NCBI RefSeq assembly: GCF_017310545.1
Contig: NZ_CP066203.1
Coordinates: 1,736,001-1,800,000 of the forward strand
Origin: Methylacidimicrobium sp. B4
GTDB taxonomy: Bacteria > Verrucomicrobiota > Verrucomicrobiia > Methylacidiphilales > Methylacidiphilaceae
Direction: 5' to 3'
DNA length: 64,000 nucleotides
Part shown: piece after piece, positions 1-64,000 of the stretch
Position numbering within the stretch: the stretch's first letter is position 1
Layout: each line of letters starts with the position of its first letter
The notes under the pieces: model-generated
Told to the model about the DNA's origin: nothing
Seen by the model: only the letters and a program-made list of their open reading frames with translations
The model's database searches: none
Program-made: the position numbers and the translations under genes

Positions 1-135
1 GCAAAGCCGAGAAGCCGGCCGGCGATTCCGGCGGCGAACCGCCATGCCAACGGAGCTCCCCCGCGCTCGGAGGGCGCTTCCGGACGCAGCCAAAAGGGGA
101 GATGCGCGAATGTCGGAGAGTGCCCGGACGCCGGA

Positions 136-1626
136 ATGGTCGTGGAGGTGCCGAAGGGGGCGCCGTTTGTCTGTCCGGAATGCCATAGCGAGCTTCTGCC
201 GGAACGAAGCCGTGGGGCCAGAAGCCGCAAGAAGCTCCTGGCGTTGCTTGTGCTGGTGGGAGCACTCTGCCTTTTGGGGGCGGTCTCCTACTTTGCGCTG
301 GTACCGTTCGTTGCCAGCCTGAATGGGAAAAAGGCCGCCGATACTGGGACAACGGTGGGAAGCAGTGAACCTCCTCCGCCTGATGCTGCGGACATGAAGC
401 CAACCCTCGCCGAGGCGCGAGCGGCCTTGCAGAAGGATCTGCCCAAGGGGATCGAGCTTGCCTCTCTCAAACCGGGTGAGGAGCAGAAGAATCCGGACGG
501 TTCTTGGAACCTCGCCTACGAGGCGACCGTCGTAGCCAACAAGGGCCAATATTGGGTCCCCATCGCCGACCTCGATGCGGCCAACCTCACGGAGCGGTTG
601 GGCAAAGTCTCCGAGGACGTGGGTTCCTGGGCGCGTCGGCACTTGAAAGATCTGGTGCTAACGCAGGATCAACCTCCCGGGCAGGAGTATCTCTTTGGCC
701 GGAAGAAGCCGCTCTCTTCGCTGAGCCCGGGCACCGCCTTTCCCTTTACCTGGAAGGTAGTGGTGGCGCCAAGGGAGGATGGAAGCTGGCAATTCGTCCC
801 GACCGTCCCGTTGCCATTCGCGGCACCCCCCCCGAGCGAGGGGGGGACAGACACGCGGGTCGTGCTGCGGAGCAGCCCGGAGCTCGAGCAGGCGCAATTG
901 CTCGATGAGCAGCGCTGGAATCGATTCGTCGAGCGCCTCAAGGAGATTGATCGGGAGGCTCAGAGCCGATACCGGGAAGTGATGGAGGATGCCCCCGGTC
1001 GAGCCCGGCGACCCGACGTCTTCCGGGCGGGCAGCGGCGGACCGACGACGATCGGGGAAGCCGCTGGAATGGGTGCGGTTACCGGAGGTACTATTGGCCT
1101 GGCAGCCGGCGGAAGGACAGGAGGGCTTATCGGTTTAATATCCGGCGGCACCTTGGGTGCGATAACCGGAGCCCTCGTTTCGCATCACAAGCAGCAGCAG
1201 CAATACGCGGCGGTAGTGGAGGAGCGAAGCAGGTGCAGGCGCCTGGCGGCGTCCGCCGCGCACAAAAGGCGGGAGGAGCTCCTCTCCCAATATGAACAGG
1301 AGCTGGAGCAGGAGGCGCAGGGGCGGCTCTCGCAGTTGGCGGGGGGAACGACCGGGGCTACCGATCCATCGCCTTCCGGGGGAAGCACGGCTGGTCCCGC
1401 GAATCCTCCTTACTCGCCCTGCGGCTCCGCACCGTCGAGCTCGGACCCGCCGTCCAACCCTCCGTTACCGCCGCAACTGCAACAACCATCTGGAGCCGCT
1501 CCGGAGTCGACGCAAGCCCCTGGTTATGGTGGACTTCCCCCGGGGCAGAATCCGTTTGCCGGTGATTCCTCGCCGCCTCCTGCGGGTGATGCGCCTCCTC
1601 CTCCCCCTCCTTCTCCGCCGAATTAA
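136..1626 (+). CDS. Zinc-ribbon, single-pass membrane protein with glycine-zipper segment (function unknown)
   Basis: I do not recognise a named family. The visible parts are a CPEC zinc-knuckle near residues 13-16, one hydrophobic membrane segment at about residues 33-60, and a soluble region of about 230 residues. Then comes a glycine-zipper block of GG/GxxxG repeats around residues 308-350, a Gln/Arg/Glu-rich coiled segment, and a low-complexity Pro/Ser/Gly C-terminal tail. Glycine zippers are typical of membrane-inserting or envelope proteins, so an envelope-associated role is possible, but that is inference. The ATG at 136 is the first usual start codon in this frame. However, the frame stays open to the window edge, and a C-x5-C pair that would complete the zinc ribbon lies just upstream of the ATG (103-123). 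The true N-terminus is therefore doubtful. No operon partner is visible; the next gene is convergent. Confidence 0.6.
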   Translation: MVVEVPKGAPFVCPECHSELLPERSRGARSRKKLLALLVLVGALCLLGAVSYFALVPFVASLNGKKAADTGTTVGSSEPPPPDAADMKPTLAEARAALQKDLPKGIELASLKPGEEQKNPDGSWNLAYEATVVANKGQYWVPIADLDAANLTERLGKVSEDVGSWARRHLKDLVLTQDQPPGQEYLFGRKKPLSSLSPGTAFPFTWKVVVAPREDGSWQFVPTVPLPFAAPPPSEGGTDTRVVLRSSPELEQAQLLDEQRWNRFVERLKEIDREAQSRYREVMEDAPGRARRPDVFRAGSGGPTTIGEAAGMGAVTGGTIGLAAGGRTGGLIGLISGGTLGAITGALVSHHKQQQQYAAVVEERSRCRRLAASAAHKRREELLSQYEQELEQEAQGRLSQLAGGTTGATDPSPSGGSTAGPANPPYSPCGSAPSSSDPPSNPPLPPQLQQPSGAAPESTQAPGYGGLPPGQNPFAGDSSPPPAGDAPPPPPPSPPN

Positions 1627-1735
1627 CCCGGGGAGATCGGAGGCGGAAGCGAGGCCTGACGGAGGTGCAAGGGAGCGGGTCGCATCCAGGCACGCTCTGT
1701 GGGGCATCGGATGCAAATTTTGTGAAAGATGGAGC

Positions 1736-1948
1736 CTATCCGCCGGCGACGACGCGCAGGATCTCTACGCGGTCGTCCCGCTCAAGCCGGCGTTCGGCCC
1801 ATTCTCGCCGGGGAAGGACCTCTTTGTTGAGCTCGATGAGCACCATCTTGACGGGATAGCCGAGCAGCTGCAGGAGATCCAGGACGGAGCTCCCGGTCGG
1901 GACCGTTCGCTCCTTCCCGTTTACGTAGATGCGGCACTCGTCAGGCAT
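1736..1948 (-). CDS. thiS: Sulfur carrier protein ThiS
   Basis: This 70-residue protein has the ubiquitin-like ThiS form: an N-terminal strand (RIYVNGKE), the middle segment SSVLDLLQLLGYP, and the obligatory C-terminal Gly-Gly. In the family, that terminus is adenylated and converted to a thiocarboxylate that donates sulfur to the thiazole of thiamine. The ATG at 1948 overlaps the 3' end of thiH by 28 bases; a GTG at 1966 would add six residues. Co-transcription with thiH on the minus strand is likely. The usual partners thiG (thiazole synthase) and thiF (adenylyltransferase) are not in this window. Confidence 0.85.
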   Translation of the reverse strand: MPDECRIYVNGKERTVPTGSSVLDLLQLLGYPVKMVLIELNKEVLPRREWAERRLERDDRVEILRVVAGG

Positions 1949-3051
1949 TCGTCCCAATCCTTCCACACGGGCTCATACCCGAGCTCGCGAATCCGATCGG
2001 CGATCAGGAGTGGAGAGCGTTCGTCGGAAAGCGCGAATTGCTCCTCGGCCCCCTCGGCCGATTCCATGGGACTGGGCGGCTCCGAGCGACCGCCGATCGT
2101 CCGATGAAGCCGCTCCCGTCCCGCACCGGTGTAGCCGCCAGGATCGGTTCGAGACCCGGCGCTGACCAGCGTAATGCCCAGAGGGATCAGTCGATCACGC
2201 AGCGAGGGGGATTCCCGGGTCGAGAGGACGAGCCCCACCTGAGGGAAAAGGATCCGAAGGGCACAGTGGAGCTGCGCAAACTCTCGATCCGAAAGGGGGT
2301 ATTCCGGAGAAAAGCCGCCGGCCGCCGGGCGCAGGCGGGGGAGGGAGATCGTCAAGTAGGATCGCCAAGCATGCTTGAGAAGCCATGCGGTATGCGCCGC
2401 CAGGGCGAAGGCATCTTCGCGCCAGGGCGCCAAGCCGAGAAGAGCCCCGATCCCGATCCGGCGAAACCCGGCGCGATAGGCCCGTTCCGGCGCTTGGAGC
2501 CGCCAGGCAAAGTCGCGCTTGGGTCCGGAAAGGTGAAGGGAGGCGTAGGCTTGAGGGAGATAGGTCTCCTGGTAGACAACGACTCCCTCGGCTCCCGAGT
2601 CGACGATTTCTCGATATTCCTCGGTTTCCAGAGGAGCAATCTCGATGGAGATCGAAGGGAAATAGGGGCGAATTCTCCGTATGCAAGAAGCCACATAACC
2701 GGGGGAGACCCATTTGGGGTGCTCTCCGGCGACCAGAAGAATCGATCGGAACCCTTGCTCGGCCAGGCAGCGTGCTTCCCGTTCTACCTCCTCTGAGCTC
2801 AAGGTAAGGCGGAGAATCGGGTTGGATCGGGAGAAGCCGCAGTAGCGGCAGACATTGATACACTCGTTGGAGAGGTAGAGTGGCGCGAAGAGCCGGACGG
2901 TCTTCCCGTAAAACTGGAGGGTCTGCGCCTGCGCGGCTTGCGCCATCGCCTCCAACTCTAGCGGCGTCTTGGGTTCCAAGAGGGAGCGACAGCGGGCTTG
3001 ATCGCGAAAGAAGGGGAAGGTTCCCGCTTGGAGTGCTTCGAGAAAGGACAT
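1921..3051 (-). CDS. thiH: 2-iminoacetate (dehydroglycine) synthase ThiH, radical SAM
   Basis: This 376-residue radical SAM enzyme has the C-x3-C-x2-C cluster motif (CINVCRYC) near residues 63-70, preceded by the ThiH-typical APLYLSNEC segment. ThiH cleaves tyrosine to dehydroglycine and p-cresol, supplying the glycine imine to ThiG in thiazole synthesis. The length fits the family. The ATG at 3051 is clear. The gene is divergent from hemW and its end overlaps thiS. ThiH, unlike the oxidase ThiO, has an oxygen-sensitive cluster; its presence beside aerobic respiration genes is worth noting but not unprecedented. Confidence 0.88.
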   Translation of the reverse strand: MSFLEALQAGTFPFFRDQARCRSLLEPKTPLELEAMAQAAQAQTLQFYGKTVRLFAPLYLSNECINVCRYCGFSRSNPILRLTLSSEEVEREARCLAEQGFRSILLVAGEHPKWVSPGYVASCIRRIRPYFPSISIEIAPLETEEYREIVDSGAEGVVVYQETYLPQAYASLHLSGPKRDFAWRLQAPERAYRAGFRRIGIGALLGLAPWREDAFALAAHTAWLLKHAWRSYLTISLPRLRPAAGGFSPEYPLSDREFAQLHCALRILFPQVGLVLSTRESPSLRDRLIPLGITLVSAGSRTDPGGYTGAGRERLHRTIGGRSEPPSPMESAEGAEEQFALSDERSPLLIADRIRELGYEPVWKDWDECLTSAAST

Positions 3052-3153
3052 ACCGCAACCCTAGCGCAGGCGGGAAACAGCCACAAGAGAGCGCGTCTCC
3101 ACCGGGCAGGAGAAAAACCTCTCTCTTGCGCCATCCGGAGCCTATTGTTTCCT

Positions 3154-4305
3154 GTGCTCTCCGATCGCCTCCCCTCGTCCCGGCGGGGGCCGCTTGGCCT
3201 GCGGCTTGGCCCGGAGCCGATTCGGCACCTCTACCTGCACACTCCGTTTTGCGCAACGGTCTGTCCCTATTGCGCGTTTCATGTCCACACCGGATCGGCG
3301 AGGGAGATGCGCGTCTTCGTCACCGCTCTTTTGCGCGAATGGGAGAAGCTCAGGAAGAGCTTACCGGTCGAGGTCGAGACCCTTTATCTGGGTGGCGGCA
3401 CTCCCTCTCTCCTCCCCCTCGACGCCTTCCGCCAGCTGGCGGACGCCTTCCGTCCCTGGGAGAGCGTGGAGGCGACCCTCGAGGCCAACCCCCGAACGGT
3501 GACTCGGGAGAAAGCGGCGGCATGGCGGGATCTGGGAATCGGTCGGGTCAGCCTCGGGGTTCAGTCGCTCGATCCGGCCGTGCTCCGCACGCTCGGACGC
3601 CGGCATGGACCGCAGGACGTGGAGAGGACGGTCGCCATCCTTCGGGAGGCGGGGTTCGGGAACATCAACGTCGATCTCCTTTTCGGGGTGCCCGGTCAGT
3701 CGCCAGCTTCTTGGGAAGAGACCCTGACGCGAGTCATTGCGATCGGGCCCGAGCACGTTTCCGCCTACGAGCTCACCTACGAGGAGGATACGCCCTTTTT
3801 CGAAGCCCGGGCGGCGGGAGTTTGGCGCGAGGACGAGGAGCTCTCGATTGCCATGTATCGGACGGCCTGGAACCTTCTGGAGAGCTCAGGGTATCGACAG
3901 TACGAGGTTTCCAATTATGCGCGGCCGGGCTGGGCGTCCCTGCATAACCAAGGATATTGGATGGGGAACGACTATCTTGGGCTCGGCCCGGGCGCGTGCT
4001 CGACGGTCGGCCTCCGTCGCTGGCAGAACCGGCGGAATACCACCGACTACATCGCCGCGCTCTCTGCCGGCCAAGATCCTCCAAGAGAGGAGGAAGCACT
4101 CTCCAAGGAAGTGCGGCAGAGAGAGCGGCTCCTGCTGGGTCTGCGGACGAGCCGCGGCGTTCCCTATTCCTGGATCGAGGGGGAAGCCGAACACGCGCGT
4201 GCGCTCATCGGCCAAGGCTTGGCCGAGCTCTCGGACGGTACATTCCGGCTTACCCCGGAAGGAAGGCTTTTGGCCGATGGAATTGCCGGCCTTTTCGTCG
4301 GATAG
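3154..4305 (+). CDS. hemW: HemW-like heme chaperone, radical SAM (coproporphyrinogen oxidase family)
   Basis: The core contains HLYLHTPFC followed by a C-x3-C-x2-C cluster site (CATVCPYC), the LGGGTPSLL motif, and the later GVQSLDPAVLRTLGR and VDLLFGVPGQ motifs of the HemW/HemN family. HemW is a heme-binding protein that helps deliver heme to respiratory enzymes rather than a true coproporphyrinogen oxidase; the compact C-terminal HemN domain fits this. The reading frame is open upstream, but only after 3051 does it clear the divergent thiH. No ATG lies between, so I place the start at GTG 3154, with TTG 3145 as an alternative. Start certainty is low and function certainty is high. It is convergent with the FtsB-like gene. 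Confidence 0.82.
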   Translation: MLSDRLPSSRRGPLGLRLGPEPIRHLYLHTPFCATVCPYCAFHVHTGSAREMRVFVTALLREWEKLRKSLPVEVETLYLGGGTPSLLPLDAFRQLADAFRPWESVEATLEANPRTVTREKAAAWRDLGIGRVSLGVQSLDPAVLRTLGRRHGPQDVERTVAILREAGFGNINVDLLFGVPGQSPASWEETLTRVIAIGPEHVSAYELTYEEDTPFFEARAAGVWREDEELSIAMYRTAWNLLESSGYRQYEVSNYARPGWASLHNQGYWMGNDYLGLGPGACSTVGLRRWQNRRNTTDYIAALSAGQDPPREEEALSKEVRQRERLLLGLRTSRGVPYSWIEGEAEHARALIGQGLAELSDGTFRLTPEGRLLADGIAGLFVG

Positions 4306-4335
4306 CCGGGGCGGAAGTTGTTCCACAGGGCAACC

Positions 4336-4668
4336 TTATTTGTCGCCAGCTCCCTCCCGGTCGGAGGGGAGAGGGAAGGGGTCGAAGCGGAAGATGATCT
4401 CTCCCTTCTTCCCCATGCTCAGCCGGTCTCGGGCGATTCGCGTCAGATAATTCGGGTCTGACTGAAGAAGCTCGAGCTGGAGATTGAGCTCCTGATTGCG
4501 ATCCTGCTCGGCCGCAACCTGGTGCTGGATCTGCTCCTTCTGGCGCTCCAAGCGGTCGATCTGTTGGACCAGCGGCCAGAATGCCGTCAATAGCAGACCT
4601 CCGCCGGCGAGCAGGATGCCGATTCCGAGGAGATGGCTCAACTTGGCCCAAACCGTGCCGCCCTTCAT
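4336..4668 (-). CDS. Septum formation initiator family protein (FtsB/DivIC-like)
   Basis: The protein is about 110 residues, with a short cytoplasmic N-terminus and one membrane segment (about residues 10-32). A coiled coil follows (QQIDRLERQKEQIQHQV), then the characteristic DPNYLTRIARDRLSMGKKGE motif of the FtsB/DivIC family. These bitopic proteins form a complex with FtsL and FtsQ/DivIB and activate septal peptidoglycan synthesis. The gene follows eno on the same strand, an arrangement seen in many bacteria. An upstream ATG at 4737, just after the eno stop, would add 23 basic residues; I prefer 4668 because the family usually has a very short cytoplasmic tail. Confidence 0.8.
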   Translation of the reverse strand: MKGGTVWAKLSHLLGIGILLAGGGLLLTAFWPLVQQIDRLERQKEQIQHQVAAEQDRNQELNLQLELLQSDPNYLTRIARDRLSMGKKGEIIFRFDPFPLPSDREGAGDK

Positions 4669-4748
4669 GCCTCGCGCACTCCCTTCCGGGCGCCTCCCGC
4701 TACCGCGGATGCGCGTCGGCACAAGCCGACGGAGCATCCGCAGCGAGA

Positions 4749-6056
<1,308 letters not shown>

Positions 6057-6087
6057 TCAACACAAGCCAATTCTTGGGATCGGCCGG

Positions 6088-7674
6088 TCAGTGCATCATC
6101 CCCTCGCTCGACGGCTTGGCCCCCTTGGCGGGCGCGAGGAAGAGGACCAGGGGCAGCGACGCCAGGCAGATCCAGCCTGACCACTGGAAGATGTCGACGT
6201 AGGCCCAGAGACTTGCTTGGTTGGTGAGGGTCCGGTAGAGCACGCCCAGCGCCTGCTCCGCCCCCGGGACCGTTCCGGATTGGCTGGCGAGATAGCCTTG
6301 GACCGCGGCAAGGGTGTCCCGGTAGTTCGGGTTTTCCGGGGTATAGTAGCCCGCCAGGAAGTTCTGATGAAGCTGGGCGAATCTCTGGGAATAGGTGGCA
6401 ATGAGCGAGGTGCCGACGCTGCCGCCGATGTTTCGGAAGAGATTGAAGAGCCCGGTCGCGTTTCCCATCTCTTCCCGACGCAGGGTCACGACGGCCGCCG
6501 TGGTCAACGGGACGAAAACCAAGGGCGCGCCGAACCCATTGAGGAGGTTAGGGATCACCACGTTGAACTGAGCGATCTCGATGTCGAAGTTTCCCATGAG
6601 GAATGAAGAGGCGGCCAGGAGGAGGAAGCCGAGGGCGACCAGCGTGCGCGCGCTCATGACACCGAGCATCCTTCCGGCAAAGATCGCTCCAGCCACGGCA
6701 CCAATTCCGCGGGGGCTCACGGCGAGACCGCTCTGGAAAGCCGTGTAGGAGATCAGGGTCTGGAGAAAGAGAGGAAGGGCGGCCAGGGTTCCGTAGAGGA
6801 CGATGCCGATCAGAAAGACGAGGCTGACCCCGGTGGCGAAGCTCCTGTCCTTGAGGATGCGCAGATCGACCAGCGGCTCGCGCACGGAGAGCTGCCGCAT
6901 CACGAAGCAGATCAGCCCGACGACGGAGAAGAGGGCCATCCAGCGGAGCCAGACCGCTCCGAACCAGTCATCCTCCTGCCCCTTGTCCAGAAGCACCTGC
7001 AGGCAGCCGAGCCAGACCGTGAGGAAGAAGAGCCCCCAGACGTCGACCATCCTTGGACGATTGTTGCGGAGATAGGGCGGATCTTCGACAAAGAGGCCCG
7101 ATAAGAGCATCGCCAAAAGGCCGACGGGCAGGTTGATGTAGAAGCACCAGCGCCAGTTGGCGTTGTCCGTCAACCAACCGCCGAGGACAGGCCCGAGGAT
7201 CGGTGCCACCACGACCCCGAGGGCAAAGAGGCCCATGGCCTGGCCCCGCTTGGAAGGCGGGAAGCTCTCCAGGAGGATCGCTTGCGAGATCGGCTGGAGC
7301 CCCCCGCCGCCTATGCCTTGCAGGACGCGGAAGAGGATCAGGGAGCCGAGATGGGAAGCGGCGCCGCAGAGGGCCGAGCTCACGGTGAAGAGCGCGATGC
7401 AGGCGAGGAGAAGGTTTCTTCGGCCGAAACGTCGGCCGAGCCAGTCGGTCAGCGGCAGGACCACCGCGTTGGAGACGAGGTAGCTGGTCAGGACCCAGGT
7501 AGCCTGCGAATTGCTTGCCGCCATCCCCCCCGCAATGTAGGGGAGGGCCACGTTGAGGATGGTCGTGTCGAGCACCTCCATGAAGGTGGCCAGCATGACG
7601 GAGAGGGCGACGACCCAAGGGTTGTGCTTCGGGTGCCAGCCGGCATCGGGATGGTTCGCAGGGCTGCCGTCCAT
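6088..7674 (-). CDS. MFS drug efflux transporter, DHA2 (EmrB/QacA) family
   Basis: This 528-residue protein has about 14 hydrophobic segments. The first carries the DHA2 signature LDTTILNVALPYI, which in EmrB-type proton antiporters marks the start of the transport core; motif A-like (LTDWLGRRFGRR) follows. Homologues export lipophilic drugs, often with an EmrA/HlyD membrane-fusion partner and an outer-membrane channel, but no partner is adjacent here. I chose ATG 7674, which begins just before the hydrophilic N-terminal tail; the longer open frame upstream overlaps the divergent SixA-like gene. Substrate cannot be inferred. Confidence 0.85.
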   Translation of the reverse strand: MDGSPANHPDAGWHPKHNPWVVALSVMLATFMEVLDTTILNVALPYIAGGMAASNSQATWVLTSYLVSNAVVLPLTDWLGRRFGRRNLLLACIALFTVSSALCGAASHLGSLILFRVLQGIGGGGLQPISQAILLESFPPSKRGQAMGLFALGVVVAPILGPVLGGWLTDNANWRWCFYINLPVGLLAMLLSGLFVEDPPYLRNNRPRMVDVWGLFFLTVWLGCLQVLLDKGQEDDWFGAVWLRWMALFSVVGLICFVMRQLSVREPLVDLRILKDRSFATGVSLVFLIGIVLYGTLAALPLFLQTLISYTAFQSGLAVSPRGIGAVAGAIFAGRMLGVMSARTLVALGFLLLAASSFLMGNFDIEIAQFNVVIPNLLNGFGAPLVFVPLTTAAVVTLRREEMGNATGLFNLFRNIGGSVGTSLIATYSQRFAQLHQNFLAGYYTPENPNYRDTLAAVQGYLASQSGTVPGAEQALGVLYRTLTNQASLWAYVDIFQWSGWICLASLPLVLFLAPAKGAKPSSEGMMH

Positions 7675-7782
7675 GGAGAGCCCTGAAGCGTAACCCTCTC
7701 CGGGGGGGAGAGCCAAGGACAAGATCCACCCCCGCGCCCTTTCTGCCTGGATTGGGTGGCTCCCTCTGGTATCGTCTCTCCG

Positions 7783-8271
7783 GTGAATCTCTATCTGGTG
7801 GCGCATGGAAGCGCCCTGCCGGCCGAGAAAGATTCGGAACGGCCCCTTTCCGAGGCGGGAATCGCCGAATCTTCCCGTCTGGCCCAGATGGTGCGAAGCT
7901 GCGGGGTTCGCGTGCAGCTCCTCGCCCACTCCTCCAAGACGCGGAGCCGGCAAACGGCTCAAATCCTCTTACCGGCCGTTCATCCGGGCGGGCGCCTGAC
8001 GTTGTGGGAAAGCCTCGATCCCGAGGACTCCCCCGGCCACGCCCTCAAGGCGATCAAGAAGGAAAAGGTCGATCTCCTGCTCGTCGGGCACGAACCGAAT
8101 CTGGCCAAGATCGCCACGCGCCTCCTCGTCCCCAAGAAGGTCCCGCCCCTGCTCTCGCTCTCGCCCGGCAGCCTGCTCTGGCTCCAGCGCCAACGGACCG
8201 AGGAGGGAAAGGTCTGGCGCCTCTTCGGCATGTTCCGGGCGGAAGCGTTGCGGGCTTGGGAGCGGGGATGA
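7783..8271 (+). CDS. SixA-like histidine phosphatase family protein with altered RHG motif
   Basis: This protein of about 162 residues is in the histidine phosphatase (phosphoglycerate mutase) superfamily and is closest to SixA, which removes phosphate from histidine-phosphotransfer proteins. It has the SixA pattern LYLVxHG near the N-terminus, SKTRSRQTA, and LLVGHEPNLA with the second conserved histidine. The catalytic RHG triad is AHG here (Ala7 instead of Arg), which should weaken phosphate binding. I take GTG 7783 as start because it matches the family start; GTG 7756 is possible. It is divergent from the MFS gene and upstream of tRNA-Asn (opposite strand). Confidence 0.72.
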   Translation: MNLYLVAHGSALPAEKDSERPLSEAGIAESSRLAQMVRSCGVRVQLLAHSSKTRSRQTAQILLPAVHPGGRLTLWESLDPEDSPGHALKAIKKEKVDLLLVGHEPNLAKIATRLLVPKKVPPLLSLSPGSLLWLQRQRTEEGKVWRLFGMFRAEALRAWERG

Positions 8272-8345
8272 GTGGCCGACAAAAAGGAGGGTCAGTTCTC
8301 GTGGTGCCGAGGGGCCGGACGTGGGTCGTCCGCCGGGAAACCTGG

Positions 8346-8417
8346 CTCCGGAGGTAGGATTCGAACCTACGACCAAGCGGTTAACAGCCGCTCGCTCTAC
8401 CACTGAGCTACTCCGGA
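8346..8417 (-). tRNA. tRNA-Asn (anticodon GTT)
   Basis: Read on the minus strand this is a complete cloverleaf. The 7-bp acceptor is TCCGGAG/CTCCGGA, the D-arm is GCTCAGTGGTAGAGC, the anticodon loop is CTGTTAA, the T-loop is GGTTCGAATCC, and the discriminator is G. A CCA end is encoded directly in the DNA (8343-8345), unlike the two other tRNAs in the window. Confidence 0.97.
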
Positions 8418-8532
8418 GTGGGAATGACCAATCTAGTGAGTCGTGGGGCATCTTTCCAAGGAAAAATGGTGGCAGGCGGCGATGGCACGGGATCGTCTCG
8501 ATTCCACAATCCGAACGGGATAAGAAGAAGGG

Positions 8533-9417
8533 ATGCGCCTCCTTCTCGTCGATGGCAGCTACTATGCCTACCGCTCCTTTTATGCAATGCCCGCCTTGCA
8601 GACGAGCTCGGGGCAGCCAACGAACGCCCTCTACGGACTGATCATGGTGCTCCGGCGGATGCTCGCCGACCTGCGTCCGACGCTCGTCGGCTGGGCGGTG
8701 GACGACGGGCTCTGCGCGGAACGGGTGGCGCTCTGCCCGGAATACAAGGCGAATCGGCCAGCGGTGCCCGAGGCGCTCTCAGTCCAGCTCGACCAGGTCG
8801 AGGAGCTGATGGCGGCCCTCGGTCTCCCGGTGCTGCGCGTCGCTGGAGAGGAAGCCGACGACGTGATGGCCAGCTACACCGCCGCCGCAAGGCAAGAGGG
8901 CGAGGTTGTCCTGGCGACGAACGACAAGGATCTCCTGGCGCTGGTTTCTCCCCGGGTTGCGGTCTACCAGACCAACGGCAAGGGTTTCCATCTTCTCACG
9001 GAGGAGGAGGTCACCGAAAAGTGGGGGGTTGCGCCCGCGCAGATCCCCGATCTGCTCGCCTTGATCGGCGATTCGGTCGATAACATCGCCGGGGTTCCGG
9101 GGGTCGGCAAGGTCACGGCGGCTCAATGGCTTCGCCGCTACGGTTCTCTGGAGGAGCTCCTTCGAGCGGCACCGCAGGCGAGCGGGGCAAGGCTGCAGCA
9201 GCTTTCGGGCGCCCAGCGGGAGCGGGTTCTCCGCAACCGGAGGATGATCGAGTTGCGCACCAACCTCCCCCTGCCAATCCCGCTGAAGGAATTGACGATT
9301 CGCCCCGATTTGGCGAAGCAGAGTGAGCTCTTTCACCGATGGGAGTTCCGAAAGCTGGCCAAGGAAGCGGAAGAGGGCTTGCTGAGGGAGCGGGGCCAGC
9401 CCGAGCTCTTTTCCTGA
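8533..9417 (+). CDS. Stand-alone 5'-3' exonuclease (DNA polymerase I N-terminal domain homologue)
   Basis: This 294-residue flap endonuclease/5'-3' exonuclease resembles the first domain of Pol I. It starts with LLLVDGSYYAYRSFYAM, carries the metal-binding acidic residues in GEEADDVMASY and ATNDKDLLAL, and has the helix-hairpin-helix GDSVDNIAGVPGVGKVTA. No polymerase domain follows. Such proteins remove RNA primers and flaps at Okazaki fragment ends. The last residues, QPELFS, resemble a sliding-clamp-binding peptide. ATG 8533 is preceded by an A/G-rich stretch. It is followed after a short gap by the Fe-S carrier gene. Confidence 0.9.
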   Translation: MRLLLVDGSYYAYRSFYAMPALQTSSGQPTNALYGLIMVLRRMLADLRPTLVGWAVDDGLCAERVALCPEYKANRPAVPEALSVQLDQVEELMAALGLPVLRVAGEEADDVMASYTAAARQEGEVVLATNDKDLLALVSPRVAVYQTNGKGFHLLTEEEVTEKWGVAPAQIPDLLALIGDSVDNIAGVPGVGKVTAAQWLRRYGSLEELLRAAPQASGARLQQLSGAQRERVLRNRRMIELRTNLPLPIPLKELTIRPDLAKQSELFHRWEFRKLAKEAEEGLLRERGQPELFS

Positions 9418-9475
9418 CCGAGGGGACTTGACCCGGTTGGGCGAGCGGGGGAACATTCCGGCGGACGGAAAGGCC

Positions 9476-9844
9476 ATGGAAGGAGCATCTTCGGTTTCCT
9501 ACACGATCGGCAACGAGAAGCTTTGCCAAATCACGAGCGAGGCGGCACGGCAGCTTTCCCGGCTTCTCCAGGAGTCGGAAAAGGGGGGAGGAGCTCTGCG
9601 GATCGCTGTCGTGGGGGGCGGCTGCTCCGGGCTCCAATATCAGATGGACCTGGTCGACCGGCTCCGGGAGAAGGATATCCTGATCGAGGCGGGCGATGCG
9701 CGTCTGGTGGTCGATCCGAAGAGTGCTCTCTTTCTCGCCGGCTCGATCCTGGATTATTCGGAAGATCTGCAGAACCGGGGCTTTGTCGTGAGAAATCCGA
9801 ACGCATCGTCCCACTGCTCTTGCGGGAAGAGCTTTGCGATCTAG
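9476..9844 (+). CDS. A-type iron-sulfur cluster carrier (IscA/ErpA/HesB family)
   Basis: This 122-residue A-type carrier has the three ligand cysteines in the family pattern: one in GGGCSGLQY and the C-x-C near the C-terminus (HCSCGKSF). These proteins accept [Fe-S] clusters from the assembly scaffold and pass them to client enzymes; several Fe-S proteins are encoded nearby (ThiH, HemW). ATG 9476 is preceded by GGAAAGG; an upstream TTG at 9428 would add 16 unconserved residues. No other isc/suf genes are in the window. It is separated by 12 bases from the next MFS gene and is probably co-transcribed with it. Confidence 0.88.
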   Translation: MEGASSVSYTIGNEKLCQITSEAARQLSRLLQESEKGGGALRIAVVGGGCSGLQYQMDLVDRLREKDILIEAGDARLVVDPKSALFLAGSILDYSEDLQNRGFVVRNPNASSHCSCGKSFAI

Positions 9845-9856
9845 CCGGCCGACTCC

Positions 9857-11074
9857 ATGAGCGCAGGCGCCCGGAGCCAGCCCCGGTCCGAAGGTGCGGT
9901 TCTGCGCGTCATCCTGCTCTTCGGAGCGGTCAGCCTCTTTGCCGATATGACCTACGAAGGGGCGCGGTCGATCCTCGGCCCCTTTCTGGGCAGCTTGGGC
10001 GCAACCGGAGCCACCGTGGGCCTGGTTGCTGGCATGGGGGAGCTGGCAGGCTATGGGCTCCGGCTTTTTTCGGGGGTGCTGGCGGATCGAACGCGCTCCT
10101 TCTGGCGGCTGACCTTTTTTGGATATGGGGTCAACCTCCTGGCCGTACCCCTTCTGGGCCTGGCATCCGCCTGGCCCGCGGCGGCCATGCTGGTGGTCGC
10201 CGAGCGGTTGGGCAAGGCGATCCGAACGCCCGCTCGGGATGTCCTGCTCGCGATCGCGACGCAAGACTTCGGGCGGGGACGGGGCTTCGGAATCCATGAG
10301 GCGATGGACCAGATTGGTGCCGTTCTCGGTCCCCTGATGGTCGCGCTGGCCTTGGCCTGCCACGTGGGCTACGGGAAGAGCTTCCTCTTGCTCGTCCTGC
10401 CCGCGCTCTTTTCCTTTGTGGCGCTCGTCCTGGCTCGGGGCTCCTACCGGCGGTGGGAGAGCGCGCAAGTGGACCCCCAGGGCGCGCAAGACGAGGCCGA
10501 GAAGGGCTCGCGGCGCTTGCCCCCCGCTTTCTGGAGCTATCTTGCGGCGGTCGGCTGCGTCGCGGCGGGCTATGCTGACTTCGCCCTGGTCGCCTTCCAT
10601 GCGGCGAAGACGGGTGTGGTCGCCCCACAGGGTGTTCCCTTGCTCTACGCCCTGGCGATGGGGGTCGATGCGGGTGCGGCATTTTTGGCTGGAAGGCTTT
10701 TCGATCGGAAAGGATTCGAAGCGCTCCGATGGCTGGTGGTTCTTGGGGCTCTGGCGGCGCCATTCCTTTTCCTGGGGCGCGGGATGGAATTCTTCCTGGC
10801 CGGAGTCCTTTTTTGGGGAATCGGGATGGGTGTCCAGGAGTCGGTGATTCGGGCGGCCGTAGCGGAGCTCGTCCCGCAGGGGAGAGCGGGAACCGGATAC
10901 GGGCTGTTCAACATGGTGTACGGCGTTGCTTGGTTCGGGGGGAGTTCCCTGATGGGCCTCCTCTACGACCACTCGCCGAGGTTGCTGGTTGCCTTCTCCT
11001 GCGGGGCGCAGCTGCTTTCCCTGCCGCTGCTGGTGCGAACCCAGAGGTGGTTCGCCGCGAGCCGGGCCTCCTGA
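9857..11074 (+). CDS. MFS transporter
   Basis: This 405-residue protein has about 11-12 hydrophobic segments and MFS-like loops (LADRTRSFWRLTFFGYG between the second and third segments). It has a basic, charged central loop near residues 190-220. AERLGKAIRTPARDVLLA and the GGSSLMGLLYDHSP segment suggest the branch of MFS proteins annotated as general or tetracycline/sugar-like permeases, but the substrate is unknown. It lies just downstream of the Fe-S carrier gene. Confidence 0.8.
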   Translation: MSAGARSQPRSEGAVLRVILLFGAVSLFADMTYEGARSILGPFLGSLGATGATVGLVAGMGELAGYGLRLFSGVLADRTRSFWRLTFFGYGVNLLAVPLLGLASAWPAAAMLVVAERLGKAIRTPARDVLLAIATQDFGRGRGFGIHEAMDQIGAVLGPLMVALALACHVGYGKSFLLLVLPALFSFVALVLARGSYRRWESAQVDPQGAQDEAEKGSRRLPPAFWSYLAAVGCVAAGYADFALVAFHAAKTGVVAPQGVPLLYALAMGVDAGAAFLAGRLFDRKGFEALRWLVVLGALAAPFLFLGRGMEFFLAGVLFWGIGMGVQESVIRAAVAELVPQGRAGTGYGLFNMVYGVAWFGGSSLMGLLYDHSPRLLVAFSCGAQLLSLPLLVRTQRWFAASRAS

Positions 11075-11155
11075 GCCGGCGAGGGAGAAGATCAGGAAAC
11101 CGCGGGAAGGATTCCTTGACCCTTTGCGGCGAGTGGCTTTGAATACTGGGGTCAC

Positions 11156-11650
11156 GTGCGGATCATGGGGATCGATCCTTCCCTGCGGCGAACGGGCTAC
11201 GGCGTCCTCGAGCTGCTTCCCGGAAGTGAACGCCTGCTCGATTTCGGAGTCGTCATCGTTGCTCCCAAGAAGTCTGAGCTCGACTGCCTTCGGGAGATCT
11301 ATCGGGTCATCAGCCGGGTCCTGGCGGAGCAGAAGGCGGAGGAGGTCGCGATCGAGACGGTGATCTACGTGCAGAACCATCGAACCGCGATCCAGCTGGG
11401 AGCCGCCCGAGGGGTGGCTCTTCTTGCTGCGGGGAATGCCGAAGTGCCTGTTTTCGAATATCCCCCCCGCCGGGCGAAGACGGCGGCGACCGGCTACGGA
11501 GGGAGCCGTAAGACTCAGGTGGCTTTCATGATTCGCAGCCTCCTCGGGCTGCGGGAAAACCTTCCGTCCGACGCCGCCGACGCGGTCGCCGTGGCCCTGG
11601 CGCATGCGGCCGCGCGGAGACATTTCGCTCTCACGCGGAGACCCCTGTGA
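11156..11650 (+). CDS. ruvC: Holliday junction endonuclease RuvC
   Basis: This 164-residue resolvase cuts four-way junctions during recombination. The first catalytic aspartate lies in MGIDPSLRRTGYG, the glutamate in VAIETVIY, and the paired acidic residues in PSDAADAVAVAL. GTG 11156 is taken as start; ATG 11165 would remove three residues. Its TGA overlaps the ruvA GTG start as GTGA, so translational coupling is likely. ruvC, ruvA and ruvB are consecutive here, which groups the whole RuvABC resolvasome. Confidence 0.95.
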   Translation: MRIMGIDPSLRRTGYGVLELLPGSERLLDFGVVIVAPKKSELDCLREIYRVISRVLAEQKAEEVAIETVIYVQNHRTAIQLGAARGVALLAAGNAEVPVFEYPPRRAKTAATGYGGSRKTQVAFMIRSLLGLRENLPSDAADAVAVALAHAAARRHFALTRRPL

Positions 11651-12258
11651 TCGGATACTTGCGAGGCCGGCTCATTCACGCGTCTCCCGCCAAGGTTTGT
11701 CTCGAGGTTCAGGGAGTGGGCTTCGATCTCTTCATCTCCCTGATCTCCTATCAAAAGCTTCCCGTCCCTCCAGCCGAGGTGCAGCTTTTGACTCGTCTTC
11801 AGGTGCAGGAGAAGGGCATCGAGCTCTACGGCTTTGCCGGGGAAGAGGAGCGGGCGCTTTTTGGCCTGCTCGTCGATCACGTCCCCGGCATCGGGCCGAG
11901 AACGGCTCTTTCCGTTCTCAGCGCGGCCGCTCCGGAGGAGCTGCGCGGCGCGGTCGTACGGGGGGATCAAGCCTGGCTTTCCCGGATCAAAGGAGTGGGG
12001 AAGAAGACGGCGGAGCGGTTGATCGTGGAGTTGCGCGATCGGTTTCCGAGAGTCGATGCGGAGCTTGGCTCAACCGGAAGGCTGGCGGGCGAGGATTCGA
12101 TCGGCAGAGATGCTCGCTTGGCCCTCCTCGCCTTGGGCTACCGGGAGGTGGAGGCGGACAAAGCGGTGCATCTGGCTCGGGAGAGGCTGCCGGAGGCAAG
12201 CGTCGAGGAGCTCATTCGTGAGGCGCTGCGCGGAGCGGGGGGAAAGGCGGTCCGGTGA
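11647..12258 (+). CDS. ruvA: Holliday junction DNA helicase subunit RuvA
   Basis: This 203-residue protein has the expected three domains: the OB fold at the N-terminus ([18 protein letters not shown]), two helix-hairpin-helix motifs ([15 protein letters not shown] and [18 protein letters not shown]), and a C-terminal domain that contacts RuvB ([17 protein letters not shown]). It binds the junction and loads RuvB. The GTG start overlaps the ruvC stop, and its own stop overlaps the ruvB GTG in the same GTGA arrangement. Confidence 0.96.
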
Positions 12259-13283
12259 AAGAGCTTCAAGACGCACAGGTTCGCGGCCGTCCGGACGAGC
12301 GCTTGGAAGAGGTCTTGCGCCCTTCGTCGCTCGACGCCTTCGTCGGTCAACCGCGCATCAAGGAGCGGCTGGCGGTCCTGGTGGAAGCGGCCAGGCGGAG
12401 GCAGGAGCCGCTGCCCCATCTTCTCTTCAGCGGCCCCCCGGGGTTGGGGAAGACGACGCTCGCCCATATCCTGGCCAAGGAGATGGGAGCCAATCTACGC
12501 TTGACGTCGGGCCCCACTCTCGAGAAGGCGGCCGATCTCGCCGGGCTGCTGAGCGGCCTCGAGCCGGGAGACATCCTCTTCGTGGACGAGATTCACCGCC
12601 TGAGTCGAGCGGTGGAAGAATATCTCTATCCAGCGATGGAGGATTTTCGGATCGATATCGTCATCGACCAAGGGCCGGCCGCGCGCAGCGTCTGCCTGAA
12701 CCTGCCCCATTTCAGCCTCTTCGGGGCGACGACCCGGGCGGGCATGTTGACGGCGCCGCTGCGTAGCCGGTTCGGGCTCATCAATCGTGTCGAGTATTAC
12801 GCGGCGGAGGACCTCGTCCGGGTGGTTCGGCGCTCCGCGCGGATCTTGGGGGTGGAGACGGCGGAGTCGGGGGCCTGGGAAATCGCGCGGCGCTCCCGCG
12901 GCACTCCTCGCCTGGCCAACAACTTGATTCGCTGGGTCCGGGACTATGCCGCGGTGCGCGCAGAGGGAGAGGAGATCTCGGAGGCGGTGGTGCATCATGC
13001 CTTGGAGATGCTCGACATCGACGCGGACGGGTTGGACGAGATGGACAAGAAGCTCCTGCAGGCCATCGTCTACAAGTTCGAAGGGGGGCCCGTGGGATTG
13101 AGCAGCCTGGCGGTAGCCGTAGGGGAAGACGCCGGGACGATCGAGGAGGTGCACGAGCCCTACTTGATTCTCGAAGGTTTTCTCCAGCGCACTCCGCAAG
13201 GGCGGGTGGCGACCGGGAGGGCCTATCGGAAGCTCGGCCTGTCGGGAGGGGAGGAGAAAGGGGAGCAATCGGAGCTCTTTTGA
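12255..13283 (+). CDS. ruvB: Holliday junction ATP-dependent DNA helicase RuvB
   Basis: This 342-residue AAA+ motor drives branch migration. Walker A GPPGLGKT is at residues 60-67, Walker B DEIH at 111-114, sensor 1 in GATTRAG, and the arginine finger in LRSRFG. The C-terminal winged helix ([16 protein letters not shown]) is intact. The protein ends in QSELF, a QxxLF peptide that resembles clamp-binding motifs and is not needed for the RuvB fold. The start GTG overlaps the ruvA stop, and the stop overlaps a TTG start of the next gene. Confidence 0.97.
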
Positions 13284-14407
13284 ACGCTCGCCGCGCACAA
13301 ACGGGCGCATGCCCTTCTCTGCATCTGCTGGCCGCGCTCGCCATCTTCGGAGCGGGGCTGGTTTCCCCGGCTGCCCAGGGTCGGCCCGACCGGGAAGGGC
13401 TGGGCTTCGCGGGGGCGTCGGCCTATTCCGCTCGGCATGGCGGATCGGCCCTGCTCGTGCTTGAAGGAGGCAAGGTCCGCTGGGAAGAAGACGGGGGAGG
13501 GCCGCCTTGGGACGGCAGACGGAGAATCTTCAGCGGCACCAAGGGGTTCTGGATCCTCGCGGCGTTGCGCGCGGTCCAGGATGGGCTCTTCTCGCTGGAT
13601 ACCCCCGTTTCGGAAACCTTGGTGGAGTGGCGGAACGATCCCGCCAAGAGGCGGATCCGCGTCCGGGAGCTCTTGAACTTCACCAGCGGCCTTGAGCCCG
13701 CCTTCTTCCTCCATGCCGACGGCCTGGAGAATCGAAACGCCCGTGCCCTCTTTCTCCCGCTTCTGGCCCGTCCGGGGCAGGCCTTCCTCTACGGCCCAGC
13801 CTCGCTCCAGGTGTTTCACGAGTTCTTTCGAAGGCGCCTCTCGCCGCGCCGGGAGACACCGACCCATTTCCTGGAAAGCCGTGTGCTTTCTCCGATGGGG
13901 CTTGGGCGACAGCGCTATCTGGAAGATGGTTCCGGAAACCCTCTCCTGGCGACCGGTTTTCTCCTGCGCGCGCGGCAGTGGGCCGCGATTGGCGAGGTCC
14001 TCCTCCATCATGGGATGCCCCTCGTCGAGCCCGCGGTCCTGGAGGAAGCGCTGCGGGGCTCCGCCGTCAACCCGGCCTTTGGCATGGGGTTTTGGAATAA
14101 TCGCGCCGCCTCCTTGCCCGGAGCCCGAGAGGTCGATGTGGAGGCGATGCTCTCCCGGCCCTGGCGAAGCCAGGACTGGCGGAACGCCTGCCTTTGGCGC
14201 GAGGGGCCAACCGATCTGGTGGCAGCGATCGGCTCGCACGGTCAGCGGCTCTACGTCATCCCGTCCCGCGGGCTCATCGTCGTGCGCCAAGGGTTCAGCG
14301 ATGCCTTTTCCGACGGGGCTTTCTTGCGCCTCCTCTTCCGCGGGGCTTACGACGCCTATCCGGTCACTGCGGCCGGTTCGGATTCGCCTGATCCCTCGGC
14401 AAGGTAA
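13280..14407 (+). CDS. Secreted serine hydrolase, beta-lactamase/class C esterase-like
   Basis: This 375-residue protein has a hydrophobic signal-like segment (about residues 14-30) and the serine-protease-like beta-lactamase fold signature S-x-x-K as SGTK near residue 75. Further motifs are [14 protein letters not shown] in the place of the Y-x-N motif, and a terminal SHGQ near the K-T-G/H-x-G position. Family members include esterases, DD-peptidases and class C lactamases; which applies here cannot be decided. The TTG start at 13280 overlaps the ruvB stop (TTGA), implying coupling to the ruv operon. The 3' end overlaps the convergent gene by 44 bases. Confidence 0.72.
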
Positions 14408-15473
14408 GCGAAGGATGCGGGGTCCGGGTCGCCACGATCAGGGAAGCTTCCTCCCGTTTCCACCGGTACCCAAAGCTGAAGGGAAGGGGCGCGGGGTGGG
14501 CGTTGGCGGTCAGGGCCGACAGATCGGGCTGGTAAAACTCTCGGAAGATCTGGATCGGGCCCTGGTAGAGGCCAAAAAAGCGGAGATTCCATCCGCTGGA
14601 GAAGAAGCGGACGGGGATCCCCGAGTCGTCCTGGAGAACCAGCGTGCTCCGGGTGAGGATGAGTCGGCGCAGCTCCGAGAAGCCGCTGCCATGCAGCAGA
14701 TAGGAAGCGGCTTTGATCAAGGTCGGGCCGCTGGGAAGGCTTCTCAGGTACGAGGGCAGGCCGGATGCGGAGATCGCCCCATCCTCCAGGTCGACCGAAA
14801 AGTAGCAGAGTCGCTGCTCTCTCCCTTCGGGTCCCCGGAACAGAAGGCGGGTTCCTCGATCGGAGGGGGCGCGCTCGATCGAGAGCAGGTGGCAGCCGTC
14901 CCGGACGAGGAGCAGCGAATAGAGGGGGAGCATGCCGCCTAGCACGGACGAGGCTGTCAGGCGGCGCGTCTCTTTCGTCACGGAAAAGCTCCATTGGAGA
15001 AGCCATTGGAGGGACTGACGCATCCGAGGGAGCTCCCAGTCGAGGTTGGCCGAGAGCAAGCTGGCGAACGAAGGAGGCAGGCCCGCTTCCTCCCGGGAGG
15101 CGAGTACATAGATCGACGCGTAAGGGAAGAAGCAGCGTGGGTAGATGACATCGGGTCCGCTGAAGGGATAAAAGACCGGATGGGTCGACGAGGAGGGAGC
15201 TTCGAGGAACTCGGTTGACCACTGGCGGATCGGGTCGAGCTGGAAGTGACGGAAATATTCCCAGAGCTTCTCCATCTCCTTGGCGTGCTCTTGCCAGGCG
15301 GGACGTGCGGCGAGGCTCTCCAGAGGCGAGCCGGGAAGAGGGGGCAGGCCGGCCAGGAAGCGGGCGGCCTCGTCGAGCTCGGTCAGCGGCTCCTGGGGTT
15401 GTGCAAGAGACCCGGCCACCGCAATCCAGCTCAGGGTGATGACGAGAGAAACCAGGAGGAAGTGGGATTTCAT
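14364..15473 (-). CDS. Secreted protein of unknown function with FYPFSGPD motif
   Basis: This 369-residue protein has an N-terminal signal peptide (about residues 1-23, ending near AGSLAQ). Its best-defined stretch is FYPFSGPDVIYPRCFFPYA at about residues 91-109, followed by SIYVLASREE. I recall similar 'YPFSGPD...FFP' segments in unnamed bacterial secreted proteins, but I know no function. A later pattern, YFSVDLEDGAI and FLxSASYLLHGSGF-like text, suggests a globular alpha/beta domain. The ATG overlaps the stop of the APC permease gene (ATGA), so the two are probably co-expressed. Confidence 0.65.
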   Translation of the reverse strand: MKSHFLLVSLVITLSWIAVAGSLAQPQEPLTELDEAARFLAGLPPLPGSPLESLAARPAWQEHAKEMEKLWEYFRHFQLDPIRQWSTEFLEAPSSSTHPVFYPFSGPDVIYPRCFFPYASIYVLASREEAGLPPSFASLLSANLDWELPRMRQSLQWLLQWSFSVTKETRRLTASSVLGGMLPLYSLLLVRDGCHLLSIERAPSDRGTRLLFRGPEGREQRLCYFSVDLEDGAISASGLPSYLRSLPSGPTLIKAASYLLHGSGFSELRRLILTRSTLVLQDDSGIPVRFFSSGWNLRFFGLYQGPIQIFREFYQPDLSALTANAHPAPLPFSFGYRWKREEASLIVATRTPHPSLTLPRDQANPNRPQ

Positions 15474-16783
15474 GATGGGGTCGAGGAGCCGTTCGGCGGG
15501 ATGCTCGACCGCCGGACCAGCGCGTAAATCGGCAGGCCGAGAAGCAGAGTGCCTAGCCCGGCCAGGGATTCTCGGGGCATGACCCGGAAAAGATCCCAGA
15601 GCATCCAGAGGCAGACGGCGAGAAAGAGGAGGGGCGTCCACGGATAGCCCCAGGTGCGGTAGGGGCGGAGCAAGGAGGGCTCCCTCCATCGGAGAACAAA
15701 GACGCCGAGGACGGTGGCGAACCAGGAGAGGGTGACGGTGAACTGGATGTAGGTCAGAATTTGGGCGAAGGTCCCCGTTGCCAGGAGGAGCACGGCCACC
15801 CCGTACTGAAAGAGGAGGGCACGCGAAGGAACGCCCTGCCGGTTGCATCGGGCAAGCCAGCGCAGCGCGGGATAGTCCTCTCCCACCGCCATCGCGACGC
15901 GCGGCCCCATCCAGGTCATCGCCGCGATCGAGGAGAGGAGGCCGAGGGCAATGGCCCCGGCGACGATCCGTCCCCCGGCCTCGCCGAAGATGTGGCGCCC
16001 GGCGATCATTCCCACTTCAAGCGTCCCGCGCATCTGAGCCATCGGAGCCGCATGGAGGAAGGAGACATTGAGGGCGATATAGAGGCCCGTTACGATCGCC
16101 GACCCGATCGCCAGCGAAAGAGGCACGGTTCGCTGCGGGTTGCGGATCTCCTCGGCGATGTAGACCGAGGCGTTCCATCCCGAATAGGAGTACATGACGT
16201 AGACCAGGCTCGCGGCAAAGGAGGCTTTCGCCAATTCGTGGAGTGCAGAGGGGGTGGGTGCAAAAGAGATCGCCTGGCCGCGCGCGAGCAGGAAGCCCGA
16301 GGCAGAGAGAAGCACGATCAAGAGCACCTTGAGGCCGGTCGCTGCTTCCTGAAACCGGGCACGAACCTCCAGACGGCCAAGTTGCAACAGGCTCAGCAAG
16401 GTGGCCACCGTCCAGGCGAGCCAGCTAGGGGAGAGGCCGGGGAAGATGGCGGAGGCGTAGGTGCCAAAAGCCATCGAGGCGAGGGCGATCGGAGCGCCGA
16501 AGCCCACCGTCGACGAGAGGAAGGCGGCGAGGAAGCCGACAACGGGATGGTAGATCCGGCGCAGCAGGCTATATTCCCCTCCGCTCCGGGGAATGGCGGC
16601 GGAGAGTTCTCCGTAGGCGAGCGCTCCGCAGAGGGTGGCCACACCGCCGAGTAACCAAAGCAGAATGATCGAGAAGGCGGTGGAGAGATGCTCGAGCTGG
16701 AATCCGAGGCTCGTGAAGACCCCGGTCCCGACCATGTCGCCGATCACCAGAAAGATGGCGGTGCGGAGAGGGATGCGGCCCAT
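15470..16783 (-). CDS. APC family amino acid permease
   Basis: This 437-residue protein has about 12 hydrophobic segments and the APC first-helix motif GDMVGTGVF near residues 15-23. SGGEYSLLRRIYHPVVGFLAAF and MYSYSGWNASVYIAEEIRNPQR are typical of the LAT/APC branch. It is likely an amino acid uniporter or antiporter in the inner membrane; substrate unknown. ATG 16783 is preferred because it starts the family core directly; the frame is open further upstream. It is first in a two-gene unit with the secreted unknown protein. Confidence 0.87.
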   Translation of the reverse strand: MGRIPLRTAIFLVIGDMVGTGVFTSLGFQLEHLSTAFSIILLWLLGGVATLCGALAYGELSAAIPRSGGEYSLLRRIYHPVVGFLAAFLSSTVGFGAPIALASMAFGTYASAIFPGLSPSWLAWTVATLLSLLQLGRLEVRARFQEAATGLKVLLIVLLSASGFLLARGQAISFAPTPSALHELAKASFAASLVYVMYSYSGWNASVYIAEEIRNPQRTVPLSLAIGSAIVTGLYIALNVSFLHAAPMAQMRGTLEVGMIAGRHIFGEAGGRIVAGAIALGLLSSIAAMTWMGPRVAMAVGEDYPALRWLARCNRQGVPSRALLFQYGVAVLLLATGTFAQILTYIQFTVTLSWFATVLGVFVLRWREPSLLRPYRTWGYPWTPLLFLAVCLWMLWDLFRVMPRESLAGLGTLLLGLPIYALVRRSSIPPNGSSTPS

Positions 16784-16964
16784 GGCGGATAATCTCCAAT
16801 GGCGCTCCCAGGAAAGAAGCACAAGCGGCTGATCGTCAATCCAAAGCCGGTGAGAAAGCGTTCCCGAGGCTTGCAATGGCGCGAAACGCTGGTAAAAGGG
16901 GTTCTCCTATTGGGACCGCTCGCCCGCCGTCAGAGGCAGACGGGGAGCGGCCGATTCCGGAGGG

Positions 16965-17381
16965 ATGAAGAGCTTTCGCGAGGAACTGTGGTTCGAGCTT
17001 CCGGCTCGGCGAGCCTTCGTGAACATCACGGGCCAGCTCGAGGGGTGCCTCCAGAAGAGCGGCATCCAGGAGGGGTTTCTTCTCTGTAATGCGATGCACA
17101 TCACTTCCAGCGTCTTCATCAATGATGACGAGCATGGGCTGCACGAGGATCTGGAGCGTTGGCTGGAGAAGCTGGCACCGGAGAACCCTCACTCCCAATA
17201 TCGGCACAATGTGGGCGAGGACAATGCGGATGCTCATCTGAAGAGGACGATCATGGGGCGGGAGGTAGTCGTCGCCGTCACGAGGGGGGGGCTCGACCTG
17301 GGACCGTGGGAACAGATCTTCTATGGCGAGTTCGATGGGGAGCGGCGCAAGCGCGTCCTCGTAAAGATCGTGGGGGAGTGA
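16965..17381 (+). CDS. YjbQ/UPF0047 family protein (secondary thiamine-phosphate synthase activity)
   Basis: This 138-residue protein matches the YjbQ family over its whole length: an N-terminus with RRAFVNIT, the metal-site block [16 protein letters not shown], and [17 protein letters not shown] with the conserved histidine and aspartate. [13 protein letters not shown] is at the end. Some members have weak thiamine-phosphate synthase activity in vitro; the physiological role is unsettled. The ATG agrees with the family start although GGAGGG directly abuts it. The stop overlaps the start of the rhodanese-like gene (GTGA). Confidence 0.88.
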
Positions 17382-17956
17382 GCGCGAAACCTGCGGCTCA
17401 AGCGGCTCGCTTCCGCTCGGTCTGGCTTGCTCTCGGCATGCTCTTGTGCGGGTGCAGCCTGGTTGGTCCCCCTCCGGAACTTTCTTGGGAGCGGGTATTG
17501 CCGGCGATCCATGACCGGTTCCCCGACGTTCCGACGATTTCGACTGAAGAGCTGGCCCAGGAAATGGAAAGGCCTCGTCAGGAACGTCCCCTATTGCTGG
17601 ATGTGCGGACCGTCGACGAATATGACGTCAGCCACCTCAAGGGAGCGATTCGCGTCTCGCCCAACGAGCGGATCGGAACCGTCGTGCACGGCCTTGGGAA
17701 AGACCAGCCGATCGTGGCATATGACTCCGTCGGCTTTCGAGCGGCCTCGTTCGCACGTCGGCTCCAGCAGGCCGGGTACGCGGATGCCAAGTATCTGGAC
17801 GGCGGTGTGTTCAAGTGGGCCAACGAAGGGCGATCTCTCTACCGCGGGGAAAAGCCGGTTACGGTCGTCCATCCCTCGGACTCCTATTGGGGCCAGCTTC
17901 TCAAGAAGGAACACCGATCCGTCTCCCTCTTCGATTTGAGCGGTCCCGTCTTTTGA
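17378..17956 (+). CDS. Rhodanese-like lipoprotein lacking the catalytic cysteine
   Basis: This 192-residue protein has a lipoprotein-type signal (MLLCGCSL, lipid cysteine at about residue 24 or 26) followed by one rhodanese domain. [20 protein letters not shown] and the C-terminal [13 protein letters not shown] are clear. The active-site loop, normally C-S-x-G-x-R, reads D-S-V-G-F-R with Asp116 in place of the sulfur-carrying cysteine, so sulfurtransferase activity is not expected. A binding or regulatory role is likely but inferred. The GTG start overlaps the yjbQ stop. It would be anchored on the periplasmic side of a membrane. Confidence 0.8.
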
Positions 17957-18039
17957 GGATGGCCGCCGCGCGAAAAGAGAGTTGTTTTTCTTCTCCTTCT
18001 CGTCTACGTCTATCGAACACAAGCTTTCCGCCCGATCCT

Positions 18040-18112
18040 GCCTCGGTAGCTCAGTTGGTAGAGCAGGTGACTCTTAATCACTTGGTCGTAGGTTCGAGTC
18101 CTACCCGGGGCA
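18040..18112 (+). tRNA. tRNA-Lys (anticodon CTT)
   Basis: The cloverleaf is complete. The acceptor is GCCTCGG pairing with CCGGGGC (one G-U), the D-arm is GCTCAGTTGGTAGAGC, the anticodon loop is CTCTTAA, the T-arm is GTAGGTTCGAGTCCTAC, and the discriminator is A. The CCA end is not encoded. Confidence 0.97.
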
Positions 18113-18529
18113 CGTAGGAACGGTAGGGCGACGGAAAGCTCGGGGTGGCTGAGCGGCCATGTCTTGCTGAGGACTCTCATCGGGCGAATGCCCTCCGATG
18201 CCGCTTCCGCTTGCTTCTTCGTTCCCGAACCGGGTTGCGATGCGGCACCAGACGTCAGTCTCGGTGCCATGCGCGAAAGCCTGGACGATCAAGGGCTCCT
18301 GCAAACGGGGCCGCCAGCCTCGTTGCGGAGGAGGAGCAGTTTTGCGAAGCCCCAATGGGTGGACTCTTAGCGCTAACGAGCGCGCGGTTAGTAAGAAGGG
18401 CGCTTTTGCAAAGCGCTTTTCTATTGCGCTTTGCTTTCATAAGTGCGACTCTGCGAGCGTTGGGGGGAGTGGGGGCCCGTTAGGCTCCTCCCTGCCTGAC
18501 GGAGAAGCTGTAACGCATGAGAGAATGAT
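18113..18529. other. Intergenic region upstream of mreB
   Basis: No convincing gene is visible in these 417 bases. Short frames here lack ribosome-binding sites and family resemblance. The last 165 bases hold two dyads (reported separately) and presumably the mreB promoter, but I see no unambiguous -35/-10 pair. Confidence 0.5.
18365..18420. terminator. Two adjacent dyads, the second terminator-like
   Basis: An imperfect dyad (CTTA...TAAC / GTTA.TAAG, 18365-18395) is followed by a perfect 7-bp stem GCGCTTT/AAAGCGC with loop TGC (18400-18416). TTTTCT comes next. The second could terminate transcription coming from the tRNA-Lys side; the T-run is short, so it may instead act as a regulatory structure in the mreB leader. 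Confidence 0.4.
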
Positions 18530-19741
18530 GTGCATCTGATCATGAAGGACGTGTCCCAACTCAACGGCAGCCCGACTCGCGATGAGGCTTCCCCCGCTCT
18601 CGGGCTTGTTCCCGGAATGCCGCCCACCGAAAGCGCCTCCCCTGCGGTGCGGGAGCCCGGCTCCTTGTCGGACAGCTTCGCTCAAGCCAGGAAGTGGTCT
18701 TCTTCCTTCTGGGAAGGGGTCGGCATCGCGCTCGCCAACGATCTCGGCATCGATCTGGGAACGGCAAATACCTTGGTCTATGTGCGCGGCAGAGGCATCG
18801 TGCTGCGGGAGCCGACGGTTGTCGCCGTAAATCAGTTGACCAAGCGGCTCGTGGCGATCGGCATGGAAGCGAAGTTGATGCTGGGTCGAACTCCGATCAA
18901 TATTCAGGCGGTGCGTCCGTTGAAGGATGGGGTCATTTCGGACTTTCAACTTACGGAAAGACTGCTCAACGTTTTCATCCGCAAGACAAAGGCGAGGGTC
19001 TCCCTCCGGGGGCCGCGAGTCGTCGTTGCGGTCCCGAGCGGAATTTCGGAGAACGAGCGGCGGACCGTCCGGCAAGCCGCGCGAAATGCCGGAGCGCGGG
19101 AAGTCTTCCTGATCGAAGAGCCCATGGCGGCTGCAATCGGGGTGGGGCTCCCGATTTCCGAGCCTGCCGGCAACATGATCATGGATATTGGAGGCGGAAC
19201 GACCGAGATGGCCATCGTTGCCCTATCCGACATGGTCTACTGCCGGAGCCTCCGGGTGGGAGGGGACAAGTTCAACGAGAGCATCATGAACTATCTTCGC
19301 CGGGTGCACAACATGATGATCGGCGAGGCTACCGCAGAAGAGATCAAGATCCAGATCGGCTCCGCCTTCCCGATGGATCCGGAGATCGTGATGGAAGTGC
19401 GCGGTCAAGATTTGGTCGCGGGCCGACCCATGACGCTGGCCCTTTCCTCGGCGGAAGTGCGGGAAGGCTTGAGCCAATACCTGGCCGCGATCGTCGAGGC
19501 GGTCCATATTACCGTGGAGCATTGTCCTCCCGAGCTCTGCTCGGATCTTCTCTCTCGAGGCATTGTCGTTGCGGGCGGAGGCGCCCTTCTGCGTGGGATC
19601 GACCGCTATATTTCCCAGGAGACCTCACTGCCGGTCCACATTGCTGACGACCCGCTCAATGCGGTCGTCATGGGAACGGGAAGGGTGCTCGAAGACGAAG
19701 CCATGCTTCAGACGGTTGCCCGGGCCGACGGCCGCGGTTAG
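18530..19741 (+). CDS. mreB: Rod shape-determining protein MreB with N-terminal extension
   Basis: This 403-residue bacterial actin directs peptidoglycan synthesis along the cell side wall. The nucleotide-binding motifs are intact: IDLGTANTLVYV near residue 75, the phosphate-2 region MDIGGGTTEMAI, and GIVVAGGGALLRGI. The fold normally begins within about 10 residues of the N-terminus; here about 58-70 residues rich in Pro, Ser and Ala precede it. The start is GTG 18530, with GAGAG upstream, or ATG 18542. Neither mreC nor mreD is adjacent, whereas they commonly follow mreB. Confidence 0.94.
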   Translation: MHLIMKDVSQLNGSPTRDEASPALGLVPGMPPTESASPAVREPGSLSDSFAQARKWSSSFWEGVGIALANDLGIDLGTANTLVYVRGRGIVLREPTVVAVNQLTKRLVAIGMEAKLMLGRTPINIQAVRPLKDGVISDFQLTERLLNVFIRKTKARVSLRGPRVVVAVPSGISENERRTVRQAARNAGAREVFLIEEPMAAAIGVGLPISEPAGNMIMDIGGGTTEMAIVALSDMVYCRSLRVGGDKFNESIMNYLRRVHNMMIGEATAEEIKIQIGSAFPMDPEIVMEVRGQDLVAGRPMTLALSSAEVREGLSQYLAAIVEAVHITVEHCPPELCSDLLSRGIVVAGGGALLRGIDRYISQETSLPVHIADDPLNAVVMGTGRVLEDEAMLQTVARADGRG

Positions 19742-19751
19742 GTTCGGTCCC

Positions 19752-19772
19752 GCCCCACCGGGCAGGTGGGGC
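19752..19772 (+). terminator. Strong hairpin downstream of mreB
   Basis: A perfect 8-bp stem GCCCCACC/GGTGGGGC with a 5-base loop (GGGCA) begins 11 bases after the mreB stop. It lacks a following T-run, so it may slow decay of the mRNA 3' end or act with Rho rather than as a classic intrinsic terminator. Confidence 0.45.
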
Positions 19773-19869
19773 GCAAGCGTGGACGATAGAGCGGTCTTCC
19801 TGCACGGGGGACTCGTCCCTCGATGCGCCGGCAACTGCTTCTGGCCAAGCCAACCCATGCTGGCGCTTC

Positions 19870-20823
19870 TCAAGGCGCCGTAGGCGCAGGCTTGACATTA
19901 TGGATCGGGGAAGCCGGCGGCTTTACGATTCCACGCAGGAGCTCGTTTTCCAGCTCTCGAGCGAGGGAGACCAGAGGAATCGAGTCCAGGCTATGGTCGA
20001 AGGGGTTTTCCAGATTGCGACCGATCTGATTCAGCATGAGCAGGACCAGGCCGACCAAGGGTGCGGCGATCATGGAGAGCGGTCCGGTTTCGTCTGCAAT
20101 GGCGATCGGAAGAAGCAGGCAGTAGGCGTAGGTGAGGATGTGCAGGTAGCCATCGTATTCCCAAGGGAAGGGAGTGTTCCGAATCCGTTCGCAGCCCCCC
20201 TTCGCGTCGGTCATGGCGGTCAGGGTGAGATCGAGTGCGCGCATCTGCTGCTCCGAGATCATCTGCCGCCGATGGAGAGCCGCTACACCCCGGCCTAGAA
20301 GGAGCAGGAGCCGGTTGCTCATCTGCTTCACCTGCTTCTCTTCCCCGGCCATTTCGATGATTTCGGTCGGGAGAAAGAAGCGAAGAGCTTCTGGCAGGGC
20401 CTCCTTCCCGCGGAGCTCCGCACTCACCGCATGAACAAATGCGACTTGGTGATGAATGAGCCTTCCTTGTATGTGCTGCGCTTCCGGGGAAGAGGAAGGG
20501 TCCACGAAGCTCTCGATCTGACGGAGCCAGGTCCGGGAGGCGTTGGCCAGATTTCCCCAGAGAGTGCGCGCTTCCCACCACCGGGCGTAGGCGAGATTGG
20601 TGCGGAAGGCCAAGACGACGCCGATCAAGGCGCCCATCAAAGCCAGGGGCTGATCTGGGATGGAAATCGCCCGCAACAGGTGAGTGGGCAGGTCGGCAAG
20701 GGTGGCGAGAAGGGAGACCAAGAGGATCAGCAAGACCGGTCGGACGATCGGCGAAAAAGCTCGCCAGAAAGTTGGGATGAGGCCGCGCGCGTGGGAAGAG
20801 CTCATCATTGCAGAACGATCCAT
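19870..20823 (-). CDS. Bestrophin family ion channel
   Basis: This protein of about 317 residues is in the bestrophin/UPF0187 family, whose bacterial members form pentameric ion channels. The family hallmark RTNLAYARWWEAR is near residues 72-84 of this model, and the conserved ENPFDHSLDSIPL is near the C-terminus. Four hydrophobic segments are visible. The start is uncertain: ATG 20823 has AAGGTG upstream, while ATG 20871 (16 residues longer) and ATG 20805/20808 are alternatives. It is divergent from the MscS gene, so two channel-type genes share one intergenic region. Confidence 0.82.
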   Translation of the reverse strand: MDRSAMMSSSHARGLIPTFWRAFSPIVRPVLLILLVSLLATLADLPTHLLRAISIPDQPLALMGALIGVVLAFRTNLAYARWWEARTLWGNLANASRTWLRQIESFVDPSSSPEAQHIQGRLIHHQVAFVHAVSAELRGKEALPEALRFFLPTEIIEMAGEEKQVKQMSNRLLLLLGRGVAALHRRQMISEQQMRALDLTLTAMTDAKGGCERIRNTPFPWEYDGYLHILTYAYCLLLPIAIADETGPLSMIAAPLVGLVLLMLNQIGRNLENPFDHSLDSIPLVSLARELENELLRGIVKPPASPIHNVKPAPTAP

Positions 20824-21067
20824 CCGCACCTTGGGCGAAGAAGCGGGGGGATGCGGTGGAGCATGAGGCATTATCCTACTGCGGGGGCGAATCGAGGGAA
20901 CCTTTTTCAGCAGTCCCGAGCTTGCCGAGCGTTCCGGGCTTGCTTCACAAAATCTTTGACAGCGACCGGGGGGGTGTTGAACGCTACCGAATCGTAGGGC
21001 TCCGAGGCCGGGACGCAGCAGCGGCCTCTCCCTATTGGTAATTGGTACGGCGTTGCCACGCGTTCGC

Positions 21068-22426
21068 ATGAAGTTGCCCTCATTCCCGTCCTGGCAGGCG
21101 CGATCCCTCGAAGAGGGGGTGATTGCGATTGGAATTCTCGCGTTGGCGGGGCTGATCGCCGCCCTGCTGAAGCGCTGGCATCCGCATCCGATCCCCTGGC
21201 GCGTTCCGGGCGAGGCGGAAGGGTGGAAGGATGCGATCCTCTGCGCGGCCTATCCTCCGCTTGAAGCGGGCCTCCTTGAAACAGCGATACTGCTGGCCGT
21301 CCTGGCTCTTTCCGATTACCTGCGTCGGGAGACCGGCTACGGTCTCCCGCGGCTCTCGATCGCGGTGGGACTGGAAATCGTCTGGTCCCTGGCATCCTGG
21401 TGGTTTCTCGCCCGCTTTGCGGCGATCTGTCTTGGCTGGGTTCATCGGCGAACGAGCCTCGGTCGGGGGGATCTGGCCTCTATCCTCTTCCCCAGGCTGG
21501 TCCGTTTTGTTTATCTCCTGGTTCCTGCGATTGGCCTGCTCGCCGTGGAGAGCTTTCCGCTTCCTCATCTGTATCGCCTGACCCTTCACAAGGTGCTGGC
21601 GATCTATGCGATCGGCTTGGTCGGCCTTGCCGCCGGGCAGAGCGTCGCGGCGGGTGCGGACTGGATCTTGCGTCGTTGCCCACTGACCCAGTCGGATCCG
21701 GCGGCCGGCCTGCGATCGCGCAAGCTCCATACACAGGTGCGTGTGGCGAGCCGCGTGCTCTTCTTTGTCATCGGGCTGCTGACCTTTGCGGCGGTCCTGA
21801 TGCTCTTTTCCGAGGTGCGGCACCTGGGAGCAAGCCTTCTCGCCTCCGCCGGCATCGTCGGAGTGATCGGTGGCCTTGCCGCGCAGCGGACAATCGGCAA
21901 CATCTTCGCCGGGCTGCAGATTGCCTGGACGCAGCCCGTCCGTCTGGGAGACATCGTCGTGGTGGAGGGGCAGTGGGGAACGATCGAGGAGATTACCCTC
22001 ACCTACGTCGTGGTTGCGATCTGGGATCAGATCCGGCTCGTCCTTCCCATTTCCTACCTGATCGAGCATCCCTTCCAGAATTGGACGCGAAACTCAAGCG
22101 AGCTTCTCGGCACCGCCCACGTCTTCGTCGACTACACCATGCCGGTCGAGGAGATGCGGAACCATCTGCGGGAAATCTGCCGAAACAATCCTCTCTGGGA
22201 CGGGAGGGTCGCGGTAACCCAGGTGACTCACGCCACCGAGCGAACCATGAACGTTCGTCTGTTGGTGAGCGCCCAGGATTCCTCGAAGCTCTGGGATCTG
22301 CGGTGTGCGGTACGGGAGCAGATGATCGCCTTCGTGCGAGATCGATTTCCGGAATGTCTTCCCAAGATCCGGGCGGAATGGGATGCTCTCCCCGATCAGG
22401 CCAGGAGCGAGCTTCTCGATGGATAA
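21068..22426 (+). CDS. Small-conductance mechanosensitive channel family protein (MscS)
   Basis: This 452-residue protein has about five hydrophobic N-terminal segments before the conserved pore helix and beta-domain of MscS. GVIGGLAAQRTIGNIFAG contains the Gly/Ala-rich pore-lining helix, followed by QPVRLGDIVVVEGQWGTIEEI. Such channels release solutes on hypo-osmotic shock. ATG 21068 is chosen; an in-frame TTG at 21035 would add 11 residues. The last codons overlap the methyltransferase start by 8 bases, which suggests a MscS-methyltransferase-methyltransferase transcription unit. Confidence 0.88.
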   Translation: MKLPSFPSWQARSLEEGVIAIGILALAGLIAALLKRWHPHPIPWRVPGEAEGWKDAILCAAYPPLEAGLLETAILLAVLALSDYLRRETGYGLPRLSIAVGLEIVWSLASWWFLARFAAICLGWVHRRTSLGRGDLASILFPRLVRFVYLLVPAIGLLAVESFPLPHLYRLTLHKVLAIYAIGLVGLAAGQSVAAGADWILRRCPLTQSDPAAGLRSRKLHTQVRVASRVLFFVIGLLTFAAVLMLFSEVRHLGASLLASAGIVGVIGGLAAQRTIGNIFAGLQIAWTQPVRLGDIVVVEGQWGTIEEITLTYVVVAIWDQIRLVLPISYLIEHPFQNWTRNSSELLGTAHVFVDYTMPVEEMRNHLREICRNNPLWDGRVAVTQVTHATERTMNVRLLVSAQDSSKLWDLRCAVREQMIAFVRDRFPECLPKIRAEWDALPDQARSELLDG

Positions 22427-23186
22427 GTCAGGGGACCAGCGTCAGGGACGGACGCTAGCGCCTCGGGCACGACCGGAAATCCACCAGAAGGTGGGCAAGC
22501 TGCTGCGCCGATTGAGCCTGCCGAGTGGCGCTCGGGCGCTCGACGTTCCTCTGGGGCCCGGAGCAATGGCGGAGCAGCTGCGCCAGGGAGGGCTTGCCGT
22601 CTGGGGCGCCGATCTCGACTTGGCACAATCGGAGGGAATCGATCCGGCGATTGGGCGCGAGCATGCCGACCTCAACGGGGTCTTGCCCTTTCCCGACCAG
22701 TTCTTCGACCTGGTGCTTTCCCTCGAAGGGATCGAGCATCTCGAAAATCCCTTTCATTTTCTCCGGGAGCTGGGCCGCGTCTGCCGTCCGGGGGGCTACC
22801 TTCTCTTGTCCACCCCCAACATCTGCAACCTCGAGGAACGGTTGAACTTCCTGGCTCGAGGGGCCTTTTATCGGTATATCCCGGCGGCGGAGCATGCGAG
22901 GCATGGCAGCGGGTTTGACCATCAGAACCTCATGACCTGGGTAGAGATCCGCCAGCTGCTCGATTGGAACGGCTTTTCCCCCGTCGGCCTCTTCCGCGAT
23001 AAGATCAAGTGGAGGCAGCTGGCTTTCCTATGGCCCCTGGGCCTGCTCCTGTGGGCTTTCGGCAAGCTCCAAAGCCGGGCGAGGCGAGAGAAATATCGTT
23101 GGGAGGAAACGGAGTCGGGCCCGGTGCTCTTCGGGGGGAGCACGCTCATCGTGCTGGCAAGAAAGGAGGCGAAGCGGGTAGGGTGA
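22419..23186 (+). CDS. Class I SAM-dependent methyltransferase (first of a tandem pair)
   Basis: This 255-residue protein has a Rossmann methyltransferase core. Motif I is the variant ALDVPLGPG, followed by WGADLD, then FDLVLSLEGIEHLENPFHFLREL and RVCRPGGYLLLSTPNI. The C-terminal part has a hydrophobic segment (FLWPLGLLLWAFG) that may lie on the membrane. The substrate is unknown; methyltransferases of this type near glycosyltransferases often modify polysaccharides or lipids. The ATG overlaps the MscS stop by 8 bases, and the stop overlaps the next gene's GTG (GTGA). Confidence 0.82.
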   Translation: MDKSGDQRQGRTLAPRARPEIHQKVGKLLRRLSLPSGARALDVPLGPGAMAEQLRQGGLAVWGADLDLAQSEGIDPAIGREHADLNGVLPFPDQFFDLVLSLEGIEHLENPFHFLRELGRVCRPGGYLLLSTPNICNLEERLNFLARGAFYRYIPAAEHARHGSGFDHQNLMTWVEIRQLLDWNGFSPVGLFRDKIKWRQLAFLWPLGLLLWAFGKLQSRARREKYRWEETESGPVLFGGSTLIVLARKEAKRVG

Positions 23187-23917
23187 GCACCGAGGCGATC
23201 TACCGGGCGGTGATCCCGCTGCTCCGAGCCCATCTCCCTCCAGAAGGGCGTCATCTGGATGTGGGGAGCGGCTCGGGCGAGCTCATTCGGCGGCTGCACG
23301 CCGGTTGGAGCGGGGAGAGCTTCGGGTGCGACTACACCTCCGAATGGATGCGGCTTCCGGGGCAAAAGGTCGACGTGGTCGATCTCGACAAGGAGCCGCT
23401 CCCCTACCCGGGCGCCTTCTTTGATGCGGTGAGCTGCACGGAGGTCGTCGAGCATCTCGACGATTATCGTCGGCTGCTCCGGGAAATCTTCCGGGTGCTC
23501 CGGCCGGGAGGGGTGCTCGTCCTTTCGACCCCGAACATTCTCAACCTCAAATCGCGCCTGCGCTTCCTCTGGTTCGGCTTCTGGAACCTTTTCGGACCGC
23601 TGCCCTTCTCTCACAAGGTTCGCGTCGACACCGACGGGCACATCACGCCGGTCCACTACTTTTATCTCGCCCATGCGCTGCACGAGGCGGGGTTCACCGA
23701 GATCGCGGTCTCCGTCGACCGCTGGCAGCGCTCCTCCCTTCTCTCCCTGGCTCTCCTCTCCCTCCCCGTGCGGCTCCTGGGGGGTCTCGCCTATCGGCGC
23801 GAGGCGGATCGCTACCAGACCGTCTCCCCGGAGAACGAGCCGCATCTGAAGGCGGTCAACTCAAGGGCGCTGCTTTTGGGCCGAACGTGCATCGTCCTGG
23901 CGAAGAAGCCCTCCTGA
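23183..23917 (+). CDS. Class I SAM-dependent methyltransferase (second of a tandem pair)
   Basis: This 244-residue methyltransferase has the canonical motif I HLDVGSGSGELI, then CDYTSEWM, FFDAVSCTEVVEHLDDY, and RVLRPGGVLVLSTPNI. The shared STPNI-x-NL motif and similar layout indicate that it is a distant duplicate of the upstream methyltransferase. It starts at GTG 23183, which overlaps the previous stop. It precedes a glycosyltransferase by 34 bases. The likely target is a surface glycan or lipid, by context only. Confidence 0.84.
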   Translation: MSTEAIYRAVIPLLRAHLPPEGRHLDVGSGSGELIRRLHAGWSGESFGCDYTSEWMRLPGQKVDVVDLDKEPLPYPGAFFDAVSCTEVVEHLDDYRRLLREIFRVLRPGGVLVLSTPNILNLKSRLRFLWFGFWNLFGPLPFSHKVRVDTDGHITPVHYFYLAHALHEAGFTEIAVSVDRWQRSSLLSLALLSLPVRLLGGLAYRREADRYQTVSPENEPHLKAVNSRALLLGRTCIVLAKKPS

Positions 23918-23951
23918 GGGGGTTGGATCGAGTCTGAGGCTCGCCACGAGA

Positions 23952-25106
23952 ATGAAATGCCCTCGAATCGCCGTCGTCAGCCTCTTTTATGGAGAATCTG
24001 GGGGTGCCGAGCTCCTCGCCAGCGAGGTGTCTGACCGGTTGGCGGAATCGGGGGAGTTCGAGATTCATGTCCTGGCTCATCGCTGGAAAGAGAGGACGAG
24101 GAAGATCGTTTACCACCCCGTCGATTTCCGAAGATGGCCCAGGGTGACGCAAAAGCGGTCGCTCTGCCTTGCGGTCCGGAAGGCTGTGGCGGAGGAGCGG
24201 TTCGATTTGATTCACAGCCACGAGCTGATCGATCTCGCCGACGTCGTCACCTTTGGCGCCCCGGTCGGCCTCTGGCCGAGAATGCAGGGGAAGGGCGGGG
24301 TGGGGCTTCGAATGATGGTCAATCGAGGGATTGAAAGGCGCTTGCTCTCTTCCCGTCGGCTCCGGTGGATCCTGGCGAACTCGAATCAATCTGCCCAATG
24401 GTTGGCGGAGGAATATCCTGAGCTGATCGGTCCGCCGGTCGAGGTGAAAACGCTCTATCCCGGAGTCGATGGCGGCCGGTTTGCTCCTCCCTGCCCGGTG
24501 GCACGGGAGGCGGCACGCGCGGAGCTTGCGGCGCGCTTCGGCTGGGAGCCCTCCGATCCGGTCGGGCTTTTCGTGGGGAACAACTGGGAGCATAAGGGTC
24601 TTGGCAGCACGCTGGAAGCCCTGCGGATCCTGCGACAAAAAGCCTACCCGGCGCGGCTCCTGGTGATCGGAAGCGACCGGAAAAAAGAGAGGTGGCTTGC
24701 GCGGATTCGCAGCTTGGGCTTGCCTGCGGGAGATGTTGCCTTCCTTGGGGAGGTCGGCGAGGGGAGGGAGGATTACTTCCGGGCCGCGGATTTTCTGATC
24801 CTTCTTTCCCGCTTTGAAAGTTTCGGCACCGTCGTCCTCGAAGCCGTAGCCTCGGGCCTGCCGGTCATCCTGAGCAACCGGGTTCCCGCCAAGGAGATTC
24901 TTCCCGAGGACGCAGGAAGCGTGATCGAGGATCCAATGGATGCGCTCGGGGCGAGCCGGGCTATCGAGGAGTGGATTCGGAAGCCCAAGGCGAGGGAGGG
25001 GCTTGTCGCCGGAGCCCTTCAAGCCGCCCGGACCCACTCGTGGGACGCGGTTGCCGCTGCGACGGCGGCGGTGTATCGCGATTGCCTGGCCCGGAAGGTG
25101 GGATAA
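23952..25106 (+). CDS. Glycosyltransferase family 4-type
   Basis: This 384-residue GT-B glycosyltransferase has an N-terminal Rossmann half with SLFYGESGGAE, and a C-terminal nucleotide-sugar half with LFVGNNWEHKGL. The GT4 signature ESFGTVVLEAVASGLPV contains the E-x7-E element. It would transfer a sugar from an activated donor, probably in envelope polysaccharide synthesis together with the two methyltransferases upstream. ATG 23952 is a clean start. It ends 13 bases before the convergent HAD gene. Confidence 0.88.
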   Translation: MKCPRIAVVSLFYGESGGAELLASEVSDRLAESGEFEIHVLAHRWKERTRKIVYHPVDFRRWPRVTQKRSLCLAVRKAVAEERFDLIHSHELIDLADVVTFGAPVGLWPRMQGKGGVGLRMMVNRGIERRLLSSRRLRWILANSNQSAQWLAEEYPELIGPPVEVKTLYPGVDGGRFAPPCPVAREAARAELAARFGWEPSDPVGLFVGNNWEHKGLGSTLEALRILRQKAYPARLLVIGSDRKKERWLARIRSLGLPAGDVAFLGEVGEGREDYFRAADFLILLSRFESFGTVVLEAVASGLPVILSNRVPAKEILPEDAGSVIEDPMDALGASRAIEEWIRKPKAREGLVAGALQAARTHSWDAVAAATAAVYRDCLARKVG

Positions 25107-25119
25107 GAGAGGAGGCTTT

Positions 25120-25902
25120 TCAAGCTCCGCCCGCTGCAAATCGGGAGAGCGCTTCCGCAATTCCCGCGGAGGCGGCTCGGCTCGCAAGAAACCCGCCTTG
25201 GCTGCGGACGCGATCCTTGACCTCGGGGATGGCATTGACCGGACAGGCCAAGAACGCCGCATAGCGGCGATCGAGCATCGGAAGGTCGTTGTGGTGGTCT
25301 CCGGCAGCGAGCGTGGCGGAGGCATCCAAGCCAATCTCCTCCTGCACCGCTTGGAGCGCGCTGCCCTTGTGAATTGCCCGATGAGAAAAGCGAAAGCCCT
25401 CGAAGTTGCGCTGGACGGAGAGTTCCGGGAAGGGTGCGATCCAATCGAGGATCTTCTCGTGAATCCGGTCGGCTTCCCCAGCGTCCGCGGCCAAGATCTC
25501 CAGGGGGGACCATTCCGCATGGCCATAGACAGCCCGCGTCTCGTGCCGGAGAAAGCGGCGCATCCGCTCCCAGAAAGAAGTCGTGGCCGCGAAGAGTTCC
25601 CGGTGGAGCTCGGAGCACCGCTCGTTCCAGGCCCGATGGGGCACGGGAAGCCGGTGATCGATCCGGTAGACCTCCCGTTCTCCGAGCACGACCCAGTCCG
25701 GCCAATAGGGAAAGCGCTCCTGCTCGAGCTCCCGACGGAGGCTCTCCCAGGGCCGTCCGGTATTGATGATCCAGATGGCTCCTCTCTGCTCTTTGAGCCG
25801 TTGGAGCCGGCAGAAAAACTCGGCGCAGATGGCGCGGTCCTTTTCCTCGCCGGCGGGAAGGAGCGTTCCGTCGAAATCGGTGCAGACGAGTCGTGGGTTC
25901 AT
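25120..25902 (-). CDS. HAD superfamily hydrolase (class IIB, sugar-phosphatase-like)
   Basis: This protein of about 260 residues has HAD motif I as DFDGT near the N-terminus (CTDFDGTLL), motif II threonine in INTGRP, the lysine in HKGSAL, and motif IV GDHHNDLPML. This is the Cof/sucrose-phosphatase type with a C2B cap. Substrate unknown; sugar phosphates are typical. The frame is open upstream to 26160, but ATG 25902 places motif I at the usual distance from the N-terminus; ATG 25947 is possible. Confidence 0.82.
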   Translation of the reverse strand: MNPRLVCTDFDGTLLPAGEEKDRAICAEFFCRLQRLKEQRGAIWIINTGRPWESLRRELEQERFPYWPDWVVLGEREVYRIDHRLPVPHRAWNERCSELHRELFAATTSFWERMRRFLRHETRAVYGHAEWSPLEILAADAGEADRIHEKILDWIAPFPELSVQRNFEGFRFSHRAIHKGSALQAVQEEIGLDASATLAAGDHHNDLPMLDRRYAAFLACPVNAIPEVKDRVRSQGGFLASRAASAGIAEALSRFAAGGA

Positions 25903-26242
25903 GCGAGCCCCGGGCCGAAAATTCCGCGGGGCATCCGTTTCTAGCATGAATCGGGAACAATGCAAAACGCCTGCGGAGGACGAGCCATCGAGGGAAAGGC
26001 ACGAACCGGTACCCGAGCGTAGCCGGCATGCGGCGATCAACTCGCAGATCGGGAATGGCTTGCGGCAGGGAAAGAATGTCACGAAATTGTAACATAGGTT
26101 CTCCGCTCCTGTGGGGTAGACTCTCTCCAAGCAACATTTCTTTCGCAAGATGATCCTCATCGGAAATCAGTTCGCCGGTGCTGAGGGCAGCAATCCATAA
26201 GAGCCGGCGCCGGTCAGAAGCTTAGCCAAGAAGGAGAGAACC
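25903..26242. other. Divergent intergenic region between HAD and exbB genes
   Basis: No gene is visible here; the weak upward extension of the HAD frame is not family-like. The region should carry promoters for both directions. It includes a Pho-box-like repeat (26077-26093) and a good ribosome-binding site, AAGGAG, just before exbB. Confidence 0.5.
26076..26093. promoter_or_regulatory. Pho-box-like direct repeat
   Basis: Two near-repeats TGTCAC and TGTAAC begin exactly 11 bases apart with an A/T-rich spacer, as in PhoB binding sites (consensus repeats resembling CTGTCAT). It lies 150 bases upstream of exbB. The match is partial and may be chance. Confidence 0.25.
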
Positions 26243-26884
26243 ATGATGATGGAGTTGTTTTTTAAGGGCGGGCCGATCATGTGGCCGATTGCGGTCCTGG
26301 CCGTAGTCACGGCCGCCGTTCTGGTGGAGAGAGCCGTGTTTATTCTTCAGACGAACCTGCAGAGGGACCCGAAGTCGGTACGGACGGTATTCGACCTGGT
26401 GGGACGCGGGGCCATCGAGGAAGCCACGTCGTCGGCAAGCCGCTCGAAGGATGTGGTCGCCCAGGTCTTGGGGGAGGGGCTCCGCCACCGCGGCAGCTCG
26501 CTCACCGAGGCTTTGGCCGAAGGAGCCAGTGCTGCGCTCCATCGCTTTCACCGGGGGCTTGTGGTACTCGACACGGCTGTCACTCTTGGGCCGCTTCTCG
26601 GCCTTCTGGGCACGGTCACCGGAATGATGCGTGCGTTTAGCCTTGTCGGCGGAGGGGAGCTGGCTGGAAAGCAGGCGGCGATTACCGGCGGGGTGGCGGA
26701 ATCGCTATTGGCGGTCTGCTTTGGCCTGGGAGTCGCGATCGTCGCGATCGTTCCACTCAACTTTCTCAATGCGCGGGCCGAGCGGGTGCGCCGGGAGATC
26801 GAAGCCTCTGCGACCCGTCTTGAGATGATGCTCGCCCAGAACCGGAAGGGCTCCGACTCGCTCGTGCTCGATCGGGCGGCTTAA
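26243..26884 (+). CDS. exbB: MotA/TolQ/ExbB proton channel family protein
   Basis: This 213-residue inner-membrane protein has the ExbB/TolQ topology: a first helix (about residues 11-32), a cytoplasmic domain, and two further helices. The conserved segment LDTAVTLGPLLGLLGTVTGMM is followed by ITGGVAESLLAVCFGLGVAIVAI. With ExbD it forms the proton-driven motor that energises TonB for outer-membrane uptake. AAGGAGAG precedes the ATG. exbB, exbD and tonB follow one another with short gaps, an evident operon. Confidence 0.92.
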   Translation: MMMELFFKGGPIMWPIAVLAVVTAAVLVERAVFILQTNLQRDPKSVRTVFDLVGRGAIEEATSSASRSKDVVAQVLGEGLRHRGSSLTEALAEGASAALHRFHRGLVVLDTAVTLGPLLGLLGTVTGMMRAFSLVGGGELAGKQAAITGGVAESLLAVCFGLGVAIVAIVPLNFLNARAERVRREIEASATRLEMMLAQNRKGSDSLVLDRAA

Positions 26885-26915
26885 GCGTAGCGATTCCAGA
26901 GGGGAAGATCGTTTC

Positions 26916-27464
26916 ATGCGTGTTGTCCTGCAGGATCGCCATCGGCCCAGGCTCGAGATTATCCCGTTCATCGACGTGATGTTCTTCTTGCTAGCCACGT
27001 TCATGATCGTCTCTCTCTCGATGACGAGAAACGAAGCCATCTCGATTCGTCTGCCGCAGGGAACGACCGCTGTGGTCCAGAACCCCAACGATCAGATGGT
27101 CGTGACCGTGCGGGCCGATGGGGATTACACCCTGGGAAAGGACAAGGTGCTCGCCGCCGACATGCCGAAGAGGCTTGCCGCCCTGAAGGCGACCAACCCC
27201 GATCCGAAAGTCTTCGTGACCGGGGAGCCCGATGCTCCCTTTGAGCGGGTCATCCAGGTAATCGATGAAGGGCGGAAGCTCGGGATCGGTCGCATTGCCA
27301 TCCAGACAACCAAGCCGAAGCCGGCGGCTCCTGCCGGATCCGGCGCACCAGCAAATTCGACTGCGCAGGCTCCGGGGGCGGCCGCTCCGGCGCATGCCGC
27401 GCCCGCCGCTCCACCCGGGTTGGCACCACCATCCCAGCCTCCTCCGCACAACACGGCAAACTAG
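26916..27464 (+). CDS. exbD: ExbD biopolymer transport protein with long Pro/Ala tail
   Basis: This 182-residue protein has the ExbD core: one helix with the proton-translocating aspartate in IPFIDVMFFLLATFM near residue 20, then a periplasmic domain ending in IGRIAIQTTKP. The last 50 or so residues are almost only Ala, Pro, Gly and Ser, which is unusual for ExbD and resembles the periplasm-spanning linkers of TonB proteins. It lies between exbB and tonB. Confidence 0.9.
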   Translation: MRVVLQDRHRPRLEIIPFIDVMFFLLATFMIVSLSMTRNEAISIRLPQGTTAVVQNPNDQMVVTVRADGDYTLGKDKVLAADMPKRLAALKATNPDPKVFVTGEPDAPFERVIQVIDEGRKLGIGRIAIQTTKPKPAAPAGSGAPANSTAQAPGAAAPAHAAPAAPPGLAPPSQPPPHNTAN

Positions 27465-27485
27465 GGAATTAACGTTCGGAGACCG

Positions 27486-28097
27486 ATGGAACGAAACGAC
27501 TATCTCGGATACCTCTTTTCCGTCCTTATCCACGCAACGATCCTCTTCGCTGCTGGTTTCTTCTTTATCCAGACAATGGAGTATGGCATGCAGGCGGGCT
27601 CTCCCGCGACAACCGAGGTCGATCTTGCCGAGCCGCCGGCTCCCGAGCCCGTTCCTGAGGAGCCGACACCTCCTCCTCCGCCTCAGCCGGAGGAGATGGC
27701 GCTTCCGACTCCGGAGGCCAAGCCCACCCCTCCTCCGCCCGTCATCAAGCCTCGACCGGCGCCCAAGAAGGCGTCCGCTCAACCCGGGACCCAGGGGCCG
27801 CCCTCTGCGGGTAAGCCCACCCAGATGGCGGTGCCCGATTACTTGAGCAATCCAAAGCCCAATTATCCGGCAGCCGACCGAGCGGCGGGACACCAGGGCC
27901 GGGTGATCTTGCGGGTGCATGTTTCCGCGGAGGGAAGGCCCGAGTCGGTCAATCTGCTGCAAAGCTCCGGATACAGCGGGCTCGACCAGTCCGCGCTCGA
28001 AGCGGTGCGTCACTGGAAGTTCCGACCGGCCCGGATTGGGCCGATTGCGATCCCGATCAATGCGGACGTGCCGGTGAACTTCGTTTTGAAAAAATAG
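27486..28097 (+). CDS. tonB: Energy transducer TonB
   Basis: This 203-residue protein has one N-terminal membrane helix (about residues 9-29 with the conserved SxxxH pattern SVLIHA), then a Pro/Glu- and Pro/Lys-rich spanning region. The TonB C-terminal domain follows: GRVILRVHVSAEGRPESV, SSGYSGLDQSALEAVRHWKFRPA, and VPVNFVL. It transmits the ExbBD-generated force to TonB-dependent outer-membrane receptors (none encoded in the window). It is last in the operon; the next gene starts 57 bases later. Confidence 0.95.
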   Translation: MERNDYLGYLFSVLIHATILFAAGFFFIQTMEYGMQAGSPATTEVDLAEPPAPEPVPEEPTPPPPPQPEEMALPTPEAKPTPPPPVIKPRPAPKKASAQPGTQGPPSAGKPTQMAVPDYLSNPKPNYPAADRAAGHQGRVILRVHVSAEGRPESVNLLQSSGYSGLDQSALEAVRHWKFRPARIGPIAIPINADVPVNFVLKK

Positions 28098-28154
28098 GCT
28101 GGCCTCCCGCTCCCGAGCCTTGTGCTCCTGGCGCTCTGCCGCTAGCGTGGATCC

Positions 28155-29636
28155 GTGGCAACCCCGGAGCGGAAGGCTTTCCTGGAGCTCACCAAGAGGG
28201 GCAACCTCATCCCCGTCTACCGCGAGATCGTTGCCGACCTCGACACTCCCGTTTCGGCCTTCGCCAAGGTGGGTGTAGATCGACCGTTCGGCTTCCTCCT
28301 GGAGTCGGCGGAAGGAGGGCGCTTTGGCCGCTACTCCTTTCTTGGGGTCGACCCGCTCCTCGTGGTGACGGTTCGGGCAGGCCGGATGCGGATCGACCAT
28401 CGGGATGGACGGAGAGAAGAGCTAGGGTGCGGGGAAGATCCGCTCCAGGAGCTGCAGCGGCTGATGAGCCGCTTTGTGCCGGTCTCTCTGGAAGAACTCC
28501 CCCTGTTCAGCGGAGGGGCGGTCGGATTCCTCGGGTACGAGGGGGCCACCTATTTCGAGCCGACGATTCCTCGCGCCCGCCTTGCAGACCTGGGCACGCC
28601 CGACCTGCTCTTTCTCCTGGCAGACACTGTGATGGTCTTCGATCATCACGAGCGCCGGATCAAGCTCATCGCCTATGCCTGGGTCGAGGAAGATCCCGAC
28701 GCGGCGTATGCCGAAGCGGTGGAGCGAATCGACCGGATGCAGGAGGCGCTCAGCCGCGGGATTGAGCGGCCTTCGCTCCTGCGGCCGGAGCCGGCGGTGG
28801 ACCTGCCCTACAGCGCCAACATGGAGCCGGAGGAGTATATCCGGATGACCGAGAAGATGGCTGACTATATCCGTGCCGGGGACATCTTCCAGGTCGTTCC
28901 TTCCCAGAGGCTCGAGGTGAAGTTCGCTGGCGATGCGTTGGATCTCTATCGTGCGCTGCGCCTGGTCAATCCCTCGCCCTACATGTTTTGCCTGCGCCTC
29001 GGGGAGTTCTCTCTCGTCGGCTCTTCCCCGGAGATCCACGTTCGCTGCCAGGAAGGGAAGGCTCTCATGCGTCCGATTGCGGGAACCCGGCCTCGACCCG
29101 AGGATCCCCGGGAGGAAGAGGCTGTCATTGAGGATCTCCTGTCCGATCCGAAGGAGCGGGCGGAGCATATCATGCTCTTGGACTTGGCGCGCAATGACCT
29201 GGGGCGAGTCTGCTCCTACGATTCGGTGCGAGTCGCGGATTTTTTCTCCGTGGAGAAGTACAGCCATGTCCTTCATATCGTCTCGAGCGTGGAAGGGAGG
29301 CTCCAGCCGGGCAAGGATTCCTTCGACGTGCTTCGCGCGACCTTCCCGGCGGGCACGGTCACGGGCGCTCCGAAGGTTCGGGCGATGCAGATCATCGCGG
29401 AGCTCGAGCCGACCGAGCGGGGGCCGTATGCGGGCGTCGTCGGCTACTTCGGCTTTTCGGGAGCGCTCGATTCCTGCATCGCGATCCGGACGGTCCTTCT
29501 CCAAGATGGGAAGGCCTTTCTTCAGGCCGGGGGAGGCCTTGTGGCCGACTCGACCCCATGGGGAGAATATCGGGAGTCGCTCAACAAGGCAAAGGCGGGC
29601 CTAAAGGCCCTTGCCCTGGCAAGCTCCCTCCGTTAG
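28155..29636 (+). CDS. trpE: Anthranilate synthase component I
   Basis: This 493-residue chorismate-utilising enzyme makes anthranilate, the first tryptophan intermediate, with TrpG supplying ammonia. The catalytic domain shows SPEIHVR, RPIAGTRPR, the metal/substrate block DLARNDLGRVC, TFPAGTVTGAPK, and AGGGLVADS. The N-terminal LLES (FGFLLESAEGG) is the tryptophan-binding element found in feedback-inhibited TrpE, which favours TrpE over PabB. The GTG start at 28155 is used. trpG follows 18 bases later; the other trp genes are not here. Confidence 0.95.
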   Translation: MATPERKAFLELTKRGNLIPVYREIVADLDTPVSAFAKVGVDRPFGFLLESAEGGRFGRYSFLGVDPLLVVTVRAGRMRIDHRDGRREELGCGEDPLQELQRLMSRFVPVSLEELPLFSGGAVGFLGYEGATYFEPTIPRARLADLGTPDLLFLLADTVMVFDHHERRIKLIAYAWVEEDPDAAYAEAVERIDRMQEALSRGIERPSLLRPEPAVDLPYSANMEPEEYIRMTEKMADYIRAGDIFQVVPSQRLEVKFAGDALDLYRALRLVNPSPYMFCLRLGEFSLVGSSPEIHVRCQEGKALMRPIAGTRPRPEDPREEEAVIEDLLSDPKERAEHIMLLDLARNDLGRVCSYDSVRVADFFSVEKYSHVLHIVSSVEGRLQPGKDSFDVLRATFPAGTVTGAPKVRAMQIIAELEPTERGPYAGVVGYFGFSGALDSCIAIRTVLLQDGKAFLQAGGGLVADSTPWGEYRESLNKAKAGLKALALASSLR

Positions 29637-29654
29637 CCTGGACTTCTCGCGCAC

Positions 29655-30287
29655 ATGCTGCTGGTGATCGATAACTACGATTCCTTTACCTACAACCTCG
29701 TCCAGTACTTCGGCGAGCTCGGGGAGGACCCCGTCGTGATCCGTCACGACGCGATCGATATTCCGGGCGTGGCCCGCTTGGCCCCGGATTGGATCGTCCT
29801 TTCGCCGGGGCCGAAGACACCGAGAGAGGCAGGCATCTGTTGCGAGGTGATTCGTTCCTTGGGGTCGAGCGTGCCGATCCTTGGGGTATGCCTCGGGCAC
29901 CAGTGCATCGGTGAAGTCTTCGGGGGACGTGTCATCCGTGCCGAGCGCTTGATGCACGGCAAAACTTCTCCCATCCACCACCAGGGCCAAGGAATCTTTT
30001 CCGGAATTCCCTCTCCCTTCGAGGCGACCCGGTATCATTCGCTTTTGGTCGAGCGCGAGAGCCTTCCCGGCTGCCTGACGATCACGGCAGAGAGCGAGCG
30101 GGGGGAGATCATGGGCTTGCAGCATCGGAGCCTGCCGATCTATGGCGTGCAGTTTCATCCCGAATCGATTCTCACCCGGGAAGGAAAGCGGATTCTGGAG
30201 AATTTTCTCTGCCTGCACCCTGCCGCCCGCCGCAGGCCGGATGCAAGGGGTGGCAGCGAGTCCTCCAAGCCCAGACGTTCCGAGTAA
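29655..30287 (+). CDS. trpG: Anthranilate synthase component II (glutamine amidotransferase)
   Basis: This 210-residue class I amidotransferase has [16 protein letters not shown] at the start, [11 protein letters not shown], the nucleophile cysteine in LGVCLGHQ, and the catalytic His-Pro-Glu in VQFHPES. It channels ammonia to TrpE and may also serve aminodeoxychorismate synthase (PabA role), as a single copy often does. The C-terminal 25 residues are basic and unconserved. It is probably transcribed with trpE and possibly with the dehydrogenase gene 17 bases downstream. Confidence 0.95.
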
Positions 30288-30304
30288 GGGAGGGGGAACT
30301 CGCG

Positions 30305-31561
30305 ATGCGCTTTCTTCTGGACAATCCCACTTTTGCCATGGCCTGCCGGCAGTTCGATCAGGCCGCGGATCTCCTCGAACTTCCGCGAGCCCTGCGGGAG
30401 CGGACGAAGTGGCCGAAGCGGATGGTAGCCGTTGCGGTTCCGGTGCGCATGGATTCGGGGGAGGTGAGCGTCTTCAACGGATACCGCGTGCAGCATCATC
30501 TTTCCTTGGGACCGACCAAGGGAGGGATCCGGTATGCTCCGGGCGTCGACCTAGGCGAGGTTTCCGCCCTCGCCATGTGGATGAGCTGGAAGTGCGCCTT
30601 GATGGGGCTCCCCTTCGGCGGAGCCAAAGGGGGGGTCGCTTGCGACCCGCAGATGCTCAGCCGAAGGGAATGCGAGGCGTTGACTCGGCGGTACACCCAG
30701 GAGCTCATCTCCTTCATCGGCTCCCGGTCGGATATCCCCGCCCCGGACTTGGGCACGGACGAGCAGATCATGGCCTGGATGATGGACACCTATTCCAATC
30801 ACGCCGGCTATGCCGTCCCGGAGATCGTCACCGGGAAGCCGGTTTCGATCGGCGGGTCCCTGGGGCGACGGGAGGCAACGGGAAGAGGGGTCGCCTTCCT
30901 CGTCAATCGGGCGGTCGAGATGGGCAAGCTTGCCTCACCCGTGCGGGTGATCGTGCAAGGGTTCGGCAATGTGGGCTCCCATGCCGCGCTCGAGCTGGCT
31001 CGTACTGGGGCGAGCATCGTGGGGGTCTCCGATCGGACCGGAGCCGTCTATCGCTCCGGAGGGATCGATCTCGCGGGCCTGCAGCAGCACGTGGCGCGGC
31101 AGGGCGGAGTTCGAGGATTTCCGGAAGCCGAGCCGATCGACGATCGGGAGATCCTGCTTCAGCCGTGCGATGTCCTGATCCCGGCCGCCGTGGAACGGGT
31201 GATCACCGAGGATATCGCAAGGAAGGTCCAATGCCGCATCCTGGCGGAAGGAGCCAACGGCCCGACGACGCCGGAAGCGGACGAGGTGTTGGCAGAGCGT
31301 CCCGAGATCTTCGTCCTGCCAGACATCCTTTGCAACGCGGGGGGGGTGGTGGTGAGCTACTTCGAGTGGGTGCAGGATCTGCAGAGCTTTTTCTGGTCGG
31401 AGCGGGAGGTGTATGACGCGCTCAACCGCATGCTGACGGACGCCCTCGCAAAGATTCTCAAGCGGGCGGAGAGGGAGAAGGTCTCCACGCGAATGGCCGC
31501 CTTGATGATCGGGATCGAGCGGGTTGCAGCGGCCAAGAAGCTTCGAGGCCTTTTCCCCTGA
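30305..31561 (+). CDS. Glutamate dehydrogenase (Glu/Leu/Phe/Val dehydrogenase family)
   Basis: This 418-residue dehydrogenase has the substrate domain motifs GPTKGGIRYAPGV and LPFGGAKGGV with the conserved lysines. A Rossmann domain follows with VQGFGNVGSHAA. The length fits the hexameric 420-residue glutamate dehydrogenases, which link ammonium, 2-oxoglutarate and glutamate. The nicotinamide preference cannot be read reliably. It sits directly after trpG, so it may share a transcript, although the pathway link is only through nitrogen supply. Confidence 0.93.
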   Translation: MRFLLDNPTFAMACRQFDQAADLLELPRALRERTKWPKRMVAVAVPVRMDSGEVSVFNGYRVQHHLSLGPTKGGIRYAPGVDLGEVSALAMWMSWKCALMGLPFGGAKGGVACDPQMLSRRECEALTRRYTQELISFIGSRSDIPAPDLGTDEQIMAWMMDTYSNHAGYAVPEIVTGKPVSIGGSLGRREATGRGVAFLVNRAVEMGKLASPVRVIVQGFGNVGSHAALELARTGASIVGVSDRTGAVYRSGGIDLAGLQQHVARQGGVRGFPEAEPIDDREILLQPCDVLIPAAVERVITEDIARKVQCRILAEGANGPTTPEADEVLAERPEIFVLPDILCNAGGVVVSYFEWVQDLQSFFWSEREVYDALNRMLTDALAKILKRAEREKVSTRMAALMIGIERVAAAKKLRGLFP

Positions 31562-31623
31562 GTCGTCTTTTTGCTTGCTCCGGAGTGACGTCGTGGGATG
31601 CTTGCATAAGCACTCCAACGTGC

Positions 31624-32562
31624 ATGATTGCCTCGGCCGTGCGTGGTCTACCCCTTCTGATTTCAGTTGGTTCTCTCTTCGCCATAGCCGCTTTCGGTCA
31701 GGAGAAAGCAGGAAAGCCCGGAACGACCCCGACCGCCGACGCGCTCGAGCCTTCTGCTTCCCCTGACTCGCCTCCCCCTCCGCCAGCGACTCCCGCTCCG
31801 GTCGTCGAGACCGCAAAGCCCGCGCTCCGAGGGGCGATGGTGCGATTGAGCGATTTCGGAACCGATGATGTGGCCTATCTCTCGATTCCCGACAGCCCTC
31901 CGGTGGCCGCGGTCGTCTTGGTCCCCGGCATGTGGGGGCTCGATGACTGGATCAAGCTCAGTGCCGACCGGTTGGCCCGCCAGGGTTTCGTCGCGCTCGC
32001 GGTGGATCTCTTCAACGGTCAGGTTCCCACCGATGCGCGGATCGCCTCGGACTTGGAACGAGGCCTTCGCGGAGAGTCGACTTTCCGCGTCATCCGAGCG
32101 GGCATCCGGTTCGTGCGCGAGAGTCCGCGATTCCGAACGGATCGGGTGGCGCTCATGGGCTGGGAGATCGGTGCGGGCTTTGTGCTCGAAATGCTTTTGA
32201 CCGAAAAGGGGATCGACGCCGGAGTCTTGTTTTACGGCCCCCTCGAGCTTGATCGGGGAAAGCTGGCCAAGCTCAAGGTGCCGGTCTGCGGGATTTACGG
32301 GGACCGCGACCCTTCGATTCCCAGGGAGGAACTGCTTCGGTTCACCAAGATCGTGGAGGAAGAGCACAAACCCTTCGACTTGCACGTCTTCCCTGCGGGA
32401 ACCAGCTTTGCCGATCCGCGGAGTGCCGGCTTCGATCCGGTCAGTGCGGAGGCAGCGTGGAACATGGCCGCACACTTTCTCGATCACCATCTTGCGGAAA
32501 GCGTGAGCAGCAAGAAGGATGGGGGGTGGCGCGATCTCTTTCGCATGAGCGAAAAGAAATGA
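31624..32562 (+). CDS. Secreted dienelactone-hydrolase-like protein without catalytic nucleophile
   Basis: This 312-residue protein has an N-terminal signal-like segment, a Pro/Ala linker, then an alpha/beta-hydrolase domain of dienelactone hydrolase type (VVLVPGMWGLDDW, FVALAVDLFNG, VPVCGIYGDRDP). The nucleophile elbow, normally G-x-C-x-G, is G-W-E-I-G with Glu181. The usual histidine near the end is missing (FPAGTSFADP), so classical hydrolase activity is not expected. ATG 31624 is preferred over an upstream in-frame start. The stop overlaps the next gene's ATG (ATGA). Confidence 0.75.
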   Translation: MIASAVRGLPLLISVGSLFAIAAFGQEKAGKPGTTPTADALEPSASPDSPPPPPATPAPVVETAKPALRGAMVRLSDFGTDDVAYLSIPDSPPVAAVVLVPGMWGLDDWIKLSADRLARQGFVALAVDLFNGQVPTDARIASDLERGLRGESTFRVIRAGIRFVRESPRFRTDRVALMGWEIGAGFVLEMLLTEKGIDAGVLFYGPLELDRGKLAKLKVPVCGIYGDRDPSIPREELLRFTKIVEEEHKPFDLHVFPAGTSFADPRSAGFDPVSAEAAWNMAAHFLDHHLAESVSSKKDGGWRDLFRMSEKK

Positions 32563-33257
32563 CGCTTCCGCACGCTTCCCAGGAGGACGACGGGGCCGTG
32601 CGTTGGCGGCTCCTCCGGCATGGTCCCGGGAGAGGCGCCTGGAACATGGCCGTTGACGAGGCCCTCCTCCGCTCCTCTCCCCATCCCCTCCTCCGAATCT
32701 ACGAATGGGAGGAGGATGCCGTCAGCATCGGCTACTTTCAGCCATGGGAGGAGGCTCCCGCGGGCAGGCCCTTCGTTCGTCGCTGGACCGGAGGGGGGCT
32801 CGTCGATCATGCGGCGGACCTGACCTACACCGTGATCGTCCCGCGCTCTCACCCTGTAGCCCATCTCTCGACCTTGGACGCGTACCGGCTCTTCCACGCG
32901 GCCGTTTGTCAGGCGCTGCTCTCGCTTGGATGTTCCGCCGAATTGGCCACGGAGAGCGACGGTGGTCCTTCGACCCGCTGCTTCGCCCGCCCGGTCCGTT
33001 TCGACGTGATGAGGGAGGGAAAGAAGGTTGCCGGAGGTGCCCAGAGGCGGACCCGCGAAGGGCTCCTTCATCAAGGCAGCATCCTTTGGCCCGAGGAGGC
33101 GGAACGCTCTCGAATCGCTGCTGCTCTCCCTTGGGGCCTCGCTTGCTCGATCGGGGCGCATCTTCTCTCGGACGAGCTTACCCCCGAGGAACTGCGGCTG
33201 GCCGCGCGGCTCGAGCGCGAGCGATACGCCACCGACTCGTGGAATCGGCAGTGGTAA
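32559..33257 (+). CDS. Lipoate-protein ligase / octanoyltransferase family (LplA/LipM-like)
   Basis: This 232-residue protein of the biotin/lipoate transferase fold shows GAWNMAVDEALL, RWTGGGLVDH in place of the usual RRxxGGG-x-x-H, and the catalytic-lysine region GKKVAGGAQRRTREGLLHQGSI. A cysteine in TRCFARP aligns with the active-site region of LipM-type octanoyltransferases, so it could be LipM (octanoyl-ACP to GcvH) rather than a lipoate ligase. It transfers lipoyl or octanoyl groups to 2-oxoacid dehydrogenases or GcvH. The ATG overlaps the preceding stop. Confidence 0.82.
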   Translation: MTLPHASQEDDGAVRWRLLRHGPGRGAWNMAVDEALLRSSPHPLLRIYEWEEDAVSIGYFQPWEEAPAGRPFVRRWTGGGLVDHAADLTYTVIVPRSHPVAHLSTLDAYRLFHAAVCQALLSLGCSAELATESDGGPSTRCFARPVRFDVMREGKKVAGGAQRRTREGLLHQGSILWPEEAERSRIAAALPWGLACSIGAHLLSDELTPEELRLAARLERERYATDSWNRQW

Positions 33258-33284
33258 AGGTGGTGAGGAACCAGTAGGCCGGGG

Positions 33285-34400
33285 TTAGCGAAGGATCCTC
33301 TTGGGATCGATCGCCTTCCATCCGAAGGCCTCGGCGACGCCCGGGCAGGTCACCTCCCCGCCGATCGTGTTGATCGAGGAACGGAGCTCCGCATGCGTTT
33401 TCGCGGCGGCGATTCCTGCCGAAGCGAGGATCAGGATCCAGGGAAGGGTCGCGTTGGTGAGCGCAAAGGTCGAGGTCCGAGGGACGGCGGAGGGTATGTT
33501 GGCGACCGCATAGTGGAGGATGCCCTCCACGGAGAAGACCGGATCGTCGTGCGTAGTGGGATGCGTGACGGTTTCGATGCAACCGCCTTGATCGATCGAG
33601 ATGTCCATGACCACCGATCCCCGCCTCATCTGTTGCACCATCTGGCGGGACACGACCTTTGGCGCCCGAGAGCCGGGTACGAGGACCGCTCCGATTGCCA
33701 GGTCCGCCCGCTCGAGCTCCTCTGCCAAATAGTACGGGGTGACCACGGCGGTGCGGATCCGGCCTCCGAAGAGATCGTCGAGAAAGCGCAAGCGGATGGG
33801 GCTCTGATCGAAGAGCAGGACCTCGGCTCCCATGCCCGCGGCGATGCGAGCTGCCTGCGTACCGACCGTTCCTCCTCCAAGGACGACCACCCGTCCGGGA
33901 GGAACGCCGGGTACTCCGCCGAGAAGAATTCCGGATCCTCCCTGCGCGCTTTCGAGAAAATGCGCTCCCGCTTGCACGGCTACCCTTCCGGCCACCTCGC
34001 TCATCGGGATGAGCAGAGGCAAGCTCCCATCGGGGAGCTGCAGCGTCTCGTACGCCAAAGCCGTCACGCCGCGGGAAGCCATCGCTTCCGTCAGGGAACG
34101 GCTCGCGGCCAGATGCAGATAGGAAAACAGGAGCAGTCCCTTGCGGAGGAACGCGAGCTCCGACTCGGCCGGCTCTTTGACCTTTACGACGAGATCGGAT
34201 TGCCAACATCCTTCCCAATCGCCGATTTGCGCTCCCGCACGGGAGTATTCCGCATCGGAGAAGCCGCTCAGGAGGCCGGCTTCGGTTTCGACCGTGACGG
34301 TGTGGCCGGCTTGTATTAGCGCGTGGGCACCGGCAGGGGTGAGCGCGACCCGATTTTCTCCTTCTTTTCGCTCCTTGGGGACACCGATGCGCATGGTCAT
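33285..34400 (-). CDS. ald: Alanine dehydrogenase
   Basis: This 371-residue NAD-dependent enzyme converts alanine to pyruvate and ammonium reversibly. It shows the N-terminal MRIGVPKERKEGENRVALTP, the substrate lysine in VKVKEP, SYLHLA with the histidine, and the dinucleotide motif VVVLGGGTVGTQAARIA. MDISIDQGGCIET is also clear. ATG 34400 has AAAAGGA four bases upstream. The gene is divergent from the FMN reductase gene and convergent with the lipoate enzyme. Confidence 0.94.
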   Translation of the reverse strand: MTMRIGVPKERKEGENRVALTPAGAHALIQAGHTVTVETEAGLLSGFSDAEYSRAGAQIGDWEGCWQSDLVVKVKEPAESELAFLRKGLLLFSYLHLAASRSLTEAMASRGVTALAYETLQLPDGSLPLLIPMSEVAGRVAVQAGAHFLESAQGGSGILLGGVPGVPPGRVVVLGGGTVGTQAARIAAGMGAEVLLFDQSPIRLRFLDDLFGGRIRTAVVTPYYLAEELERADLAIGAVLVPGSRAPKVVSRQMVQQMRRGSVVMDISIDQGGCIETVTHPTTHDDPVFSVEGILHYAVANIPSAVPRTSTFALTNATLPWILILASAGIAAAKTHAELRSSINTIGGEVTCPGVAEAFGWKAIDPKRILR

Positions 34401-34541
34401 GGTCCTTTTGAGGTTGCGGGCAACAAAGCAGGCCACGAGGAGATCGACAAGCCTTTTTGCGATTCCCTGGAGAGCGATTTCGCTCCCTCTTGGGAGCGTC
34501 GGCTTGCCTTTGGTCGGGAAAACCCCTCACCATGAAGCGTC

Positions 34542-35120
34542 GTGATAGCGATCGTGATCGGAACGAACCGATTGGGAAGCCGGACGCGGCTCGTCGGCGC
34601 CCAACTGGTCCGTCTCTACACGGCGCTGGGAGAGCCAGCGCATCCGATTGATCTGGGGCTCCTGCCGGTCGAGGTGGGGGGCTCTCGCGCATACGCGGAG
34701 AAGCCGGAGGAAGTCAGCCGGTTCGCTTCCATCCTGGGCGCGGCGCGGGGCCTGGTCGTCGCTCTGCCGGAATATAACGGGAGCTTCCCCGGCATCCTGA
34801 AGCTCTTCCTCGATCTTCTGCCGCATCCCAGCCCCCTGGAAGGCAAGCCGATCTGCGTGGTCGGCATAGCGCGCGGCCGGTTTGGCGGCTTGCGCGCGGT
34901 CGAGGATCTGCAGAGGCATCTCCTCTACCGGAGAGCCTATCTCTATCCCCAATCGGTTCTTCTCTCGGATATCGACCAGCTTCTCGGGACAGGGGCGAGG
35001 CTCGAGGATCCGGCCGCTCTCAAACGCCTGCAGGAGCAGGCGGAAGGGTTTGTCCGCTTTGTGGACAGGCTTGTCCCTCCTGCGGAGAGCCGGGACAAGA
35101 CGCGCCTGGATTCGCCCTGA
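34542..35120 (+). CDS. NAD(P)H-dependent FMN reductase family protein
   Basis: This 192-residue flavodoxin-like protein has the FMN phosphate loop near the N-terminus (IGTNRLGSRTRLVG) and the family motif ALPEYNGSFPGILKLFLDLL (PEYNGS-type). Members reduce FMN, azo compounds or quinones with NAD(P)H. The start is GTG 34542. It is convergent with glgA and only four bases separate the two ends. Confidence 0.88.
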   Translation: MIAIVIGTNRLGSRTRLVGAQLVRLYTALGEPAHPIDLGLLPVEVGGSRAYAEKPEEVSRFASILGAARGLVVALPEYNGSFPGILKLFLDLLPHPSPLEGKPICVVGIARGRFGGLRAVEDLQRHLLYRRAYLYPQSVLLSDIDQLLGTGARLEDPAALKRLQEQAEGFVRFVDRLVPPAESRDKTRLDSP

Positions 35121-35124
35121 TCGC

Positions 35125-36549
35125 TCACTCGACCAGCTGACGATAGAGCTTTTCGTAGGACTCCGCACTCTGCTCCCAGGAGAATTCCCGCCGCATCGCC
35201 TCCTGGCGCATCGCCTGGAGAGCGGCGGGGTTCTGGTAAACGGCTTTTGCCTTTCGCACGGCTTCGGAAAAGGCACCAGCGGTCGGGGCCTGAAAGAGAA
35301 AGCCCGTACCCCGCGCCTCCGCCGGATCCCAAGGGACGATGGTATCGGCTAAACCCCCTGTTTCGTGCGCGATCGGGAGCGTGCCGTAACGAAGAGCATA
35401 GAGCTGGGTGAGCCCACACGGCTCGAAAAGAGAGGGCATGAGCAGGAAGTCGGAGCCGGCCAGGAGGAGGTGAGCAAAGGCCTCGTCGAACCCGATCTGC
35501 ACCGCAACGCTTTTGGGGAATAGGCGGGTCAGGTCTCGCAGCCTCTCCTCCAAGCCGGGATCACCCTCTCCCAGCACGACGAGGCGTCCGCCTTCCTTTC
35601 GGAGCTCGTCGGCGACCTCGAGCACCAGCGGGATCCCTTTCTGCTCGGTGAGCCGGGAGATCAGGCAAAAGAGCGGAGCCCGGAAGGGCTCCCATCCCAC
35701 CTGCTTCGCAAGGCGGTCCTTCGAGAGCTGCTTGGCGCCGGGGCTGCTCGCCGAGTAAGGCGCAGGCAGCAGCGGATCCCGTGCGGGGTCCCAACGGCTG
35801 TAGTCGGCGCCATTGAGGATTCCAGAGAGCTTGTATCTCCTTTCCCGGAGGACCTCGGCTAGCCCGCAGCCGAATTCCGGCGTCTGAATTTCCTCGGCAT
35901 AACGTGGGCTCACCGTGGTGAGACGGTCGGCAAAGACAATGGCCGCCTTCAAGCAGTTGATGTGCTGGTGGAACTCGATTCCGGCGGGAGAGAAGTAGTC
36001 GGTGGGGAGGTTGGTCAACGGGAAGTCCAATCCCCAAAAGTTGCCCTGGTAGGCGAGGTTGTGAATCGTGAACACCGTTCGGAAGGGGAGACGTTCCGAG
36101 CGCACGAAGGCCGGAACGAGGCCGGTGTGCCAATCGTGGAGATGGAGGATTTCCGGTTTCGGACGAACATGGCGGGCGAGCCGGGGAACGATCTTGGAAA
36201 AGAAAAAGAAGCGGCTCGCGTTGTCGGTGTAATCTCCCCCGGGGGGGCCGTAGAGGTAGGTCCGATCGAAAAACTCCTCCTTCTCGACCAGGAAGAGGCG
36301 GATCTCCCGATCGGTGCGACCTTCCCAGATCCGGGCGCTCTGCAGGCTGGTACCCAGGGGCACGCTCAAGGTCAGATCGGTGGGACGCAGCTCCGGGAGC
36401 GTTTCCCGGATCGACCGGAAGAGCGGGAGCACGCAGGCGACGGAATGGCCCCGCTGGCGCAACGCTGCCGGAAGCGCGGCCAGCACATCGGCTAGTCCGC
36501 CCGTCTTCGCATAGGGAGAAAGCTCCGTGGCGGCAAAGAGGAGGTTCAT
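35125..36549 (-). CDS. glgA: Glycogen synthase (ADP-glucose type)
   Basis: This 474-residue GT5 glycogen synthase builds alpha-1,4-glucan from ADP-glucose. The ADP-glucose-binding K-x-G-G motif lies in ATELSPYAKTGGLADV at residues 6-21. GILNGADYSRWDPARD and LISRLTEQKG are typical, and YGTLPIAHETGGLADTI carries the C-terminal conserved block. ATG 36549 matches the family start exactly, although the frame is open for 143 codons upstream. A TTGACA/TATCCG promoter lies about 80 bases upstream. No other glg genes are in the window. Confidence 0.95.
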   Translation of the reverse strand: MNLLFAATELSPYAKTGGLADVLAALPAALRQRGHSVACVLPLFRSIRETLPELRPTDLTLSVPLGTSLQSARIWEGRTDREIRLFLVEKEEFFDRTYLYGPPGGDYTDNASRFFFFSKIVPRLARHVRPKPEILHLHDWHTGLVPAFVRSERLPFRTVFTIHNLAYQGNFWGLDFPLTNLPTDYFSPAGIEFHQHINCLKAAIVFADRLTTVSPRYAEEIQTPEFGCGLAEVLRERRYKLSGILNGADYSRWDPARDPLLPAPYSASSPGAKQLSKDRLAKQVGWEPFRAPLFCLISRLTEQKGIPLVLEVADELRKEGGRLVVLGEGDPGLEERLRDLTRLFPKSVAVQIGFDEAFAHLLLAGSDFLLMPSLFEPCGLTQLYALRYGTLPIAHETGGLADTIVPWDPAEARGTGFLFQAPTAGAFSEAVRKAKAVYQNPAALQAMRQEAMRREFSWEQSAESYEKLYRQLVE

Positions 36550-36630
36550 GTTCGTTGCGGGTCCAGATGGAGTGGGCGTAGGGGCCGGATTTCGATTTGC
36601 ACGAGTGAGGGCTTGAAGATAGTTTATTTC

Positions 36631-36659
36631 CGGATAAAAAGATTGAATCGAAATGTCAA
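36631..36659 (-). promoter_or_regulatory. Probable glgA promoter
   Basis: On the minus strand a perfect TTGACA (36659-36654) is followed after 17 bases by TATCCG (36636-36631). This would start transcription near 36624 and give a 5' leader of about 75 bases before glgA. The -35 is consensus and the -10 is partial. Confidence 0.45.
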
Positions 36660-36774
36660 AGGCTTGCGCCTTGGCTCGGCAGTTCCGTGATCGTTGCTTC
36701 CTCGTCTCGCATCCGTCCGCGAGACCGCTCGAGCCGGTGGCTCCTGTCCTGCGGAGGGTCTTGACGCAAGGGCG

Positions 36775-37752
36775 ATGACACGGGAGACCCTTGCGTTCGA
36801 CGGGCCGAGGGATGTAGCGGCAATCCTCGGAAATGAATCGAAGAATATTCGCATTCTCGAAGAGGCGTTCTCGGTAAAAGTGACCACGCGAGAAGGATGG
36901 GTCCGCATCGAGGGGGAAGCCGACGGAGTCGCGAAGGCGACGCAAGCCTTCCGCCAGCTCGAAGATGCTCGCCATCATGGCGTGAACATCGGAAAAGAGG
37001 AGTTGCGATACACCGTGGATGCCGTAGGACGAGGGGACGGGATCGATCTGGCCACCTTGTACAAGCAGGGCTTACGCCCCTCCAGGAGCGGTGTGTCGAT
37101 CGTAGCACGGACCCCTGGTCAGCGGACCTATTTGGAGGCATTGCGCACTCATGAGCTCGTCTTTGGCGTAGGGCCGGCGGGGACGGGAAAGACCTATTTG
37201 GCGGTTGCTGCGGCCGTGGCGGCGCATCGGGCGCAAGAGGTGCAGCGGATTGTCTTGACGCGGCCTGCCGTGGAAGCGGGAGAGGCCTTGGGTTTTCTCC
37301 CGGGGCAGGTGGAGGAAAAGGTCTTCCCCTATCTTCGTCCGCTGTACGATGCGCTCGAGGATATGCTTCCTCCGGAGGAGTTGCAGCGTTATCTGAGCCG
37401 AGGTTGGATCGAGATTGCCCCGCTCGCGTTCATGCGAGGGCGGACCCTGGCTCACTGCTTCGTGATCCTGGACGAGGCCCAAAACACGACGCCGGAGCAG
37501 ATGTTCATGCTCCTGACACGCATGGGTCCGGACTCCCGCTGTGCGGTCACGGGCGATCCCACGCAGATCGACCTTCCCCGGGGCCGACGATCCGGTCTGC
37601 TGGAAGCGATCGCCGCCCTCCGCGGACAGAGCGGCATCTCGATTTGTGAACTCTCGGAAGGGGACGTGCTCCGTCACGATCTGGTGCGGCGAATCCTGGA
37701 GGCTTACCGAGCGCATCGGGAGCGAGCGGGGCTACGGGCGGACGGCGTATGA
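36775..37752 (+). CDS. phoH: PhoH-like ATPase
   Basis: This 325-residue protein has an N-terminal KH-like region (residues about 10-70) and a P-loop ATPase domain. Walker A GPAGTGKT is at 133-140, LTRPAVEAGEALGFLPG is diagnostic for PhoH, and Walker B is in VILDEAQNTTPEQMFMLLTRMG. PhoH proteins are linked to RNA metabolism; phoH-ybeY neighbourhoods are common and seen here. ATG 36775 is chosen. The stop overlaps the ATG of the HD membrane protein (ATGA), starting a phoH-pgpH-ybeY-recO cluster. Confidence 0.93.
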   Translation: MTRETLAFDGPRDVAAILGNESKNIRILEEAFSVKVTTREGWVRIEGEADGVAKATQAFRQLEDARHHGVNIGKEELRYTVDAVGRGDGIDLATLYKQGLRPSRSGVSIVARTPGQRTYLEALRTHELVFGVGPAGTGKTYLAVAAAVAAHRAQEVQRIVLTRPAVEAGEALGFLPGQVEEKVFPYLRPLYDALEDMLPPEELQRYLSRGWIEIAPLAFMRGRTLAHCFVILDEAQNTTPEQMFMLLTRMGPDSRCAVTGDPTQIDLPRGRRSGLLEAIAALRGQSGISICELSEGDVLRHDLVRRILEAYRAHRERAGLRADGV

Positions 37753-39392
37753 GCGTTTTCGAACGGTGGCGATTGATACGCAAGGGGCTCTCCTGTGGAC
37801 GGTCTCGGCGTGCATCGAGCTCGCCCAAATGGCGGGAGAGGCTGGAGAAGGACCGGCGCGTTCGAGGATTCATCTTCGTCCTCTTTACCGCTCTTTGCGT
37901 TGTCTGCGGCAGTTGGCCTCACGCCCATCCGACCTATGCGGTGGCGCTGTTGACGACCGTCCTGGCGGCGGGGATCTTCATCCCGATGCGGATCGGGCTT
38001 CCCGACCTGTTCGGGAGCAATTCCCGCCTGGCGCTGGTGTTGACGGCCGTCCTCATCAACCTTTACGTCGGCAAAGCCGTTTACCTCTGGTCGATGCGCC
38101 AGCCGGGGGCAGAGTTCCATGCTCTCTACTTCTACGTCCCGACCGCCTTCGCTCCGCTGCTGACGACCTCGCTCCTCGGGGCTTTCCCTGGCCTCTTTAC
38201 GGTGTTTGCTTCCTCCCTCTTCAGCGCGGTCTTGATCAATCAGAGCATTCCGCTGCTGGTGAACAACCTCGTGTCCGGATTTGTCGGCGTCTACATGACC
38301 CAGCGGGTTCATCGCCGCCGGGACATCATTCAAGCGGGCATGGCGGTGGGCTTGGTGAGCCTCGTCTGCGCCATGGCCTTTGGCTATGTGGGCGAGACGG
38401 AAAGCGACGTGCTGATCGAGCAGGGTGCCTGGAGCGTGGTCCTCGGTTTCCTGACCGGGGTTTTCGTCAATGCGATCTTGCCGTTCATGGAAGAGCTCTT
38501 TTGCGTGAATACCGATTTCACGTGGCTCGAGCTCTCCGATTTGAACCATCCTTTGCTGAGGCGACTCGCAACCGAGGCGCCCGGAACCTACCACCACAGC
38601 CTCATGGTGGCGAATCTGGCGGAAGCGGCGGCGCAGAAGGTCGGGGCCAACCCGGCTCTCTGTCGCGTAATGGCCTACTTTCACGACATCGGAAAGCTCG
38701 TGAACCCTCAATATTTCGTGGAAAACATCGATGGGGGTGAAAACCCCCACGACCGGCTCTCGCCCTCCTTGAGCGCGCTCGTCATCCTCTCCCATGTCAA
38801 GGACGGGGCAGAGCTGGCCCAGCGTTACCACTTGAAGCGGCCCATCGTGGATGGCATCGAGCAGCATCATGGCGACTCCCTCGTCTACTATTTCTATCAG
38901 CGGGCGCTGCGGACCATCGAGGACTGCAAGGCCGGGGTCCGAATCCTGGGGGCATCAGAAAAGGCGGTGCCGGGATTCGATGAGAGCCAGTTTCGTTATC
39001 CCGGACCCAAGCCGCAGAGCCGGGAAGCCGGGATCCTCATGCTCTCTGACGTAGTGGAAAGTGCGTCGCGCTGCTTGGAAAGACCGACGGCGCAGCGGAT
39101 CGAGCAGATGGTGCGCGAGCTCGTCGAGAAAAAGCTTGCCGGCCATCAGCTCGACGAATGCGATCTCACGCTTAAGGAGTTGCATTCGATCGAGGAAAGC
39201 CTGAGCTTTACGTTGAAGACGATGTTGCACAGTCGCCTCCGCTATCCGCAGAAGGAACGAGATGGGATCGAAGCTCTCCGTCTACAATCGGCAGCGCCAA
39301 GTGCGCCTGTCTTGTCGGATCTTGCTACGGCAGTGGCAGATGGCGGTCCGACGGATCAGGACGCGAGGGAAGCCGTTGCCTCCGACCATTGA
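37749..39392 (+). CDS. 7TM-HD family phosphohydrolase (PgpH-like cyclic-di-AMP phosphodiesterase)
   Basis: This 547-residue protein has about seven hydrophobic segments (residues 38-240) followed by an HD domain. Metal ligands are in TYHHSLMVA, AYFHDIGKLVNP, LSHVKDG and IEQHHGD. The PgpH family degrades c-di-AMP at the cytoplasmic face. The large extracytoplasmic 7TMR-HDED domain of the longer PgpH proteins is absent, so this is the short form. The 3' end overlaps ybeY by 131 bases. Confidence 0.86.
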   Translation: MSVFERWRLIRKGLSCGRSRRASSSPKWRERLEKDRRVRGFIFVLFTALCVVCGSWPHAHPTYAVALLTTVLAAGIFIPMRIGLPDLFGSNSRLALVLTAVLINLYVGKAVYLWSMRQPGAEFHALYFYVPTAFAPLLTTSLLGAFPGLFTVFASSLFSAVLINQSIPLLVNNLVSGFVGVYMTQRVHRRRDIIQAGMAVGLVSLVCAMAFGYVGETESDVLIEQGAWSVVLGFLTGVFVNAILPFMEELFCVNTDFTWLELSDLNHPLLRRLATEAPGTYHHSLMVANLAEAAAQKVGANPALCRVMAYFHDIGKLVNPQYFVENIDGGENPHDRLSPSLSALVILSHVKDGAELAQRYHLKRPIVDGIEQHHGDSLVYYFYQRALRTIEDCKAGVRILGASEKAVPGFDESQFRYPGPKPQSREAGILMLSDVVESASRCLERPTAQRIEQMVRELVEKKLAGHQLDECDLTLKELHSIEESLSFTLKTMLHSRLRYPQKERDGIEALRLQSAAPSAPVLSDLATAVADGGPTDQDAREAVASDH

Positions 39393-39717
39393 GCTTTCCC
39401 TGGTCTCCTCGCGAGCCATGGCGACTCTTCATGCCGAATGGCTTCAGGTGCCCGGGCCGACCGATGTCCTCTCTTTCGATTATGGAGAGGTGGTCGTCTG
39501 TCCTTGGGTCGCCAATAAGGAGGCACCTCGGCACCATCTGACGACCGAGGAGGAGGTGCTGCTCTATGGGATTCATGGTCTTCTCCACCTGGGAGGATGG
39601 GATGACCGATCTCCGGAGGATCGTCGGGCGATGGAGGCGGAGCAGCAGCGTCTTTTTGCCTTGGCGCGGGGAGCGGCCGCTCGCGCGGACTCTCGAAACT
39701 CCCCAGGGGAGCACTGA
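39262..39717 (+). CDS. ybeY: Endoribonuclease YbeY (16S rRNA maturation) with altered metal site
   Basis: This 151-residue protein matches YbeY from its N-terminus (NRQRQV) through PTDVLSFDYGEVVVCP to the metal block GIHGLLHLGGWDD. YbeY acts in 16S rRNA 3' processing and ribosome quality control. The usual H-x3-H-x5-H zinc triad is H105, H109 and then D115 instead of histidine. AAGGAACGAG directly precedes ATG 39262, and the conserved N-terminus shows that this start is real despite the 131-base overlap with the upstream gene. recO follows after 3 bases. Confidence 0.87.
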   Translation: MGSKLSVYNRQRQVRLSCRILLRQWQMAVRRIRTRGKPLPPTIELSLVSSRAMATLHAEWLQVPGPTDVLSFDYGEVVVCPWVANKEAPRHHLTTEEEVLLYGIHGLLHLGGWDDRSPEDRRAMEAEQQRLFALARGAAARADSRNSPGEH

Positions 39718-39720
39718 AGG

Positions 39721-40272
39721 ATGGAGCGGGAGCGGCAGACGGAAGGCATCCTCCTGCGTCGGCATTCGTATTCCGAGAGCAGTTGGATCCTTGGCTGGCT
39801 GACCGCCGATCTGGGCTGGATTCATACTCTGGCCAAGGGGGCAAAAAAAGGGTCGGGTGGGCTTCGGGGGCCGCTCGATCTCTTTTATCTCTGCGAGATC
39901 GCAGTCCTCGCCCCTCGGACCGGAGATCTCTATCTCTTCCGGGAGGCGCGCGTCAGGAATCCCCTTTTAGCCCTCCGGAAAAGCTGGGCCACCTTCTCCT
40001 GCGCGCAATATTTCGGGGAGCTGGTTGGAGGCACCGTGGAGCGGGGCACGCCCTTGCCCGAGCTCTACGACTTGCTGCGCAAGGCGCTCACCTATCTGGA
40101 AGCGCATCCGCCCTCCCTGCTTCTGATCGAGCGCTTTGAGCGCCGGCTTCTCGAAGCCAGTGGCATGAGGGGAGCCGGGCTTCGCGCGCTCGGCGAGCTG
40201 TTGGGGGGCAGCGCTTCCCGGATTTTCGCCGCCAGGAAGAGGCTGCAAGAAGCTCTCGTGCCGGGGGGATAG
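39721..40272 (+). CDS. recO: DNA repair protein RecO (short form)
   Basis: This 183-residue protein has the RecO N-terminal OB domain (TEGILLRRHSYSESSWIL, AKGAKKGSGGLRGPLDLF) and the helical part (LRKALTYLEAHPPSLLLIERFERRLLEASG). RecO anneals strands and loads RecA with RecR. Typical RecO proteins are 230-250 residues with a C-terminal portion that often carries zinc cysteines; here the protein ends early, without them. It is last in the phoH cluster and convergent with the acyl-ACP-synthetase-like gene. Confidence 0.8.
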   Translation: MERERQTEGILLRRHSYSESSWILGWLTADLGWIHTLAKGAKKGSGGLRGPLDLFYLCEIAVLAPRTGDLYLFREARVRNPLLALRKSWATFSCAQYFGELVGGTVERGTPLPELYDLLRKALTYLEAHPPSLLLIERFERRLLEASGMRGAGLRALGELLGGSASRIFAARKRLQEALVPGG

Positions 40273-40292
40273 CCGCCATGCTCCGAGGACGA

Positions 40293-42422
40293 TCACTCCC
40301 CTTCGGAGAGCGCGATCTCCCGGATTTTTCGAAAATCGACCTTCCCGAGGGGAGTCTTTGGGATCTCCGGCCGGACGATCACCTTGCGAGGGCTCCAGAG
40401 CGCAGAGAGGCCTTGCGCGGTCAGCTTGCGCCGGATGGTCGACGCAACCAGGGGCCGAGTGGACAAAAGAACGAGCTCTTCCCCTCGCTTCCCATGCGGG
40501 ATCCCGACGACTGCGACTTCCAGTCCTTCGCCAAGCTCGGGGCCGAAGGCGCGAAGAATCTCCTCTTCCACGGTTCCGTGAGGCACCATCTCTCCGGCGA
40601 GCTTGGAAAAGCGGCTGATCCGTCCTTCGATCTGAAGAAAGCCCGTTTCGTCCAAGCGTCCCACATCTCCGCTCACGAGCCAGCCCTCCGAGAGCGCACT
40701 TGCGGTGCGGACCGGGTCATCGAGATAGCCTGCGAAGATATTCGCCCCTCGAAAACAGAGGATCCCCCGTTCGACAAGCGGAAGATCGGCCCCGGTGTCG
40801 GGATGCCGGATCCGCAAGCTGATGCCGGGAGCCATTCGGCCGACCGTTCCCGGCCGGTTCCGCCCGCTATAGGCGGCGGTACCTGTTGGGTAACGAAGAT
40901 CCATGAGGTTCGTCGAAATCACCGGAGAGGCTTCGGTCAGGCCATAGCCCTCGCAGACCGGGGTGCCAAACTTCGCTTGGAAGTCCGCCGCCAACGCTTG
41001 CGGAAGCTTTTCGGAGCCGACGATGACCAGGCGCAGGCTGCGCAGCTGATCGGGTGCCGCCTTTCGCAAGAGCGTTCGCAAGAAGGTGGGGGCCGTAATG
41101 AGAAGGTCGACCTGGTGAGCGTCGATCAACTGGGCGAGCTTGTCCGCCTCCGTCGGAGTTACGTAGGTGACCGCGTGCGGGCCGCCCATGAGTGGCCACC
41201 AGAGCGTGGCGGTGGCTCCGAAGCTATGAAAGACCGGTAGGCAGGCCAACAATCGCTCGATCCGGATCTGACCCAGGATCGCTTCGATCTGGCTCACGTT
41301 GGCCAAGAGATTTCGGTGCGAAAGGGCAACCCCCTTGGGATCGCCGGCCGTGCCGCTCGTAAAGAGAAGGGTGGCCTCCCGGTCCCCTCCGCGCGTGGGA
41401 ATGTCTGCCATGCGAATGGCCAGCCTGGCCGGAGCATAAGCCGAGACCAGGAGGTCGCGGAGGAAGGAGAGGCGGGAAAAGCCGCTCAGAAGGCTTCGCA
41501 GGTCGACCGTCCGATCGGTCCAGGGAAAATCGGCCAGCTTTGCGCGGATGGCCTCCGCTGTGAGGATCGTCCGGAGGCCGGAATTGCGGATGGCCACGGC
41601 GTTCATCGTTCGTCCGGCCGTGAAGTTGAGGTTGACCGGGGTCTTCCCCGCCAGGAGGCAGGCAAGATTGGCGACCGCAGCGCCGATTCCATGAGGGAGA
41701 ACAAGCCCGACGCGCGGCTCGGGCACAGCGCGGCGCAGCCACCGGGCGAGCCGGACACTGGCGCCGAGCAGCTTCCCTCCGGTCAGAGTTCGTCCTTCTT
41801 GGAAACCATCCGTGAGGATGACCTTGGATCGTGCTTGGCGCAGAGCCAGGAAACAGGCCAATCCGAGGCTTTCCTCGATTTCTGGCCTTGCGGAAAGCGC
41901 CCGCTCGCCCAAATCGAACCAGCTCTTGAGAAGCCAATCGAGAGAAGGGGTCGGGGAGGGACAGGGGGGACCGAGATAGACAAGGAAAGACTCCTTCCCT
42001 TTCCCCCCGCCGAGAGACCAGCGGCGCAGGAGGCGAACCCAGAGGAGGTCGACCCATGCGGGGCAGACCGGCCCTTGGTAGTCCTCGAATACCTTCTGGA
42101 AGATCGGGCTTGGGGGTTGGACCGTCTGGTCAGAGTCCGACCGGATGCCCTCCGCGAGGGCAACCGCGTCACCGGATCGGGTTCGCTCGCGGATCATCCG
42201 CGCGATCGCGGGAGCTTCCTCCTCCGTAAACACGCTCGCCCCGCTCCGCCGCAGGCTCCTGACCTCCTCCGCCGAAAGCCCAACCGCCGGTACAGCCAGG
42301 AGGAGAGGCCGGGGAAAGTCAACGGCCAAAGAGAGAAGAGACTCGAGCGAGGTGCCGGCGACGGCCAAGAGACAGCCGGTCGAAGGGAGCCATTCTTTTC
42401 CGAGCCAGCGGGAAGTCGACAT
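40293..42422 (-). CDS. Acyl-ACP synthetase (Aas-like) with degenerate acyltransferase domain
   Basis: This 709-residue protein has an N-terminal PlsC-like region (about 1-170) and an adenylate-forming domain. The AMP loop LLFTSGTAGDPKG is at 352-364, YGLTEASPV marks the A5 region, and SGDVGRLDETGFLQIEGR is the A7-A8 hinge, closest to the acyl-ACP synthetase half of Aas. In Aas the two halves re-acylate lysophospholipid. Here the acyltransferase H-x4-D site is replaced (AGTSLES at 22-28) and the glycerophosphate motif reads AEGIRSDSD at 90-98. Only the ligase half looks active. No clear ribosome-binding site precedes ATG 42422. Confidence 0.82.
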   Translation of the reverse strand: MSTSRWLGKEWLPSTGCLLAVAGTSLESLLSLAVDFPRPLLLAVPAVGLSAEEVRSLRRSGASVFTEEEAPAIARMIRERTRSGDAVALAEGIRSDSDQTVQPPSPIFQKVFEDYQGPVCPAWVDLLWVRLLRRWSLGGGKGKESFLVYLGPPCPSPTPSLDWLLKSWFDLGERALSARPEIEESLGLACFLALRQARSKVILTDGFQEGRTLTGGKLLGASVRLARWLRRAVPEPRVGLVLPHGIGAAVANLACLLAGKTPVNLNFTAGRTMNAVAIRNSGLRTILTAEAIRAKLADFPWTDRTVDLRSLLSGFSRLSFLRDLLVSAYAPARLAIRMADIPTRGGDREATLLFTSGTAGDPKGVALSHRNLLANVSQIEAILGQIRIERLLACLPVFHSFGATATLWWPLMGGPHAVTYVTPTEADKLAQLIDAHQVDLLITAPTFLRTLLRKAAPDQLRSLRLVIVGSEKLPQALAADFQAKFGTPVCEGYGLTEASPVISTNLMDLRYPTGTAAYSGRNRPGTVGRMAPGISLRIRHPDTGADLPLVERGILCFRGANIFAGYLDDPVRTASALSEGWLVSGDVGRLDETGFLQIEGRISRFSKLAGEMVPHGTVEEEILRAFGPELGEGLEVAVVGIPHGKRGEELVLLSTRPLVASTIRRKLTAQGLSALWSPRKVIVRPEIPKTPLGKVDFRKIREIALSEGE

Positions 42423-42509
42423 CCGAAAGGAAAGAAACTGCGCTAGAACGCGGCTAATGGCAACTGCTTTGCAGGGGCGTTCCCAGAGAAGAGGGACCGA
42501 TCCTTTCCC

Positions 42510-43616
42510 TCAGAAGGTTTCAACCGGGGAGCGTTTGGCGTCATTGAGCGTGGGAAGGCTTGCCCTTTCGGGCGAAAGGGCATCCGCCCGTAGCCGTCCC
42601 ACCTGGATGTCGACGTGGACGAACTGTTCGAACGAAAAGGGGAGGGGATCGGCGAGCCGTTCGCGCAGGGCCTCAATCCGTCCTTCGGCCGGGGCTCGGA
42701 TGGAGTCGGGCAATCGACTCAAGCGTTCGGCGACTTCCCATCCGAGTTGTGGTCGATGGCAGACGAGCAAGAGATCGTTGCCGGCACGAAGCGCGAGCTC
42801 GGCGGCATCCGGAAGAGCATGCTGATTGGCGATGGCTCCCATATCGAGGTCGTCGGTGACGATCAGGCCCGAATAGCGCCACCGCTGCCGAAGAACGCCG
42901 TCGACGACCGCCGGGGAGAGAGAGCTGGGCGCTCCGGAAGGATCCAGAGACGGACAGCGGACATGTCCGACCATGAGGGAGTCGCAAGCGGGAAGCAGCT
43001 CGCGAAACGGCTTCCACTCTTCCGACTCGAGTTGAAGCAGCGTCCGATCGAGGATGGGGAGGGTTTCGTGAGGATCGACCTGCACGAAGGTGTACCCGGG
43101 GAAGTGCTTGCCGCAGGAGAGAACCCCTTCGGCGTGCATGCCCTCTACAAAGGCGGCAGCGAATCGAGCGACTTCGTCCGGAGTCCGGCCATAGCACCGG
43201 TTCCGGAGGGAGTTGTCGGCCTCGTCGTCGATGCCGAGATCCAGCACGGGAGCGAGATTCCAGTTGAGGCCGAAGAGCCGAAGGAGCTGGCCGGTGAGCG
43301 TTCCATGGCGTTGGATGAGGGAGAGATCCCCGCGCTCACGCAGGTCGCGGGCGCTCGGCGGCTCGATTCCAATCTGCCGGAGGCGGGAGACGCGGCCGCC
43401 TTCCTGGTCCATGGCGAGGAAGGGGCGGAAGGGCAGAAGCCCGCGCAGCTCGTCGACGAGGGCACGGAACTGCTCCGGCGAGCGGATGTTCCGGCTAAAA
43501 AAAATAAATCCCGATGGGTGAATGGCCTGCACGAGCTCCCGCGTGGCCGAGTCGACTTCTGTCCCGGGAATCCCCAGGATCAGAAACCTCCCGCCGTCGA
43601 TGAACGAATCAGACAT
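42510..43616 (-). CDS. Glycoside hydrolase family 3 protein (beta-N-acetylhexosaminidase, NagZ-like)
   Basis: This 368-residue single-domain GH3 enzyme shows the substrate loop FLAMDQEGGRVSRL, CGKHFPG, the catalytic His-Asp region as DPHETLP (NagZ has D-S-H), and the nucleophile aspartate in IVTDDLDMGAI. NagZ removes GlcNAc from muropeptides during cell-wall recycling. The loop after KHFPG (YTFVQV) differs from the usual HGDT type, so substrate preference may differ. ATG 43616 is supported by CGGAGGTAAG upstream. It is divergent from acylphosphatase. Confidence 0.85.
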   Translation of the reverse strand: MSDSFIDGGRFLILGIPGTEVDSATRELVQAIHPSGFIFFSRNIRSPEQFRALVDELRGLLPFRPFLAMDQEGGRVSRLRQIGIEPPSARDLRERGDLSLIQRHGTLTGQLLRLFGLNWNLAPVLDLGIDDEADNSLRNRCYGRTPDEVARFAAAFVEGMHAEGVLSCGKHFPGYTFVQVDPHETLPILDRTLLQLESEEWKPFRELLPACDSLMVGHVRCPSLDPSGAPSSLSPAVVDGVLRQRWRYSGLIVTDDLDMGAIANQHALPDAAELALRAGNDLLLVCHRPQLGWEVAERLSRLPDSIRAPAEGRIEALRERLADPLPFSFEQFVHVDIQVGRLRADALSPERASLPTLNDAKRSPVETF

Positions 43617-43725
43617 GGGCTTCTTACCTCCGTTGGGAAACATTGTCCTTCGGCATCGGGAGCGATAGGTTGACGGGTGCGCCGCGCGTTCGAGAACGCG
43701 ATCGGCGGGGTCCGGCGTTTCCCGC

Positions 43726-44028
43726 ATGAAGAAACGGTTGCGCGCCATCTACTCGGGTAGGGTCCAAGGGGTCGGTTTCCGCGCGACGGTGGCTCGCATC
43801 GCGCGAACCCTGCCTTTAGAAGGGTGGGTCTGGAATCGGCGGGACGGCTGTGTCGAGCTGCTCGTCGAAGGAGAGGAAAGCGCCATAGCTCAGTTGTTGC
43901 AGGGCGTCGCGATGACCCCCCCCTTGGCCTCGGGGATCGAATCCGTCGAGGCCGTCTGGGAAGAGCCCGCAGGAGACCTTCGCGGGTTCGTCATCGCTTG
44001 GGAAGAGGGCCCCCTTTCAGGACGTTGA
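43726..44028 (+). CDS. Acylphosphatase
   Basis: This 100-residue protein has the family signature GRVQGVGFRATV with the phosphate-binding arginine and the catalytic asparagine in VWNRRDGCVELLVEG. It hydrolyses acyl phosphates such as acetyl- or carbamoyl-phosphate. The last 12 bases overlap the 3' end of the convergent metE. Confidence 0.93.
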   Translation: MKKRLRAIYSGRVQGVGFRATVARIARTLPLEGWVWNRRDGCVELLVEGEESAIAQLLQGVAMTPPLASGIESVEAVWEEPAGDLRGFVIAWEEGPLSGR

Positions 44029-46341
44029 TCCCCCCTTTTCCGCCAGCTCCTTCCGGAGAAGCTTGGCTGCTTCCACCATGTGACGCAGGGAGGGGACGAC
44101 TTCCGCCGCACTCCGTGTCTTGAGTCCGCAGTCCGGATTGACCCAGAGGGCCGCCGCAGGAAGGACTGCCAAGGCGCGCCGCATCGCTGCGACCATCTCC
44201 TCCACCGAGGGGATCCGAGGCGAATGAATATCCCACACGCCGGGGCCGATCTCGTTGGGATACCGGAAGTGGACGAAGGCATGAAGCAGCTCCAGGCTGG
44301 AGCGGCTGGCTTCGATGGAAATGACATCGGCATCCAGGGCGGCGATCGCGTCAATGATGTCGTTGAACTCCGAATAGCACATGTGTGTGTGGATCGCCGT
44401 CGCATCCGCAACGACGCTGGCACTCAGGCGGAAGGCTTCGACCGCCCAGGTGAGATAATCGGGCCAATCAGCCCGGCGGAGCGGAAGTCCCTCTCGCAGG
44501 GCAGGTTCGTCGATTTGAATGACCGAGATCCCGGCCCGTTCCAAATCGGCGACCTCATCCCGGATGGCCAAGGCGATCTGACGGGCCGTAGAGGACCGGG
44601 GCTGGTCGTCACGAACGAAGCTCCATTGGAGGATGGTGATCGGGCCGGTCAGCATTCCCTTCATCGGCCGTTGCGTGAGCGATTGAGCGAACTGCGACCA
44701 GCGCACCGTCATCGGCTTCGGCCGCGACACATCGCCGAAGATGATCGGAGGCTTGGTGCAGCGGGAGCCGTAGCTCTGCACCCATCCGTTTTCGGTGAAG
44801 GCAAAGCCGCCGAGCTGCTCTCCGAAGTACTCGACCATGTCATTGCGCTCGAATTCGCCATGCACAAGAACGTCGAGGCCGATCTCTTCCTGCAGCGCGA
44901 CGACCCGTCGGATTTCTCCTTCCAGGAACGATTCGTATTCGGCGGTCGTCAGCCCTCCGGCACGCCACCGCGCTCGAGCTTTCCGCACCTCGGATGTCTG
45001 AGGGAAGGAGCCGATCGTGGTGGTGGGGAGCAGCGGCAGGGGATGGAGGCTCCGCTGCGCCTTCCTCCGCGTAGGGTAGCGGCTCTTCCGCTGGAGGTCG
45101 AGGGGTCCGATCGCGGCCACGCGCTGCGCGACTGCGGGATCGTGCACCCGACGGCTCGCTCGACGAGACTCCTGGATCCGCCGATTCTCCTCGAGGGCGG
45201 GCAGGGAAGCGGGATCGTGGACGGCGAGGCGGGCCAGGAGGTGTACTTCGCGGAGCTTTTCGTCGGCGAAGGCGAGCCAGCTGCGCAATTCCGGATCGAG
45301 GCGCTTTTCCGCTTCCAGGCTCACCGGGACGTGAAGCAGGGAGCAAGAGGGCGCGAGCCAAAGGCGATCGTGTCCCAGCACGGCGAGGGCGCGCTCGATG
45401 GAGCGGAGCGATGCGGAGAGCGCGTTGCGCCAGACATTCCGTCCGTCGACAATCCCGAGCGAAAGGATCATGCCTGGCGGAATCCTGCTCAGGACGCTTT
45501 CCAGCTCCGAGCCCCCCCGCGTGGCGTCCCAGTGCACGGCGTCGACCGGCAGGGAGAAGACCGCCTCGAGGTTGTCCCGCAACGGACCGAAGTAGGTGGC
45601 CAGGAGCATCCGGAGATTGGGGGCTGCCGCCCGGAGTCCGCGATAGGCGATGCCGACCGCATCCTGAAAGGCGGGCGAGAGATCGAGCACCAGTGCGGGC
45701 TCGTCGATCTGAATCCATTCGCATCCCAGCTCGCCGAACTGCCGCAGGATCTCCTGATAGACGGGCAGAAGGGCGGGAAGAAGCAAGGCCGCGTCCCCGT
45801 TTCCCTCCACCTTGGAAAGGCGGAGAAAGCTGATCGGGCCGAGAAGCACCGGCTTCGCGGGAAAGCCCGCTTGGCGCGCCTCGAGAAAGTCGATGAAAGG
45901 CTTGCGGGAGGAGAGACGAAAGGCTTGATCCGGTGTAAGCTCGGGAACGATATAGTGGTAGTTGGTGTCAAACCACTTCGTCATCTCCATCGGAGCAATG
46001 CCTTGGGAGCCATGCCCATGCTCGCGCTCGAGCAGGCCGCGAGCCATCGCGAAGAGCTGATCGACGGAGACCTCCTCTCCGAACGAGCCGAATCGGCGAG
46101 GGACCGCACCCACGAGGGCAGCCGTGTCCAGGACGTGGTCGTAAAGGCTGAAGTCCCCGGTCGGGATCCAACGCATTCCGGCCGCTTTCTGACGGGTCCA
46201 AGCCTGGTGGCGAAGGTCGGAAGTCGTTTGCAAGAGCGAATCGAGCGGCGAATCTCCCCTCCAGTAGGATTCGACCGCTCGCTTAAGCTCGCGGTGGGGG
46301 CCGATCCTGGGATAGCCTAGATTGTGGGCAGTGAGCTCCAT
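44017..46341 (-). CDS. metE: Cobalamin-independent methionine synthase MetE
   Basis: This 774-residue enzyme moves the methyl group of methyltetrahydrofolate (polyglutamate) to homocysteine. The N-terminal half begins NLGYPRIGPHRELKRA. The C-terminal half carries the zinc ligands in IHTHMCY and in NPDCGLKTR, and TTTIGSFPQT marks the domain joint. ATG 46341 is the family start; the frame is open for another 164 codons upstream into rsmA antisense. The 116-base gap to the divergent rsmA is too short for a typical SAM riboswitch, and I see none. MetE indicates methionine synthesis without B12. Confidence 0.95.
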   Translation of the reverse strand: MELTAHNLGYPRIGPHRELKRAVESYWRGDSPLDSLLQTTSDLRHQAWTRQKAAGMRWIPTGDFSLYDHVLDTAALVGAVPRRFGSFGEEVSVDQLFAMARGLLEREHGHGSQGIAPMEMTKWFDTNYHYIVPELTPDQAFRLSSRKPFIDFLEARQAGFPAKPVLLGPISFLRLSKVEGNGDAALLLPALLPVYQEILRQFGELGCEWIQIDEPALVLDLSPAFQDAVGIAYRGLRAAAPNLRMLLATYFGPLRDNLEAVFSLPVDAVHWDATRGGSELESVLSRIPPGMILSLGIVDGRNVWRNALSASLRSIERALAVLGHDRLWLAPSCSLLHVPVSLEAEKRLDPELRSWLAFADEKLREVHLLARLAVHDPASLPALEENRRIQESRRASRRVHDPAVAQRVAAIGPLDLQRKSRYPTRRKAQRSLHPLPLLPTTTIGSFPQTSEVRKARARWRAGGLTTAEYESFLEGEIRRVVALQEEIGLDVLVHGEFERNDMVEYFGEQLGGFAFTENGWVQSYGSRCTKPPIIFGDVSRPKPMTVRWSQFAQSLTQRPMKGMLTGPITILQWSFVRDDQPRSSTARQIALAIRDEVADLERAGISVIQIDEPALREGLPLRRADWPDYLTWAVEAFRLSASVVADATAIHTHMCYSEFNDIIDAIAALDADVISIEASRSSLELLHAFVHFRYPNEIGPGVWDIHSPRIPSVEEMVAAMRRALAVLPAAALWVNPDCGLKTRSAAEVVPSLRHMVEAAKLLRKELAEKGGSTS

Positions 46342-46457
46342 GGGGAGCCCATAACAGAGTGCACCGGGAATCGCAAGGAAGGTTTTTGCGGCCTCCGGGC
46401 CCTTTCCGTCCGTGAGCAGCCGGGCGTCGAGGGGAAGAGGGGGAGTCGCAAGGAAGG

Positions 46458-47273
46458 ATGAGCATACGAGAGATCCGGGAACAGCTCGCCTCGTCTGCGC
46501 TGCGCCCGCAGCGCCGATTCGGCCAAAACTTCCTCCACGACCGGAACATGGCCTGTTGGATCGTCGACTCCGCGCTTCAAAACCTTTCCCTGCCGTGGCG
46601 GGTTTGGGAGGTCGGACCTGGCCTGGGGGTCCTGACGGCACTTCTGTTGGAGAGAGGGGCCGGGGTTCGCGCGGTCGAGATCGACCGTGGGCTTGCGGGG
46701 ATCTTGCGCGATCGCTTTCGGGGCGAGGCGCGCTTTCAACTCTGCGAAGGGGATGTGTTGCGAGAGGAATGGCCCGATCCCGTGGCCGACTGGATCCTGA
46801 TCGGTAACCTGCCCTATTCGATTTCCGGGCCATTTCTCGCTTCCCTCTTCCGGCAAAGGGCTTCCTTCCGCCGCGTCGTCGTGACCCTCCAGCGCGAGGT
46901 GGCCGAGCGGCTCGTGGCCAAGCCGAGGCAGGATGCCTACGGAAGCCTTTCGGTCATGGGTCAATCCACCTATCGGGTGGACATCCGAAAGCGGCTGCCC
47001 CCGTCGGTCTTCTATCCGGCTCCGAAAGTGGAGTCGGCGCTGATCTGCCTCGAGCCCTTGGGGGAGGTGCGGATTCCTCCAGAGGACCGGGAAGACTTTT
47101 GCTCCTTCGTGCGCGAGAGCTTCCAGCAGCGGCGGAAGAGCTTGGGAAGACGGTGGAGTCGTGGGGAGCGGCGGCGTCCGGAGGAGTTGAGCGTCGCCGA
47201 GTGGGTGTCGGCCTACCGGGAATTGCGGAAGGCGGCTCCGGCGGAAACGGGAGGATCTTTTGGTTTGACCTGA
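46458..47273 (+). CDS. rsmA: 16S rRNA dimethyladenosine transferase RsmA (KsgA)
   Basis: This 271-residue enzyme dimethylates the two adenines in the 3' hairpin of 16S rRNA. It shows RFGQNFLHDRN, the SAM motif EVGPGLGVLTALLL, EIDRGLA, the catalytic NLPYSIS, and PPSVFYPAPKVESA. All conserved elements are present. It is divergent from metE, and the ilvN leader begins 30 bases after the stop, so read-through into the ilv operon is possible. Confidence 0.95.
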   Translation: MSIREIREQLASSALRPQRRFGQNFLHDRNMACWIVDSALQNLSLPWRVWEVGPGLGVLTALLLERGAGVRAVEIDRGLAGILRDRFRGEARFQLCEGDVLREEWPDPVADWILIGNLPYSISGPFLASLFRQRASFRRVVVTLQREVAERLVAKPRQDAYGSLSVMGQSTYRVDIRKRLPPSVFYPAPKVESALICLEPLGEVRIPPEDREDFCSFVRESFQQRRKSLGRRWSRGERRRPEELSVAEWVSAYRELRKAAPAETGGSFGLT

Positions 47274-47302
47274 CCAGGAAGCGAATATAAAAAGGAGAGG
47301 AA

Positions 47303-47365
47303 ATGAGGCCGCACAGGCGATCGGACACGCGATTGGTTTTGTTCGGGAGACTAGCGGTCTCCTGA
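47303..47365 (+). CDS. Putative ilv leader peptide (20 codons, Leu/Val-rich end)
   Basis: This short ORF was found by eye in the rsmA-ilvN gap. AAAGGAGAGG lies directly upstream of the ATG, the strongest ribosome-binding site in the neighbourhood. The product ends RLVLFGRLAVS. Three consecutive codons are Leu-Val-Leu (TTG GTT TTG), and later come CTA (Leu, a codon rare in GC-rich genomes) and GTC (Val). It is followed by a terminator before ilvN, so the likely job is to sense leucine/valine tRNA charging by ribosome stalling. No homology evidence is available to me; function is inferred from arrangement. Confidence 0.7.
   Translation: MRPHRRSDTRLVLFGRLAVS
47346..47362 (+). promoter_or_regulatory. 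Pause-type hairpin at the end of the leader ORF
   Basis: A perfect 6-bp stem GGAGAC/GTCTCC with a 5-base loop (TAGCG) overlaps the last leader codons. In attenuators such a hairpin pauses RNA polymerase until the ribosome catches up. Confidence 0.6.
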
Positions 47366-47415
47366 AAAGGGCGTGGATCCCGCACCAACGGCAGAGCAGG
47401 AAGCATCCCGCCTTT
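47366..47415 (+). promoter_or_regulatory. Putative antiterminator
   Basis: AAAGGGCG at 47366-47373, immediately after the leader stop, repeats exactly at 47422-47429 in the terminator's 3' arm. Either copy can pair with CGCCTTT (47409-47415). Pairing of the first copy would block the terminator. Confidence 0.6.
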
Positions 47416-47440
47416 CCAAAGAAAGGGCGGGTTTTTTGTT
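47407..47440 (+). terminator. Intrinsic terminator (attenuator) before ilvN
   Basis: CCCGCCTTT (47407-47415) pairs with AAGGGCGGG (47423-47431) in a 9-bp, GC-rich stem with one G-U pair and a 7-base loop. Six T, then GTTT, follow directly. It lies after the leader ORF and 43 bases before ilvN, so it must be read through for the operon to be expressed. Confidence 0.85.
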
Positions 47441-47483
47441 TATGGATCAGGGGAACCTTCCCGGAAAGGAACCGGAAGCGCGA

Positions 47484-47963
47484 ATGCGGCACACCATTTC
47501 GGTGCTGGTAGCGAACCGATTTGGGGTGCTCACCCGAATCGCGGGCCTGTTTAGTGGGCGTGGATACAATATCGACACCTTGAACGTCGGTCCGACGCAT
47601 GACGAAAAGGTCTCCCGGATGACGATCGTCGTCAAAGGGGATGACAAGGTGCTCGATCAGGTAACGCGGCAGCTCAATAAGCTGGTGGATGTCATCGCCG
47701 TTCAGGATTTTCGCGAGGGGGAATCCATCGATCGCCAGCTGATCCTGGTGAAGGTCAAGAGCACGGAGCGTTCCAGGGCAGAGCTCATGCAGATCTGCGA
47801 CATCTTCCGCGCGAAGATCGTGAACGTGGAGCCGGAGGATCTGACGATCGAGATCACGGGTGACGAGAGCAAGGTGGAGAAGTTCCTCTACTTGATGAGC
47901 AGCTTTGGAATTCTCGATATTTCCCGGACCGGGAAGATTGCCTTACCGAGGCAAGGAAAATAG
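47484..47963 (+). CDS. ilvN: Acetolactate synthase small (regulatory) subunit
   Basis: This 159-residue protein has the N-terminal ACT domain (HTISVLVANRFGVLTRIAGLFSGRGYNIDTL) and the C-terminal domain of IlvH/IlvN. It binds valine and controls the catalytic subunit IlvB, which is not encoded in the window. ATG 47484 begins right at the ACT domain; ATG 47442 lies against the terminator T-run with no ribosome-binding site and is unlikely. It is first in ilvN-ilvC-leuA and placed behind a leader and terminator. Confidence 0.93.
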   Translation: MRHTISVLVANRFGVLTRIAGLFSGRGYNIDTLNVGPTHDEKVSRMTIVVKGDDKVLDQVTRQLNKLVDVIAVQDFREGESIDRQLILVKVKSTERSRAELMQICDIFRAKIVNVEPEDLTIEITGDESKVEKFLYLMSSFGILDISRTGKIALPRQGK

Positions 47964-47982
47964 CAAGGAGGAAACGGAGGCT

Positions 47983-49038
47983 ATGGCGGCGAAGATCTAT
48001 ACGGAGCAGGAGACGAGCCTGGCTCCGCTGCAGAATCGGGTGTTCGGCGTGATCGGGTTTGGGTCGCAAGGGCATGCCCATGCGCTCAACTTGCGGGACA
48101 GCGGGATCGAGGTGATCGTGGGTCTTCCGGAGAAGAGTCGTTCGGTGGGCGTCGCGCGCGATCTCGGTTTCCCGGTTCAGCGGAATGGCGAGGTGGCGGC
48201 CAAGGCCGACGTGCTTTTCTTTGCCGCGCCCGATCTGGCGATTGCCGACATCTATTCGGCCGACGTCGTCCCGCATCTCCGGCCCGGGCAGACCCTGGGC
48301 TTCGCTCATGGGTTTGCCGTCCATTACCGGACGATCGCTCCCCCGGAAGAGGTCGACGTCGTCCTGGTGGCTCCCAAAGGCCCGGGCCACCTGGTGCGCC
48401 GGGAGTTCACCCAAGGGAAGGGGGTGCCCGCCCTCGTTGCCGTGGGACAGAACCCGTCCGGAAGAGCGCTCGAAACGGCTCTCGCCTGGGCCGCTGGCAT
48501 CGGATCGGCTCGCGCCGGAGTGATCGAGACCAGCTTCCGGGAGGAGACGGAGACCGACCTCTTCGGAGAGCAGGCGGTGCTCTGCGGCGGAATGACGGCG
48601 CTGGTGCAAGCGGGGTTCGAAACCCTGGTCGAGGCCGGCTACCAGCCCGAGATGGCCTATTTCGAATGTCTCCACGAGATGAAGCTGATCGTAGATTTGA
48701 TGTACGAAGCAGGAATCTCCGGCATGCGCTTTTCGATCTCGGAAACCGCCAAATGGGGGGATCTGACCGTCGGTCCGCAAATCATCGATGAGCACGTGCG
48801 CGAAACCATGCGGAAGGTCCTGGGCCGCATCCGGGATGGGAGCTTCGCGCGCGAATGGATCGCCGAGGCTCACGGAGGGAAGAAGCACTATCAGGAGCTT
48901 TTGCAACAAGGAGCGGGTCACCCGATCGAGCAGGTGGGCGAGCGGATGCGCTCTCTGATGCCCTGGTTGAAAAAACGGGACATGTCGGGGGCGCAGGCGG
49001 CCTACGAGAAGGGCTTGGGGAAAGGGGAAGCCACATGA
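47983..49038 (+). CDS. ilvC: Ketol-acid reductoisomerase (class I)
   Basis: This 351-residue enzyme turns acetolactate or acetohydroxybutyrate into the dihydroxy acids, with NADPH and magnesium. The Rossmann motif is VIGFGSQGHAHALNLRDSG, followed by HGFAVHY, the acidic metal ligands in EETETDLFGEQAVLCGG, and YFECLHEMKLIVDL. The short length is class I. AAGGAGGAAACGGAGG precedes ATG 47983. The stop overlaps the leuA start (ATGA). Confidence 0.96.
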   Translation: MAAKIYTEQETSLAPLQNRVFGVIGFGSQGHAHALNLRDSGIEVIVGLPEKSRSVGVARDLGFPVQRNGEVAAKADVLFFAAPDLAIADIYSADVVPHLRPGQTLGFAHGFAVHYRTIAPPEEVDVVLVAPKGPGHLVRREFTQGKGVPALVAVGQNPSGRALETALAWAAGIGSARAGVIETSFREETETDLFGEQAVLCGGMTALVQAGFETLVEAGYQPEMAYFECLHEMKLIVDLMYEAGISGMRFSISETAKWGDLTVGPQIIDEHVRETMRKVLGRIRDGSFAREWIAEAHGGKKHYQELLQQGAGHPIEQVGERMRSLMPWLKKRDMSGAQAAYEKGLGKGEAT

Positions 49039-50612
49039 AAGAGGCCAATCGAGTCACGATTTTCGATACCACGTTGCGCGATGGAGAGCAGTGCCCCGGG
49101 GCGAGCATGACGCCTCGGCAAAAGCTCGAGGTAGCGCGCCAGCTGGCGCGCCTCGGCGTTGACGTGATCGAGGCGGGCTTTCCAGTGATCAGCCAGGGAG
49201 ATTTCGCCTCGGTCCGGGACATCGCCGAGCAGATCGAAGGTCCCAAGATCTGCGGGCTGGCGCGTTGCCTTGCCGCCGATATCGACGCTGCGGGAGAGGC
49301 GTTGCGGCCCGCGGGAAAGCGTGGACGGATTCACGTTTTTCTGGCGACCTCGTCGATCCATCGCGTGCACAAGCTGGCGAAGAGCCGGGAGGAGGTGATT
49401 CGCATCGCTGCCGAGGCGATCCGCCGAGCACGCGGCTTCGTCGAGGACGTGGAATTCTCTCCGGAGGATGCGACCCGGACCGAGCCCGACTTTCTCTTGC
49501 GTATCGTGACGGAGGCGATCGCCGCGGGAGCGAGCACGATCAACATCCCGGACACCGTGGGATACACCACGCCCGAAGAGTTTGCGGAGCGGATCCGCAT
49601 GCTCCGGGAGGGAGTCCCCAACATCGGGATGGCCGTATTGAGCGTTCATTGCCACAACGACCTCGGCTTGGCGGTGGCCAACTCGCTGGCGGCGCTCCAG
49701 GCAGGGGCGAGGCAGGTCGAAGGGACGATCAACGGGATTGGCGAGCGGGCCGGGAATGCCGCGCTCGAGGAGATCGTAATGGCGCTCAACACGCGCCGCG
49801 ATCTTTTCGGCGGGCTCGAAACGGGCGTCCATGCCAAGGAGATCGTTCGGACCAGCCGCCTGGTGGCCCGGATGTCCGGACTCCACGTCCAGCGCAACAA
49901 GGCGGTGGTTGGAGAAAATGCATTTGCCCATAGCGCTGGCATCCACCAGGACGGAGTCCTCAAGAAGCGAGAGACCTACGAGATCATGGACCCCACCGCG
50001 ATTGGTTGGGGAGAGACCGAGCTTCCCTTGACGAAGCACAGCGGCAGGGCCGCCCTGGAAAAGAGGCTCGTGACCCTCGGGTTCGGGTTGAGCCGGGAGG
50101 AGATCGACGCCGTTTTCGGCAAGTTCAAGGAGATTGGAGACAAAAAGAAGTTTGTCTACGACGACGATCTGGTCGCTCTCGCCGAAGGGCAGATCACCAG
50201 GATCCAGGAAACCTTCGAGCTGGTCTACTGGAGCGTGTCGACGGCATTCCAGGGAGTGCCCACCGCCACGGTCCGCCTGCGCAAGGGAGCCGAAGTCTCG
50301 ACCGATGCCGGAGTCGGGGGTGGATCAGTCGATGCGGCGATGAAAGCGATCGATCGGATCAGCGGACAGCATGGGCACTTGGTCGAGTACCGTGTGGAGG
50401 CTGTCACCGAAGGCAAGGACGCGATCGGCGAGGTTACGGTCCGGGTCGATTTCGGCGAAGGCAGGCTCATCACCGGAAAAGCGGCCTCCACCGATGTGGT
50501 CGAGGCGAGCGTCCGAGCCTATCTCAACGCGGTCAACCGTTCCTTCCTCTCCCGAACGGAGCTTCCGGGGAAAGAGGAAACCGCTCCGTCCCGAGAAGAC
50601 AAGGTTGCTTAA
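49035..50612 (+). CDS. leuA: 2-isopropylmalate synthase
   Basis: This 525-residue enzyme condenses ketoisovalerate and acetyl-CoA in the first leucine step. The TIM-barrel catalytic motifs are IFDTTLRDGEQCPGASM, the metal-binding HCHNDLGLAVANSLAA, and NGIGERAGNAALEEI. The C-terminal leucine-binding regulatory domain is present (AFQGVPTATVRL, GGSVDAAMKAIDRI). Coupling to ilvC by ATGA puts leucine synthesis under the same leader. It is the last gene of the unit. Confidence 0.96.
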   Translation: MKEANRVTIFDTTLRDGEQCPGASMTPRQKLEVARQLARLGVDVIEAGFPVISQGDFASVRDIAEQIEGPKICGLARCLAADIDAAGEALRPAGKRGRIHVFLATSSIHRVHKLAKSREEVIRIAAEAIRRARGFVEDVEFSPEDATRTEPDFLLRIVTEAIAAGASTINIPDTVGYTTPEEFAERIRMLREGVPNIGMAVLSVHCHNDLGLAVANSLAALQAGARQVEGTINGIGERAGNAALEEIVMALNTRRDLFGGLETGVHAKEIVRTSRLVARMSGLHVQRNKAVVGENAFAHSAGIHQDGVLKKRETYEIMDPTAIGWGETELPLTKHSGRAALEKRLVTLGFGLSREEIDAVFGKFKEIGDKKKFVYDDDLVALAEGQITRIQETFELVYWSVSTAFQGVPTATVRLRKGAEVSTDAGVGGGSVDAAMKAIDRISGQHGHLVEYRVEAVTEGKDAIGEVTVRVDFGEGRLITGKAASTDVVEASVRAYLNAVNRSFLSRTELPGKEETAPSREDKVA

Positions 50613-50761
50613 GAGAGGAGGGCGCCGCCCGGGGGGCGCGTGCGGAAGCGCACTCTCTTGAGTCGACGGTGGGATCCCCTCTCTCGGTACGAAAGGAGCG
50701 GTGCCTCCGAGCTCTCGAAGCCAAGCTCCGTATGGACCAGGCCTCTGAGGCGGGGCGACGG

Positions 50762-50905
50762 TCAGGGGAGCGGGAGAGGCGGGGCGATCGGTGAGGGGGG
50801 TGGCTGATTTTCCGGGAGAAAGAGGGTGATCAGGCGGTGGAAGGTCACGAAGACCATGAGAAAGAAATAGCCGATCACAATGATCAGGATCAGTCCCGCC
50901 GTCAT
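50762..50905 (-). CDS. Small single-pass membrane protein (hypothetical)
   Basis: This is a 47-residue ORF with one strongly hydrophobic helix (TAGLILIIVIGYFFLMVFV) followed by a basic/aromatic stretch and a Pro-rich tail (ENQPPPSPIAPPLPLP). ATG 50905 has GGGAT a few bases upstream. The frame can extend to GTG 50986, which would add 27 residues with seven histidines. It lies downstream of ppc on the same strand. I recognise no family; it may be a real small membrane protein, because such hydrophobicity with a helix-length boundary is unlikely to be random. Confidence 0.4.
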   Translation of the reverse strand: MTAGLILIIVIGYFFLMVFVTFHRLITLFLPENQPPPSPIAPPLPLP

Positions 50906-50991
50906 ATCCCGACGCCGATGTGCGTGAACCGCATCGTGGTGTTCGTCGGCTCTCGCCACCCGGACCCCGTCATGATTGGTGTGCACAATGC

Positions 50992-51021
50992 AATTAAGAC
51001 CCGTTTGGCTTCAGAACGCAA
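50992..51021 (-). promoter_or_regulatory. Possible promoter for the small membrane ORF
   Basis: On the minus strand TTGCGT (51021-51016) and TTAATT (50997-50992) are 18 bases apart. Transcription would begin near 50985. Confidence 0.3.
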
Positions 51022-51072
51022 ATCCATTTATCGGTGCTCAGGCGAACCATTTTTGAGGAATACGGAAAGAGC

Positions 51073-53844
51073 TCATCCCGTATTGCGCAACCCGGCGCTG
51101 ATCCCGTTCACGGTGAGCGCGATGACTCGTCGCAGCGCGCGCTCCTCTTCCTCCTGCCCCGCACCGAGCGAGCGGAGGCGGCGGATCATCTCGACCTGGA
51201 TGTAATTGAGGGGATCCACGTAGGGATTCCGGAGCCGGATCGAACGTTGGAGGACCGGTTCCCGGTCGAGCAGAGCGCCAATTCGGCAGATGGCCAGTAC
51301 CGAAGTGACCGAGCGGTCATATTCGCTCCGAATCTTCGAGAAGATCCGCTCTCGGATCTCCCCATCGCCTACGAGCGAGGCGTAACGCTCTGCGATGCTC
51401 ATGTCGGTCTTGGCAAGGGATTGTTGCGCATTGTCCAGGGTGGTGCGAAAGAACGGCCATTCCTCGTACATCTCCTGAAGCAGCCCGAGCGCTCCCGGGG
51501 ATTCCTCGCAAAAGGAGGCCAAGGCGCCCAGGCCATACCAAGCGGGTAGGACAAAGCGGCTCTGGATCCAGGAAAAAACCCAGGGGATCGCTCGCAGCTC
51601 CTCCAGGGTGTCGACCCGGGAGCGGACGGCTGGTCGGCTGCCCAGGTTGAGCTGCCGCAGCTCGTCGATCGGGGTCGCTTCCTGCCAGAACTGAAGAAAG
51701 GCGGGATCCTGACGCACAAGATCGTGATAGAGAAGAACGCTTTGAGCTGCGATCTCGTCCATGGCGTCGGTCCAGCGGGCCGGCAGATGGGATGGCGATC
51801 GGGAGGCATGGATTCCCGTGAGGGCTCCGTAGGTGATCTGCTGCAGGATGCGAAAGGCCAGGTCGGGGTCGTGGTAGCGGGTGGAGAGCACCTCTCCTTG
51901 CTCGGTAATCCGGATCTTGCCTTCGACTAGCCCGCACGGCTGGGCGAGAATGGCCTGCGCCGCGGGACCTCCCCCTCGGGCGATCGTTCCGCCGCGACCG
52001 TGAAAGAGGATGGGAGTCACCCCGTTCCGGCGGCAAATCTCGACAATGGCCTCTTGCGCCTTGTAGAGCGCCCAGCTCGCTGCGAGATAGCCGCAGTCTT
52101 TGTTGCTGTCGGAATAACCGAGCATCACGATCTGCTCGTTCCCTCGCCGCTCCACCTGCTTCCGATAAGACGGGTGGGTGAGAAGGCTTCGGAGGATCGC
52201 CGGAGCCGCCGCGAGATCATCCAACGTTTCCACCAGCGGTGCGATGGCGAGGTCGACCTGAGCGAGATGGCAGAGAAAAAGCACCTCCAGAACATCGGAG
52301 GGCTCCCGGGTCATGCTGATCACGTAGGCTCCCGCGCACTCCCTCCCATAGAGCGCCTGTGCTCGCGAGACGGTCAAAAGTGAGCCCAGGGCATCACGGC
52401 CCGCCGGGCCGCAGCGCTCCCACAGCCGGCGTAGGTCGCTTGGCGGCGGCTCCCGGAGAAGGGAGGAGAGGACCGTTTCCTTTTGGTCCTCGTCCAGCCG
52501 CGAGTAGTTCTCTACCCCGCCGCAGGAGGGCAGGATCTCGTCGAGCGCCTCTTGGTGCACGCGCGAGTGTTGGCGGATGTCGAGGGCGGCCGTGTGGAGG
52601 CCGAAGACTTGTACCTGTCGCTGGAGCCGGAGCAGGTCTCCATCCGCGAGAACGGGAGCGCGGCCGCGTTTGAGTGTCGCGGCGACGGCGTCGATCTCCC
52701 GGGAGAGATTGCCGAGCGTGAGCTGAGGCTCGGGATGGGGTCCGAACAGGTCGAGCAGGTCGGAGGCCCGGGCGTTCTCCCGCTCCTCCAGAACTTCCTC
52801 GTGCAGTGCGGCCAGCAGCAGGCGATACGGCTCGTTCGGATAGAGGAGAGCGAGACGGTTGCGCTGAAGGATGCGGCGCTCGCGTTGCGAGAAGAGATCG
52901 AGCAGCGTTGCTGCGGAGGGGTCCCGGCGGAGGGAAATGGTCAGGAGGCGAGAAAGCCGGTCGAGGCCCGCGGCGATCTTGGAAAGAGCAAGGCGGCGAT
53001 GGAGAACCAGGCTTTCCGCGGTGATCTCGAAGGTCACCGACGGATGCCCGTCACGATCTCCCCCGATCCAGGAGCCGAACGAGATCCAGCCCTGCGGCGG
53101 GCGCACCGTGGGATAGTGGCGCTCGAGCGCTCTTTCCATCTCGGCCTGCAGGTCGGGGAGGACCTCCCAGAGCGTCGAATCGAAAAACCAGAGACCGGTC
53201 CGAACCTCGTCGAGAACCTGGGGCCGTTCCGTGCGGTTGCGATCCGTCAGCCATAGGGAAGCGATCTCGCTTTCCAGAGAGGAAGACCAGTCGGCCGACG
53301 GATCGAGGAAGCTTTTCTCCTTGTCGCGCAGCAGGTTCGCCAACCGCTGCAGCTTGACGAGGATCGTGCGCCGCTTGGCTTCCGTCGGGTGCGCTGTCAC
53401 GACGAGAGTGATGTGGAGCTTGTCGAGGATCCGTTGCATCTCTTCCTGCTCGACCCCCTTGGCCTTGAGCTCCGCCAGCGCTGCCTCGATCGAGGCGCGC
53501 GGAAAGGGCCCGGATTCCAGTTGCTGCTGCCGGCGCCGACGTAGCAGATCGATCCGGTAGTCCTCCTCGGCCAGGTTCACCAGCTCGAAATAACTGGTGA
53601 ACGCCATGGCGATTTCGTAAGCGAGGGGTGCCGATAGCCGCCTGACCGCGCCGGCAAGGGAGTCGGAGGCGGCGGCTTCCCCGGCCCGACTGGCTTTCGC
53701 GAGCGATCGGATCTCCTCTTCGACGGAAAGCACTTCCTCTCCCTCGATCCTGGCGATCACACGGCCCAGAGCGTCTCCGAGCAGATGAATGGTCCGGGAG
53801 AGGCGGTCGAAATCGTGATCCGGCGGCAGCGGTCTGGAGCTCAT
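51073..53844 (-). CDS. ppc: Phosphoenolpyruvate carboxylase
   Basis: This 923-residue enzyme carboxylates PEP to oxaloacetate, the main anaplerotic step. The catalytic histidine is in LVVTAHPTEAKRRTI, GYSDSNKDCGYLAASW is diagnostic, the glycine loop is FHGRGGTIARGGGP, and the C-terminus is the near-invariant NTG. All main blocks are present. ATG 53844 is preferred over an upstream in-frame start that adds 16 residues. It is divergent from the Xer recombinase. Confidence 0.96.
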   Translation of the reverse strand: MSSRPLPPDHDFDRLSRTIHLLGDALGRVIARIEGEEVLSVEEEIRSLAKASRAGEAAASDSLAGAVRRLSAPLAYEIAMAFTSYFELVNLAEEDYRIDLLRRRRQQQLESGPFPRASIEAALAELKAKGVEQEEMQRILDKLHITLVVTAHPTEAKRRTILVKLQRLANLLRDKEKSFLDPSADWSSSLESEIASLWLTDRNRTERPQVLDEVRTGLWFFDSTLWEVLPDLQAEMERALERHYPTVRPPQGWISFGSWIGGDRDGHPSVTFEITAESLVLHRRLALSKIAAGLDRLSRLLTISLRRDPSAATLLDLFSQRERRILQRNRLALLYPNEPYRLLLAALHEEVLEERENARASDLLDLFGPHPEPQLTLGNLSREIDAVAATLKRGRAPVLADGDLLRLQRQVQVFGLHTAALDIRQHSRVHQEALDEILPSCGGVENYSRLDEDQKETVLSSLLREPPPSDLRRLWERCGPAGRDALGSLLTVSRAQALYGRECAGAYVISMTREPSDVLEVLFLCHLAQVDLAIAPLVETLDDLAAAPAILRSLLTHPSYRKQVERRGNEQIVMLGYSDSNKDCGYLAASWALYKAQEAIVEICRRNGVTPILFHGRGGTIARGGGPAAQAILAQPCGLVEGKIRITEQGEVLSTRYHDPDLAFRILQQITYGALTGIHASRSPSHLPARWTDAMDEIAAQSVLLYHDLVRQDPAFLQFWQEATPIDELRQLNLGSRPAVRSRVDTLEELRAIPWVFSWIQSRFVLPAWYGLGALASFCEESPGALGLLQEMYEEWPFFRTTLDNAQQSLAKTDMSIAERYASLVGDGEIRERIFSKIRSEYDRSVTSVLAICRIGALLDREPVLQRSIRLRNPYVDPLNYIQVEMIRRLRSLGAGQEEEERALRRVIALTVNGISAGLRNTG

Positions 53845-53923
53845 CAGTGGTGAGAATCGAAGGATAGTACACCGCTTTCCTCCCCCTGCCAAAGGAGAGC
53901 GGCACTGCGTCCGACCGATCCAG

Positions 53924-53942
53924 AGAAAACCTGCGGTTTTCT
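53924..53942. promoter_or_regulatory. Perfect inverted repeat in the ppc/xer divergent region
   Basis: AGAAAACC and GGTTTTCT form a perfect 8-bp dyad around TGC, midway between the ppc start and the recombinase start. It could be an operator or a weak terminator; I cannot decide. Confidence 0.35.
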
Positions 53943-53994
53943 TGTGGCCGGAAGCTCGCTCTGCAGGGTACTCTCATTTCTGGGTTCTAGGGAG

Positions 53995-55008
53995 GTGAGC
54001 ACGCGTCGTCAGTCGTCCCCGGAGGGAGGGAAAGAAAAGAGCAAGGACGGGGAGGAGGCGGGGCGAGCCGGATCCGGGCTTCCGGAAAGCCAAGAGCAGG
54101 AAATCGTGAGCTTCCTGGCCTTTCTGCGAGACCAGAAGGGCTATTCCCCCTTTACGGTTCGGAATTACGAGCACGCCTTGCGGGAGTTCGCCCGTTCTCG
54201 GCAGGGACAATCCTGGTGGTCGGTCGGACCGGAGGATCTGCGCAGCTATCTTTACGAGCTTTGCCGCCGGCCGGAATTGGGAGCGGCTTCCCTCCGTGTC
54301 CGGTTTGCCGCGCTTCGCTCATTCTTCGCCCGGGCCGTGCGAGGGAAGCAGATGGCGGACAATCCCGCTCGCTCCCTGAGCCTCCCGCGACTGGCCCGTC
54401 GCCTGCCGATCTTCTTGACGCAAGAGCAGATCTTTCGGCTTCTGGATGCCCCTCGGAGAAAGTGGATCGATCGGCAGAAGAAAAGATCCGTTCGCGGCCC
54501 GGCGTGGAAGGAATGGCAGATGTGGAGGGATCAGGCATGGCTCGAGGTGCTCTATGGCGCGGGCTTGCGCTTGCGGGAATTGACCGGCCTGCGGCGGGGT
54601 GACTTCGATCCCGAGCAGGAGCTCGTCCGGGTGCGGGGGAAAGGGGGAAAGGAGCGGATCTGTCCGGTCGGCCCCTCCGCTACCGAGGCGATCCTTCGCT
54701 ATCGGGAGCTCTGCCCCCACCAGGCCGATGCGCTCTTTGTCTCCGGTCGAGGGAAGCCGCTCTCTCCCCGCTTTGTCGAATCGGCGCTCCGGCTCTATCT
54801 GACGGAGTCGGGCCTGGAAGGGGCGTACAGTCCGCACAAGCTGCGGCACAGCTTCGCGACGCACCTGCTCAACAATGGAGCCGATCTGCGGAGCGTGCAG
54901 GAGTTGCTCGGTCACGCTCGCCTTTCGACCACCCAGATTTACACCGGGGTATCGACCCAGCGGCTGCGAGAGGTCTACCAAGCGGCCCACCCCCGCGCAT
55001 CGGCGTGA
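53995..55008 (+). CDS. Tyrosine recombinase XerC/XerD-like
   Basis: This 337-residue recombinase has an N-terminal SAM-like DNA-binding domain (GYSPFTVRNYEHALREF) and a catalytic domain with the full set of residues. These are Arg in YGAGLRLRELTGL, Lys in GKGGKER, H-x-x-R in HKLRHSFATHLL, His in LLGHARLSTTQIY, and the Tyr nucleophile. It probably resolves chromosome dimers at dif, though no dif site is recognisable here. About 30 charged, unconserved residues precede the domain. The start (GTG 53995 or GTG 53944) is uncertain. The stop overlaps the waaA start (GTGA). Confidence 0.88.
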   Translation: MSTRRQSSPEGGKEKSKDGEEAGRAGSGLPESQEQEIVSFLAFLRDQKGYSPFTVRNYEHALREFARSRQGQSWWSVGPEDLRSYLYELCRRPELGAASLRVRFAALRSFFARAVRGKQMADNPARSLSLPRLARRLPIFLTQEQIFRLLDAPRRKWIDRQKKRSVRGPAWKEWQMWRDQAWLEVLYGAGLRLRELTGLRRGDFDPEQELVRVRGKGGKERICPVGPSATEAILRYRELCPHQADALFVSGRGKPLSPRFVESALRLYLTESGLEGAYSPHKLRHSFATHLLNNGADLRSVQELLGHARLSTTQIYTGVSTQRLREVYQAAHPRASA

Positions 55009-56354
55009 GCTCTCTTGTGAAGGTTCCTCTTCTGCGCTGGGGTTACCGGCTCCTGTTCCCGGTCGTTGCCGGCCTGGCCAGCCCGTACTATCTCCTTCGA
55101 CTCTCCAAGCGGGGCAACCCTCGAGAGGGGTGGACCGAGAGGATGGCCTTCTATCCTCCCTCGATCCGCGATCGGGCGGGGAGGGGAGTAGACCTCTGGA
55201 TCCACGCCGTAAGCGTGGGAGAGGTACTGGTGGCACTCGCCCTGCTACGGGAGCTCAGGCGCAAGGCGCCGCGCCTTCGGGTCGCCTTGAGCGTCACGAC
55301 GATCACCGGCCGGAGGGTAGCCTTGGGCGCTGCGGATGCGCACACGGTCGTTCTCTGGAGCCCCATCGATTTTCCGGGGGTGGTCAAGCGGGCCTTCGAC
55401 CTGTTACGGCCGCGCGCCTTGATCCTTGTGGAGACGGAGGTCTGGCCGAATTATCTTTGGGAGGCCAAGAGACGACGAGTTCCGGTTCTCTTGCTCAACG
55501 CACGCCTCTCTCCCCGGACCGAACGTTGGTACCGTCGCTTTCCCGAGGTGTTTCGGCCTCTTTTGCAAGGGCTTTCGCTCGTGCTGGCGCAGGCGCCGGA
55601 GGACGTCGACCGCCTGGCTGGAGCCGGCTTTCCGCCGGAGCGCATCTTCGTGACGGGAAATCTCAAGTATGACGTCGCCAACGTGGGCAGCGGGCGGGCG
55701 GAGTCGCGCTGCCCTTGGTGGGGGGCATGCGGATGGCCCCCGGACGCCCTCGTTCTGTTGGCGGGCAGCACCCATCCCGGAGAAGAGGAGGTCATGCTCG
55801 ACCTCTACCAGAGCTCGAGAGCTCGCCATCCCAATCTGCGCCTGGTCCTCGCGCCAAGGCATGTCGAGCGGAGCCCAGAGATTCATGCGATCTGTCGGAA
55901 AGCCGGGCTTTCCGTTGCCTTGCGCAGCGACCTTGGGACAATGGGTTCGCCCGGTTCTCCCCCGGATGTCCTGCTTCTGAACACGACGGGGGAGCTCCGC
56001 TTCCTCTACGAGAAGGCAACGGTCGTCTTCATCGGAAAGAGCCTTTGCGCCCATGGCGGCCAGAACTTTTTGGAGGCCGCTTGCGCGGGAAAACCGATTC
56101 TCGTCGGTCCCCACATGGAAAACTTCGCCATGCTCGTTCGGGAATTTCGGAAGGAGCGAGCCCTGCTCCAGGCGGCCGACCGGTCGGAGCTCGCCTCTTT
56201 CCTCGAGGAGCTGCTTGCCTCTGAGGAGATGCGCTTGGAATTCGGAAAGAGAGCGCACGGGGTCTTCGGCAAGAATGTGGGAGCGGCCGCGCGCGCGGCG
56301 GATGTCGTGGTGGGACTGCTTCGGACGCAACCGGAAGTCCGGGCGGGATCATGA
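55005..56354 (+). CDS. waaA: 3-deoxy-D-manno-octulosonic acid (KDO) transferase
   Basis: This 449-residue GT30 enzyme has an N-terminal membrane-associated helix. Its catalytic glutamate lies in WIHAVSVGEVLVA, the later blocks are VETEVWPN, LLNARLSPR and NLKYDV, and the CMP-KDO site region is GGQNFLEAACAGKPILVGPHMENF. It attaches KDO to lipid A precursor on the cytoplasmic face, so the organism makes lipopolysaccharide. The GTG start overlaps the recombinase stop. Confidence 0.94.
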   Translation: MSSLVKVPLLRWGYRLLFPVVAGLASPYYLLRLSKRGNPREGWTERMAFYPPSIRDRAGRGVDLWIHAVSVGEVLVALALLRELRRKAPRLRVALSVTTITGRRVALGAADAHTVVLWSPIDFPGVVKRAFDLLRPRALILVETEVWPNYLWEAKRRRVPVLLLNARLSPRTERWYRRFPEVFRPLLQGLSLVLAQAPEDVDRLAGAGFPPERIFVTGNLKYDVANVGSGRAESRCPWWGACGWPPDALVLLAGSTHPGEEEVMLDLYQSSRARHPNLRLVLAPRHVERSPEIHAICRKAGLSVALRSDLGTMGSPGSPPDVLLLNTTGELRFLYEKATVVFIGKSLCAHGGQNFLEAACAGKPILVGPHMENFAMLVREFRKERALLQAADRSELASFLEELLASEEMRLEFGKRAHGVFGKNVGAAARAADVVVGLLRTQPEVRAGS

Positions 56355-56410
56355 GCCGTCGCGTCTGGACGTTTGACAGGACGGCAGATTCTCTTTCAAG
56401 ATGAAAGGGA

Positions 56411-57415
56411 ATGACCGAGTCTGCTCCGCGGGCCATCGCCAGGGAGATTGCGCTCTCCGTCGAAGCGCTTTCCTACGCCTACGGAAACCGGAAGGTGCTC
56501 GACCTCGTCTCCTTCCAGGTGGAAAAGGGAGAGCTCATCGGAATCCTGGGGCCGAACGGGAGCGGGAAGACAACCCTCTTCCGCCTGCTCTCCACACTTT
56601 ACGTGGCGCCCCCGGGGATGATTACCCTGGCCGACTGCTTCTATCCGATGCAGGCTGCTGCGGCGCGGCGTCGGATGGGCGTCGTCTTCCAGTCCCCCAG
56701 CCTCGACAAGAAGCTCACGGTCGCCGAGAACCTCGTGCACCAGGGTCATCTCTACGGATTGCGCGGGAGCGCATTGCGAGGGAGAGTGGGGGAGCTCCTC
56801 CGCCTTTTCGGCCTGGAAGAACGGTCAGGGGATCTGGTGGAGACCCTTTCGGGAGGACAGCAGCGGCGGGTCGAGGTCGCCAAGGCCCTTCTTCACGAGC
56901 CCGAGTTGCTGCTCCTGGATGAGCCGAGCACGGGAATCGACCCGGCGGCGCGCCGGGATTTCTGGCGACACCTCTTTGCGCTCAAGGAGCAGAAAGGGTT
57001 GACCATTCTCGTGACGACCCACCTGCTCGACGAGGCCGAGCGATGTGACCGGCTTTTGATCTTGGATCAGGGAAAACGGGTGGCCTGGGACACTCCGGGA
57101 CGGTTGCGTGCGCTCATCCCGGGGTCGGTGCTCACTATTCGGTCACCGAAGCTTGCGGAGATCGAGGAGGAGCTGAGACGCCTCTGGCCGGGTTGTATCG
57201 TTCGCCGCGCCGATGGGGCCTTGCGAATCGAGCCCCGCGCCGAGGAGTCGACCGGAGAGGCGATGCGGGATGCGGCGGATCTTCTGCAGCGGTTTGGGGG
57301 AGATGTGACCGCGCTGACGGTCTCTCAGCCGTCCCTGGAGGATGTCTTTCTGCACTTGACCGGGCATCAGTTCGACGGCCAAAAGGAGGGATCGAATGGA
57401 GCCGCGGAAGACTAG
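56411..57415 (+). CDS. ABC exporter ATP-binding protein (DrrA/CcmA-like)
   Basis: This 334-residue ATPase has Walker A GPNGSGKTT, Q-loop FQSPSLDKKLTV, signature LSGGQQRRVEVAKAL, Walker B LLLLDEPSTGID, and the switch histidine in VTTHLLDEAERCD. A C-terminal extension of about 100 residues is typical of DrrA/NodI-type exporters. It pairs with the ABC-2 permease, which starts inside its last 20 bases. Its position before Sco1 and DUF420 suggests a link to oxidase assembly, by context only. Confidence 0.9.
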   Translation: MTESAPRAIAREIALSVEALSYAYGNRKVLDLVSFQVEKGELIGILGPNGSGKTTLFRLLSTLYVAPPGMITLADCFYPMQAAAARRRMGVVFQSPSLDKKLTVAENLVHQGHLYGLRGSALRGRVGELLRLFGLEERSGDLVETLSGGQQRRVEVAKALLHEPELLLLDEPSTGIDPAARRDFWRHLFALKEQKGLTILVTTHLLDEAERCDRLLILDQGKRVAWDTPGRLRALIPGSVLTIRSPKLAEIEEELRRLWPGCIVRRADGALRIEPRAEESTGEAMRDAADLLQRFGGDVTALTVSQPSLEDVFLHLTGHQFDGQKEGSNGAAED

Positions 57416-58196
57416 CGTCGCTTCCGGGAACTTCGGGCTGGGCGTCTACACGCTCTGGAGCCGCGAGGTCGTCCGGTTTCTTCGGCAGAAGAACCGGGTC
57501 GTGGGCGCTCTGGGTACTCCATTGGTCTTCTGGTTCCTGATCGGCTCTGGGGTTGGGAGCTCCTTTCGCACGGGGGGAACCGGTTCCAGCGACTACTTTG
57601 CCTATTTCTTTCCCGGGATGCTGCTTCTGGTCGTCCTCTTCACCGCCATCTTTTCGACCATCTCCTTGATTGAAGATCGTCGGGAAGGCTTCTTGCAGGC
57701 GGTGCTCGTGGCTCCCGTCCCTCGGTCGGCCGTTGTCGCCGCAAAGCTTCTGGGGGGAATGACGCTGAGCGTCCTCCAGTGCGTGTTGATCTGCGTTTTG
57801 GCGCTCCCCTTGGGTCTCCGCTTTTCTCCGGGGTCCTTTGTCCTCGTGGTCGCGACCCTCTGTCTGTTGGGGCTTGCGCTCACCGGCCTCGGGTATCTTC
57901 TCGCCTGGCCCCTCGATTCGGTTCAGGGTTATCACGCCCTCATGAACCTGTTGCTGATGCCTCTGTGGCTTCTCTCCGGGGCTCTCTTCCCGCCGGAAGG
58001 CTCGGTCGGCTGGATGCGGCTGATCATCCATGCCAATCCCCTCTACTACGGGTTAGAGCTCTTGCGGGCGGCGCTCCGGCCGGATCGGCCGGGGGCGCCC
58101 CTTTGGCTCTTCGGAGCGATCACCCTCCTCTTTACCGTTGCGGTGGGCTTGGCGGCGGTCGTGATCACCGATCGGGTCCGGGTGAAGCATCCATGA
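57396..58196 (+). CDS. ABC-2 type transporter permease
   Basis: This 266-residue protein has six hydrophobic segments and the ABC-2 family motif EDRREGFLQAVLVAPVPRSAV between helices 2 and 3. LSGALFPPEGSVGWMRLIIHANPLYY is near the end. It forms the membrane part of the exporter with the preceding ATPase; substrate unknown. The start overlaps the ATPase gene by 20 bases and the stop overlaps the Sco1 gene start (ATGA). Confidence 0.9.
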   Translation: MEPRKTSVASGNFGLGVYTLWSREVVRFLRQKNRVVGALGTPLVFWFLIGSGVGSSFRTGGTGSSDYFAYFFPGMLLLVVLFTAIFSTISLIEDRREGFLQAVLVAPVPRSAVVAAKLLGGMTLSVLQCVLICVLALPLGLRFSPGSFVLVVATLCLLGLALTGLGYLLAWPLDSVQGYHALMNLLLMPLWLLSGALFPPEGSVGWMRLIIHANPLYYGLELLRAALRPDRPGAPLWLFGAITLLFTVAVGLAAVVITDRVRVKHP

Positions 58197-58894
58197 GCGA
58201 AAAGGTGAAGCGGCGGTTCGGGGTCGGGCTGATCCCCTTCGGGCTGGCGGCGGCCGTGCTCCTCTCCCTCTTCCTGAGCCTGGGCTATCATGCACTCCTT
58301 CATCGGAAGCCGGGGGGCATGGCGCTACCCGTCCTGCGGCGGGTCGAGTCGTTTTCGTTGACCGACTCATCGGGAAAGACGGTGACTCGGGAAGACTTGC
58401 AGGGGAAAGTCTGGGTGGCGGATTTCATCTACACCTCGTGTCCCGGGCCCTGTCCGGCGGAGACGGTCCGGATGAAGGAGATTCAAGATCTCGTGGCGGG
58501 CCTGCCGGATGTCCGGCTGGTTTCATTTTCCGTCGATCCGGGGATAGACACGCCCGAGGTGCTTGCGCGCTATGCGCAAGCCCACGGAGCCGACCCAGCC
58601 AGATGGTTCTTCTTGACAGGTACGGTCAAGGAGATCTGGCGACTGGCCTCAGAGAGCTTCGCCTTTGCCGTAGGAGATAACCCTCCTAACCGTCCGGCCG
58701 AGGAAGGCCCGGTTTTTCATTCGACCCAATTTGCGCTGGTCGACCAGGCTGGACGGATCCGGGCCTATTATGACGGATTGCTCTCGGCTACGCCGGCACG
58801 GGTGGCTCAGGACATGCGGGCGCTTCTCGAAGAAGAGCCCGGGAACCTACCGGAGAGGGGTCCGTCCGTCCCGATCGGGGGAGGAGGCAGGTAG
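58193..58894 (+). CDS. Sco1/SenC family copper chaperone or thioredoxin-like protein
   Basis: This 233-residue protein has one N-terminal membrane anchor (about residues 16-36) and a periplasmic thioredoxin-like domain. The copper-binding C-x3-C is in YTSCPGPCP and the distal histidine is in VFHSTQFAL. Sco proteins deliver copper to, or reduce, the CuA site of cytochrome c oxidase. It is translationally coupled to the ABC permease and followed 2 bases later by the DUF420 gene, which supports a role in oxidase biogenesis. Confidence 0.9.
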   Translation: MSEKVKRRFGVGLIPFGLAAAVLLSLFLSLGYHALLHRKPGGMALPVLRRVESFSLTDSSGKTVTREDLQGKVWVADFIYTSCPGPCPAETVRMKEIQDLVAGLPDVRLVSFSVDPGIDTPEVLARYAQAHGADPARWFFLTGTVKEIWRLASESFAFAVGDNPPNRPAEEGPVFHSTQFALVDQAGRIRAYYDGLLSATPARVAQDMRALLEEEPGNLPERGPSVPIGGGGR

Positions 58895-58896
58895 CC

Positions 58897-59325
58897 ATGG
58901 TTTCGCATCTCCCCGCGGTCAACGCCAGTCTCAATGCCCTCACCGCATGTTTTCTTCTCGCTGGGTTTGTGGCGATCAAGCGCGGGCAGATCCCCATGCA
59001 TCGCAACTGCATGATCGCGGCCTTTGCCACCTCCATGGTGTTCTTGGCCTGCTACCTGGTGTACCATGCCATACACGGGGCGACCGCATTCCCCCGGCAT
59101 GACTGGTCGCGGCCCCTCTACTTTACGATTCTGATCTCGCACACCTTCCTTGCGGTCGTGAACCTCCCCGCCATTTTCGCGGCGCTCTACCTCGCCTCCA
59201 AGGGACGTTTTGCCGCGCACGCCCGGGTCACCCGTCTGCTTTGGCCTTCCTGGATCTACGTCTCGGTGACCGGGGTGCTGGTCTATTTCATGCTTTACCA
59301 CTGGTTCCGCGCCTCCGCGTCCTAG
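58897..59325 (+). CDS. DUF420 family membrane protein
   Basis: This 142-residue protein has four hydrophobic segments and the DUF420 pattern of histidines: MHRNCMIAAF, YHAIHG, ISHTFLAVVNLP, and HARVTRLLWPSWIYVSVTGV. DUF420 genes recur next to cytochrome oxidase and Sco genes (CtaM-like), so a role in heme-copper oxidase assembly is likely. It ends the ABC-Sco-DUF420 unit. Confidence 0.87.
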   Translation: MVSHLPAVNASLNALTACFLLAGFVAIKRGQIPMHRNCMIAAFATSMVFLACYLVYHAIHGATAFPRHDWSRPLYFTILISHTFLAVVNLPAIFAALYLASKGRFAAHARVTRLLWPSWIYVSVTGVLVYFMLYHWFRASAS

Positions 59326-59449
59326 CTCGCTTCGTTGGCGGGCACAGGCGGGAGGATCTGGAGCCCGCGGGTCGGTGCCAGCGGTTGCTCGACAGAAGCG
59401 AGAGAGACGCGGTATCGTCGCGACGAGGAGTTGCTTGGGGATTACGGAG

Positions 59450-61006
59450 ATGACGGCTCGCCAGCAAGCATGGCTCGGACAGACGATCGGAGGCAAGGCA
59501 TTGCCGACCGCAGTCGTCATTTTCGGGGCTTCTGGAGATCTGACCCACCGGAAGATCCTGCCGGCTCTCTACCACCTCCAGAAGAATGGTCATCTCCCAG
59601 AAGGGATGGCGATCGTGGGGTTCGCGCGGCGCGAGCAATCGGAAGAACAGTTTCGAGAGGGGTTGCGCCAATCGCTGGAAGACTACTCCCATACCCAACC
59701 GATCGATAACGCCGTCTGGTCGGCCTTGGAGCCGCACATCTACTATCAGAAGGGGGATATGTCGAACCCCGAGGATTACAGCCAGTTGGCGGAACGGCTT
59801 CGGACTCTGCCCGAGGCGAGCGCCTTCGGGCAAAATCATCTCTTCTATCTGGCGACCGCTCCCAATTTCTTCCCGGTGGTCGCGGAAAACCTCGGCAAGG
59901 CCGGACTTCATGCGCGGGAGGGAGTCGACCGGTACCGGCGATTGATCGTGGAGAAGCCCTTCGGAACTGATCTTCCCTCCGCCCGGGCGCTCAATGAGAC
60001 GTTGCACAAGGTCTTTCCCGAGCACTGCATCTTCCGCATCGACCATTACCTCGGAAAAGAGAACGTGCAAAATCTCCTCTATTTCCGTTTCGGCAACTCG
60101 ATCTTCGAGCCTCTTTGGGACCGGCGATACATCGATCATGTGCAGATCACCGTGTCGGAAACGCAGACCATTGGTACCCGGGGAGGCTATTACGACATGG
60201 CCGGTGCGTCCCGGGACATGCTGCAGAATCACTTGATGCAGCTCTTCACCCTGATCGCCATGGAGCCGCCCGCCTCCTTGGAGGCGGAATCGATCCGCGA
60301 CGAAAAGGTCAAGGTGCTCCGCTCGGTTCCGACTCCGAGCTCGGAGGAGGTCCTGAGAAACAGCGTCCGCGCCCAATATGGTCCCGGCATCCTGGGCGGA
60401 AAGACGGTCCGCCCCTACCGGGAGGAGGATCGGGTCTCCCGTCGCTCCCTGACGGAGACCTACGTCTGCTTGCGGCTTGAGATCGACAACTGGCGCTGGT
60501 CCGGGGTCCCCTTCTATCTCCGCACCGGGAAGGCGCTCAGCCACCAGTACACCGAGATCTGCATCGTCTTCCACCGGCCTCCGTGCGTGCTCTTCGCGCA
60601 CAGCCTCAAGCATATCGCGCGCAATTGGCTGAAGATCCGGATCCAGCCGAGCGAGGGGATCCACATGCTCTTCAACACCAAGGTGCCGGCGCAGCCGATG
60701 ATCGAAGAAGCACGGATGGACTTCTACTACCGCCGTCAGGATCACTACTTTCCGGAAGCCTACGAGCGCCTGCTCCTGGATGCTCTCATTGGGGAATCGA
60801 CTCTTTTTACGCGGTCCGACGAGGTCGAGCAGGCATGGCGCATCGTCGATGCGGTGGAGGAGGCCTGGCAACAGGAGGAGCTCGACCGGCTGCCTCTCTA
60901 CGCTCCCGGCTCCATGGGGCCAGTGGAAGCGGAGGAGCTCTTGCGTCGAGAGGGACGGCGATGGGGCGACCCTCCCTGCGAGGAGGAAGAAGTGGTTCGG
61001 GAGTAG
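59450..61006 (+). CDS. zwf: Glucose-6-phosphate 1-dehydrogenase
   Basis: This 518-residue enzyme begins the oxidative pentose phosphate pathway. The NADP motif is VIFGASGDLTHRKILPAL, the substrate lysine lies in RLIVEKPFGTDL, and the active-site signature RIDHYLGKENVQNLL is perfect. ATG 59450 is preceded by CGGAG very close by; an in-frame start at 59375 adds 25 unconserved residues. pgl follows after 2 bases. gnd is not in the window. Confidence 0.96.
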   Translation: MTARQQAWLGQTIGGKALPTAVVIFGASGDLTHRKILPALYHLQKNGHLPEGMAIVGFARREQSEEQFREGLRQSLEDYSHTQPIDNAVWSALEPHIYYQKGDMSNPEDYSQLAERLRTLPEASAFGQNHLFYLATAPNFFPVVAENLGKAGLHAREGVDRYRRLIVEKPFGTDLPSARALNETLHKVFPEHCIFRIDHYLGKENVQNLLYFRFGNSIFEPLWDRRYIDHVQITVSETQTIGTRGGYYDMAGASRDMLQNHLMQLFTLIAMEPPASLEAESIRDEKVKVLRSVPTPSSEEVLRNSVRAQYGPGILGGKTVRPYREEDRVSRRSLTETYVCLRLEIDNWRWSGVPFYLRTGKALSHQYTEICIVFHRPPCVLFAHSLKHIARNWLKIRIQPSEGIHMLFNTKVPAQPMIEEARMDFYYRRQDHYFPEAYERLLLDALIGESTLFTRSDEVEQAWRIVDAVEEAWQQEELDRLPLYAPGSMGPVEAEELLRREGRRWGDPPCEEEEVVRE

Positions 61007-61008
61007 GG

Positions 61009-61692
61009 ATGGCGTCGGTTGCCGTTTTTTCGTTTCCCGATCCCGATGCTTGGCTCGATCGCCTTACCGCTGACCTTTGGACCAGGCTCGACGAAAATCG
61101 GAAAGCCCGACGACCCTTTCATGTCGCGCTCTCCGGCGGAACCACTCCGATCCCCCTCTACCGGTACTGGGCCAAGCTCGATCTTCCTTGGGAGACGATC
61201 GACTGGTGGATTGGTGATGAGCGCTGGGTTCCCGTCACCGATCCGAGGAGCAACGAAGGAATGATTCGGGGAAGCCTGGGTGTCGGCCCGGGGGATCGCT
61301 TCCGGTTGCGGAGTTGGCACGGCTCGGAGGATCCGTCGGAGGCGGCAAGACTTTACGACCGAGCCTTGCGGGAGGCGCTGGGTGATCCTCCCGTCTTCGA
61401 TCTGGTCCTTCTGGGGGTCGGTGAGGATGGGCATACGGCGTCACTCTTTCCCGGGAGCCCGGCATTAGAGGAACGTGAGGCTTATGCGGTTGCGAATCCC
61501 GCTCCCGGAGGAAGTCCTCTTCGGCTGACCCTGACCTATCCCTGCCTCGATACAGCTCGCTCCGTCTGGTTCCTTGTTGCCGGCCGATCCAAGGAGAAGA
61601 TCGTCGAGCGTCTGGTTGCCTCCGATGCCAGGCTTCCCGCAGCCCGCATCCAGGCTGGCGATCAACGGCTCTATTGGAGTCAGAACGGATGA
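61009..61692 (+). CDS. pgl: 6-phosphogluconolactonase
   Basis: This 227-residue enzyme opens the lactone made by Zwf. It shows ALSGGTTPIPLY, WWIGDERWVP, the conserved FDLVLLGVGEDGHTASLFPG, and the C-terminal SVWFLVAGRSKEKIV. It lies two bases after zwf and its stop overlaps the next gene's ATG (ATGA), so the three genes form a unit. Confidence 0.95.
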   Translation: MASVAVFSFPDPDAWLDRLTADLWTRLDENRKARRPFHVALSGGTTPIPLYRYWAKLDLPWETIDWWIGDERWVPVTDPRSNEGMIRGSLGVGPGDRFRLRSWHGSEDPSEAARLYDRALREALGDPPVFDLVLLGVGEDGHTASLFPGSPALEEREAYAVANPAPGGSPLRLTLTYPCLDTARSVWFLVAGRSKEKIVERLVASDARLPAARIQAGDQRLYWSQNG

Positions 61693-62369
61693 GAGGTCCT
61701 TCTCTCCCTTCCGGTCGTTCGGTCGCGCTGATCCTCGCCGCCGCCTGGGTTTTCCTTGGGAGCTTTTCGGGTCGCGCCGCATCGAGTGAGAAGAAGGCGC
61801 TCTTCGCGCAGGCATACCAGGATGCGCTCGTCGCCTTTCATCGAAAGGATTGGCGGGCGGCGGAGGCGGCGGTGGACCGGGCGCGCCAGATCGATCCTGA
61901 CGACCCGCAAGGGTGGGTGCTTACCGCCCGGATCCTGCTCAGGAAGAAGGAGTACGAAGGAGCTCGGACAAATCTTCAGGAGGCGCTTCGCCGTAAGCCC
62001 CAGTTCGCACCCGCGCTGCGCGTTTCCGGGGATCTGGCTTTCGACCAGCGGCGATTTGCGGAGGCTTTCCGTCTGTACAACGAGGCTCTTTTGCGGGAGC
62101 CCGGTGACAAGAACCTCATTCTCAAGATGCTCTATTGCCAGGTGATGCTGGGCAATCGGGGTGCCGCGGAGCGTCTGCTTGCGCAGTTGAGTCCCTTCGA
62201 CGAATCCAATCCGGCCTACTACTTCGGGGAGGCTGCCATTTTCCACGCCCGCGATCGAGAGCCGAGGGATCAGAAGGATCTGTTGCAGACGGCGCGGGTG
62301 ATGTATGGCAACGACGTCTTTGCCGAGTATCTGAGTGACTATGAATTCCTGTTTGCCGATCCTCGATAG
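61689..62369 (+). CDS. Secreted tetratricopeptide repeat protein
   Basis: This 226-residue protein has a signal peptide (about residues 1-30) and three to four TPR-type helical repeats between residues 40 and 160, for example DWRAAEAAVDRARQIDPDDP and EYEGARTNLQEALRRKPQF. TPR domains bind partner proteins; the function is unknown. The ATG overlaps the pgl stop. Confidence 0.75.
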   Translation: MRGPSLPSGRSVALILAAAWVFLGSFSGRAASSEKKALFAQAYQDALVAFHRKDWRAAEAAVDRARQIDPDDPQGWVLTARILLRKKEYEGARTNLQEALRRKPQFAPALRVSGDLAFDQRRFAEAFRLYNEALLREPGDKNLILKMLYCQVMLGNRGAAERLLAQLSPFDESNPAYYFGEAAIFHARDREPRDQKDLLQTARVMYGNDVFAEYLSDYEFLFADPR

Positions 62370-62417
62370 AGCTCGTAAGCTGTTCTCTTCCTTTGCCAGA
62401 GCCGGCTGAGGCTCTCC

Positions 62418-62489
62418 GGCGGGGTAGCCAAGTGGTAAGGCCGGGCTCTGCAAAAGCCCTATGCGTGGGTTCAATTCCCACCCCCGCCT
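62418..62489 (+). tRNA. tRNA-Cys (anticodon GCA)
   Basis: The cloverleaf has a perfect acceptor GGCGGGG/CCCCGCC, anticodon loop CTGCAAA, T-arm GTGGGTTCAATTCCCAC, and the discriminator T, which is the identity base for cysteine. CCA is not encoded. Confidence 0.97.
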
Positions 62490-62562
62490 CTCTTCCATTC
62501 CCGCTTTTTCATCGAGACTTGACTCGGCTCGCTCGCTTTGCGAAAGGTGAAGCGGCCCTCCT

Positions 62563-63276
62563 ATGTCCCTCTACCCAGGCGGTAAGACCACCCCGCTTCT
62601 CCGGCGGGAACGCCTCGTCGCGGCTGCTCTGCTTCTCATTCCGGGGTGTTTGCTGGTCCTGCTGGGATGTGCGAGTGGGGGCAGATCGACCATGGGAGGA
62701 GGGAGTGGACGCACCGCTTGGGGAAGCGTTCCCCCCGGGCCAGTTCCAGCGAGTCGGGTCGTGAAGGTGTCGCTGCAGAGCCAGGCGGTCTATGTTCTCG
62801 ATGGGGATCGGATAATCTGGGCCGCGGCCACCAACGTGGGGAAGCCCGGTCATCCGACGCCGACCGGGACGTATCGGGTGAGCCAGAAGCTCGAGCGCAA
62901 ACGGTCGGGCTCCTACGGCTTCTGGGTGAACGGGAGCCGCGTCATCCCCACCGAAGGCGGAGGGAGTCCCGGGTCCGGCTGGCGCTACGTGGGCTATCCG
63001 ATGCCCTACTGGGTCGAGTTCCTGCCGGGATATGGGTTTCATGAGGGCTATGTCTGGGCCCAACCCCATACGCACGGCTGCTTGCGATTGCATGGCTCCA
63101 CTGCTGGGGAGTTCTATCGCCTGGTCGAGGTGGGAACCCCCGTGCAGATCCGCGCAAGTCAGCCGGAAGACCAGACGATCGGCCCGCAGATCCCTCGGTT
63201 CGACGACTCCCGCGCGCCGGATCCCCCAAACGCCTTCCTGATTTCGGACGCCGTCTTTTCCCGACCTTGGAATTAG
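62563..63276 (+). CDS. L,D-transpeptidase lipoprotein (YkuD domain)
   Basis: This 237-residue protein has a lipoprotein signal with lipobox LLGC at about residues 33-36, then a YkuD catalytic domain. VSLQSQAVYVLDGD begins the domain, PTGTYRVSQK is typical, and the active-site H-x-H-G-C-x-R-L is HTHGCLRLHG. Such enzymes make 3-3 peptidoglycan cross-links or attach lipoproteins in the periplasm. It is monocistronic by position. Confidence 0.9.
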   Translation: MSLYPGGKTTPLLRRERLVAAALLLIPGCLLVLLGCASGGRSTMGGGSGRTAWGSVPPGPVPASRVVKVSLQSQAVYVLDGDRIIWAAATNVGKPGHPTPTGTYRVSQKLERKRSGSYGFWVNGSRVIPTEGGGSPGSGWRYVGYPMPYWVEFLPGYGFHEGYVWAQPHTHGCLRLHGSTAGEFYRLVEVGTPVQIRASQPEDQTIGPQIPRFDDSRAPDPPNAFLISDAVFSRPWN

Positions 63277-63283
63277 GTCCGGG

Positions 63284-64000
63284 CTACGCGGTGTCCCCCC
63301 TCGCCTGGACAACCGCAGTGCAGCGGGGGCAGAGCTCCGGATGAGACGGGTCGGTCTTTCCGACCTCCTCAGAATATTTCCAGCATCGGGCACACTGCCT
63401 TCCTGAGGCGCGTCGCGTCTGGATCGTCACCGGTTCGGACGGAAAGAGGCGCACCCGGGAGACGAGAAGGACTTCGGCGAGAAGCCCCTCGTCCGCCGGG
63501 AGGAAATGGGGGGAGTAGATGTCCACCTCCGCCTCCAGGGATTTCCCGATCTCCTTGGCCTGACGGCTGATTTCCAACGCTTCGTTCACCCGGTTTCGGA
63601 GATCGAGAATCCGCTCCCATCGGTCGGAGAAGGCAACGTCGTTCTGGGGAGCTTCCTCCTCCGGGAAGAGCTCCAAGTGAACCGAGCGACTCTTTCCCAG
63701 AGACTGCCAGGCTTCCTCGGCGGTAAACGGGATGAGAGGTGCGGCGAGCCGGAAGAGGCTTTCCGCGATTCGGTGGAGGAGCGTTTGGGAGGCACGGCGG
63801 GCGGCGCTCTCGGTGGCGTCGCAGTAGAGCCGGTCCTTGAGCACGTCGATGTAAAAGGCGGAAAGCTCGGTCGAGCAGAAGCGGCTGAGCGCGTGATAGA
63901 CGGCCGGAAACTCGTAGCGCCGGTAGCCGTCAACCGCTGTCCGGACAAGGCTGCGCAGCCGGTCCGCCATGTATCGGTCGAGCTCCGGAAATTCCTCTTC
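63284..64000 (-). CDS. ileS: Isoleucyl-tRNA synthetase, C-terminal part (truncated by window edge)
   Basis: The frame is open to the window end, so only the last about 238 residues are visible. They comprise the anticodon-binding domain (YEFPAVYHALSRFCSTELSA, PLIPFTAEEAWQSL) and the C-terminal zinc finger CARCW...CPRC found in bacterial IleRS. The catalytic HIGH and KMSKS sites lie beyond the window. It is convergent with the L,D-transpeptidase gene. Confidence 0.93.
   Translation of the reverse strand, partial: EEEFPELDRYMADRLRSLVRTAVDGYRRYEFPAVYHALSRFCSTELSAFYIDVLKDRLYCDATESAARRASQTLLHRIAESLFRLAAPLIPFTAEEAWQSLGKSRSVHLELFPEEEAPQNDVAFSDRWERILDLRNRVNEALEISRQAKEIGKSLEAEVDIYSPHFLPADEGLLAEVLLVSRVRLFPSEPVTIQTRRASGRQCARCWKYSEEVGKTDPSHPELCPRCTAVVQARGDTA

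Follow-up and report, generated by a model that had tools for sequence, protein, structure and literature searches.

Attenuation by a translated leader peptide is the mechanism of the leu, ilv, trp, and his attenuators and the one that we propose here, and later cases of it come from Firmicutes. It was for long documented mainly in Proteobacteria and Actinobacteria (PMC2965389). In the Salmonella leu attenuator the control codon is CUA, which is also predicted to serve best as a Leu control codon in E. coli (PMC1183508). The closest tested case to the locus described below is the ilvB1NC attenuator of Mycobacterium tuberculosis, which is backed by end-sequencing and reporters (PMC13236596). 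In S. coelicolor, altering the regulatory codons of ilvB had no effect (PMC1262725), and the attenuator transcript of Sinorhizobium meliloti trpL begins at the leader AUG, making its leader ORF leaderless (PMC7298713). Our search of the open-access literature, which is weak negative evidence, found no description of such a leader in Verrucomicrobiota.

Here, we analyzed a window of 64,000 nucleotides from the complete 2.37-Mb genome of Methylacidimicrobium sp. B4 (G000), in which a ribosome-mediated transcription attenuator appears to control ilvN-ilvC-leuA; we put the probability of this reading, which is drawn from sequence and its comparison among relatives, at roughly 0.86. The order on the DNA is rsmA/ksgA (46458-47273), leader ORF, terminator, ilvN, ilvC, and leuA. 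NCBIfam profile matches identify the last three, all on the plus strand, as the acetolactate synthase small subunit (47442-47963; TIGR00119, 4.8e-59), ketol-acid reductoisomerase (47983-49038; TIGR00465, 5.6e-122), and 2-isopropylmalate synthase (49035-50612, start taken from the ORF; TIGR00973, 3.4e-210), and leuA begins within the end of ilvC, its ATG overlapping the stop of that gene. The gene for the large subunit, ilvB, lies away from the operon (G000:C1:1473951-1475636). Directly behind the T-run, an in-frame ATG would provide 14 extra IlvN codons (47442-47483); this upstream ATG and its reading frame are conserved in all seven Methylacidimicrobium species, and ilvN starts at either 47442 or 47484.

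The leader ORF (47303-47365, plus strand) has 20 codons and encodes MRPHRRSDTRLVLFGRLAVS (ATG AGG CCG CAC AGG CGA TCG GAC ACG CGA TTG GTT TTG TTC GGG AGA CTA GCG GTC TCC TGA). Its putative main sensing codon is the rare Leu codon CTA (47351-47353, plus strand), which makes up 3.4 per 1,000 codons (0.34%) in long ORFs of the window, picked by length alone; the Leu-Val-Leu codons TTG GTT TTG (47333-47341, plus strand) are candidates for secondary sensing. An ORF is present in each of the seven Methylacidimicrobium species that formed our conservation set, and in every one of them CTA is precisely the fourth codon before the stop, with a Leu, Val, or Ile codon three to five codons 5' of the CTA. 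The rest of the peptide is variable (13 to 20 residues, with differing N termini), as in MGPYTRSVVFGRLAVS, MIPRTPTGLLRSLRLS, MERMTLASIGKLAAL, MTMLTLVGKLATS, and MLPDTLAVIVGMLAAS; the leader of G003 has several possible ATGs, and its peptide ends in TLVSVGNLAAA. An earlier note, made from this DNA alone, had proposed the 20-codon ORF, its Leu-Val-Leu cluster, and its rare CTA, and had predicted Leu/Val codons conserved within an otherwise variable short ORF. The coordinates proved exact on rereading, and the comparison bears out the prediction.

Could the leader instead be a trans-acting or ligand-binding RNA, such as a riboswitch, a T-box, or a protein-binding RNA, rather than a peptide read by a ribosome? 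The RNA is indeed structured, its folding beating 199 of 200 dinucleotide shuffles (z of −2.8), and CTAGC might be a motif and not a codon. However, G002 keeps only CTA and not CTAGC, the Ala codon that comes next is variable at its third base, and runs of Val codons in the leaders of other lineages use all four synonyms. Furthermore, Rfam gave no match even at an E value of ≤5, except for meaningless eukaryotic ones: neither the Leu, ilv, and other leader families in the window or at eight other leader loci nor any T-box or riboswitch aptamer was recovered. We therefore regard a ligand-binding leader as barely credible.

Upstream of the ORF is a −35 hexamer, TTGACC, at 47265-47270 (plus strand), exactly where the earlier note had placed it, within a TTTGACC that is invariant in all seven congeneric sequences. 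The −10 region (47286-47293, plus strand) is either TATAAA, with a 15-nt spacer, or TAAAAA (47288-47293), with a 17-nt spacer; at the latter spacing, the congeners have TATCCA, TATGGG, TATCAA, TATAAA, TAGTTT, and TAGGGA. Across 23 leaders of several families, TTGAC is followed about 17 nt later by a −10 and lies 34 to 41 nt (mean, 37.7) before the leader ATG. This conservation and spacing override the doubt that had been cast on the TTGACC/TATAAA pair, whose implied start falls within the supposed Shine-Dalgarno site, and we take the promoter before the leader to be real. Because such a promoter places the transcription start 0 to 6 nt before the start codon (predicted here at 47299-47302), the leader ORF is probably leaderless. 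The AAAGGAGAGG site, previously read as a strong ribosome-binding site, overlaps the −10 and is absent from most relatives; it is probably neither a ribosome-binding site nor transcribed. In three relatives that have no attenuator (L013, L055, and L060), a TTGACC promoter stands directly before ilvN, which looks as if an otherwise similar promoter had gained or lost an attenuator by insertion or deletion.

Comparison of the sequences reveals conserved and mutually exclusive structures between the end of the ORF and ilvN, all on the plus strand. The 1:2 hairpin over the leader end (47342-47366) has 11 bp in the fold, including a perfect 6-bp GGAGAC/GTCTCC core at 47346-47362. Right behind the stop, element 2 (AAGGGCG-U-GGAT, 47367-47378) is the putative 5' half of an antiterminator and forms a −16.1-kcal/mol duplex with element 3 (ATCCCGCCTTT, 47405-47415), which folding and arm swaps identify as its 3' half and, at the same time, the larger part of the terminator 5' arm. 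The predicted intrinsic terminator (CCCGCCTTTCCAAAGAAAGGGCGGG plus TTTTTT, 47407-47437) consists of a hairpin at 47407-47431 followed by TTTTTTGTTT, and a terminator-like hairpin with a T-run occupies the same place in all seven species. AAAGGGCG is present twice, at 47366-47373 and within the terminator 3' arm, and CGCCTTT is at 47409-47415; these repeats, the core hairpin, and the terminator before ilvN all lie where the earlier note had put them. The locus thus combines the parts by which such an attenuator is recognized: a short ORF with codons for the pathway end product, an intrinsic terminator between that ORF and the first structural gene, an antiterminator overlapping the terminator 5' arm, and a geometry in which element 2 adjoins the stop and CTA lies 12 nt before that stop in seven of seven species.

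We modeled folding in three states across the seven species. With bases free from the stop codon on and the 3' arm still absent, six of them have element 2 paired into the terminator 5' arm; in G000, 47367-47378 pairs with 47405-47415. Masking about 11 nt after the stop makes the terminator hairpin the best fold, which reproduces the switch that had been postulated, with a ribosome at the stop permitting the terminator and a stalled one the antiterminator. The exception in the unmasked state is G006, where free element 2 pairs just upstream of the terminator and not with it. At equilibrium in G000, the terminator (−21.9) remains the winner when element 2 is unmasked, and antitermination therefore has to be a kinetic effect. 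When arms were swapped among the species, which are related and not independent, only 20 of 5,040 permutations paired as well as the terminator's own partners (3:4) and 179 of 5,040 as well as those of the antiterminator (2:3). Better pairing of own partners is what compensatory change would give, in line with the covariation that had been expected of both competing stems. Within single species, the 2:3 helix stands out from shuffles modestly (0.002 to 0.25).

The position of these structures also raises the idea that they govern initiation of ilvN translation, with termination playing a minor part. The terminator abuts the ATG at 47442, a start that pairing would hide, and although terminators are strong in five of the seven congeners, G003 and G006 have weak ones (duplex energies of −6 to −7 kcal/mol) that were missed by a terminator scan. 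Against this, the T-run is kept directly behind the hairpin, invariant in the alignment of all seven congeners and present in the ilvN leaders of other lineages, and the second ATG, at 47484, is clear of the hairpin. Control of translation is accordingly improbable, and transcription attenuation remains our preferred reading.

From this arrangement, we infer where transcription would start, how the ribosome would stall and transcription end, and how the operon would respond to amino acids. RNA polymerase would start a few bases before the leader AUG, and a ribosome would load on the leaderless, or nearly leaderless, RNA. With ample charged leucyl-tRNA, it would reach the stop codon and cover element 2, leaving element 3 to pair with element 4 and form the intrinsic terminator immediately upstream of ilvN. 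Under a shortage of leucine (or valine), the ribosome would pause at CUA (47351) or within the UUG-GUU-UUG cluster, and free element 2 would form the 2:3 antiterminator, allowing transcription to continue into ilvN. With CTA in the A site, the ribosome would extend roughly to the stop; at the stop itself, it would extend some 12 nt further, over element 2. Very probably, then, a tiny gene and a switchable terminator make the ribosome a sensor of leucine shortage that switches the genes on.

A simpler account is that the hairpin terminates rsmA/ksgA, that ilvN has its own promoter behind it, and that the short ORF is accidental. Upstream genes need terminators, and ksgA ends 134 nt before this one. 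Yet in G005 and G006 the upstream neighbor is not ksgA, and the leader, the CTA position, and the terminator-like hairpin persist, from which we conclude that the unit travels with ilvN. Moreover, the conserved TTTGACC promoter precedes the leader and does not follow the terminator, the few bases from the T-run to the ATG at 47442 leave no room for a promoter, and leaders rich in codons for branched-chain amino acids (BCAA) and followed by terminators at ilvN far exceed those in shuffled sequence. This account is very unlikely. The last point comes from a scan of 174 ilvN upstream regions for a BCAA-rich short ORF 50 to 85 nt before a terminator T-run (score of at least 9), which matched 15 real regions and 1 of 1,044 shuffled sequences. 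One high-scoring leader among the 15 (L007) was discarded, as it lacks a promoter and is 191 nt away.

The leaders found by the scan fall into family f3, family f9, and Limisphaerales/Pedosphaerales-like metagenome-assembled genomes (MAGs). Family f3, a sister family in the same order, has MFSVGNLLLVAVL, with four Leu codons, the same layout, and a clean antiterminator in which the whole terminator arm is covered. The family f9 leader is MLQRVHVVVVGPV, and the MAG leaders are MKPFASVLVVARVVVVG and similar. A covariance model built from 11 Val-rich leaders of these MAGs was run on 384 genomes of the class and gave 24 matches above 31 bits, some of them in genomes of the training loci; all 24 lie directly before ilvN, and most have a TTGACC promoter and a Val-rich ORF. 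In this Val-rich lineage, the 2:3 helix has only 1 to 2 bases in common with the terminator, and the switch is less clear than in Methylacidimicrobium. The contigs L021, L020, L050, and L081 are labeled Klebsiella pneumoniae or Akkermansia muciniphila group, and the tree shows their IlvN to be Pedosphaerales-like; these MAG names seem to be mistaken.

Elsewhere the searches were negative. Methylacidiphilum and G008 have the same operon and no recognizable leader, and another 80 ilvN upstream regions, including 60 that came from other orders and classes, yielded no more convincing leaders. Before ilvB, none was seen by eye in six congeners. A search of the genus for the pattern TTGACC...CTA-9-T returned scattered matches, fewer than a reversed-pattern control, and showed no second copy. 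Genus g13 of family f9 (L105, L106, L109, and L110) was rejected: it has terminators before ilvN and not BCAA leaders, and its conserved block reads as a Shine-Dalgarno (SD) sequence and ATG of the other strand. In these four loci and L179, a strong minus-strand SD followed by ATG AAA CTT ACA is situated beside the terminator, upstream of ilvN. At L264 and L045, the ilvN leader stop is only ~38 nt before the T-run with no evident element 2, which resembles an eroded attenuator, and L094 (family f8) has a very strong terminator (−36.9 kcal/mol) ~49 to 90 nt before ilvN and no recognizable BCAA leader.

Mapped as a character on the IlvN tree, the leader requires about 11 changes, compared with 19.9 for shuffles; leaders are clustered but often gained or lost. 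All 10 leaders before ilvN-ilvC-leuA carry Leu (1 to 4 in the last 12 residues), and the remaining 14 have 4 to 7 Val and 0 to 2 Leu, with leuA seen in none (only ~2 kb downstream was covered for L040 and L048), a relation that is a correlation over few lineages. We offer, at even odds, the generalization that Verrucomicrobiota have widespread, often lost or regained leaderless ilvN attenuators whose sensed amino acid depends on the gene content of the operon: leucine, through as little as one rare CUA at a fixed place, with leuA, and runs of valine where leuA is absent. The locus would add another deep branch to those with leader-peptide attenuation and would bear on how acidophilic methanotrophs may set BCAA synthesis. 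The many gains or losses on the IlvN tree form a natural series in which the origin of such switches and shifts in their specificity can be followed, and attenuation theory could be tested codon by codon in the clean case of a single CUA at a constant distance.

The best reading is a classical ribosome-mediated BCAA attenuator, of a known kind and a new member of it; novelty of an ilvN attenuator in this lineage is plausible. Like the leuL attenuator of Salmonella and E. coli, it has a CUA control codon and a competing antiterminator and terminator before leucine genes, but here a single CUA stands four codons before the stop in place of a run, the operon begins at ilvN, and the leader is probably leaderless. 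We know of no sequence similarity between leuL and the Methylacidimicrobium leader. Predicted here and mapped there, a leaderless leader ORF is shared with S. meliloti trpL, which concerns tryptophan and not BCAA (PMC7298713). Short Ile/Val/Leu-rich ORFs followed by terminators also precede ilv operons in Actinobacteria, as in the ilvB leader peptides (PMC1262725) and the Corynebacterium glutamicum ilvBNC attenuator (PMC11857589), with a different gene order and no members described from Verrucomicrobiota. As in M. tuberculosis ilvB1NC, a short BCAA ORF is followed by an antiterminator element that a ribosome at the stop would cover and by a terminator before ilv genes; that attenuator, in another phylum, starts at ilvB, which is absent from the Methylacidimicrobium operon, and has a 166-nt leader with LVVI codons (PMC13236596).
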